From positions 1-37,381 of the forward strand of contig JANQFN010000521.1 of the NCBI GenBank assembly GCA_028277825.1: a DNA stretch of 37,381 nt, given 5' to 3'. The DNA is from Desulfarculaceae bacterium (GTDB taxonomy: Bacteria; Desulfobacterota; Desulfarculia; Desulfarculales; Desulfarculaceae). Numbering within the stretch: position 1 is the stretch's first letter; each line of letters begins with the position of its first letter. A program made the translations under genes and the position numbers. Below, piece after piece: positions 1 through 37,381 of the stretch. The notes beneath the pieces are model-generated. The model ran no database searches. It worked only from the letters and a program-made list of their open reading frames with translations, and was not told the DNA's origin.

Positions 1-3
1 ATT

Positions 4-996
4 TTGGAGCTAGTGCACGGCAACGGCGCGGACGCGGAAACCGTGCTGGAGGAAGCCCAGCAGCAAATCAACCAGGCGGCGGCGTCTGCGGCAGGGGGCA
101 CGGATTTGGTTGTCGTGTCCCAAGCCATGGAAACCACACTTGAGGAATTTGAGCAGCGCCAAACCATGAAGCGCAACCCAAATGCTGTTCCTACTGGGTT
201 CCAGGCGCTGGATAATTTCCTAGGCGGCGGCCTTTGGCCCGGCAAGGTGTATTTGATTGGCGGAAGGCCGAGCATGGGCAAAACAGCTTTTGCTATTAAT
301 TTGGCCGGCCACAATGCTCTCGATCTGAAAAACACCGCGCTTTATGGCTCTACCGAGGAAATTTCAGAGGACATGACAGGACGGCTGATTTGTTCGCGTT
401 TGCGAATAGACACAGAGCAGTGGACACAGGGGCGGGTGCCTGCGAAACAGGCAAACGCGGTCCGCCAATTCCGTTCACGCCTTGAAGGGGTTCCGCTGTA
501 CTGGTTTTGCCGCGGCGGCCTGCCGGTGCAACCGCTGATGGCAAAGGCCAAGGCTTTGTGGGCCGCCTCCAGCTTAAGTCTTGTTGTTTTTGACTTTATA
601 CAACAGGGAGAGCGCGGAGAAAGGACGGAGCACGAGGAAATAACCCGCATGAGCCGGGCCCTTAAACGCTTGGCCATGGATCTAAAAATACCTGTGGTCA
701 TCTTAAGCCAACTGAACCGTAGCTTGGAAAAGCGCGACAACAAGCGGCCCATTCTGCCGGACCTTCGCGGCTCGGGCACGCTTGAAGAGGACGCCCATGT
801 AATTTTGTTTTTGTATCGGCCGGTAGAATACGATATTTCTGCCGATCCGCGTATTTGTGAGGTGGGGGTGGCTAAAAACAAGATGGGGCGCAAGGGAAAG
901 TTGTACTTGTCGTTCTTTGCTGAATACACACGCTTTGAAGACCGGGGCGGCGATCCTTCGCCGCAGGGTGAGATGTATGGACAATCCCACGCTTGA
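4..996 (+). CDS. DnaB-like replicative helicase C-terminal (RecA-type) domain, 5' truncated by window edge
   Basis: Walker A GGRPSMGKTAFAINLA; SLVVFDFIQQ Walker B-like; VVILSQLNRSLEKR...PDLRGSGTLEEDAHVILFLYRP typical of DnaB/SF4 helicases; frame is open to base 1 and the N-terminal domain is missing. Confidence 0.9.
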   Translation: MELVHGNGADAETVLEEAQQQINQAAASAAGGTDLVVVSQAMETTLEEFEQRQTMKRNPNAVPTGFQALDNFLGGGLWPGKVYLIGGRPSMGKTAFAINLAGHNALDLKNTALYGSTEEISEDMTGRLICSRLRIDTEQWTQGRVPAKQANAVRQFRSRLEGVPLYWFCRGGLPVQPLMAKAKALWAASSLSLVVFDFIQQGERGERTEHEEITRMSRALKRLAMDLKIPVVILSQLNRSLEKRDNKRPILPDLRGSGTLEEDAHVILFLYRPVEYDISADPRICEVGVAKNKMGRKGKLYLSFFAEYTRFEDRGGDPSPQGEMYGQSHA

Positions 997-1147
997 GGAA
1001 CTTAAAGACCGGGCCCAGGGCTTCTACAACGCGGCTGAGCGCGGGTGGTTCACCCCAGAATTCTGCTTGGAAAATATAGAGCGCATACAGCGCCAGATGG
1101 AAGAGGCTGAGAAACAAGAGCGCCAGGGGGCGCTGTTTGAGTCGTGA
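977..1147 (+). CDS. hypothetical small protein (MDNPTLEELKDRAQGFY...)
   Basis: ORF overlapping helicase 3' end; ATG at 977 within the longer ORF 857..1147. Confidence 0.55.
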   Translation: MDNPTLEELKDRAQGFYNAAERGWFTPEFCLENIERIQRQMEEAEKQERQGALFES

Positions 1148-1169
1148 AAACCAAGGAAAGGAGAGAGAG

Positions 1170-1421
1170 ATGGAAACTGTTAATACCGCAAAAAGTACGG
1201 GGACTAACGGGCTTCTGGATATGGTGGGTGAATCGATGTCTCTGTCAACCAGGATTGAAAACTTATCCGCAGGGTTAATCCCCGCAAAGGACAAAGGTGA
1301 TCCAGGAGAGTCGCCACCTGAGGCAGGAGATTTTCTAACCAGAATGAGCGGGCGGCTGGCCGATCTTAACCGCACGCTTCGGCGGGCCGAAAGCAACTTA
1401 GAAGATTTTTTGGGCGGCTAA
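1170..1421 (+). CDS. hypothetical protein
   Basis: ATG at 1170 preceded by aaggaaaggagagag (RBS); ORF 1137..1421. Confidence 0.6.
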   Translation: METVNTAKSTGTNGLLDMVGESMSLSTRIENLSAGLIPAKDKGDPGESPPEAGDFLTRMSGRLADLNRTLRRAESNLEDFLGG

Positions 1422-1524
1422 GCCATGGGCGGCGGGGTTGCTGGGCGTTTTTACCCCCTCGTAAGGCATTGGTCCGCTTTGCGACGGGGCCCGTCAGCCC
1501 CGCTGCCCGACTAGGAGGTGGGTG

Positions 1525-1965
1525 ATGAAAACCAAGGTAATTGAAATGGGTGCTTTTCAAATAGTCGGGGACGGGTGTGTGGTGTTTAACGAAGATGGTG
1601 TGTCGTATGTAATCCCTGAGTGCTTGGAGCGTCCTGACGGACAAGAGCGCCGCATGATAGCCGACCTGGCCCGCGAGGTGGCGAGGCAGAAGGAAGAGAT
1701 TAGAAAGCGCTGTCCACAGGAAATGCTGAAAACCATCAGCGTCCAGGCGGCGACCATTAGGGAGCTACAGGCAGAGAAGGGGCTAGTAAGGCCCAAACCC
1801 CGCAAGGTGGTGGTAATAAAGGTCTGTGGCGATTGCCCAAAATTCAACCAGGCCATGGGGGTTTGTTCGGCGAAATATAGGGAGCAAATTGGCGGGGGCT
1901 CTTTAGGCAACATTCTTGACCCGGGCACAATCCCGTCATGGTGCCCCCTGGAGGATGCGGAGTAG
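1525..1965 (+). CDS. hypothetical protein with C-terminal Cys cluster (VCGDCPKF...GVCS...PSWCPLED)
   Basis: RBS aggaggtggg upstream; C-terminal motif shared with the 3450 and 3858 ORFs. Confidence 0.7.
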   Translation: MKTKVIEMGAFQIVGDGCVVFNEDGVSYVIPECLERPDGQERRMIADLAREVARQKEEIRKRCPQEMLKTISVQAATIRELQAEKGLVRPKPRKVVVIKVCGDCPKFNQAMGVCSAKYREQIGGGSLGNILDPGTIPSWCPLEDAE

Positions 1966-1978
1966 GAGGCTGACAGTT

Positions 1979-2176
1979 ATGGCTAAGGGCTGGCTAACAA
2001 AAGAAGCGCGGGAAGGCCTTTGGCTATGGTGCCGACAGGCAGCCAAGGGAAACATGGACCAAGACTTTGCAGAAGTGGTGGCAAAAGAAGCCTTGCCTCA
2101 GGTATTGTGTCGTTTAGATGAACTTGATCGCGGAACCCCTGAGAAAGCAACGAAAATCAAACGGGAACTTCCTTAG
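1979..2176 (+). CDS. hypothetical protein (MAKGWLTKEAREGLWLWCRQAAKG...)
   Basis: ATG 1979 with aggagg upstream. Confidence 0.6.
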   Translation: MAKGWLTKEAREGLWLWCRQAAKGNMDQDFAEVVAKEALPQVLCRLDELDRGTPEKATKIKRELP

Positions 2177-2224
2177 CCACATAAGCGTGGGCTGCGGGGA
2201 CCAATATGATGGCGAGGACAAAGA

Positions 2225-2443
2225 GTGACAAAACAATGGAGGGGTGACATAGGGTATTGCCCGAAATGCGGTGGTCAATATGACGGTGGCATATACAACC
2301 GTAGCAACAACCTAGCTAATCTGGTCCAGCACAACGTCGGGCGGTCGTGGCCGGCAAGTGAAATGAACAACCATTCACTGCAAGTGGGGAAAAATGCCCC
2401 ATCGAAATGCCCAACAAAAACAACCAACAAAAAAAATACTTGA
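2225..2443 (+). CDS. possible small protein with one CPKCGG knuckle
   Basis: ORF with GTG start; low-complexity C-terminus; weak. Confidence 0.25.
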   Translation: MTKQWRGDIGYCPKCGGQYDGGIYNRSNNLANLVQHNVGRSWPASEMNNHSLQVGKNAPSKCPTKTTNKKNT

Positions 2444-2523
2444 CAAACCAGTTATCAGCATAATCTATCATTACCCATAGGAGGGCGGGATACGATAAAT
2501 CAAGTCTTCCCAAAAATCACCAC

Positions 2524-2563
2524 TTGACGACGCCTCATCAACCCTGATATAGGTTATTTCAAT
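2524..2563 (+). promoter_or_regulatory. promoter-like element TTGACG-N18-TATAGGTTATTTCAAT
   Basis: Same architecture (18-nt spacer, 16-mer with one mismatch) recurs at 11224 upstream of the capsid operon. Confidence 0.6.
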
Positions 2564-2588
2564 CAGGCCAATCGGCCAAACCTATATC
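2546..2588. repeat. perfect 10-bp inverted repeat GATATAGGTT...AACCTATATC (candidate operator)
   Basis: Arms 2546-2555 and 2579-2588, 23-nt spacer; the left arm overlaps the -10-like element upstream of the HTH gene. Confidence 0.6.
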
Positions 2589-2599
2589 TGGGGCAATTC

Positions 2600-3169
2600 A
2601 TGCCAGAACAGGCAACCGCAAACAACAGCCTCTCGGATAAGCCTGTAAACAATCTCGATTTGGTCAAGGCAGTAAGGCTCCGCCTCCGCCGTAACCTCAC
2701 CTACCAGGAAATAGCCGACAAGCTTGGGGTTCCCAAATCAACCGTATATGACCGGATAAACGAGGTTTTGGGCCTAATAGATGACCCCGAAGCCAACCAA
2801 GCATATCACTCAAACATGGTCAGCATGCTCAGGGGCGCGGAGAGGGTGCTGATAGGTCATATGCTTGACCCCGGGCGCCTCAAAAAGGCCAGCGTCAACA
2901 ATTTGGCCTATGCCTTCCAGCAGATACACAATGCTAGGCGACTGGAGTCTGGCTTAAGTACTGAAAACGTTGACGTAATGGTGCAGTACGAGGCTGTGAG
3001 CAAGGAGCGCCAGCAGCAGGCCCGGGCGGCGCAGAAAATAAGGCAACGGTTGATAGAGCTGGGCGCCGATCCTGATCAGCCTGGCGAACAAGAGGAAATT
3101 ATCGACATGGAGCCTGGGCCTGATGGGTATCAATCCGGTGGGCCAGAATTGAGCGATAACGCAATATGA
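2600..3169 (+). CDS. HTH protein, probable terminase small subunit (or regulator)
   Basis: LTYQEIADKLGVPKSTVYDRINEVL helix-turn-helix, helical remainder, position upstream of the terminase/portal module. Confidence 0.55.
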   Translation: MPEQATANNSLSDKPVNNLDLVKAVRLRLRRNLTYQEIADKLGVPKSTVYDRINEVLGLIDDPEANQAYHSNMVSMLRGAERVLIGHMLDPGRLKKASVNNLAYAFQQIHNARRLESGLSTENVDVMVQYEAVSKERQQQARAAQKIRQRLIELGADPDQPGEQEEIIDMEPGPDGYQSGGPELSDNAI

Positions 3170-3400
3170 GGCAAAACAGCCCCCGCATAATCTTGGTACT
3201 TATTCCTGTTAATGGCTTAAGGGTCTGTTAGTAATGAACTATCCAGAACGTACGCCAAGTTTACAGTTTGTGTGTTATGCGACATTAAGCCCGTTCTGCC
3301 CAGTGAATGCTCGTGGTTCTGCGAAGGGGGGGGGGGCAATGCGATTCCAAACATACCATAGTTCCCCCCCTGACTACAAATTTTCCAAAGGGGTTTCGCC

Positions 3401-3420
3401 ATGAGAACCCTTCTCATTTT
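3401..3420 (+). terminator. weak hairpin + TTT, terminator candidate
   Basis: ATGAGAA CCC TTCTCAT TTT perfect 7-bp stem in the non-coding gap after the HTH gene; AT-rich stem, short U-tract. Confidence 0.3.
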
Positions 3421-3449
3421 ATCGCGACGGTCTAAAAGGAGGTGGCGAG

Positions 3450-3839
3450 GTGTGTACAGGCGGTGACTGGCGAAACATTTTGGATGTTCAGCGGTTGAGC
3501 AACGATCTTGCCTTGGAGCGCGTGGCCCATCAGGAAACCAAAGGCCGTTTGGCTCGGGCAGAGGCCACTTTGGAGAAGCTGAGGAAGGAACTAGGCCCCT
3601 TTGCCGACATTAAGCCCGGGCCCAGGGAGGTGAATGATGCGTTGCTTTCCGGCGGCGGATGGGTTCAAAAGCTGAAAACGGTTCTTATAGAGGGGCCGCG
3701 TCTCTGCCCCCAGCGCGAATGGCAGATTGGTTTGCCGGTGGGGGAATACTTTTGCATTGCCACCGGCATCGCGTGCCCCAGTCCCGCCTATTTCCCTGAC
3801 CATTGTCCCTTAGAGGACGGCGATGAAGGCCCTAGGTGA
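3450..3839 (+). CDS. hypothetical coiled-coil protein with C-terminal Cys motif ...FPDHCPLEDGDE
   Basis: GTG start preceded by aaaaggaggtggcgag; Cys-rich C-terminus. Confidence 0.6.
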   Translation: MCTGGDWRNILDVQRLSNDLALERVAHQETKGRLARAEATLEKLRKELGPFADIKPGPREVNDALLSGGGWVQKLKTVLIEGPRLCPQREWQIGLPVGEYFCIATGIACPSPAYFPDHCPLEDGDEGPR

Positions 3840-3857
3840 CGCAAGGAGGTGGTGGTT

Positions 3858-4226
3858 ATGGGTACCGAGCTTGAAAAATTAACCCTTCCCGGCCTTTTGG
3901 AGAAATATTTAGGACATCCCGGGGCGGGTTATCGCATGGAGATTTTTTACGAGCTTTATCGGCGGGCTGACGTATTGCAGCATGCCGAAAAGCTTGAGGC
4001 CAAGCGCTGTCCGGAGATAGAGGTTGGTGAGCCCATTTATGCCGTGATGGGCTTGCGGGTTGACGCCGACAATGTAATTGCGGGTTGTGGTGCCTGTAGT
4101 CACAACGCCCTAACGCTTTGTTCTCACCCCGATTTGGTTTCCAGGCTTTATATTCCAGCCGGGATCGTCGGCTTTCCCGACTTCTGCCTTTTGCCGCAGG
4201 TGGTGCGAGGTGGCGGCGATGAATGA
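3858..4226 (+). CDS. hypothetical protein with Cys cluster (GCGACS...LCSHPD...FPDFC)
   Basis: ATG 3858 after gcaaggaggtgg; third member of the Cys-motif set. Confidence 0.6.
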   Translation: MGTELEKLTLPGLLEKYLGHPGAGYRMEIFYELYRRADVLQHAEKLEAKRCPEIEVGEPIYAVMGLRVDADNVIAGCGACSHNALTLCSHPDLVSRLYIPAGIVGFPDFCLLPQVVRGGGDE

Positions 4227-4383
4227 CGAGTTGTGGGAAAAAGCGGCTGAGGCGACTAGGCGGCTTGCGGAGACCGACCCCGAAGCGGCTCAACGGCTGC
4301 TGCAGGGGTTGATAGAACGGTTGATTACGATTCAGCAAGAAACCTCGCGCCAGATCATGGAGGTGTTTCGCCATGGCCTCTAA
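4219..4383 (+). CDS. small hypothetical protein MNDELWEKAAEATRRLAETDPEAAQRLLQGLIERLITIQQETSRQIMEVFRHGL
   Basis: 54-aa ORF below the track cutoff; overlaps both neighbouring ORFs, filling the gap. Confidence 0.55.
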   Translation: MNDELWEKAAEATRRLAETDPEAAQRLLQGLIERLITIQQETSRQIMEVFRHGL

Positions 4384-4609
4384 ACACCTTCTTGACCTCA
4401 GCAAAGCAAACTGCCAGCGCGACCTAACCGAAAGTGACTTTGCGACCATAGGGTCAAGCTACTTTGAGGAAGTAGATAAAATGCTGACCGCTGAGGCCAA
4501 AAAGGGGGCTGAATTCGGGCGTAGCATGGCCCGGGCTGTGACGAAAGTCCACGTCGGACTGATCAAAAAAGTCGTTGGCCCCAGGCTTCCTTGGGGGTGC
4601 GGGCCATGA
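4373..4609 (+). CDS. hypothetical protein
   Basis: ORF overlapping the preceding stop; compact array. Confidence 0.55.
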   Translation: MASKHLLDLSKANCQRDLTESDFATIGSSYFEEVDKMLTAEAKKGAEFGRSMARAVTKVHVGLIKKVVGPRLPWGCGP

Positions 4610-4821
4610 ACCCGCCTGTTTTCCGGCGCCGTTTTGAGGAACACCGGCTTGCCGTGGACTGGCGGGGCGTTTTTTGGCCGGATCATCCCCACAATATTAA
4701 GCCCCTGCCGGATGAAGTCTATGAAAAGGCCTATGCCGAGATGGCGGCCATAAGGGAAAGGGAATTGCGGCTGTTGGAGTTCCCGTTTTTGGCCAAGATC
4801 AATTGGCATTACGGGGTGTGA
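4606..4821 (+). CDS. hypothetical protein (MNPPVFRRRFEEHRLAVDWRGVFW...)
   Basis: ATG overlapping the upstream stop. Confidence 0.55.
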   Translation: MNPPVFRRRFEEHRLAVDWRGVFWPDHPHNIKPLPDEVYEKAYAEMAAIRERELRLLEFPFLAKINWHYGV

Positions 4822-4839
4822 GGTGGGCACGGTACGGGC

Positions 4840-5427
4840 ATGAGCAATCTTGGGTTTTCACATCGGGTCAATCCTTTGCCTGAGTCATTTGCCGATCAAA
4901 TACGAGATTGGCAGTCAAGGAACAAGGCGGCGGGATATCCTGAGGTCACGGGCAATGGCGGTGACCTTTCGGACTTGTTCGCTATCAATAAAAACGTAAA
5001 TAAAAAAATTAAGTTCACTCGCACCTCCGGTCTTCTCACTGAAAAGGATGCCCTTGTTGCGATTGAGGGGGATTGTGACGTATACGGCCACAGAAAGGGC
5101 GCGGAGGCCTGGCAGAAGGGTTTTGGGCAGGATGAAGTGACCCTGATGAACATGTGGGTCAATACCGGTGGCCCCAAGTGGACACCGGGTGCCACCACGC
5201 CAGCGCCGCGCTGGGAGCGCCACAACGTGGTGGTGTATTGGGATGACCCTGAGGACCCATTGGTTTTCAGCAATCCGTTTAAATTGCCTTTTGATCATGG
5301 AGATTTCCGCAAGCCCGTGAGGCTGAGCAAGATCGTGAAAAAGGTCAAGCTGCTGTATGCCTACAACCGGGAAAACCTCTGGGATATGTGGGGCGACTGG
5401 AGCCAGCCTGTGGAGGCGGAAGAATAG
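4840..5427 (+). CDS. hypothetical protein, 195 aa
   Basis: Good ORF immediately upstream of the terminase. Confidence 0.65.
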   Translation: MSNLGFSHRVNPLPESFADQIRDWQSRNKAAGYPEVTGNGGDLSDLFAINKNVNKKIKFTRTSGLLTEKDALVAIEGDCDVYGHRKGAEAWQKGFGQDEVTLMNMWVNTGGPKWTPGATTPAPRWERHNVVVYWDDPEDPLVFSNPFKLPFDHGDFRKPVRLSKIVKKVKLLYAYNRENLWDMWGDWSQPVEAEE

Positions 5428-5429
5428 GC

Positions 5430-6920
5430 GTGATCGATCTGCAAAACATAGATCAGATTGACGACGTAGACGAACTACGGCGGCTCTACCGGGAGGCGGA
5501 TTTTGGCGCCTTCAAAGCCGGCCAGGAGATCGAGCAGATGGAGCGGGAGAACGCCGTCATGTTTGTTCCCCGCCGCCCCAACCCCAAGCAGGGGGCCATG
5601 CTTGAAGTGTTCTTGAACTTCGCCAAAAAGGTTTTCGCCTACACCGGAGGCAACAGGTCGGCAAAGTCCACCACCGGCATATGGCTGACTATCGCCGTGG
5701 TTTGCGGTCATTATCCCTGGGACCCCTCCAAGATATTGCGCTTTCCCCACAAATACCCCCGAAAAGTGCGAATCGTTGGCCAGGACTGGGAAAAGCACAT
5801 TAAAACAGTGATTGAGCCCAAGCTGGTTGAGTGGTGGCCCAAAAGCCGTCCGGTGAAAAAAAAGAAAAATAACGTGGGCGTCAACGCCTTTTGGACCGAT
5901 GTCCTCACCGGCTCCACCATCGAGATCATGAGCAACAAGCAGGAAAGTGATTTATTTGAAGGCTGGGACGGCGATTTCATTTATTACGACGAGCCGCCCA
6001 AGCGGGACGTGCGCGTGGCCTGCGCCCGCGGGCTAGTTGACCGTCAGGGGCGTGAATACTTCGGCATGACCCTGTTGAAAGAGGCCTGGATTCACCGGGA
6101 GGTGATCAAGGCCAGGAACCCTGACGGCACGGTGGATGAAACCGTGTTTAACATCGAGGCCACCATTTACGACAACTTGGGCTACGGGGTGACCCAAGAG
6201 GGCATTGATCAGTTTGAAAAGACCTTAACCGAAGACGAAAAACAGGCCAGGCTTTATGGCAAGCCGTCCTTTCTTTCCGGCCTGGTCTACCCGCAATTCG
6301 ACAGGGACACGCATATCAAAGAACGCTTTGACGTACCCCTGGATTGGCTGGTGGACATTCAAATTGATTTCCATCCGGCCAAGCCCTGGGCGGTGAGTTT
6401 TATGGCCACCGACCCCCTGAATTTCAAATATGTGGTGGATGAAATCAAAATCAAATGCAACCCCAAGGTTTTGGTGGACACCATTGTGCGGCTGATCCGG
6501 GAGCGGCATTACCGGGTGGAGACCCCCATTCAGGTTGACCCGCTGGCCAAGGGAGACTCGGTACACGACTACACGGTCTTCGACAAGCTGGGGCGACATT
6601 TCAACGCCTTTGGGTATGTGGTGGGGGTGGGCAGCAAGGACAAGGACAATGGCATCGCCATGACCCAAGACTTGTTGATGACCGAAAACAAAATGCCCGC
6701 GCTTTTTTTCTTTCATGATTGCGTGCACACCATTGAGCAGGTGGAGAACTATACCTTTGACCCGGATACCCATTTGCCGGAGAAGGACAACGACGATTTC
6801 ACCGAGTGCCTTTACCGCAACGTTTTGCGGGACACGCAATGGTACGAGATGGAGGATGAAGACGACCGGCCCCGGCGCCGGCCCAGAAGCCGCGAATCGT
6901 TTAGCGCGGCCGGATATTAA
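5430..6920 (+). CDS. terL: terminase large subunit
   Basis: Walker A-like FAYTGGNRSAKSTTGIWL, Walker B-like GDFIYYDEPPK, nuclease-like C-terminus, immediately upstream of the portal gene; GTG start 5430. Confidence 0.85.
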   Translation: MIDLQNIDQIDDVDELRRLYREADFGAFKAGQEIEQMERENAVMFVPRRPNPKQGAMLEVFLNFAKKVFAYTGGNRSAKSTTGIWLTIAVVCGHYPWDPSKILRFPHKYPRKVRIVGQDWEKHIKTVIEPKLVEWWPKSRPVKKKKNNVGVNAFWTDVLTGSTIEIMSNKQESDLFEGWDGDFIYYDEPPKRDVRVACARGLVDRQGREYFGMTLLKEAWIHREVIKARNPDGTVDETVFNIEATIYDNLGYGVTQEGIDQFEKTLTEDEKQARLYGKPSFLSGLVYPQFDRDTHIKERFDVPLDWLVDIQIDFHPAKPWAVSFMATDPLNFKYVVDEIKIKCNPKVLVDTIVRLIRERHYRVETPIQVDPLAKGDSVHDYTVFDKLGRHFNAFGYVVGVGSKDKDNGIAMTQDLLMTENKMPALFFFHDCVHTIEQVENYTFDPDTHLPEKDNDDFTECLYRNVLRDTQWYEMEDEDDRPRRRPRSRESFSAAGY

Positions 6921-6952
6921 TAGGAGTTGGTGGCGGTGCATGGAGAGAGGCC

Positions 6953-8995
6953 ATGGCCTTTGATGTCCCCGAGGAAATAATCAATCTGGCGCCCATGGTC
7001 CAGGAGGTGGGCGATCAGGCCTTCCCATCCTACCTGGATGAAAAGACCCTGAAGACCGGCCCCGAGATTTTGCGCGAGATCGGCCAGTACGTGGTGGAGG
7101 AATTCGAGACCGACCTGGGCAGCCGCTCGGAATGGGAGGCCAACGCCGGGGCCTATCACCGGCTGTTCACCGGGCACATGCCGCCCAAAAACGAGCCCTG
7201 GCCGAACTGCGCGAACATCTGTTTGCCCCTGCTGACGGTCTCGGCCCTGCAGTTCCACGCCCGGGCCTATGACGCCCTGATCCCGCCCAAAGAGGTGGCG
7301 AAGGTGTATCCGGTCGGTGACGAGGACATACCTCGCGCCGAGCGGGTGGGCAAGTATATGGATTATGACATTCTCTACAAAATGCCCAATTTTGAAGAGG
7401 AAATGGACAAGTCCTTGATGCAGCTACCTTTGGTGGGTGACGTGCACCGCAAGACCTTTTGGGACCCGGAGCGCCAGCAAACGGTTTCGCAATATGTGTC
7501 CAGCATGGACGTGGTGGTGAACTACGGAGTGCGCGACATCGAGAACGCCGCTAGGGTCACCCATATATTGCGCTTGCGGGTGAGCGAGATACGCAAGCGG
7601 GTGGCCAAGGGAATCTATGTGCGCGAGGCTTGGGACCTGGACCCGGGCACCGAAACCCTGGACTCAGCCTTGCAGGATGAAGTGGACGACGCCCAGGGCA
7701 CCCAAGAAAGCGGTATCGAGCACGACCAGCCGCGCATCGTCTTGGAGCAGCACCGGGAGTGGGATCTGGACGGCGACGGCGTGGCTGAGCCCTATGTGGT
7801 GACCGTGGACTTTGAGACCGAGAAAGTGGTGCGCATCACCCCCAGGACCCACCAGGGCCAGGTGGTGGAATACTGGACCCACTATGTTTTCCTGCCCAAC
7901 CCGGAGGGATATTACGGCCTGGGCTTCGGCATCCTGATCAGGCACCTGAATGAGGCGGCCAACGGCATTATCAACGAGGTGATAGACGCCGGCTCTTTGG
8001 CCAACAAGCAAGGCGGCTTCATGCTTGGCCGGGCGGGCATGAAGGCCGGTGACCTGGAGTTTGAACACGGTGTTTATCAGAGCATCACTGCCAACGTGGA
8101 TGACATCCGCAAAGCCATTTGGAATTTCGACTTCAAGGGGCCCAACAACACCCTGTACGCGGTGCTGGGCCTGCTGTTCGAGTACGTGGAGCGGGTGAGT
8201 TCGGTTTCAGAGACCATGACCGGGCAGATGCCAGCCAGCGACACCCCGGCCACCACGGTGCTGGCCCTGTTGGAAGAGGGCCGCAAGGTGTTCAGCGCCA
8301 TCCACAAGCGCATTCACCGGGCGTTCAAGAAGGAACTGCAGAAGATGTACCGGCTCAACAGCATCTTTTTGGATGAAGAGCTGTATTTCCGGGTGTTGGG
8401 CCAGGGCAATGTGCCGGATATGAGCCAACCGGCGCAACCCATTGGCCGGGCGGATTTTGTAAGCGATGACAACGTGCAACCGGTAAGCGACCCCACCATC
8501 ATCAGCCGGGCTGAGAAGGTGGCCCGAAACCAAGTGCTGGTGCAGGACGTGCGCTCCAATCCCCTGACCGCCAACAACATGGAGGCCAACTACAAAGCCA
8601 CCATGCGGCTGTACAAGGCCCTGGATGTGGAGAACGCGGAGGAGCTTTTGCAGCCGCCCCCGCCGCCGCCAGACCTTAGCCCGGAGGAAGAAAACGCGGG
8701 ATTTTTTATGGAGCAACCGGCCAACGTGTTGCCCCAACAGGATCACGCTTGGCACCTGGAGATGCACCGGTCCTTCCGGGGAGACCCCATCGAGGATGCC
8801 GAGGGCAACATGGTTGGCGAACGCAAGGAAGACCGGCTGTTCAGGGAGCTTACCCCGGAGGGCCGCAAACTTTTAGACCAACATATCCAGGCCACGGTGG
8901 CGGCCCTGTACCTGGCGGCCAAGGACAACGAGAAAAAAATGGTCAAGGCCGCCGTGATGGGGCAGGGGCCCCGGCTGGCGACACCCGCGCAATAG
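6953..8995 (+). CDS. portal protein
   Basis: 680 aa directly after terL; SEWEANAGAYHRLFTGHMPPKNEPWPNCANICLPLLTVSALQFHARAYDALIPPKE typical of podovirus-type portals. Confidence 0.8.
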   Translation: MAFDVPEEIINLAPMVQEVGDQAFPSYLDEKTLKTGPEILREIGQYVVEEFETDLGSRSEWEANAGAYHRLFTGHMPPKNEPWPNCANICLPLLTVSALQFHARAYDALIPPKEVAKVYPVGDEDIPRAERVGKYMDYDILYKMPNFEEEMDKSLMQLPLVGDVHRKTFWDPERQQTVSQYVSSMDVVVNYGVRDIENAARVTHILRLRVSEIRKRVAKGIYVREAWDLDPGTETLDSALQDEVDDAQGTQESGIEHDQPRIVLEQHREWDLDGDGVAEPYVVTVDFETEKVVRITPRTHQGQVVEYWTHYVFLPNPEGYYGLGFGILIRHLNEAANGIINEVIDAGSLANKQGGFMLGRAGMKAGDLEFEHGVYQSITANVDDIRKAIWNFDFKGPNNTLYAVLGLLFEYVERVSSVSETMTGQMPASDTPATTVLALLEEGRKVFSAIHKRIHRAFKKELQKMYRLNSIFLDEELYFRVLGQGNVPDMSQPAQPIGRADFVSDDNVQPVSDPTIISRAEKVARNQVLVQDVRSNPLTANNMEANYKATMRLYKALDVENAEELLQPPPPPPDLSPEEENAGFFMEQPANVLPQQDHAWHLEMHRSFRGDPIEDAEGNMVGERKEDRLFRELTPEGRKLLDQHIQATVAALYLAAKDNEKKMVKAAVMGQGPRLATPAQ

Positions 8996-9004
8996 GAGGG
9001 CGAA

Positions 9005-9238
9005 GTGGTGGAAACCAGGATTGATGTCACCCCGGATGAGTGGAAAGAGTGGCGGAGCATGCCGCAGACCAAGGAGATGATCGGCAGGCTCTACGGGCTG
9101 CGGCAAAGCAAAATGGACGGCTATGTGAACCAGCCCCGCGAAAAGTGGCGCGCCCTATTGGATGAGTGCACTGGCATAGCTGAAGCGATCCATTTGGCTG
9201 AGAACCTGCACAAGGAGGCGGCAAGTGGCGGAGGTTAA
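9005..9238 (+). CDS. hypothetical protein
   Basis: ORF with aggagg upstream, between portal and GroES-like genes. Confidence 0.55.
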   Translation: MVETRIDVTPDEWKEWRSMPQTKEMIGRLYGLRQSKMDGYVNQPREKWRALLDECTGIAEAIHLAENLHKEAASGGG

Positions 9239-9554
9239 GTTCAAGCCCATAGACGTGAAGGCTGAGATTGAGGCCTGCAAGCTGGAGCCTTATGGCCGGC
9301 GCCTGGTGGTGGTGGAGCGGGAGGTGGAGCAAGTGGGCTCCATCATCGTGGCCGAAACTTCCAAGGAAATGCAGACCAACACGGGCTACGTGGTGGCCTG
9401 CGGCGAAGACGTGGACCAGTGGGTACAAGAGGGCAACCTGGTCTACTACGGCCGGTATTCGGGCATGTGGGCCACCATCGACGGCCGCAAATACCGGATC
9501 ATGAACGATGAGGACATTCTGGGCAAGATCAAGGACCCGGACATGGAGTTCTAA
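9225..9554 (+). CDS. GroES-like co-chaperonin
   Basis: LEPYGRRLVVVEREVEQVGSIIVAETSKEMQTNTGYVVACGEDVDQWVQEGNLVYYGRYSGMWATIDGRKYRIMNDEDILGKIKD follows the GroES pattern (P..DR.vV, GGI.l, G.V...G, Gd.V.y..y.g......g..y.i..e.dIla.i). Confidence 0.75.
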   Translation: MAEVKFKPIDVKAEIEACKLEPYGRRLVVVEREVEQVGSIIVAETSKEMQTNTGYVVACGEDVDQWVQEGNLVYYGRYSGMWATIDGRKYRIMNDEDILGKIKDPDMEF

Positions 9555-9566
9555 GGAGGTGTGCGT

Positions 9567-10583
9567 ATGAGTGGCGAACAGCAACCAGAAATTGAGGTGC
9601 AGACCCCGCCCCCGGCGCCAGACCAGCAGGTGGAGGTGCAAACCGAGGAACTGCCCCCGGACCCCGGGCAGGATGAAGACAAGCCGGAACAGCCGGGCGA
9701 CGGCCCGCAGTCGGACCACCCCAGGTTCAAGAGCGTCTATGGCCGCATGAAGGGGGCGGAGGCCAAGGTGGAGAGCCTGGAGACGGAAATCGCCGGTCTC
9801 AGGGACACCATGAGCGGTATGAGGGACCACAACCAGAAGTTGTTCGAAAGCATGGAGCGCACCACCACCCAGGCGGTGGACGCGGTCACCACCTTGGCCC
9901 AGGGGCAGCAGCGCGACGAGCAGGCGGACAAGATTGAGAGCATGCAGACCCGGCTGGGCGAACTGGAGGTCCAGAAGGTCAAGGCCAAGGAAGACCTGGA
10001 CTATTCCAGGGAGGTGGATATCGAGCGGGATATCCGCAAGCTGGAGTTCGATATCCGGGTGGCCCAGGCAGAGGCCGTGCAACCCCCGCCCCCGGCCCAG
10101 CCCCAGGGGCAGGGGCAGGGGCAGCAGCCCCAGGGGCCCAGCCCGGAGTTCAAGGGGGCGGCTGACAAGTTCATAGCGGAGACTGAGTGGTTCAACCCGC
10201 CCGAGGATGGCAGTGCGCCCGATGCCATGACCGCTTACGCCACCAATCTGGACATATCGTTGTCCGCGCACCCGGAGTGGGCTGAAAGACCGGTGGCCGA
10301 ACGCTTCCAGGAGGTGAAGAGGTTGACTGAGGAAAAATTTGGCGTGAAGCCCCAGGACCCGCCGCCGGCCGCCCCCGCGACGCCGGACCTTAACAACCCG
10401 CCACCCCCGGCCGCGCCCAGCGCTCCGGCAAAACCCGCGGCCCCAGCGGTGGAGCCCGGCAATTTGGGCAGCCCTCAGGGTCCGGTCAGGGTCACCCTGA
10501 CCGCCGAAGAGCAAAAGGTGGCTCGGGGGTTCGGGATGTCTGAACAGGAATATGCCAAGCAAAAAGCCGCTGTGGAGCGGTAG
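9567..10583 (+). CDS. capsid scaffold-like protein
   Basis: Acidic/coiled-coil, Pro/Gln-rich linkers, position between portal and capsid. Confidence 0.55.
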   Translation: MSGEQQPEIEVQTPPPAPDQQVEVQTEELPPDPGQDEDKPEQPGDGPQSDHPRFKSVYGRMKGAEAKVESLETEIAGLRDTMSGMRDHNQKLFESMERTTTQAVDAVTTLAQGQQRDEQADKIESMQTRLGELEVQKVKAKEDLDYSREVDIERDIRKLEFDIRVAQAEAVQPPPPAQPQGQGQGQQPQGPSPEFKGAADKFIAETEWFNPPEDGSAPDAMTAYATNLDISLSAHPEWAERPVAERFQEVKRLTEEKFGVKPQDPPPAAPATPDLNNPPPPAAPSAPAKPAAPAVEPGNLGSPQGPVRVTLTAEEQKVARGFGMSEQEYAKQKAAVER

Positions 10584-10592
10584 GAGGCTGAA

Positions 10593-11201
10593 ATGACAGA
10601 AGAAATCAACGGCAGCCAAACGCCAGGAACCGATGATCAGCAGGCGCCCCCCGCGCTGGCCCCCGTCACTCATTGCCAGGGCACCAAGCGGGACGGTAAG
10701 CCGTGCGGCTCCACTAGGCTGGTTAAGGGCACCCAATTTTGTTATCCGCACTTGCCAAAGGACCACCCGCTCAAGCAAAAGCGCGGCGGGCCCATAACCG
10801 ACGAGCCCGAGCCGGAGTCGTTCGACGCCACCAGGCCCTGGCAGCCGGCGTCCATTCTTCACGTGACCAACAAGGACAAGAACTACACCTATTACTGGTG
10901 CAGAACGGACCTGTTGGAGAAAAAGCTGGCCGAGGGCTGGGAGACCGTGAAGAGCAAGGCCGGGGCCGAGGCTCCCAAGCGCACCCTGATGGACGGCACC
11001 AAGCTGACCGGTTTGGTGCAGAAGCGCAATCTCATTCTGGTGCGCATGCACATGTCCCGCAAAGAGGCCCGGGAAAAGTATTTCGCCGGCCTGACTGATG
11101 ACAACGTGGGCCGGTCTGTTAAGGAGCTTGAGAACGCTTCATACGACCCGGACAAGCAAGAGCAGATGGCCTACGGCGAAGTGAAGATCAAGGTGGGGTA
11201 G
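10593..11201 (+). CDS. hypothetical protein with CxxT..GxxC...CxxH zinc-binding-like motif
   Basis: HCQGTKRDGKPCGSTRLVKGTQFCYPH near the N-terminus. Confidence 0.6.
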   Translation: MTEEINGSQTPGTDDQQAPPALAPVTHCQGTKRDGKPCGSTRLVKGTQFCYPHLPKDHPLKQKRGGPITDEPEPESFDATRPWQPASILHVTNKDKNYTYYWCRTDLLEKKLAEGWETVKSKAGAEAPKRTLMDGTKLTGLVQKRNLILVRMHMSRKEAREKYFAGLTDDNVGRSVKELENASYDPDKQEQMAYGEVKIKVG

Positions 11202-11223
11202 AAGGCATGAAATAAAAAATTGC

Positions 11224-11263
11224 TTGACATATTTTTTTGCCTTCTGGTATAGGTTAATTCAAT
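11224..11263 (+). promoter_or_regulatory. promoter-like element TTGACA-N18-TATAGGTTAATTCAAT
   Basis: Matches the 2524 element in spacing and 16-mer sequence; intergenic, upstream of the decoration/capsid genes. Confidence 0.65.
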
Positions 11264-11312
11264 AGTTAGTCATAGTTTTCTGCTATGGCTATCAATATCC
11301 GCCCGCCAGGGC

Positions 11313-11387
11313 GCTCGGCATTGGCCGCTCGGCTTTCAGGCCGCACATCTTTCAGCCTTTCAGGCTGCTCGGCATTCAGGCCGCACA
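11313..11387 (+). repeat. short direct repeats GCTCGGCWTTCAGGCCGCACA in 5' leader
   Basis: Copies at 11327-11347 and 11367-11387 (20/21 identical, 40-bp period), a partial copy at 11313. Confidence 0.65.
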
Positions 11388-11437
11388 ATTTCCCAAGAAA
11401 AAACGATGCCTTGGCATCTTACTTCTAGGAGACCGAT

Positions 11438-11950
11438 ATGGCCAATACCGACGCTCCGATGGGATTTTGGCCGATCCGCCATTTGTGCGGCGGCGAAATT
11501 CGCCTGTCGGAACACATCTGTACCACCAGTGCGGCCATTTTTAAGGGCGATCCCTTGAAGGTGGTGGCGGGTGGGACCGTAGAAGTCGCGGCCGCCGACG
11601 ACGGACTAATCGTCATCGGCGTGGCCGCTGAGTACGTCGCGTCAGCCGCCGCCGGGGACACCGTAAAGGTGTGGGACGATCCCAACATTGTCTTTGGGGT
11701 CCAGGCAGATTCTGGCACCTCCCCTGCGGCCACCGACGTGTACAACACCGCCAACTTCATTACCTACGCCGCCGGCTCCACAACCACTGGCCTTTCCATT
11801 ATGGAACTGGATGCCAGCGACATCGGAACCGGCGCCCAACTCAAAATCCTTGGGAAAATTCCCGACCCCGACAACGTTTGGGGTGAGCATGTGAACCTTG
11901 AGGTTGTGTTCAATGAACACTTCCTCAAGGCCGCGGTTGCGGGGGTGTAA
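11438..11950 (+). CDS. capsid decoration/stabilisation-like protein
   Basis: MANTDAPMGFWPIRHLCGGEIR..., position immediately before the MCP, beta-rich composition. Confidence 0.55.
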   Translation: MANTDAPMGFWPIRHLCGGEIRLSEHICTTSAAIFKGDPLKVVAGGTVEVAAADDGLIVIGVAAEYVASAAAGDTVKVWDDPNIVFGVQADSGTSPAATDVYNTANFITYAAGSTTTGLSIMELDASDIGTGAQLKILGKIPDPDNVWGEHVNLEVVFNEHFLKAAVAGV

Positions 11951-11952
11951 TC

Positions 11953-12849
11953 ATGGCTAACACTGGCAATTTTGCATCCCTGCTGGAACCAGGCCTGCGC
12001 AAGATATACGGGGAGTCCTACCGGCAGTACCCCAGGGAGTACACCAAGGTGTTCAGCCTGGACACCTCCACCCGCGCTTTTGAAGAGGACCAGGGGATCA
12101 CCGGCCTGGGGACCGTGCCCGAAAAGGCCGAGGGCAAGAGCATCAGCTACGACGACCCCCTGGAGGGCTATCTCAAGCGGTACACCCACACCACCTACGG
12201 TTTGGGGTTCATGGTGACTCGGGAGATGTTCGAGGATGACCAGTACCGCAAGATGCGGGCCATGCCCAAGGCCCTGGGCCGTTCGGTGCGCCAGACCATC
12301 GAGGTCTTGGGCGCCAACCACTTCAACCGGGCCTTTAACAGCTCCTATACCGGCTCCGACGGCGTTGAGATGTGTTCGGCGGTTCACCCCCTGGTGGGCG
12401 GCGGCACCTTCGCCAACGAGCTGAGCACACCGGCGGACCTGGACATCACCAGCTACGAGCAAGCCTTGATCGACATCCAGGCCTATGTGGACGACCGCGG
12501 CTTGAAGATGTTGTGCCGTCCCCAGAAGCTGGTGGTACACCCGGACAACCTGTTCCAAGCCCAGATCATCTTGAAGTCCGAGCAACTGCCGGACACCGCC
12601 AACAACGACATCAACCCGGCCGCGGGCACCATGAACGGCGGGATCGTGGTCATGCACTGGCTTACCGACCCCGATGCCTGGTTCATCACCACCGATTGCC
12701 CCAACGGCCTCAACTGGCTCTGGCGCCGCAAGCCCGAATTCACCCGGGACAACGATTGGGAAACCGAGAACGCGAAGTTCAAGACGACCTTCCGCGCTTC
12801 CAGCGGTTGGACCGATCCCCGGGGCGTGTTCGGCAGCCCGGGCGCCTAG
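11953..12849 (+). CDS. major capsid protein (HK97-fold, Mu gpT-like)
   Basis: KVFSLDTSTRAFEEDQGITGLGTVPEKAEG...YTHTTYGLGFMVTREMFEDDQY...LVVHPDNLFQAQIILKSEQLPDTANNDINP typical of gpT-type capsid proteins. Confidence 0.75.
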   Translation: MANTGNFASLLEPGLRKIYGESYRQYPREYTKVFSLDTSTRAFEEDQGITGLGTVPEKAEGKSISYDDPLEGYLKRYTHTTYGLGFMVTREMFEDDQYRKMRAMPKALGRSVRQTIEVLGANHFNRAFNSSYTGSDGVEMCSAVHPLVGGGTFANELSTPADLDITSYEQALIDIQAYVDDRGLKMLCRPQKLVVHPDNLFQAQIILKSEQLPDTANNDINPAAGTMNGGIVVMHWLTDPDAWFITTDCPNGLNWLWRRKPEFTRDNDWETENAKFKTTFRASSGWTDPRGVFGSPGA

Positions 12850-12867
12850 AAAAAGGCAAGCGGCTTA

Positions 12868-12892
12868 GCCGGGGCCCCGCGCGGGCTCCGGC
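12868..12892 (+). other. strong intergenic hairpin after MCP (no U-tract)
   Basis: GCCGGGGCCC-CGCGC-GGGCTCCGGC, 10-bp stem with one G-U wobble. Confidence 0.6.
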
Positions 12893-12920
12893 AAGCCCAT
12901 TCTCACAAGGAGACGATTGA

Positions 12921-13856
12921 GTGCCTAAGAAAGCGCAAATGAGCAACTATCCCAACGGATTCCCCGACGGTGTGACCATCCGGGGAGTTCCCATTCTCAA
13001 CCTGCATCCCGGCAACGTGTTCTGGGTGTCCTCTGACACCGGATCGGATGCCGGCAACCGGGGCTGGGGCAAAAACCCCCGAAAGCCCTTCGCCACCATC
13101 GACTATGCGGTGGGCAGGTGCACCGCTTCCAAGGGGGACATCATCGTGGTGATGCCCGGCCACACCGAGACCATTTCCAGCGCCACCGGCTTGGTGATGG
13201 ACGTGGCCGGAGTGCAGGTGATCGGCCTGGGCCTGGGCTCGCTGATGCCCACCCTGACCCTGGACACCGCGGCCGCCGCCACCGTAAGCATTACGGCGGC
13301 CGACTGCATGTTCGCCGGCGTCAAGCTGTACTCGGACTACACCGGGGGCCTGACCGCGGGCGTCACCGTGGGGGCCTCGGCTGACGGCCTGGTGCTGGAC
13401 GGCATCGTGTTCACCGAGGCGACCAACGCCAAGGAATACCTGATCGGCATCAGCATCGCCGCGGCCTGTGCGGATGTGGTGATCCAGAACTGCCGTTACT
13501 ACGGCACCGCCGGAGGCTCCACCACCAGCATCATCGCGGCCGCCGGCGCGGCCAATAACCTGGTGATCCAGGACAACTACCTGCATGGCGATTGCAGCGC
13601 GGCCGCGGTCAAGCTGGACGGCGCCGCTTCCAGCGATCTACAGGTCCTGGGCAACCGGGTGATCAACATTGACACCGCCGCCGGCCTGGGCATCGCCGCC
13701 CATGCCTCCAGTACGGGCATGATGGCCGGCAACTTCGTAACCAACCTCAAGGACACCGTGGTTGGCCTGTCCGGCGCGGGCATGGCCTTTCACGAAAACT
13801 ACGGCAGCAACGCCCTTGGTGCTTCCGGCATCATCTTGCCCGCCGTGGACGTTTAA
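12921..13856 (+). CDS. right-handed beta-helix (pectate lyase-like) virion protein
   Basis: GKNPRKPFATIDYAVGRCTASKGDIIVVMPGHTETI plus repeating VIQNCRYYG/LVIQDNYLHG/LQVLGNRVIN strand repeats. Confidence 0.65.
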   Translation: MPKKAQMSNYPNGFPDGVTIRGVPILNLHPGNVFWVSSDTGSDAGNRGWGKNPRKPFATIDYAVGRCTASKGDIIVVMPGHTETISSATGLVMDVAGVQVIGLGLGSLMPTLTLDTAAAATVSITAADCMFAGVKLYSDYTGGLTAGVTVGASADGLVLDGIVFTEATNAKEYLIGISIAAACADVVIQNCRYYGTAGGSTTSIIAAAGAANNLVIQDNYLHGDCSAAAVKLDGAASSDLQVLGNRVINIDTAAGLGIAAHASSTGMMAGNFVTNLKDTVVGLSGAGMAFHENYGSNALGASGIILPAVDV

Positions 13857-13863
13857 ACACCTG

Positions 13864-13881
13864 GGGGGGCCAAAGCCCCCC
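13864..13881 (+). other. GC hairpin GGGGGGC-CAAA-GCCCCCC after beta-helix gene
   Basis: Perfect 7-bp stem in a 68-nt intergenic gap; only a TT follows, so termination is uncertain. Confidence 0.5.
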
Positions 13882-13924
13882 TTCAAAAAGGCAGAGCGGG
13901 TGAAACCCCCGACCGGAGAAAAAG

Positions 13925-14722
13925 ATGGCATTTCATCTGCTTGACGGCGCAACCGCTATAGGAGTGAGTCGCGCCGTTCGCGTTGGCAAAAACGTGGTGG
14001 ATCACACCAACGAGGCCGAATTTGCCTCGCTGGCCGCCACCAAGATTTCGGCCCTGACCGTAAAGCTGCAGGGGGCCTCCCGGCAGAAAAAGTTCACGCC
14101 CACCGGTGGGGCGCCGGTGCCCGAATCGGTGACAGGGGTGATCACCAACCCCACTTTGGCGGTGGGCTCCACCGCTGAAAGGGTGGCCAATGCTTTGTTC
14201 TATTACCGCATCGCAGACGCCAACTATTCCAAGGCGGCCAACGCCGCTGGCTCGGTGTTCAGCGACGCCCACGTGGTGAGCGCCACCAAGTTCGGGGTGG
14301 TGCTGGTGTACATCAACGCGGCCGGGACGGTGATCACCAAGGTGCCCCTGGCCACTCAGGCCTATGCTTCGGCGGCGGCGGCCCACACCGCCGCAAGTGC
14401 CTTTGATGTGATCAACCGGACCTCCGACCTGTGCTATCTGGGTCGCATTCTGATTAACGCGGATGCCGGGGCCTGGACTGCGAACACAGATGATTTGACT
14501 GACGGCAGCGACCTGACCACGGCCACCTTCATCTCCGAGACCTCCAGCTTTTACGACCTGGCCACTAAAACATTCAGTTCGGATGAGATCACGGTTCAGC
14601 GGGCCATGTGGCACGCGACCAACAAGAACGTGAAGTACGCGCGGCACTTCATCTCGGCTTTGACCGGCACCGGAGAGGTGGACACTTATTACACGCCGGC
14701 CACCGGCTTGAGGAACTTCTAG
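13925..14722 (+). CDS. structural protein, unknown
   Basis: 265-aa Ala/Thr-rich ORF within the structural operon. Confidence 0.6.
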   Translation: MAFHLLDGATAIGVSRAVRVGKNVVDHTNEAEFASLAATKISALTVKLQGASRQKKFTPTGGAPVPESVTGVITNPTLAVGSTAERVANALFYYRIADANYSKAANAAGSVFSDAHVVSATKFGVVLVYINAAGTVITKVPLATQAYASAAAAHTAASAFDVINRTSDLCYLGRILINADAGAWTANTDDLTDGSDLTTATFISETSSFYDLATKTFSSDEITVQRAMWHATNKNVKYARHFISALTGTGEVDTYYTPATGLRNF

Positions 14723-14922
14723 TGCGCCAGACCCACAACGATAACCGCTACGTGCCGGGCGATTACTGGACGTATTGCGCGGTGTGCGGTTTCGATTATC
14801 GCCGCTCTGAGCTGCGCAAACGCTGGGACGGCGCGTTGGTGTGCACCAAGGATTGGGAGCCCGAGCACCCACGCAGGAAGCGCCGCCGGGTGTCCTATGA
14901 GCGGCCCTTTCGAAGGGATTAA
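14722..14922 (+). CDS. small zinc-ribbon-like phage protein
   Basis: YCAVCGFDYRRSELRKRWDGALVCTKDWEPEHPR; GTG start overlapping the upstream TAG. Confidence 0.65.
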   Translation: MRQTHNDNRYVPGDYWTYCAVCGFDYRRSELRKRWDGALVCTKDWEPEHPRRKRRRVSYERPFRRD

Positions 14923-15606
14923 ATGGCTACCTCCGGCAGCTATGACTTCACCCTGGATCGCGACAAGATCATCAACGCGGCCTTGCGCAAGTGCGGGGTG
15001 ATCGCCACCGGCCAGACCGCCACGGCCAGTCAGATCGAATTCGGCTCCGAAGCCCTGAACGTGATGGTTAAGGCCTGGCAGACCCGGGGCGTATACCTGT
15101 GGACCCGGGAGTGGGTGAACGAAAGCCTGGCGGCCTCCACAGCCTTTTTCACGGTGGCCGCCGACACTTTGGACATAGACCGGGCGGTGATCCGCGATTC
15201 GGACGGGAACGACACCCCGGTGACCATCATCCCCATGACCGAGTACTTGGACCTGGCCGACAAGGACGCGGAGGGCAAGCCCCACACCATTTCGCTGCAC
15301 AAAAAGCTTACCCCCACGGTCTACCTGTACCCGGAGCCGGATGTGGCCACCTACACCCTGCAGTATTTGCGGGTGCGCAAGCTGGAGGACTTTGACGCCG
15401 GGGCCAACACCGCCGATTTCCCGGAGAAGTGGCTGGGCGCCCTGGTTTGGGGCCTGGCCGACGAGCTGGGCCCGGAATATCAGGTGCCCGAACCCAGGCA
15501 GCGGCGCCTGGAGAAAAAGGCCAAGGAGTCCTTTGCCGAGGCCAAAGGCGATGACGTGGAGACCGTGACGAGCCTCAGGGTGCGCCCGCGGCTGGGACGG
15601 AGATAG
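14923..15606 (+). CDS. P22 gp4-like tail accessory/head-to-tail adaptor protein
   Basis: DKIINAALRKCGVIATGQTATASQIEFGSEALNVMVKAWQTRGVYLWTRE...; helical, next to fibre and gp10-like genes. Confidence 0.6.
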   Translation: MATSGSYDFTLDRDKIINAALRKCGVIATGQTATASQIEFGSEALNVMVKAWQTRGVYLWTREWVNESLAASTAFFTVAADTLDIDRAVIRDSDGNDTPVTIIPMTEYLDLADKDAEGKPHTISLHKKLTPTVYLYPEPDVATYTLQYLRVRKLEDFDAGANTADFPEKWLGALVWGLADELGPEYQVPEPRQRRLEKKAKESFAEAKGDDVETVTSLRVRPRLGRR

Positions 15607-15609
15607 ACA

Positions 15610-17115
15610 ATGGCCAACGCCCTGCAAGTTGAGTTTTTGCAAGCCGGGCTGATCGATTCCAACGGGGATGCCCTGGCCGGCGGCAAGGTCTACACCTATG
15701 AGGCCGGCACTACCAACAACAAGGCCTGCTGGACCGCTGCCGATAAATCGGTGGCCGCCACCAACCCGGTGATGCTGGACGCCAACGGCGTGGCCATCAT
15801 CTATGCGGACGGCAACTACAAATTCGTGGTCAAAACCGCCGCCGACGTGACGGTGTACACCTGGGACAATATCTATTTCGGCATTCCGGCCGACTCCAAC
15901 AAGGTGGTGCAGAGCAAAACCGCCGACTACACCGCGGCCAGCACCGATGACGTGATATTGGTCAACGCCACCTCCGGTAGCGTGACTATTTCCCTGCCCG
16001 CCTCCGGCTCTAATGAGGGCAAGGAATATCTGATCATCAAGACCGATGCCAGCGCAAACACCGTGACCGTGGACCCCAACGGCGCGGAAACCATCAATGG
16101 CGATTCCACCATTGTCTTGGGCGGGCAGTACCAGGCCCTGGAAATTGTGAGCGATGGCTCCAACTGGCTGGATAAGTTCACTCTGCTCGATGAGGACGAC
16201 ATGTCCTCGGACAGCGATGCCCGGGGCGCTACCCAGCAAAGCATCAAGGCCTACGTGGACAGCGGCACGGTCACCATGACCAATAAGACGTTGACCGATC
16301 CGGTTTTGAATGGGGATTTGTCGGGCACCGCTTTCCTCGATGAAGATGATCTGGCCACTGACTCTGCCACCAAGACAGCAAGCCAGCAATCCATCAAGGC
16401 CTATGTAAGCCGGAAGTACCCCCGGGGGTTTATCTCCGGCCTGACGCCGTCCTGGACCTCCACCAGCCAAATCACCTTTGCCGGCGGCTCCCTGGACATC
16501 AACGGCGATATTTACGACCTGGATTCTGCCACCGCCATCACTTTTTCACCGGGCAGCAACGAGATTCATTACGTGATGGTGGACGAATCCGCCGACCCGG
16601 CCACGGCGCTGGCGGCCGGGCAGTTTAGCAGCACTACCACCGCGCCCACTTGGGATGATGATAAATCGGCCTGGATGGACGCCGGGGCGGACAAGCGCTG
16701 CATAGCCTGGTTCACCACGGACGGCTCATCCAACATTGAGGAATTTTATGTTTCCGGCGGGGACTACAAGTACAAGGACCATCCGGTGGACCTGAGCACC
16801 GGCAGCCCCGCCACCACCGCCACGGCCCTGCCGCTCACCGCCCCCAACTTCGGGCGCATGTCGGTCTCTGTTTTCGGGTCGGTCACCAAGGGCGGCGCCA
16901 CCTCTTTTTTGCGCGCCCGCAACGGGGACAGTTCGGAAACTCTTAACTTTGTGGACAGCGGGCTGGCCCTAACCGATGTGTCGGGCGGAATCGGCATCGG
17001 CGAGAGGGAGTACACCACCGATACATCGCAGCAAATTGATTACGAGGCCACCTCCGGGGCCACAGTCAAGATCAAAACCACGCGCATAGCGATACCTACG
17101 GGGCTGGCGCGATGA
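15610..17115 (+). CDS. tail fibre-like protein
   Basis: N-terminus GGKVYTYEAGTTNNKACW...NPVMLDANGVAIIYADGNYKFVVK; internal repeat DEDD(M/L)xxDSxxxxxxQQSIKAYV twice. Confidence 0.65.
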   Translation: MANALQVEFLQAGLIDSNGDALAGGKVYTYEAGTTNNKACWTAADKSVAATNPVMLDANGVAIIYADGNYKFVVKTAADVTVYTWDNIYFGIPADSNKVVQSKTADYTAASTDDVILVNATSGSVTISLPASGSNEGKEYLIIKTDASANTVTVDPNGAETINGDSTIVLGGQYQALEIVSDGSNWLDKFTLLDEDDMSSDSDARGATQQSIKAYVDSGTVTMTNKTLTDPVLNGDLSGTAFLDEDDLATDSATKTASQQSIKAYVSRKYPRGFISGLTPSWTSTSQITFAGGSLDINGDIYDLDSATAITFSPGSNEIHYVMVDESADPATALAAGQFSSTTTAPTWDDDKSAWMDAGADKRCIAWFTTDGSSNIEEFYVSGGDYKYKDHPVDLSTGSPATTATALPLTAPNFGRMSVSVFGSVTKGGATSFLRARNGDSSETLNFVDSGLALTDVSGGIGIGEREYTTDTSQQIDYEATSGATVKIKTTRIAIPTGLAR

Positions 17116-17324
17116 AGCACGCTTACGACGCAACCACCGGAAACATCATGGGTATTTGCCGTCCCACCATGGGCGTGGGCCGCGATGGCCGCCCGGTTGA
17201 GCTGGAAAGCCCCCAGGCCAAGTTTTGGGAAGCCCAGGGGTTTGCCATCGCCGATGGGAATCGGGTGGAGAGGGCGGAATACCGCTATGTGGACGGCAGG
17301 ATAACCAGGAGGGTTCGACGGTAA
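17112..17324 (+). CDS. hypothetical protein
   Basis: Compact ORF overlapping both neighbours. Confidence 0.5.
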   Translation: MKHAYDATTGNIMGICRPTMGVGRDGRPVELESPQAKFWEAQGFAIADGNRVERAEYRYVDGRITRRVRR

Positions 17325-18742
17325 TGCCCAAAGTGCCTTTCCCGCCTTTTGTTTCGCGTAGCGCCGACGAAGCGTCCTTGCCCGGGACCGTGGATGCCCG
17401 GCGGGTGGACTGCTATGCGGATATGGTGGGCGGGCAGGTGGTTTTTCGCAAAAAGCCGGGCACGGAGCTTTTCTGCGACCTGGGCGTCACCACTCCGGTT
17501 GATGCCCTGTACTGGTGGGATTCCAAGGACGTGGTGCTGGCGGTGTCTGGAGGCAATGTCTACCGGGTGACCAGCCAGGACGGCAATTTCTCCGACGTGA
17601 CCGGAGACGCCCTGAGCCCGGTGGGGCACACCTCCATCACCGATGATGGCACCTACGCCTTTTTCGCCAGCGGCGGCCGCATGGTGCACTACAACAACAG
17701 CGGCACTACCGTGCAACTGGCCGACAGTGACGCCCCCACGGTGGTTACGCACTTGGATTACCTGGATCAGTACATTTTGGCCCTGGTGGGTAACAGCTCC
17801 CAATTCCACCACTCGGACGTGGGCGCTTCCCTGAATTGGACGGCCACGGTTTTTGCCAACGCCGAATCCAACCCGGATGATCTGCTGGCCATGCACGTGG
17901 CCCACCGGGAAATAACCCTGTTTGGCACCAAGGGCATCGAGATTTTTTACAACGACGGCACCACGCCCTTCAGTCGTCTGGAGGGGTCGTACCAGGAGAT
18001 CGGCTGCATCGCGGCCAACAGCATTGTGAACGCCAACGGGGTGTGGATTTTTTTGAATAACGACCGCCAGGTGACCATGCTGGAGGGCCGCACCCCCCGG
18101 CTTAAGTCCGGGCCTTATGACGATGTGATCAGAAACATATCGGCGGTGGCCGACGCCTACGCGGTGTTCATCAGCCTGGGCCAGCATGCCTTTTATCTCC
18201 TAAGCTTCCCCAGCGAAAACCTGACCGTTGCCTATGACCTGGTGACCGATTCCTGGGCCGAGTGGGGCTATTGGAACAGCGCCAGCGGCGAGCACGACAT
18301 GTGGCCAGGCAAGTCTTACTGCTACGCCAAGCGCTGGCAACTGCACCTGGTGGGGGACCGCTCCACCGGCAAGATCTACAAGCTGAATCCCGCAGTGTAC
18401 CAGGATGCCGGCAACACCATCAGGAGCCTGCTCAGGTCCGGGCATCACGACCACGGCACCTTGCGCAGAAAGACCGTGGCCGAGTTGATCATCCGGGCCA
18501 AGCGGGGCCTGGGGGGCGTTTCGGGCGATGAGCCGGTGTTCACTATCCGGTGGCGGGACGACAACGGGCCCTGGGGCAATGAGGTCCAGGTGAGCTTGGG
18601 CAAGATCGGCGAAAACGAGTTTATCGCCCGGCTGGCCCCCATGGGGCAGTACCGCACCCGGCAGTACGAGATCGCCCATACGGACAATACCGATTTCGTG
18701 CTGGTGGAAATGGAAGAGCCGCAGGTGGAGTTGAGCGATTGA
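17324..18742 (+). CDS. P22 gp10-like packaged-DNA stabilisation/tail protein
   Basis: RRVDCYADMV...KKPGTELF...VDALYWWDSKDVVLAVSGGNVYRV...GTKGIEIFYNDGTTPFSRLEGSYQEIGCIAANSI...WIFLNNDRQVTML pattern. Confidence 0.7.
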   Translation: MPKVPFPPFVSRSADEASLPGTVDARRVDCYADMVGGQVVFRKKPGTELFCDLGVTTPVDALYWWDSKDVVLAVSGGNVYRVTSQDGNFSDVTGDALSPVGHTSITDDGTYAFFASGGRMVHYNNSGTTVQLADSDAPTVVTHLDYLDQYILALVGNSSQFHHSDVGASLNWTATVFANAESNPDDLLAMHVAHREITLFGTKGIEIFYNDGTTPFSRLEGSYQEIGCIAANSIVNANGVWIFLNNDRQVTMLEGRTPRLKSGPYDDVIRNISAVADAYAVFISLGQHAFYLLSFPSENLTVAYDLVTDSWAEWGYWNSASGEHDMWPGKSYCYAKRWQLHLVGDRSTGKIYKLNPAVYQDAGNTIRSLLRSGHHDHGTLRRKTVAELIIRAKRGLGGVSGDEPVFTIRWRDDNGPWGNEVQVSLGKIGENEFIARLAPMGQYRTRQYEIAHTDNTDFVLVEMEEPQVELSD

Positions 18743-18744
18743 GC

Positions 18745-19077
18745 ATGCAATGGCCACAGGTGCCCAGGGCCGGCAACGAGCGCAGCGTGGAGATGTGGCG
18801 CAATTTGGTGCTCAAGCACCTCAAGGGGTTGACGGCCAGTTTCACGTGGAACCCTGGCAGCTTGGCCGATGGCGCCGGCGAAACCAGCGCGGCTGTGATT
18901 GTGGCGGGGGCGGCCTTTGGGGACTTTGCGCAGGCGGCCGCGCCCTATGACCTACAGGACGTGCAGTGCACCGCCTACGTGTGCGCCGCGGGCACCGTGC
19001 GGGTGCGGCTGCAAAACGAGACAGGCGGAGTGGTGGACCTGGCCGAGGGCACCTGGAAGGTAAAGGTGACGAGTTGA
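18745..19077 (+). CDS. hypothetical structural protein
   Basis: ORF (TTG 18739 or ATG 18745). Confidence 0.5.
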   Translation: MQWPQVPRAGNERSVEMWRNLVLKHLKGLTASFTWNPGSLADGAGETSAAVIVAGAAFGDFAQAAAPYDLQDVQCTAYVCAAGTVRVRLQNETGGVVDLAEGTWKVKVTS

Positions 19078-19610
19078 GCGAAGGGCAAGCCATAAACATC
19101 GACATCGCGACAACCGACCCGGTGATGACCCTGGCCAGGATCGTTGATTTTGACGGTGCGGTGGCCCCGCTGGTGATGAGGGAGCGGATTTTCGCTCTGG
19201 AGGCGGAGCTTTCCAAATTGCCTCAAGCCGAACTGCCCATTGCCCACCATTTTGCCAAGGGGGTGTATGCCAGGGAAATGACCATGAGGGCCGGTGAGCT
19301 GGTTATCGGCAAGATACACCGCCTCCAGCACCTGAGCATCATCTCCCAGGGCGACGTGGCGGTGGCCACCGAATTTGGCATCAGGCGCTACCGGGCGCCT
19401 TTTACCTTTGTTTCCGAGCCAGGGGCCAAGCGGGTGATCTATGCCCATGAGGATACTGTTTGGACGACCATTCATGTCACCGACAAGACGGACGTGAACG
19501 AGATCGAAAAAGACATAATTGCACCCAATTACGACGACATACCCGAATTGATTGATGTGGCGGCAATTGGCGGGGAACCGGAGAAGGCAGAATGTCTTGG
19601 GTTGCCGTAG
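19074..19610 (+). CDS. cupin/jelly-roll-like phage protein
   Basis: GVYAREMTMRAGELVIGKIHRLQHLSIISQGDVAVATEFGIRRYRAPFTFVSEPGAKRVIYAHEDTVWTTIHVT; TTG start overlapping the previous stop. Confidence 0.6.
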   Translation: MSEGQAINIDIATTDPVMTLARIVDFDGAVAPLVMRERIFALEAELSKLPQAELPIAHHFAKGVYAREMTMRAGELVIGKIHRLQHLSIISQGDVAVATEFGIRRYRAPFTFVSEPGAKRVIYAHEDTVWTTIHVTDKTDVNEIEKDIIAPNYDDIPELIDVAAIGGEPEKAECLGLP

Positions 19611-20818
19611 CAATAGCCGGCGCGGCCGTGGTGGGCGGCATCGCCTCCACCGTGGCCGCCAACGAAGCGTCCAGCGGCGCTGAGGCCGCCGCCAACGCCC
19701 AGGCCCAGGGCGCCCGGGATGCGGCCGACGCCTCCATAAGGGCCGCCGAGATAGCCGCCGCCGCCAACATCAAGGCCGCGGAGCTGGCCGCCGGCGGCAT
19801 GGTGGAGGCCGCCGCCATCGCGGCCGAGGAATCCCGCCGGGCCCAGAAAGAGGCTTTGGCCTACATGGAACAGGCCAAGCAGGAGGCCTGGGGAATTCTG
19901 GATTCCACCATCGGGCAGGCCACCGGAGAGATCAGCACCGCTCAAAGCATGGCGGTGCAGGTGTTGGAGGATTTCGGGGACGAGACCGCTGCCCTGTACA
20001 AGCCCTATGTGGGCGCCGGTCCAAAGGCCTTGGCCGAATTACAAAACCTGGCCGCCCAGGGGGTGCAGATTCCGGCGGACCTGACCCAGAGCCCCTATTA
20101 CGGCCTGTATTCATTCCAACAACAGCAGCAGGACAAGGCCATCAAACAGGCCTTGGCGGCCCGGGGAATCCTGGACAGTGGCTATGGCATCACCGAACAG
20201 ATCAAGGCTGACACCGGCCTGACCCAGAGCTTCGCCGCAGACGAATACAACCGGGCTGTGGACGACTGGACGCGCTCGGTGAGCGTGCACGGAGATTTGC
20301 TCAACACCGGATTCGCGGCCACCGGCAATTTGGCCAATACCTATCAGGTGACCGCGGCAAACCTGGCGGACGTGATCAAGTGGGGCGGGGCGGCACGGGC
20401 CAATCTGCTTTCGGCCAACAGCGCGGCCAAGGCCAACGCCGCCATGGGGGCGGGCTCCCAGGGCGCGAACGTCATCAGCAACACCGGCTCCCAACTGGCC
20501 AACATCCAAACCCAGTTGGGCACCAACTTGAGCAATGTGGCTCTAGCCGAGGGTGCCAACGCGGCGGCCATAGCCCAGAGACAGGGAGACAACCTAAGCG
20601 CCATTTACATGAACAACGCCGCGAATCAGGCCCAAATGATGAACGCGGCGGCCCAGAGCCGGGCGAACCTATACACCAATTACGGCAACCTGGCCATGGG
20701 CGCGGCCAACGCCTATGCGGGTTACGCGGGTTGGCAGGCCTATTTGAAAAGCAGGCAGACGCCCACCACCACATCGGCGGCCCAGCCTGACCCATACGCT
20801 GGCTGGAACCTTTATTAG
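19592..20818 (+). CDS. DNA ejection / internal virion-like protein
   Basis: Ala-rich hydrophobic N-terminus, helical Ala/Gln/Asn-rich repeats, position after the tail module. Confidence 0.5.
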   Translation: MSWVAVAIAGAAVVGGIASTVAANEASSGAEAAANAQAQGARDAADASIRAAEIAAAANIKAAELAAGGMVEAAAIAAEESRRAQKEALAYMEQAKQEAWGILDSTIGQATGEISTAQSMAVQVLEDFGDETAALYKPYVGAGPKALAELQNLAAQGVQIPADLTQSPYYGLYSFQQQQQDKAIKQALAARGILDSGYGITEQIKADTGLTQSFAADEYNRAVDDWTRSVSVHGDLLNTGFAATGNLANTYQVTAANLADVIKWGGAARANLLSANSAAKANAAMGAGSQGANVISNTGSQLANIQTQLGTNLSNVALAEGANAAAIAQRQGDNLSAIYMNNAANQAQMMNAAAQSRANLYTNYGNLAMGAANAYAGYAGWQAYLKSRQTPTTTSAAQPDPYAGWNLY

Positions 20819-20828
20819 GGAGTAAGCC

Positions 20829-21866
20829 ATGGCGCAACCATATCAAGTGGATGGCAAATGGTGGATCATCCCCGACGGCAGTTATCAGCCGATTTCTTAT
20901 ACGCCGCCGTCTGAGAGCAGGGCGCCGGCCGCTAAGAAGCCTGCGCCCAAGCCCGCAGAACCCCCCAACCCAGGCAATTGGTCTCCGGAGTGGGCCAAGA
21001 AAGCGGCTGAAAAAAGGGCAAAGATTGCTGAGCAAAAGCCCGCGCCGCCGGTTTATATGCACCCCGAGCGGGCCAAGCGCGTAGAGGAAAAGACTACCTT
21101 GGCGGACCTGAACCGGGAGCGGAATCAAGCCTTGCTTGGGGTTGATCCGGCAGAGGTGGGGTACCCGGGCGATTTGCAGGGTCTAGAGGTGCCCCTTGGT
21201 CCCATAGAACACTTGGGCGGTCTCAATCCCGGCGCCTACGGCTACCCCGGCGACCTGCCCAGGGGATACAGCGACTACAACCATCTTATGGGCCTTGGGC
21301 CGACCGCCTATGGCTATCCGGGCGACCTGGGACTGCCCAGACCCCAGATAAACCTGACCGCAATACAGCGGGCGAATCAAGAGAACAAGGGCACCACCAT
21401 GGCCACGGCGCAGCCCTCCACCCTGGGGACATTGGCCGGGGGCGGTGCCACGTTTGTGAATCCCAGGCCCACCTTGGCAGGCGTGGTGCAGCCCGCTCCA
21501 CCTCAGGGACCGTTTCAGTTTGTGAACTATGACGGCCCCGGAGCCAACGGCGGTGCCGTGGTCGGCCCAGATGGCAAAAGGCGGCACATCTACGGGGATG
21601 CCCCCCCAGCCGATATTTTCCCTGATCCAAGACCAATGAGCAACACCGTTCCGGTCACCCCGGGAGCGCCGGCAGTACCCCAATATGACCCAACAGGCAA
21701 GCACGTTTATCAGACCACCCAACACCAAACGGGCAATAACCAGGGGAGCCTGGCAGACGCCTACAACATGGCGGCCAGCAACCGGGGCAACCTCTACGCC
21801 GGCCAGACCGGGAACCAATACCAGGACTACTTGGCCGCCTGGCGACAGTATATGGGAGGCCAATAA
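20829..21866 (+). CDS. proline-rich virion-module protein with YGYPGDL repeats
   Basis: Three copies: VGYPGDL, YGYPGDL, YGYPGDL. Confidence 0.55.
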   Translation: MAQPYQVDGKWWIIPDGSYQPISYTPPSESRAPAAKKPAPKPAEPPNPGNWSPEWAKKAAEKRAKIAEQKPAPPVYMHPERAKRVEEKTTLADLNRERNQALLGVDPAEVGYPGDLQGLEVPLGPIEHLGGLNPGAYGYPGDLPRGYSDYNHLMGLGPTAYGYPGDLGLPRPQINLTAIQRANQENKGTTMATAQPSTLGTLAGGGATFVNPRPTLAGVVQPAPPQGPFQFVNYDGPGANGGAVVGPDGKRRHIYGDAPPADIFPDPRPMSNTVPVTPGAPAVPQYDPTGKHVYQTTQHQTGNNQGSLADAYNMAASNRGNLYAGQTGNQYQDYLAAWRQYMGGQ

Positions 21867-22975
21867 TGGCTCGAATCGATCACAGGCTTTTGGCCAACAT
21901 CCCCAATGCCCATATCGGGGGTTACTTGGGAGCCCAGCGGGCGACCCTGAACGACCTTCAAATGGACGCCCATGCCAGGCAGCAGCGACAAGAGGCCAAT
22001 TTGGGCAGCTTGTTTGCCAGCCGGGGGGAGGGCGAGACCTACGGCGAAATGGCCGCAAGGGGGGCCGACATGGGCCTTTCCCCCAACATGATCCTGCGAC
22101 TGGAGGGCATGGGACAGACCGAGCGGCAGATAGCCGCCAACGATCAACAACGCAGGATCGCCAATCAGCAAAGAGGGCGGGAGTTCGCCCTCAAAGAAGT
22201 CAATTCGTGGGCTTCTCGGCAAAAAGCCATTACTCAACAGTACATCAATGCCAAAGACCAGAAGGGGCTGGATGCCGCCATAGCCATGGCCAAGACCGAG
22301 GCGGCCAAATCCAAGAACCCGGGCATCAGGCGCATGGGCGAAATGATGCAGGGCATCACCATCGGTCAAAACGGTGAGGTGAACAAGTCCACAATGCGCA
22401 TGACCGGCAAGGAGGCCCGGGAAAGCCTTGGTGTCACCGGATATGACGACAACGATTACGTGGAAGTCACCGTTCAGACCAACACTAAGAACGTGTTGGG
22501 GTCCAAGGAGATTGATACGCCGAAAAAGCAAAAGGTCAAATCTTCGGTGCACACCCGGCAGAACCCAGAGACCGGCGAAACCGAAGTGGTGCGGGTGTAC
22601 GAGGATGGCCGGGAGCCGGTGGTTACGAATCTTGGTGTGGACCTCCGCACTGCGGATGCCACCAGAAAGGCCATCAACCAGGGGTTGGCGCTGATTAACA
22701 AGATACAGTCTGGCTCCGAACTGGATCAGTACATCAAGACCAAGTTGGCTGAAATCGGGGTGGAGGGTGCCACCGTTGAGGCGGGAGACAAGAAGACCAT
22801 AATCCGGGAAATCAAGGAAAATGTGGACGCGTTCAAGAAGCGCTTGAAGGTCATGGAAAAAGGGGGCGGCGGTGATGATTTGCCCCCTGGAGTGAGCGAG
22901 GCCGACATTCAGCACACCATGAAAGCGCACGGCTTGACCAGGGAGCAAGTTTTGGAGCGTCTGGGGAATAGATAA
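21866..22975 (+). CDS. putative ejection/internal virion protein
   Basis: 369-aa helical ORF in the ejection module. Confidence 0.5.
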   Translation: MARIDHRLLANIPNAHIGGYLGAQRATLNDLQMDAHARQQRQEANLGSLFASRGEGETYGEMAARGADMGLSPNMILRLEGMGQTERQIAANDQQRRIANQQRGREFALKEVNSWASRQKAITQQYINAKDQKGLDAAIAMAKTEAAKSKNPGIRRMGEMMQGITIGQNGEVNKSTMRMTGKEARESLGVTGYDDNDYVEVTVQTNTKNVLGSKEIDTPKKQKVKSSVHTRQNPETGETEVVRVYEDGREPVVTNLGVDLRTADATRKAINQGLALINKIQSGSELDQYIKTKLAEIGVEGATVEAGDKKTIIREIKENVDAFKKRLKVMEKGGGGDDLPPGVSEADIQHTMKAHGLTREQVLERLGNR

Positions 22976-25900
22976 TGCCAAGGGATTTGCTGGCACAACA
23001 ACCCAGAGACCTCTTGGCTGACCAGCCGAGGGATTTGCTGGCGGGCATGATGCCCGGATACGGCGCCGCCGCCGAGGGTGCACCTGTGCCTGGCGGGGAT
23101 TACGAGGCCGGCTTACAGGGCATTATGCAAACACCCTATACCCAGCCCCTACCCGAAGCCGTAGGGGCGATTGACGAGCTTGTTAGCCCCACCATTCAAG
23201 GGACATTACCGGGAAGCGGCTTAGTTGCCCCCGGCAATATCGACCTAAATAACCGGCCCAAAATCTACAACCCAGACGGGACGATCAGCACCGAGCTTTC
23301 CTTTAGCTTCAACGATGGACAGAATGAAGTTCTAATCCCCAGCATCGTCAACGGCCGGGTGCTTTCCCAGGAACAGGCCATACAACACTATTTCAACACC
23401 GGGGACCACCTAGGCAAGTTTGACTCTATTGAGGCCGCAAACGCCGCAGCCGAGCAAACCCACAACCGCAAGCAACCACAGCAAGACGAAACCACAATAG
23501 GCGGGGCCCTTATTGAAGGCATTAAAAACATCGCCAGGGGCCGCCTTGGAGCTATTCAGGGCGTTTTGGAGGCAGGTGGCCGGGATCAGTTTAGGACTGT
23601 GTACGAGCAGGCCGGTTGGGATCAGGCCACGCTGGACAAGATAGAGACGGAGGTAGACAAGGATGATCCTATTTTGCCAGCCGTCCGTAGGGCTGTTGAC
23701 TCCGAACTGCTAAAGCCCGATGAAGCGCAAGCCGGGTCCGATAGCTTGTTACATCAAGTAGTCCAGGCCGCGCCCGACTACGCCGCCATGATCGCCTCTG
23801 CCTTGGTGCATCCTGGCTTTGCGGCCGCAACTATCTCAAGCCAGTTGCTTGGTAGCTCATACCTAGAAAACCTTGAAAGCAGCGGAGATAGGGAGGCGTC
23901 CTTTACCGGGGCCCTGATTTCCACCGCCGGCCAGTTGCCCCTTGAGGCTATCGGTATAGGAAAGGTTACCAAACTGTTTACCAAGTCGCTTAATGGTCTT
24001 GCCAAAAGAGCCTTAGCGTCTGGCGAGGTTTCTTTGGTTGAGGGAGTTACGGAGGCTTTGCAGCGCTTGCCCGAAGTGGCGGGCAGCCTGTATGCCCAAA
24101 ACCCCAATGCTACTTTAGAGGAATTTGCACAGAAATTTGCCGACAGGATGCCCCATACCTTGCGGGAAGCTTGGCAGGCCGGCCAGGTGGGCGCAATTCT
24201 TGGCTTGGTGGGCGGTGGTGTTGTAGCCTCAACCCGCCCTTTGGGCGCATCCCCAAAAGAGCTTGGACTTTCCCAGTCACCCCAGCCGGCGGCAGAGGCC
24301 CCTGTGGCCGAACCGCCGGCAGCGCTCCAGCCACAATCACCCCCCATCCCCGGCGAGGCCCCCGCCCCTGGGCCGGAAGCAACCGCCACCGCCCTTTCGC
24401 CCGAGGCGGGAGTCTCGCCGGGCCTTCCTAGCGTTACTGCGCCGCAAAAGAAAGTAGCCCCTCCTGTGGTCAAAGCTGTGTCTCCCGAAGAATTCGCCAG
24501 GCTATCCATTGAACAGGGTGACATGATTAGGACGCCGGGACTGGCCTTGGCCGGAAAGGTGGTCGGCGAAGGCACGATTGGTAAAGGCATACCGGCCTGG
24601 AGGGTGGACGCGGGACCGCAGAAGGGCGAAACCCTGATTCCCAAAGACCAGGCCGAACTTTGGCAAAAGCCGGGATTTGAGGCCGTACAGGGGGTGAGTT
24701 CTCTTGAAGAGGCGGAGGCGCGGCTGGACCAAAGGGTAGATGAGAACATAGGCGAGGTGGTGCCTCCGGTGGGCCTATCGGTAAAACAGGTGGTCGCGCC
24801 GGTGGCGCCGGAAAGAGCCTCCACCTATCAATTCAAAGACCCAGAGACCGAGGAACGCTTTCAGGCCGCCAGGGGCGTGAAACGGGAAAGCCTGGCGGCC
24901 AAGACCAAGGCCGTCCTCACCTCCATCAAGAACAAGGCCACCAGGGAGTTTGAGCACCTGCCCCGGGGGGCCGAATTCGCCCCCATGAGAAGCGACCTTT
25001 TACGCATGGGCAAGGCCAGGGGCGTTGCCGAGGGTACGGCCACCAAATACATTCAGGGCATCACCACCGGCCTGAACAGCGCCTCATTCGAGATATTCCG
25101 CCGCAAGGTAATTTTGGATGATATGGCGGCTGAACTGGAGTCCAACCCGGATACTGATTTGGCCTTTGGGTTTACCCCCGAGACCCTGGGCGACGAGCTG
25201 GCCTCATTGAACGCACAGGTGGCGGCCATGCCGGAGGTGGCGCGTGCCCTGGAGGACCGCAAGGCGCTCTGGAGCGCACTGCCCGAAACATATATAGCAG
25301 CCATGAAGGACATTGGGTTCAATGTCGACAACCTCACCAAAAAGGATTATTTCAGGCGCCAGATATTGGCTTGGCAACAGGTGGACCGGATTGTCCAGGG
25401 GGCGGGCAGTAGGGCCAGAACCCCCGCCGGGCGCAGCCACTTGAAGAAGCGCACCGGCAAGGGCGGGCAGGACTACAACACCGATTACCTCCAAGCTGAA
25501 CACCAAGTTGTCTCTCAAATGCTGCACGACATGGAGGTGGCACGGCTGCTGAAGAACACCCGGGAAAACTACGACATCTCCGACACTTTGAAAAGGGAGG
25601 CCAAGGGAGAAGGGCTGGAAGATTGGCGGGGGTTGATTCCCGAGGGATATGTGGAGTGGCAGCCCAGGGAGGGGCACGCCTTTTATTTGGCCGACTCCAT
25701 CCCGGCCAAACTGGCCGAAGAAGTGGCCACCGGGCAGCTTGAGACCATCCTGGGCAAAAGCCTGGCGGGACAATTGCGTAAGGTCCTGGCCATGGGCCCC
25801 CGGCGCACCGCCTATGTGATTTCCCAGGAGGTGGCCGACACTCTGAATAACATCTCACAGTCCAAGTCGCATAACTTCATGGGTGAAGCCAGCCGAAAGC

Positions 25901-27510
25901 TGCTGAGAAGCTGGAAGCGATGGACTTTGATTTCCCCCCGCCGGTACTTCAAGTACAACCTGCGCAACTTGACCGGCGACGCGGAGGCGATGTTCGTGGG
26001 CAACCCTCGCGCCTTTTTGAAGGTGCCCCAGGCCACCGGTGAGTTGTTTGATGTGTATTACGGCAAAAAGGCGCTCACTCCAGAGATGAAGGAGTGGTTC
26101 TCCCGGGGCGGCACTTTGGGTAATTTGCAGGTTCAGGAGATGGGCGCAATCAGCGGTTTGTCCACTTTTAAAAAGCTGATGGACAAAAAGGACGCGGGCA
26201 AGAAAAACCTCAATGTCTGGAAAAAGTACTGGGAGCTGGCCCGGATCAGTACCGACATGCGCGAGGGCATTCTGAGGTACGCCGCCTATTTAGACTATTT
26301 GGGCCAGATGAAAAAAAGTCCGGACGGGCGGCCCAAGAATTTTGGCGCCTCCCGGCCAGAAGAGGTGATGGCCCTTAAGGATATCCACGACCGGGCCTAC
26401 TGGCTGTCCAACGAACTGCTGGGGGCCTATGACCGGGTGTCTGTGGCGGGCCAGGGCATGAGGGAGCACCTGTATCCCTTCTGGTCATGGAAAGAGGTGA
26501 ACTTCAAGCGGTATGTGGGGCTGTTCAAAAACGCCACTGAGGACCGCAAGCTAGCCGGGGCGGTGGGGCGCAAAGTTTTGGGCAAGGCCGCCAACCCCAT
26601 AACCTACATTCGCGTTGGGCGCTTTGTCATCATGGCCTCGGCCTTCTGGGGCGGGCTTCAAGCTTACAACCATCTTTTCTGGCCGGAAGAGGAAAAAGAG
26701 TTGCCGGCGGAGGTGCGCAACCGGACCCACATCGTTTTGGGCCGGGACTCCGACGGCAAGGTGATGTATTTCTCCCGGCTGGGCACCCTGGGCGATTTTC
26801 TGGAGTGGTTCGGGCTGGACGCTGCCCCGCAACATTTCCAGGCCTGGGCCAACGGCGTGGCCAGCGTGGCGGATATCGCTAAGCATATAGCAGAAGCGCC
26901 GCTAAAGATGCTGATCCAGGGCGCCACCCCGTTTTTCAAAACCCCAGCCGAGGTGATCACCCGCAGAAACCTTTTCCCGGACCCACTAAACCCGGGAACC
27001 ATCAGGGACCGTGGCCTGCATATTGCCCGTTCGCTGGGTTTGGAGAACGAGTACAAGGCCCTGATGGGAGTGCCCGGCGAACCCTATGCCGAAACCTTAC
27101 CCAAGGCCTTCATCTATAAGTCCGACCCGTTTGAGGCTGGCTACCGGGACATCCTGAGCGCCAAGCGAGAGTTTTTGGAAAAGGAGGGCAAGGGGTCCGA
27201 GGGCTTCTGGATCACTCCCAGGGGCAACGCCCTTTATTACCTTAAGCTGGCCTGGCGCTACGGACAGAAAAAAGAGGCAGCCAAGTATTACCAGGAATAC
27301 CGGGCCCTGGGCGGAACGGATAAGGGCATGAGGCGGTCCCTGGAAACCATGAACCCGCTGTACGGCCTTGATCCGGTGGAGACCGTCAAGTTCCTGGACG
27401 GCCTGGACGACAGCCAAAAAAACGCCCTAGTCAGGGCCATAGCGTTTTACAACTACACGCTGCTTGGGGGCCAGAAGGTGCCCAAAAAGAAAGCTTTTAA
27501 GGGGGAATAA
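22975..27510 (+). CDS. giant (1511 aa) internal virion / polyvalent-like protein
   Basis: N-terminal PRDLLA triplicate; KIYNPDGTISTELSFSFNDGQNEVLIPSIVNGRVLSQEQAIQHYFNTGDHLGKFDSIEAANAAAEQTHNR domain seen in podovirus internal virion proteins; position after other ejection genes. Confidence 0.6.
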   Translation: MPRDLLAQQPRDLLADQPRDLLAGMMPGYGAAAEGAPVPGGDYEAGLQGIMQTPYTQPLPEAVGAIDELVSPTIQGTLPGSGLVAPGNIDLNNRPKIYNPDGTISTELSFSFNDGQNEVLIPSIVNGRVLSQEQAIQHYFNTGDHLGKFDSIEAANAAAEQTHNRKQPQQDETTIGGALIEGIKNIARGRLGAIQGVLEAGGRDQFRTVYEQAGWDQATLDKIETEVDKDDPILPAVRRAVDSELLKPDEAQAGSDSLLHQVVQAAPDYAAMIASALVHPGFAAATISSQLLGSSYLENLESSGDREASFTGALISTAGQLPLEAIGIGKVTKLFTKSLNGLAKRALASGEVSLVEGVTEALQRLPEVAGSLYAQNPNATLEEFAQKFADRMPHTLREAWQAGQVGAILGLVGGGVVASTRPLGASPKELGLSQSPQPAAEAPVAEPPAALQPQSPPIPGEAPAPGPEATATALSPEAGVSPGLPSVTAPQKKVAPPVVKAVSPEEFARLSIEQGDMIRTPGLALAGKVVGEGTIGKGIPAWRVDAGPQKGETLIPKDQAELWQKPGFEAVQGVSSLEEAEARLDQRVDENIGEVVPPVGLSVKQVVAPVAPERASTYQFKDPETEERFQAARGVKRESLAAKTKAVLTSIKNKATREFEHLPRGAEFAPMRSDLLRMGKARGVAEGTATKYIQGITTGLNSASFEIFRRKVILDDMAAELESNPDTDLAFGFTPETLGDELASLNAQVAAMPEVARALEDRKALWSALPETYIAAMKDIGFNVDNLTKKDYFRRQILAWQQVDRIVQGAGSRARTPAGRSHLKKRTGKGGQDYNTDYLQAEHQVVSQMLHDMEVARLLKNTRENYDISDTLKREAKGEGLEDWRGLIPEGYVEWQPREGHAFYLADSIPAKLAEEVATGQLETILGKSLAGQLRKVLAMGPRRTAYVISQEVADTLNNISQSKSHNFMGEASRKLLRSWKRWTLISPRRYFKYNLRNLTGDAEAMFVGNPRAFLKVPQATGELFDVYYGKKALTPEMKEWFSRGGTLGNLQVQEMGAISGLSTFKKLMDKKDAGKKNLNVWKKYWELARISTDMREGILRYAAYLDYLGQMKKSPDGRPKNFGASRPEEVMALKDIHDRAYWLSNELLGAYDRVSVAGQGMREHLYPFWSWKEVNFKRYVGLFKNATEDRKLAGAVGRKVLGKAANPITYIRVGRFVIMASAFWGGLQAYNHLFWPEEEKELPAEVRNRTHIVLGRDSDGKVMYFSRLGTLGDFLEWFGLDAAPQHFQAWANGVASVADIAKHIAEAPLKMLIQGATPFFKTPAEVITRRNLFPDPLNPGTIRDRGLHIARSLGLENEYKALMGVPGEPYAETLPKAFIYKSDPFEAGYRDILSAKREFLEKEGKGSEGFWITPRGNALYYLKLAWRYGQKKEAAKYYQEYRALGGTDKGMRRSLETMNPLYGLDPVETVKFLDGLDDSQKNALVRAIAFYNYTLLGGQKVPKKKAFKGE

Positions 27511-27513
27511 ACG

Positions 27514-29538
27514 ATGGCAGACACGGAGGTAGTTGGCCTTGACAATATGCCAATCTGGGTGTTTGGCCCCGCAGATGAAATTGGCATTGATACTAAGGTT
27601 ATAGGCAGAACTAACGAGGAGACTGGGCTTGGTACTATTGTTACTGGTCTCCGGGAAACATACCGCCCCCCAGCCACCAACGCCCGCGCCACGGCCAGGA
27701 GCTACATAGACGGCGGGGTGCTGAAGTACGCGGCGGCGAATCAGTCTTGCTTTGAGGACGGCCTGCTGTCCATCAGCCCAGCGGTGAGCAACCTGCTGGA
27801 GCAAACCGAGTCGTTTGACAACGCCTACTGGAACAACCTGGGCAGCCGGCTCAACATCACTGCTGATGCCGGGACCGCCCCGGATGGCTCGAACACAGCG
27901 GATTTGATAACCGCGACCGAATCCGGGAACAACTACTACGGGATCACCAAGGGTGGAATTACCGTAGTCAACGGCACCACCTACACCCATTCACGGTTTG
28001 TCAAACATGTAGACCAGCGATGGGTTTACATGGACGTGGACGGCGGGGCCACCTCCGCCTGGTTTGACCTGCTGAATGAGACAGTAGGCACGGAATCGCC
28101 TGGTGTCACCGGGCGCATTGAGAACATAGGCAATGGCTGGCTTCGGTTGTCCATTACCTATACCGCCACGGATACCAGCTTTGGGGAGGTGGCCCTTTGG
28201 TTCTGCGATACAGACAATGGTGCGCAGTTCAGTGGCGGCACCACCAGCATCTATATGTGGGGCGCCCAGCTAACCGCCTCCAGCGTGCCGCTGCCCTATG
28301 CCCCAAACGACGCGAACAACGCCAACGACATGGGTGGGTCCAGCAGCGCCGACGCCATATCCTTCACCCTGCCGCAAGACGTTAAAGACCTGCTCTCCAC
28401 TGAGCAACCCCCACCCACCAGCGCCTACGACGAAACCAGCGGGGCCTTGGTGCTGTCCACGGTGGACGGCACGGCCTTTGCCATGCCCAATGACGGCTCC
28501 GGGGCAGACATCTCCCCCTACGCGGGCACCCACGTAATCAAGCTGGTGGACTCGGCGGGCAAGGTGGCCTGGGGGTATCTGGGCGCAGCCGGGACCGGGG
28601 AAACGCTGGGGAGTGAGTTGCTGGACAATCCCGACTTTGATTTAGGCGATCAGGATTGGGACGTATCTGACCCCACCTGGAGCATTGCCGATCAGGGTGG
28701 TGGTGACTACGAGGGCGTGGCCACGGCTGTCCCCATTGATTATATGCTCTACCAGACGGCCACCGGCCTAACCGCAAACATACTGATGAAGGTCACAGCC
28801 GAGTGTACCAATTACACTTCTGGTGGGGCCTACGTTCGCGCCCACGATGGAACCAACCAACAGCTGGGCACCCTGCTGGACGGCGTGAAATCCGGTGTCC
28901 TTTACTACACCAGCCGGAACACCGCTTGGACCGTGGCCGCTGCCAGGGCCAGCGCCAATGGAACGACCCTGCGGGTTGATGGCTTTTCTGCCAAGCAAGT
29001 CACCGCCCCGCCCGCAACCGGGACCTGGATAGTCGACACCCCCGGCGGCGCGACAAAAAACTTCGCCTATATCGAATCGGGCTTTGACCCCAACGACATC
29101 AGCACCTACGACCTGTACCCCATCGGCCAGTGGCGCTCAGAGGGGACGTTGGTGGTGGAGTGGGTGCCGGGGTTTGGTGAGGGCGACGTGGCCTCGGGCA
29201 ATCACGGCATTATCTCTATTACCGACAGCGATGACAGCCTGCTCTTGTTTGACGCCGGCGTAGGGATTTGGTCCTACGATGGGACTAATTATCGCTCAGT
29301 GGATCCCGCCGTCATAGCTAGCACCCCCTACAACCTGGCCGTCCGTTGGAACTCCGCAACCAATCAAATGCAGGTGGGCTACGACTCAACTTGGGGCACG
29401 GCGGCCTCTTACGACGGCGCGTTCACCCTCGGCTCCAACCTCAACTTCGGCTACTCCCCGGCCTACCCCTTCAAGCTGGGCCGGGTGCTGTTCTACGACA
29501 AGTGGATGCCGGGGAATCCGGAGGAGATGTTGCCGTGA
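27514..29538 (+). CDS. tail fibre / receptor-binding-like protein with carbohydrate-binding-like domains
   Basis: NLLEQTESFDNAYWNNLGSRLNITADAGTAPDGSNTADLITATESGNNYYGIT module; beta-rich C-terminus. Confidence 0.6.
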   Translation: MADTEVVGLDNMPIWVFGPADEIGIDTKVIGRTNEETGLGTIVTGLRETYRPPATNARATARSYIDGGVLKYAAANQSCFEDGLLSISPAVSNLLEQTESFDNAYWNNLGSRLNITADAGTAPDGSNTADLITATESGNNYYGITKGGITVVNGTTYTHSRFVKHVDQRWVYMDVDGGATSAWFDLLNETVGTESPGVTGRIENIGNGWLRLSITYTATDTSFGEVALWFCDTDNGAQFSGGTTSIYMWGAQLTASSVPLPYAPNDANNANDMGGSSSADAISFTLPQDVKDLLSTEQPPPTSAYDETSGALVLSTVDGTAFAMPNDGSGADISPYAGTHVIKLVDSAGKVAWGYLGAAGTGETLGSELLDNPDFDLGDQDWDVSDPTWSIADQGGGDYEGVATAVPIDYMLYQTATGLTANILMKVTAECTNYTSGGAYVRAHDGTNQQLGTLLDGVKSGVLYYTSRNTAWTVAAARASANGTTLRVDGFSAKQVTAPPATGTWIVDTPGGATKNFAYIESGFDPNDISTYDLYPIGQWRSEGTLVVEWVPGFGEGDVASGNHGIISITDSDDSLLLFDAGVGIWSYDGTNYRSVDPAVIASTPYNLAVRWNSATNQMQVGYDSTWGTAASYDGAFTLGSNLNFGYSPAYPFKLGRVLFYDKWMPGNPEEMLP

Positions 29539-29580
29539 TAGTCACCGCAAAAAGCCAGGGCCCTGCTAGGAGTATGCATC

Positions 29581-29799
29581 ATGCCTGAGTTGAACCATAC
29601 CGCCACGTGGCGCTGGCTAATCGGCGTGCTGGTGGGTTTGCTAAGCACGGGTGCGGTGATCATGACCACCTGGCAGTTTAACCAGGACACGGCCATAGCC
29701 AACGCGGTGGAAAAAGAGGACTACCGCGACGACAAGCAGCACATTTTTGATCTACTCAAGGAGATCCGCGACGACGTAAAGGAGTTGAGGAAAAAATGA
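29581..29799 (+). CDS. small membrane protein (one TM plus coiled coil), lysis-associated
   Basis: WLIGVLVGLLSTGAVIMTTW then charged DDKQHIFDLLKEIRDDVKELRKK. Confidence 0.55.
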   Translation: MPELNHTATWRWLIGVLVGLLSTGAVIMTTWQFNQDTAIANAVEKEDYRDDKQHIFDLLKEIRDDVKELRKK

Positions 29800-30248
29800 A
29801 CTCCCGAACCGCCCTGTCACATAGGTACTTCCAGCCTTGGGAATGGGCATGTCGGGACCGGTGCGGCGGCGGCGTGAACGAAATGAATTACGACTTCACC
29901 CGCCGATTGGATTTGTCCCGGGGTTTGGGAGAGACCCTGTATCGGGTGCGTAGCGCCTACCGCTGTCTGGCCCACAACAAGGCAGTGCATGGGGTGTCTA
30001 ACAGCGCACACCTTTTGGGTGACGCCGCAGACATTGAAACCCTAAACGGCCGGGCCCGCTTCATGGTTGTGGCTCAGACCATCTTGGCCGAACTGGTCAT
30101 TCTCGGGTTTTTGGCTCCCGGCCAGGCCCGGTATTACGCAGAGGTACTGGAAGGGCAGGGGCAGATAAGAATCGGCATCCCGAACAAAGACTTTGTGCAC
30201 CTGGATATCCACCCCGACAAGCCGGCTCCGTGGCTTTTCACCTACTGA
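29796..30248 (+). CDS. endolysin, peptidase M15-like
   Basis: VRSAYRCLAHNKAVHGVSNSAHLLGDAADIET...IGIPNKDFVHLDIHPDKP: SxHxxGxAxD and HxD zinc ligands. Confidence 0.8.
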   Translation: MNSRTALSHRYFQPWEWACRDRCGGGVNEMNYDFTRRLDLSRGLGETLYRVRSAYRCLAHNKAVHGVSNSAHLLGDAADIETLNGRARFMVVAQTILAELVILGFLAPGQARYYAEVLEGQGQIRIGIPNKDFVHLDIHPDKPAPWLFTY

Positions 30249-30265
30249 GTTTTTATTCATGCCGT

Positions 30266-30280
30266 CCCCCAGCGTGGGGG
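30266..30280. other. hairpin CCCCCA-GCG-TGGGGG between endolysin and holin-like genes
   Basis: Perfect 6-bp stem. Confidence 0.45.
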
Positions 30281-30308
30281 TGCGGACATACAACAAAGGA
30301 GGAAAGAG

Positions 30309-30476
30309 ATGAATTGGTTGTCAGGCAAGAAGACCTATTTTGTGGCTGCCGCTGGCATCGCCGCCGCCCTGGCGGGCCTCGCGGGTGGCGAGCTGTCCGT
30401 GGCCGAAGCCGTAACCGCCATTCTGGGGTCGCTGGGGCTTGGCACCCTGCGCGCCGGCGTGGCCAAGGGAGGCTAG
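30309..30476 (+). CDS. holin-like small hydrophobic protein (55 aa)
   Basis: MNWLSGKKTYFVAAAGIAAALAGLAGGELSVAEAVTAILGSLGLGTLRAGVAKGG; RBS aaaggaggaaagag; below the ORF-track cutoff. Confidence 0.65.
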   Translation: MNWLSGKKTYFVAAAGIAAALAGLAGGELSVAEAVTAILGSLGLGTLRAGVAKGG

Positions 30477-30516
30477 CTGCAAGGGCGGCATAGGCCAGCA
30501 TAAAGGGAGGTGCCTT

Positions 30517-31209
30517 ATGAAGCGCCTGTTAAGTCTGCTACTGATAATTAGCCTGGCCCTGGCCTTTGGGTGCGCGGGCAACAAAAAGATCATCGAGAAG
30601 ATCGACCCCGAAACCGGGAAGGTCATTGAGCGGACCACCCTTGATGAATCAGACGCGGTGCGCAAGTCGGCTGACCAGATTAAGCACTCCAAACTCCAGT
30701 CCGAGCACAGCATCCTGGATATAAAGGCCGCGGTCAACACCACCGTGCGTTATGTCTACAAAACTGACGAGAAAGACAACCCCGTTATTGACGAGCGGAC
30801 CGGTGAGCCCATAGTTCTTGAAAAGATAGTTACAACCTCAACCTCGCCCATGGAATTCAAGAACGTGGCTTATATTCGGGCCCGGGTGCCCATGCACCCC
30901 TGGCAGCAGGTCATTGGCGATTGGGCAAGAATCGTCAAAATGGTCACTGGCACCTTGGAAAAGGCCCTGCCGTGGGGATTCAGCTATGGCATGGTCCGCG
31001 CCTTGGCTGACGTGCGCGGCGACAACATTAATATCGCGGGGGCCAATGAGCGCGGCGTGATCAACATCAAGGGCAATCAAGCTGTGAGTCAACCCTCTGT
31101 CTCGGGCGGCGGGGAAGGCAGCGGCAACAGCGCTAGCGGTTCCACCGCAACTGTGACTACCAGTACCAGTGAGACCAAAGGCGATACAAACCAGGGACTT
31201 TTTAGGTAG
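30517..31209 (+). CDS. phage-encoded lipoprotein
   Basis: MKRLLSLLLIISLALAFGCAG: signal sequence plus lipobox-like LAFG|C; RBS aagggaggtg. Confidence 0.7.
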   Translation: MKRLLSLLLIISLALAFGCAGNKKIIEKIDPETGKVIERTTLDESDAVRKSADQIKHSKLQSEHSILDIKAAVNTTVRYVYKTDEKDNPVIDERTGEPIVLEKIVTTSTSPMEFKNVAYIRARVPMHPWQQVIGDWARIVKMVTGTLEKALPWGFSYGMVRALADVRGDNINIAGANERGVINIKGNQAVSQPSVSGGGEGSGNSASGSTATVTTSTSETKGDTNQGLFR

Positions 31210-31215
31210 TGCACC

Positions 31216-31779
31216 ATGGACTACACCCCTCAATATGCCGACGTGGGCAACACCCACGGCATAGACGCCGTGAGGTTTTTTCAGCGCTTCCCTGGCGAGT
31301 CCCCCAGCCTGGCGGGCCATACCTTTGGCATCTCCCGGCCGGGGACCGTCATGGAGGCCCTGTCCACGGTGAGGGAAAAGCCTTGGCTTGAATATGACAC
31401 CCCCTGCATCATCCACCGCTGCAACAAGTTCACCCCCAGCGAACTCAAGGCCGTGGCTGATTTTGCCCGGGACAAATTTTTGGGCGATGCATACGGGGTG
31501 TTAAAAATCCCCACCCAGCTTGCCGACTGGATCTTGGCTTGGGGGGCTTATTACGCCTATGGCCGCACAGGTGAATTGAGGCTGGCCCGCAAGCTGCAGT
31601 TCCTAAGGTACAGCCTTCCCAACTGCCACCTTGTTTGGGCCATCAGTTTTGAAGATGTGCTTGGGTATCGGTTTGGGTGCCCCGCCCTGGAGACCAATCC
31701 CGACCAGATTTTAGACCATCAGCAGGCCAGCGATGATTGGGATTGCGTGTATCAGTCTCCAGGGTGGGCCGCGGTCTAA
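31216..31779 (+). CDS. possible permuted NlpC/P60 (YiiX-like) papain-fold hydrolase
   Basis: GHTFGISRPGTVMEA..., FARDKFLGDAYGVLKIP, NCHLVWAISFEDVLGYRFG...NPDQILDHQQASDDWDCVYQSP resembles H...C order of permuted NlpC/P60. Confidence 0.5.
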   Translation: MDYTPQYADVGNTHGIDAVRFFQRFPGESPSLAGHTFGISRPGTVMEALSTVREKPWLEYDTPCIIHRCNKFTPSELKAVADFARDKFLGDAYGVLKIPTQLADWILAWGAYYAYGRTGELRLARKLQFLRYSLPNCHLVWAISFEDVLGYRFGCPALETNPDQILDHQQASDDWDCVYQSPGWAAV

Positions 31780-31800
31780 TTACATCTAGCCCCCATGAGA

Positions 31801-31834
31801 CGCCCGGGCCTCATCTGGTGTAAAGCCCCGGGCG
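31801..31834. terminator. hairpin between convergent operons
   Basis: CGCCCGGG (31801-31808) / CCCGGGCG (31827-31834) in the gap between convergent gene ends. Confidence 0.5.
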
Positions 31835-31917
31835 CCCTCCTCCAAAAGGGGCCGGGAGCCGCGTTGTTGTTTTCCCTCTCTTTCCACAGCGATGCAGCCC
31901 CCGGCCCCGTCCTGCCT

Positions 31918-32361
31918 TTATTCCTTCTGCTCTAAGCCCTCCGGCGGCTCCGGCACCTGGGCCTTTTGCCAGAGGCCGGGCCACTCCTTAACAGCGGGGG
32001 ACGCGTACAGGCCATTAACTGGGGACAGAAATTTTTCTCCGTTGAGATACGTATTTTTGCGCTCAAGATATAGTTCAATGCCCTTCACCCGGCCACCGAT
32101 TGAATACCACCAAAGGCCCGGCTCCGTGGGCTCGTCAACCCAAAAGCCGGGGCGGGGCAGGGCGTTCCAGGCGGCTATGGCCGCTTCTTTTGAACAGCAT
32201 TTGGGGCCGCCCATTTCGCAGAGGTCAATACCAAAGTTGCCAGTGCAATAGACCCAATAGGTATCTTCTGGATAGCTACTAAGCCGACAGTCGTAATGCG
32301 CTTCCTTGACGCGCAACCCTTCGCTGTTTCCGCATGCTGGACACGGTTTTATCTCAGCCAT
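31918..32361 (-). CDS. Lar-like (restriction alleviation family) Zn protein
   Basis: IKPCPACGNSEGLRV...YWVYCTGNFGIDLCEMGGPKCCSKEAAIAAWN matches the Lar-type CPxCG...EAIxAWN layout. Confidence 0.6.
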   Translation of the reverse strand: MAEIKPCPACGNSEGLRVKEAHYDCRLSSYPEDTYWVYCTGNFGIDLCEMGGPKCCSKEAAIAAWNALPRPGFWVDEPTEPGLWWYSIGGRVKGIELYLERKNTYLNGEKFLSPVNGLYASPAVKEWPGLWQKAQVPEPPEGLEQKE

Positions 32362-32539
32362 TTTGCTTCTCCAGTGCCTCCCGGCCAGCGGGGGTGATGG
32401 CGTAGCATAGGGGGGTCGCGTTTTCTCGGTTTGCCACCGTCAAAAGCCCGCGTTCAACCATACGGTCTGCCACGCCCATATCTTCCAGTTGCCAATGGTA
32501 GATCAGCCCGGCGCCCCCCGCCGCTATTTTCAGTTTCAT
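32354..32539 (-). CDS. small protein with YAITPAGREALEK C-terminus (wHTH-like)
   Basis: Overlaps neighbours; C-terminus similar to the 32717..32965 ORF. Confidence 0.5.
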   Translation of the reverse strand: MKLKIAAGGAGLIYHWQLEDMGVADRMVERGLLTVANRENATPLCYAITPAGREALEKQNG

Positions 32540-32717
32540 GATTATCCTCCGCCAACTCCAACCAAAGAGCCTTCATCTCCGCCTCACAGGCTGGGCAGAC
32601 GTAAACGGTTTTGCCCCTGCCAGCACTTTGGCGGTGCATTTCCTGGTCGTGTTTTTCACATTTGGGGAACAGCGCCTTGGCCAACAGCTTCTGTGCTTCT
32701 TCACTTAACCCATCCAT
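32454..32717 (-). CDS. small Cys-containing protein (KCEKHDQEMH...VYVCPACEAEM)
   Basis: ORF starting at the preceding gene's stop. Confidence 0.5.
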   Translation of the reverse strand: MDGLSEEAQKLLAKALFPKCEKHDQEMHRQSAGRGKTVYVCPACEAEMKALWLELAEDNHETENSGGGRRADLPLATGRYGRGRPYG

Positions 32718-32965
32718 TACTCGTTTTCCTCCAACGCCCGCCTGTCGGCGGGGGTAATGGCATAGTATATGTCTCCGTAGTCCTCTATGCGCTCAACTAG
32801 GCCCAGTCCAGCTAGGGCTTTCAGCTTGGGGGCCGCCCACGATGAGGCCCGGTGGTGGGACTTGCCGCATTCCTCTCCGATGGTTATGGGCCGCCACGCC
32901 ATGTCACCTCCGGCCAGTTCGGTCAACGTGGTCAAGATAAGCCGCCGTGCATCACTCAGCTTCAT
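32717..32965 (-). CDS. winged-helix-like small protein
   Basis: LKALAGLGLVERIEDYGDIYYAITPADRRALEENE. Confidence 0.55.
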   Translation of the reverse strand: MKLSDARRLILTTLTELAGGDMAWRPITIGEECGKSHHRASSWAAPKLKALAGLGLVERIEDYGDIYYAITPADRRALEENE

Positions 32966-33344
32966 CGCTGGCCTCCTTTAGCGCCTTGCGGGCATCGTCC
33001 GCCACGCCCTCATAGCTACTGTGCTGCCAGTCGCCTTCATCGGACCGTGTAGTGGCGTCCATATCATCGAAAACGCTAACGCAACCCTCCAGCGCGGCCC
33101 GCAGCCTCGCGTTCTCATCTACTGACTCCACCAACTGATCGCCTACTATTTTTAGGTGCTGCCCGGTGGTCTTGTTGATAACTGAAAGTCTGTGGTTTAG
33201 GCTCCGAAGCTCGGCGTTCGCAGCCTCAAGGGCGTTGATACGCTCGGCCTTTTCGTCGCACTGGCGGCAGTAGGTTCTGCCTATCTGGATTTCCCGGAAG
33301 TATTCCTTGTCTTCTTTTTGGGTGGGTATGAACTCGTCGCCCAT
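32952..33344 (-). CDS. hypothetical coiled-coil protein
   Basis: CRQCDEKAERINALEAANAELRSLNHRLS...; overlaps neighbours. Confidence 0.6.
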   Translation of the reverse strand: MGDEFIPTQKEDKEYFREIQIGRTYCRQCDEKAERINALEAANAELRSLNHRLSVINKTTGQHLKIVGDQLVESVDENARLRAALEGCVSVFDDMDATTRSDEGDWQHSSYEGVADDARKALKEASDEAE

Positions 33345-33673
33345 CACGCATCCTCCCCGCTAAGTGCCTCAAGGGCTTTATCCACAATGGCCAAGGATTG
33401 CGCCGTGTGGTACTCCCCTCCGTCGACCATGCTTTTGAGCAACGCGATGGCTTTCCCCGCTTTCCTGCCCGCCCCCCGCAGCTGGTCTATCTCGTCGCAC
33501 ATGGCCTGGATCATCGGCGGGTCGTGGTGGGCAAAGTGGGCGGCGGTTTCCTCGCTGTCGCACTCTGCAACTTGGCCCTCACCGTCCACGACAAACCTTT
33601 CGTTGCCCCGCAATAGCCTGTATGGCCCTTCCGCAGCCGCCCCTGCCAACTCGCGGCTTTTAGTCGTGTCCAT
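33344..33673 (-). CDS. hypothetical protein
   Basis: EGPYRLLRGNERFVVDGEGQVAECDSEETAAHFAHHDPPMIQAMCDEID... Confidence 0.55.
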   Translation of the reverse strand: MDTTKSRELAGAAAEGPYRLLRGNERFVVDGEGQVAECDSEETAAHFAHHDPPMIQAMCDEIDQLRGAGRKAGKAIALLKSMVDGGEYHTAQSLAIVDKALEALSGEDA

Positions 33674-33863
33674 CAGCGGCGCGCTCCTTTACGCCCCCGG
33701 GAGGGGACTCAACCACCTCGATTCCTTCTATGACCGCCCCCAGTATGGTCCTGAGTATCTTCTTGCTGGGGCTTCCGTCGGGGCAGTCCTTGATCTTTAT
33801 GTGGAAGTGCGCGACTTCCCCCTTGTCCTCAAGCGTCATGAATATCTTTCCCACGTCACTCAC
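33660..33863 (-). CDS. hypothetical protein
   Basis: ORF in the compact leftward array. Confidence 0.5.
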   Translation of the reverse strand: MSDVGKIFMTLEDKGEVAHFHIKIKDCPDGSPSKKILRTILGAVIEGIEVVESPPGGVKERAADGHD

Positions 33864-33890
33864 TCCTTAGCACCCACCAGCGGGGCGGGG

Positions 33891-34133
33891 TTAGTCGTCA
33901 ACCGGCTCGTAGGTTTGCTCGAAAATGTCGGGCTTGCAGGGGTAGAACTCGCCCTTGACGCCTTTAATTATCCAGTCTTCTGGTGAAGCCCAAAGTGGGC
34001 CTTCCAGGGTGGCAACGAGTAGTTTGCCATCGCGGAATTCGGCGTCGCCGCCCACAAAAGCCTCGATTTCATCAAAGTTGCCGGTGAACTGAATCGCCTC
34101 TATCACCACCGGCTTTTTCCTGTACTTCGCCAT
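33891..34133 (-). CDS. conserved phage protein ([16 protein letters not shown]...[26 protein letters not shown])
   Basis: Sequence typical of a widespread small phage protein family; ATG at 34133 with ggaggtgg-type RBS. Confidence 0.75.
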
Positions 34134-34171
34134 CTTCCACCTCCTACGCAAAACGTGTCACACCGCTGGGG

Positions 34172-34351
34172 TTAGTTACGGTCAATAATCGTTTCGCCGT
34201 CCTGGCCGTAGTTCCAACCCTCCGGCAGATTTTTCCCCGTTTCGTCCATAAATTGTTCTTGCATGGCCTCAAAAACGTCTCCGTGCGCGGGGCCAAAATC
34301 TGCTCTCTGCACAAACCACTTAAGCCATTCGATTTCGGACGCTCTTTCCAC
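34172..34351 (-). CDS. small conserved phage-type protein, 59 aa (VERASEIEWLKWFVQRADFGPAHGDVFEAMQEQFMDETGKNLPEGWNYGQDGETIIDRN)
   Basis: GTG start with perfect GGAGGTGA RBS; below the track cutoff. Confidence 0.65.
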   Translation of the reverse strand: MERASEIEWLKWFVQRADFGPAHGDVFEAMQEQFMDETGKNLPEGWNYGQDGETIIDRN

Positions 34352-34374
34352 TGCTCACCTCCAAGTCAAAGCGT

Positions 34375-34656
34375 CTAGTAAGCGTTTGCAACCCGGTCGC
34401 AATATTCCCCGAAGTCTGCCGAGGACATTACGGCGCTGCGTTGCGTTTCTAGCTGACTTTCTGCCCCCTGGAGCCGAGATACAAGCCCATCAACAAGGGA
34501 GCGAATTTCCCGCACGGAATGTTCCAAACGATCCAGGCGAGTAAGCGCCGTGGCAACTTCATGGCTCTCTGCCTTTCTGCCCAACGCTAAACGCAGGCTA
34601 TTAATCTCACCTTGGAGTTGCCCCAGACCAGTTGTGGGGTCAAATTGTTGGGCCAT
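34375..34656 (-). CDS. coiled-coil protein
   Basis: MAQQFDPTTGLGQLQGEINSLRLALGRKAESHEVATALTRLDRLEHSVREIRSLVDGLVSRLQG... Confidence 0.6.
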   Translation of the reverse strand: MAQQFDPTTGLGQLQGEINSLRLALGRKAESHEVATALTRLDRLEHSVREIRSLVDGLVSRLQGAESQLETQRSAVMSSADFGEYCDRVANAY

Positions 34657-34659
34657 AAT

Positions 34660-34860
34660 TCACCTCCCGTCCAAAGCGTCAGTCCTCAACCTTGCGGCTG
34701 GGCGTCCACCAACCGGCCCAGTTTCATTGTTCGGAAGGTGTTTCTGCCCAAGCCCCCCGACTCGTGCCATGTGTGCGTTCATATAGGGGGTGCGCTTTAT
34801 GTCTCCCCCGCAGTTGGGGCATACGCGCCGTTCAACTACTTCAAACCAGGTGTATCCCAT
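34660..34860 (-). CDS. small CPNCGG protein
   Basis: RRVCPNCGGDIKRTPYMNAHMARVGG. Confidence 0.5.
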   Translation of the reverse strand: MGYTWFEVVERRVCPNCGGDIKRTPYMNAHMARVGGLGQKHLPNNETGPVGGRPAARLRTDALDGR

Positions 34861-34984
34861 GACTCACCTCCCTTTGCTGTCACCAAAGCGTCCCCAAATC
34901 CAAAAAGCGCCCCGAAAAGCCCAGAGTATTCAAGGCCCTGGAATGGCGCGGAATTTTTTTGATCAGTAGCGTCATAACTATTGT

Positions 34985-35446
34985 CTACGCGGCCCTTCTT
35001 ATAATGGCCCGGTATTTGGCTATAAATCTGTTGGTGCCGGCAAAATTGAGGTGCTGGATTGCGCTCTCCACGTCCTCACCAAACCGCTGCACACGCGCCC
35101 AGGTGTGCACGTTGGGATATATTTTGTTTGCCGGGTTGTGCCAAAATCGCGGGGGCAGGTCTTTTATAAAGTTAAAAAGGTCACAGTCGTAATGGATTAT
35201 CTCCTTAGGGGGGTACGAGTGGATACGTAAAATTACTGGATAAGCCGTCCCGTCCCATGGCAATATTTCTTTTACCGAAGCACCGCCTATCATGCCGCTT
35301 GGTCTGCGACCACCAATGTAGTCGACCAGTTCGCCCGACTCCACAAAGGGTGGCCTTCTGCGATCAAACACAAGCGGCATGGGCAGCGTGGCTACAGCTA
35401 TCCCAGACGCCAAAGATTTTAGAAACTGCCTTCTGGTTATGCCCAC
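34985..35446 (-). CDS. protein with N-terminal Tat signal peptide, unknown function
   Basis: GTG start with GGAGGTGA RBS; MGITRRQFLKSLASGIAVATLPMPLV contains canonical (S/T)RRxFLK plus hydrophobic stretch. Confidence 0.7.
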   Translation of the reverse strand: MGITRRQFLKSLASGIAVATLPMPLVFDRRRPPFVESGELVDYIGGRRPSGMIGGASVKEILPWDGTAYPVILRIHSYPPKEIIHYDCDLFNFIKDLPPRFWHNPANKIYPNVHTWARVQRFGEDVESAIQHLNFAGTNRFIAKYRAIIRRAA

Positions 35447-35462
35447 CTGATCACCTCCAAAC

Positions 35463-35514
35463 AAAAAACCCCCCAGAGCCGCCTGTCATACATCTGTCAG
35501 ACGGTTTTGGGGGG
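35463..35514 (-). terminator. leftward intrinsic terminator/attenuator-like hairpin upstream of Tat-signal gene
   Basis: Minus strand: CCCCCC...CCG(loop)CGG...GGGGGG followed by TTTTTT. Confidence 0.6.
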
Positions 35515-35635
35515 TATGCTGCTAGTAATGTATTGGAATTTATTGTGAAAAATGGTGCCGTCGGCCGGATTTGAACCGGCTTCGGCTCCAATGATATCGG
35601 TGACTTACGAATCATTTGTCATACGCCTGTCAGAC
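35484..35635. repeat. two pairs of TGTCAKAC repeats (11-bp period) flanking a tRNA 3' fragment: candidate attP arm-type sites
   Basis: TGTCATAC 35484-35491, TGTCAGAC 35495-35502, TGTCATAC 35617-35624, TGTCAGAC 35628-35635. Confidence 0.65.
35553..35590 (-). other. attP: tRNA 3'-end fragment (T-arm, acceptor 3' strand, CCA), candidate attP core
   Basis: Minus strand TGGAGCCGAAGCCGGTTCAAATCCGGCCGACGGCACCA: T-arm GCCGG-TTCAAAT-CCGGC then CGACGGC-A-CCA; no matching 5' GCCGTCG acceptor strand upstream. Confidence 0.75.
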
Positions 35636-35775
35636 TTGAGCCGCCTCCACAGGCGACGATACCATTTGTTCTGGCGCTTGGCCTCTGTCTTTTCGTGCAT
35701 GGCTACAAACATGCGGTCAATATCGTCGGCGTACAGGCACGGTTTGCCGTCAGGACCTTTCCCCACGTAGACCAT
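35605..35775 (-). CDS. small basic protein MVYVGKGPDGKPCLYADDIDRMFVAMHEKTEAKRQNKWYRRLWRRLKSDRRMTNDS
   Basis: 56-aa ORF with AAGGAG RBS; below the track cutoff. Confidence 0.55.
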   Translation of the reverse strand: MVYVGKGPDGKPCLYADDIDRMFVAMHEKTEAKRQNKWYRRLWRRLKSDRRMTNDS

Positions 35776-35818
35776 CGCGGTTTCTCCTTGTTTCGATGCT
35801 CATCATCACCTCTGCGCC

Positions 35819-36070
35819 CTACGTAAAATAGGCCCAACATTCCTCATCTTCATTCGCGTGCCAGCCCAAGGCTTGGAGCAAAATACCGTCTTGGGAATCT
35901 TCGGGAATGTCGTTTATGGAGGGGCCCGCATAAATAATATCGTGCTGGGCATCAAGAGAGTATTTGGTTTGAAGCCCCTCTGATTCGTGCTTGGCTAATA
36001 TCTCTAGGGCAGCAATAAAGCCCTCAAGGCTTTTTGCCCTTGGGTCGCTGTTATAAATTTCGTCACTCAT
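35819..36070 (-). CDS. hypothetical protein
   Basis: ORF overlapping its neighbour by the start/stop. Confidence 0.6.
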   Translation of the reverse strand: MSDEIYNSDPRAKSLEGFIAALEILAKHESEGLQTKYSLDAQHDIIYAGPSINDIPEDSQDGILLQALGWHANEDEECWAYFT

Positions 36071-36324
36071 GTCTCGCCTCCATCAGCCATCGGGTGTGTC
36101 AATATGCCGTCCATGATTTCGCTTATTGTTTTTATCCTTGCTGTGACGATCAATTCGCCCGCCTCGCCAAGCTTGGCGTCGACAACATGCTGAAAAAATC
36201 TTGTGTCCACAAAATCCTTGTGCTTGACAACGAGGGGTTCGCCACGTTCTTTCTGCAACAGATAAAGCAGAGCTTTCAGGTTTTTGTTTTCCTTCTCATA
36301 TTCCAGGGCTTTCCAAAGTGGCAT
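36067..36324 (-). CDS. hypothetical protein (MPLWKALEYEKENKNLKALLYLLQKERGE...)
   Basis: ATG 36324 immediately after the integrase stop, RBS ggagtg. Confidence 0.6.
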   Translation of the reverse strand: MPLWKALEYEKENKNLKALLYLLQKERGEPLVVKHKDFVDTRFFQHVVDAKLGEAGELIVTARIKTISEIMDGILTHPMADGGET

Positions 36325-36325
36325 A

Positions 36326-37381
36326 TCACTCCATCCTTCTAAGTCTTCCTGCCGCCTGGTAAATGTCCCTAGACGGCTGCGCCTTGTGCTGCATGTAGCG
36401 CTCGAACGCCTTGTTGGTGGCGTGCATGGTGCCGCTGTCGCGGAGTTCGTCTTTGGTAAAGTGCTCCCCAAGAGCCGACGCGGTCGAATGCCTGGTGCCC
36501 CCGTAAAGGTCCACGCCCTTGACGCCCACCTCTTTGCAGGCGGCTATCCAGTTGCGCCAAAACATTTCCCTTGCAAACTGCTTTCCATTCGAGTGCCGAA
36601 AAAAGAACAGGTCCGGGAAGCCCCGGGGCAGGGAGCGGTATAGCTCAATGTCCTCATCCAGCATGGGAACCAGCTTGGGGCTTTTTTCCTTTGGTGAGGG
36701 GATCACCAGAAATCCGTTTACATCGATGTCCCGCTCCCTGAGGGCGCGCATTTCGCCGGGCCGGATGGCTATATAGTCGGCCAGCCACTTTATGCCGATC
36801 CATATCCGGGGGTTGCGCTCCCAGGTCATTTCCTTGATCTTGGCCAGCACCCTGGCTTGGGTCTGCATGTCAATGATGTTCCGCCAGCCAAGCTCATAGT
36901 TGATTTCTGGCATCTCGGGAGCGGGAATGCCCTCGCGTTTCTGGAGCCAGCCGAAAAACTGGCCGAGGGTGGCCCTGGCGTTGAACCGGGTTTTGTCCCC
37001 GACCTTCATAGCCAACAGCCAGTCCTCTATTTGGGCATACTGGATCAGCTTGCAATTGGTCTGGCCCCACTCAACAATGGCCTTGTCCATGTCGCGCTTG
37101 ATGTCGCGATAGGAGTTGGGCTTGACCTGCTGGGCCTTGACCTTGAGCCACTTTTTAGCCTGAGTTTCAAAACCAAGGGGAAAGTTGGTCCGATAGTCCC
37201 GGGGGTCGAACAGGCCGCGGTCATCGTCGCAGCGACAAGTGTTTAAAAAGCGGGCGGCCTGGGCGTAGTCCTTGAAACGCTTCATCACCTTACGGCCGTA
37301 TTGGACACGGAAGCGGCTGGCTCGAACCTCGGGGTGGTCTGGGCATAGAACGGCTTGCTTGCGCTCATTGTGCTGCAGGAT
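36326..37381 (-). CDS. int: tyrosine recombinase / phage integrase, 5' truncated by window edge
   Basis: IRPGEMRALRERDI (catalytic R), YGGTRHSTASAL (HxxR-box region), NKAFERYM (Tyr); frame open upstream of the track's start (…HPEVRASRFRVQYGRKVMKRFKDY) to base 37381. Confidence 0.88.
   Translation of the reverse strand: MLQHNERKQAVLCPDHPEVRASRFRVQYGRKVMKRFKDYAQAARFLNTCRCDDDRGLFDPRDYRTNFPLGFETQAKKWLKVKAQQVKPNSYRDIKRDMDKAIVEWGQTNCKLIQYAQIEDWLLAMKVGDKTRFNARATLGQFFGWLQKREGIPAPEMPEINYELGWRNIIDMQTQARVLAKIKEMTWERNPRIWIGIKWLADYIAIRPGEMRALRERDIDVNGFLVIPSPKEKSPKLVPMLDEDIELYRSLPRGFPDLFFFRHSNGKQFAREMFWRNWIAACKEVGVKGVDLYGGTRHSTASALGEHFTKDELRDSGTMHATNKAFERYMQHKAQPSRDIYQAAGRLRRME

Follow-up and report, generated by a model that had tools for sequence, protein, structure and literature searches.

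In phage lambda, the attP core is flanked on either side by integrase arm sites, with IHF sites lying in between (PMC4880445). In Cluster J mycobacteriophages such as Omega and BAKA, a tRNA-Leu core is flanked on each side by arm sites in pairs (PMC3706429). Genomic islands of the Islander type, which occupy tRNA and tmRNA genes, have been described as restoring the tRNA gene that they split and displacing a fragment of it (PMC4383910).

Here we describe a site at positions 35484-35635 of a contig from a genome bin that, as judged from its sequence, is very probably the attP with which a temperate, podovirus-like phage of the Desulfarculales would target tRNA-Leu(GAG), and which has a predicted arm-bend-core plan. 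Like lambda attP, this site has a core with predicted arms on both sides; its candidate IHF-like sites, which lie between core and arms, are weak. The predicted fold of the accompanying integrase matches lambda Int structures. It differs from lambda in its size (about 152 bp, compared with the 240-bp lambda att site), in having one arm-site pair per side and in using a tRNA 3' end as its core; no Xis or Fis sites were identified within it. The attP of Cluster J differs in its 44-bp core, the left end of which lies in the anticodon loop, and in its arm consensus TGCATAC. No close sequence relation to that cluster was found, the best matches among phage records being two Streptococcus phages (E 4e-6). 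The element would restore a tRNA gene as Islander-type islands do, but the copy described here has the un-integrated attP form. Paired arms around a tRNA-Leu core and the arm-IHF-core plan are already known, and the interesting part is a geometry that extends across the integrase family.

Genomic context and parts of the probable attachment site

The window, by which we mean the whole stretch of DNA analysed (37,381 bases), is the complete contig C78 from a 640-contig genome bin that is 92% complete. It is cut within a dnaB-like helicase gene on the left and within a tyrosine integrase gene on the right, and an end-overlap search found no overlap of these ends with each other or with any other contig; the assembly is therefore incomplete, which in a draft does not speak against a free phage. 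Because it carries genes for a terminase, an SU10-like portal protein, a capsid protein, a connector, and ejection and tail proteins, all of which run rightward, C78 is a podovirus-like temperate phage. Relatives of its terminase are present in IMG/VR at up to 53-54% identity, some of them on contigs of 44-48 kb. The terminase had no match in 59 related genomes, and thus no prophage of the same phage was found among them; a search of plasmids gave no match. Elsewhere on the contig, a 1511-aa protein (22975-27510) without a PHROGs match is probably virion-associated, and the minus-strand stretch 31918-32361 weakly matches Lar-like restriction alleviation proteins (E 6e-5).

A preliminary description of this DNA had reported the same repeat pair on either side of a tRNA fragment, and the letters are exactly as it gave them: on the forward strand the two pairs read TGTCATAC-ATC-TGTCAGAC (35484-35502) and TGTCATAC-GCC-TGTCAGAC (35617-35635). 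All four copies of TGTCAKAC in the window are located at this site, with 0.95 copies expected and at least four found in 1 of 100 shuffles. Two identical 8-N3-8 pairs within 200 bp occur once in the window and in 0 of 60 dinucleotide shuffles. On these two counts, chance repeats were rejected as an explanation. The tRNA fragment, previously drawn at 35553-35590, proved shorter: its first 28 nt are identical to the host tRNA, while 35581-35590 are not tRNA (Table 1). A tRNA gene search found no tRNA gene in the window. Cleavage positions derived from the tyrosine-integrase rule would probably place a 7-bp overlap at 35569-35575.

Table 1. Coordinates of the predicted attachment-site parts and neighbouring genes in the window. 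Offsets are relative to the T-loop.
Feature	Position	Strand	Description
Terminator-like hairpin + TTTTTT	35462..35515	-	Encloses P arm; -29.1 kcal/mol, z -3.7
P arm	35484..35502	-	Predicted integrase arm-type pair, minus strand GTCTGACA-GAT-GTATGACA; start +73
IHF-like site, P side	35526..35538	-	TTCCAATACATTA, 2 mismatches; offset +37
tRNA identity block	35553..35580	-	28 nt, exact copy of host tRNA-Leu(GAG) 3' end (T-arm, acceptor, CCA)
Core	35564..35580	-	T-arm inverted repeat GCCGG-TTCAAAT-CCGGC
IHF-like site, P' side	35595..35607	+	TATCGGTGACTTA, 2 mismatches to WATCAANNNNTTR; offset -32; weak alone
Candidate 56-aa ORF	35605..35775	-	Last codons overlap P' arm; no trustworthy family match
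P' arm	35617..35635	-	Predicted integrase arm-type pair, minus strand GTCTGACA-GGC-GTATGACA; start -60; offset as in G006 and G004 prophages
83-aa ORF	35819..36070	-	Between int and attP
85-aa ORF	36067..36324	-	Directly after int
Tyrosine integrase (int)	36326..37381	-	351 aa present; 5' end lost at contig end; otherwise uninterrupted

The hairpin that encloses the P arm was not listed by a simple terminator scan because the model used by that scan accepts only stems without interruptions and loops of 3-8. Together with its six T, this hairpin could terminate transcription of a restored tRNA, and relatives have different hairpins at the same place. The genes flanking the att site on both sides are those of the phage contig, and the int gene said to lie nearby is indeed that of a tyrosine integrase. 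Directly adjoining attP, the minus-strand gene at 34985-35464 encodes a 159-aa protein with a predicted twin-arginine export signal; once integrated, this gene would adjoin the tRNA gene, and such cargo is unusual for a phage. On the other side, int is separated from attP by roughly 690 bp (35636-36325) that contain two or three small ORFs, unlike in the close relatives G004 and G006, where the arm pair abuts or overlaps the end of int.

The host tRNA gene and integrated relatives of the phage

A search with the core identified its counterpart among the host tRNA genes: an intact tRNA-Leu(GAG) gene on contig C162, from the same bin as C78, shares the 28-mer exactly. Downstream of this gene, C162 is unrelated to the P side of the phage and carries no arm pair, which leaves attB empty, and neither attL, attR nor any other hybrid junction was found in the bin at its 92% completeness. 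The 28-mer is present in all seven same-genus genomes; hits in named genomes were confined to Desulfarculus, Desulfarculaceae, Desulfocarbo, Dethiosulfatarculus and a few bins whose names go no further than proteobacterial rank, and viral contigs gave no match to it.

Three same-genus prophages (G006, G004 and G003) occupy the same tRNA gene. G006 has two copies of the 28-mer 20.9 kb apart, of which the one at attL (521689) completes a full tRNA-Leu gene and the one at attR (500811) adjoins a broken, decayed relative of the window int. Joined together, the flanks of this prophage give an empty site whose alignment with that of G001 is colinear across 695 bp (82% identity). In G004, attR is on contig C90 and attL, with the tRNA, on C3, and an integrase 60% identical to that of the window lies beside one junction, while G003 has kept the tRNA-side junction and an integrase remnant. 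The attL, attR and empty forms proposed for comparison in the preliminary description were all found at this tRNA gene; at the level of assembled sequence they show integration there, with attL and attR known only for relatives of the window phage.

Relative to the leading T of the T-loop TTC, the window and all three prophages have an 11-bp-spaced pair that starts at exactly +73, and the window and the two prophages for which the second junction was found (G006 and G004) have another that starts at exactly -60. The arm sequences themselves differ among the window and these prophages (GTMTGACA, GTCTGRCA, GTTTCCCA and GTTGGCCA). Each junction of an integrated relative carries only half of the arrangement seen in the window, where both arms flank the core, so that the window copy is un-recombined, as had been claimed. 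Of the conditions that the preliminary description named as refuting its reading, those open to sequence comparison all left that reading standing. The empty attB on C162 and the lack of a hybrid junction in the bin likewise indicate that the contig holds an un-recombined attP. As far as the att site shows, these data support the derivation of the contig from an un-integrated phage molecule. The earlier suggestion of a free or excised phage is supported for this molecule to that extent; a virion, an excised circle and the internal junction of a tandem prophage would look alike at this site.

The integrase and its predicted arm sites

In a structure model of the integrase, strands and a helix at the N-terminus are followed by a helical core-binding domain and then a catalytic domain (pLDDT 78.6, low at residues 290-334, where the catalytic end is poorly modelled), and Foldseek matched it to the lambda, Xer and Tn1549 integrases. 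Of the catalytic set Arg, Lys, His-x-x-Arg, His/Trp and Tyr, alignment placed R207, R297, H320 and Y329 in the window integrase. The position at which tyrosine recombinases usually have the His of HxxR is Gly or Pro in the family, and the window integrase has no His there. In three relatives (L009, L025 and L011), Lys replaces the second catalytic Arg at the position of R297 (GTKHS). Family matches of the phage proteins identified no recombination directionality factor gene.

Mean arm similarity was 7.8 of 8 positions among the five integrase pairs whose N-terminal domains resemble each other most, with an overall mean of 5.4 (permutation p 5e-5). When every integrase pair was included, a Mantel test gave no significant trend (rho 0.03, p 0.34); the link between arm and N-terminal domain therefore rests on the close pairs, and arm similarity partly mirrors the overall relatedness of the integrases. 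L009 and L025, which are both elements of a single genome, and L011 have near-identical N-terminal domains and identical GTTATCAG arms, with catalytic domains that are only 56-71% identical and with tRNA-His, -Ser and -Glu as their targets. These three look as though the arm-binding domain had been swapped, together with its sites, as a module. The window also shares GTNTGACA with L084, a distant member at a tmRNA gene, the N-terminal domains of the two being 56% and the catalytic domains 42% identical. Because arm sequence follows the integrase N-terminal domain, the octamer pairs look like integrase arm sites.

Proposed integration reaction and alternative explanations

In the reaction that we propose, the N-terminal domain of the integrase would bind the octamer pairs as arm sites, and a protein of the IHF/HU type would bend the DNA at about -32 and +37, a bending that would let arm-bound integrase subunits also reach the core. 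The bin encodes four HU/IHF-type proteins, all of which score below the curated himA cut-off. Strand exchange between attP and the tRNA gene would take place within the 7-bp T-loop TTCAAAT. Integration would then rebuild an intact tRNA gene from its own 5' part and the phage-borne 3' end, and the rebuilt gene would be followed by the terminator-like hairpin of the phage.

Direct repeats one DNA turn apart are also the form in which sites for recombination directionality factors have been described (PMC7498355), and the octamer pairs might accordingly be bound by an excision factor (RDF/Xis) rather than by the integrase. We consider this very improbable: the pairs flank the core on both sides in the same orientation and at fixed offsets, and their sequence follows the integrase N-terminal domain, L009, L025 and L011 sharing their arms despite different tRNAs. 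Another alternative is that the contig spans the junction inside a tandem double prophage, with an attP-like site between the two integrated copies, and does not come from a free phage.

Such a junction would look identical on the contig, which is not closed. Against it, no attL or attR of this phage was found in the bin, and the sequence after the tRNA-Leu gene of the bin is unrelated and has no arm pair, which makes a tandem junction unlikely in our view. Fragments of tRNA 3' ends are common debris of old integrations, and G006 and G003 hold such remnants; the window could in principle contain a fragment of this kind beside chromosomal genes, or a chance resemblance to a tRNA. An exact 28-nt match, two intact arm pairs at the offsets of the family, flanking phage genes to the left and right and an integrase gene without interruption render that origin scarcely credible.

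Site geometry across the integrase family

Searches of viral and genome contigs with peptide patterns gave no close relatives of the integrase; whole-genome and profile searches found relatives, and a profile of eight integrases recovered members across the phylum and on 42 IMG/VR contigs. Targets in this family are the genes, or the 3' ends of the genes, for tRNA-Leu, -Ser, -His, -Glu, -Arg, -Pro, -Asp and -Met and for tmRNA. A result of 14 of 14 was obtained with loci picked for having a pair, and the set to trust is therefore an unselected one, drawn from viral contigs chosen only by the presence of an integrase and a T-loop core, in which 15 sites had enough sequence. An 11-bp-spaced pair was found at +65..+80 in eight of these 15 sites, with no pair at any other spacing from 7 to 17 and none at control positions with spacing 11. 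Pairs were absent from all 12 tRNA-Leu sites that lack such an element.

A match to the IHF consensus with at most two mismatches lies at exactly +37 in 15 of 34 family sites, compared with an average of 0.24 per position, one of the 15 being L049, in which a terminator stem resembles the consensus. On the P' side, a reverse-oriented IHF-like site is present at -32 in four family sites, the window included. We tentatively propose, as an idea that we find slightly more doubtful than secure, that a phylum-wide integrase clade shares one fixed att grammar, with an arm pair at -60, a bend at -32, the T-loop core, a bend at +37 and an arm pair at +73, in which the arms change with the integrase N-terminal domain and the tRNA or tmRNA targets change separately. 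In the literature searched, with most subscription journals outside its scope, we found no earlier account of an integrase clade in which a -60/+73 geometry is fixed throughout.

If this grammar is true, attP and arm specificity could be read from sequence, and for this clade the att site, the arm motif and the exact insertion point would be predictable from the position of the tRNA T-loop. Such a rule would help to delimit prophages, to distinguish free phage contigs in metagenomes from integrated ones and to select integrases for use as tools in unusual bacteria. The restriction of the 28-mer to Desulfarculales-type genomes and bins of proteobacterial rank helps host assignment.

Three other family members, L013 (G055, contig C91), L155 and L137 (IMG/VR), have further apparently un-recombined attP sites, in which pairs flank the 3' end of a tRNA or tmRNA. 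The family does not have a single orientation of int with respect to the core. In L008 (G036), int is found at the CCA side of the target tRNA, the reverse of the window arrangement, and the pair is at +64.
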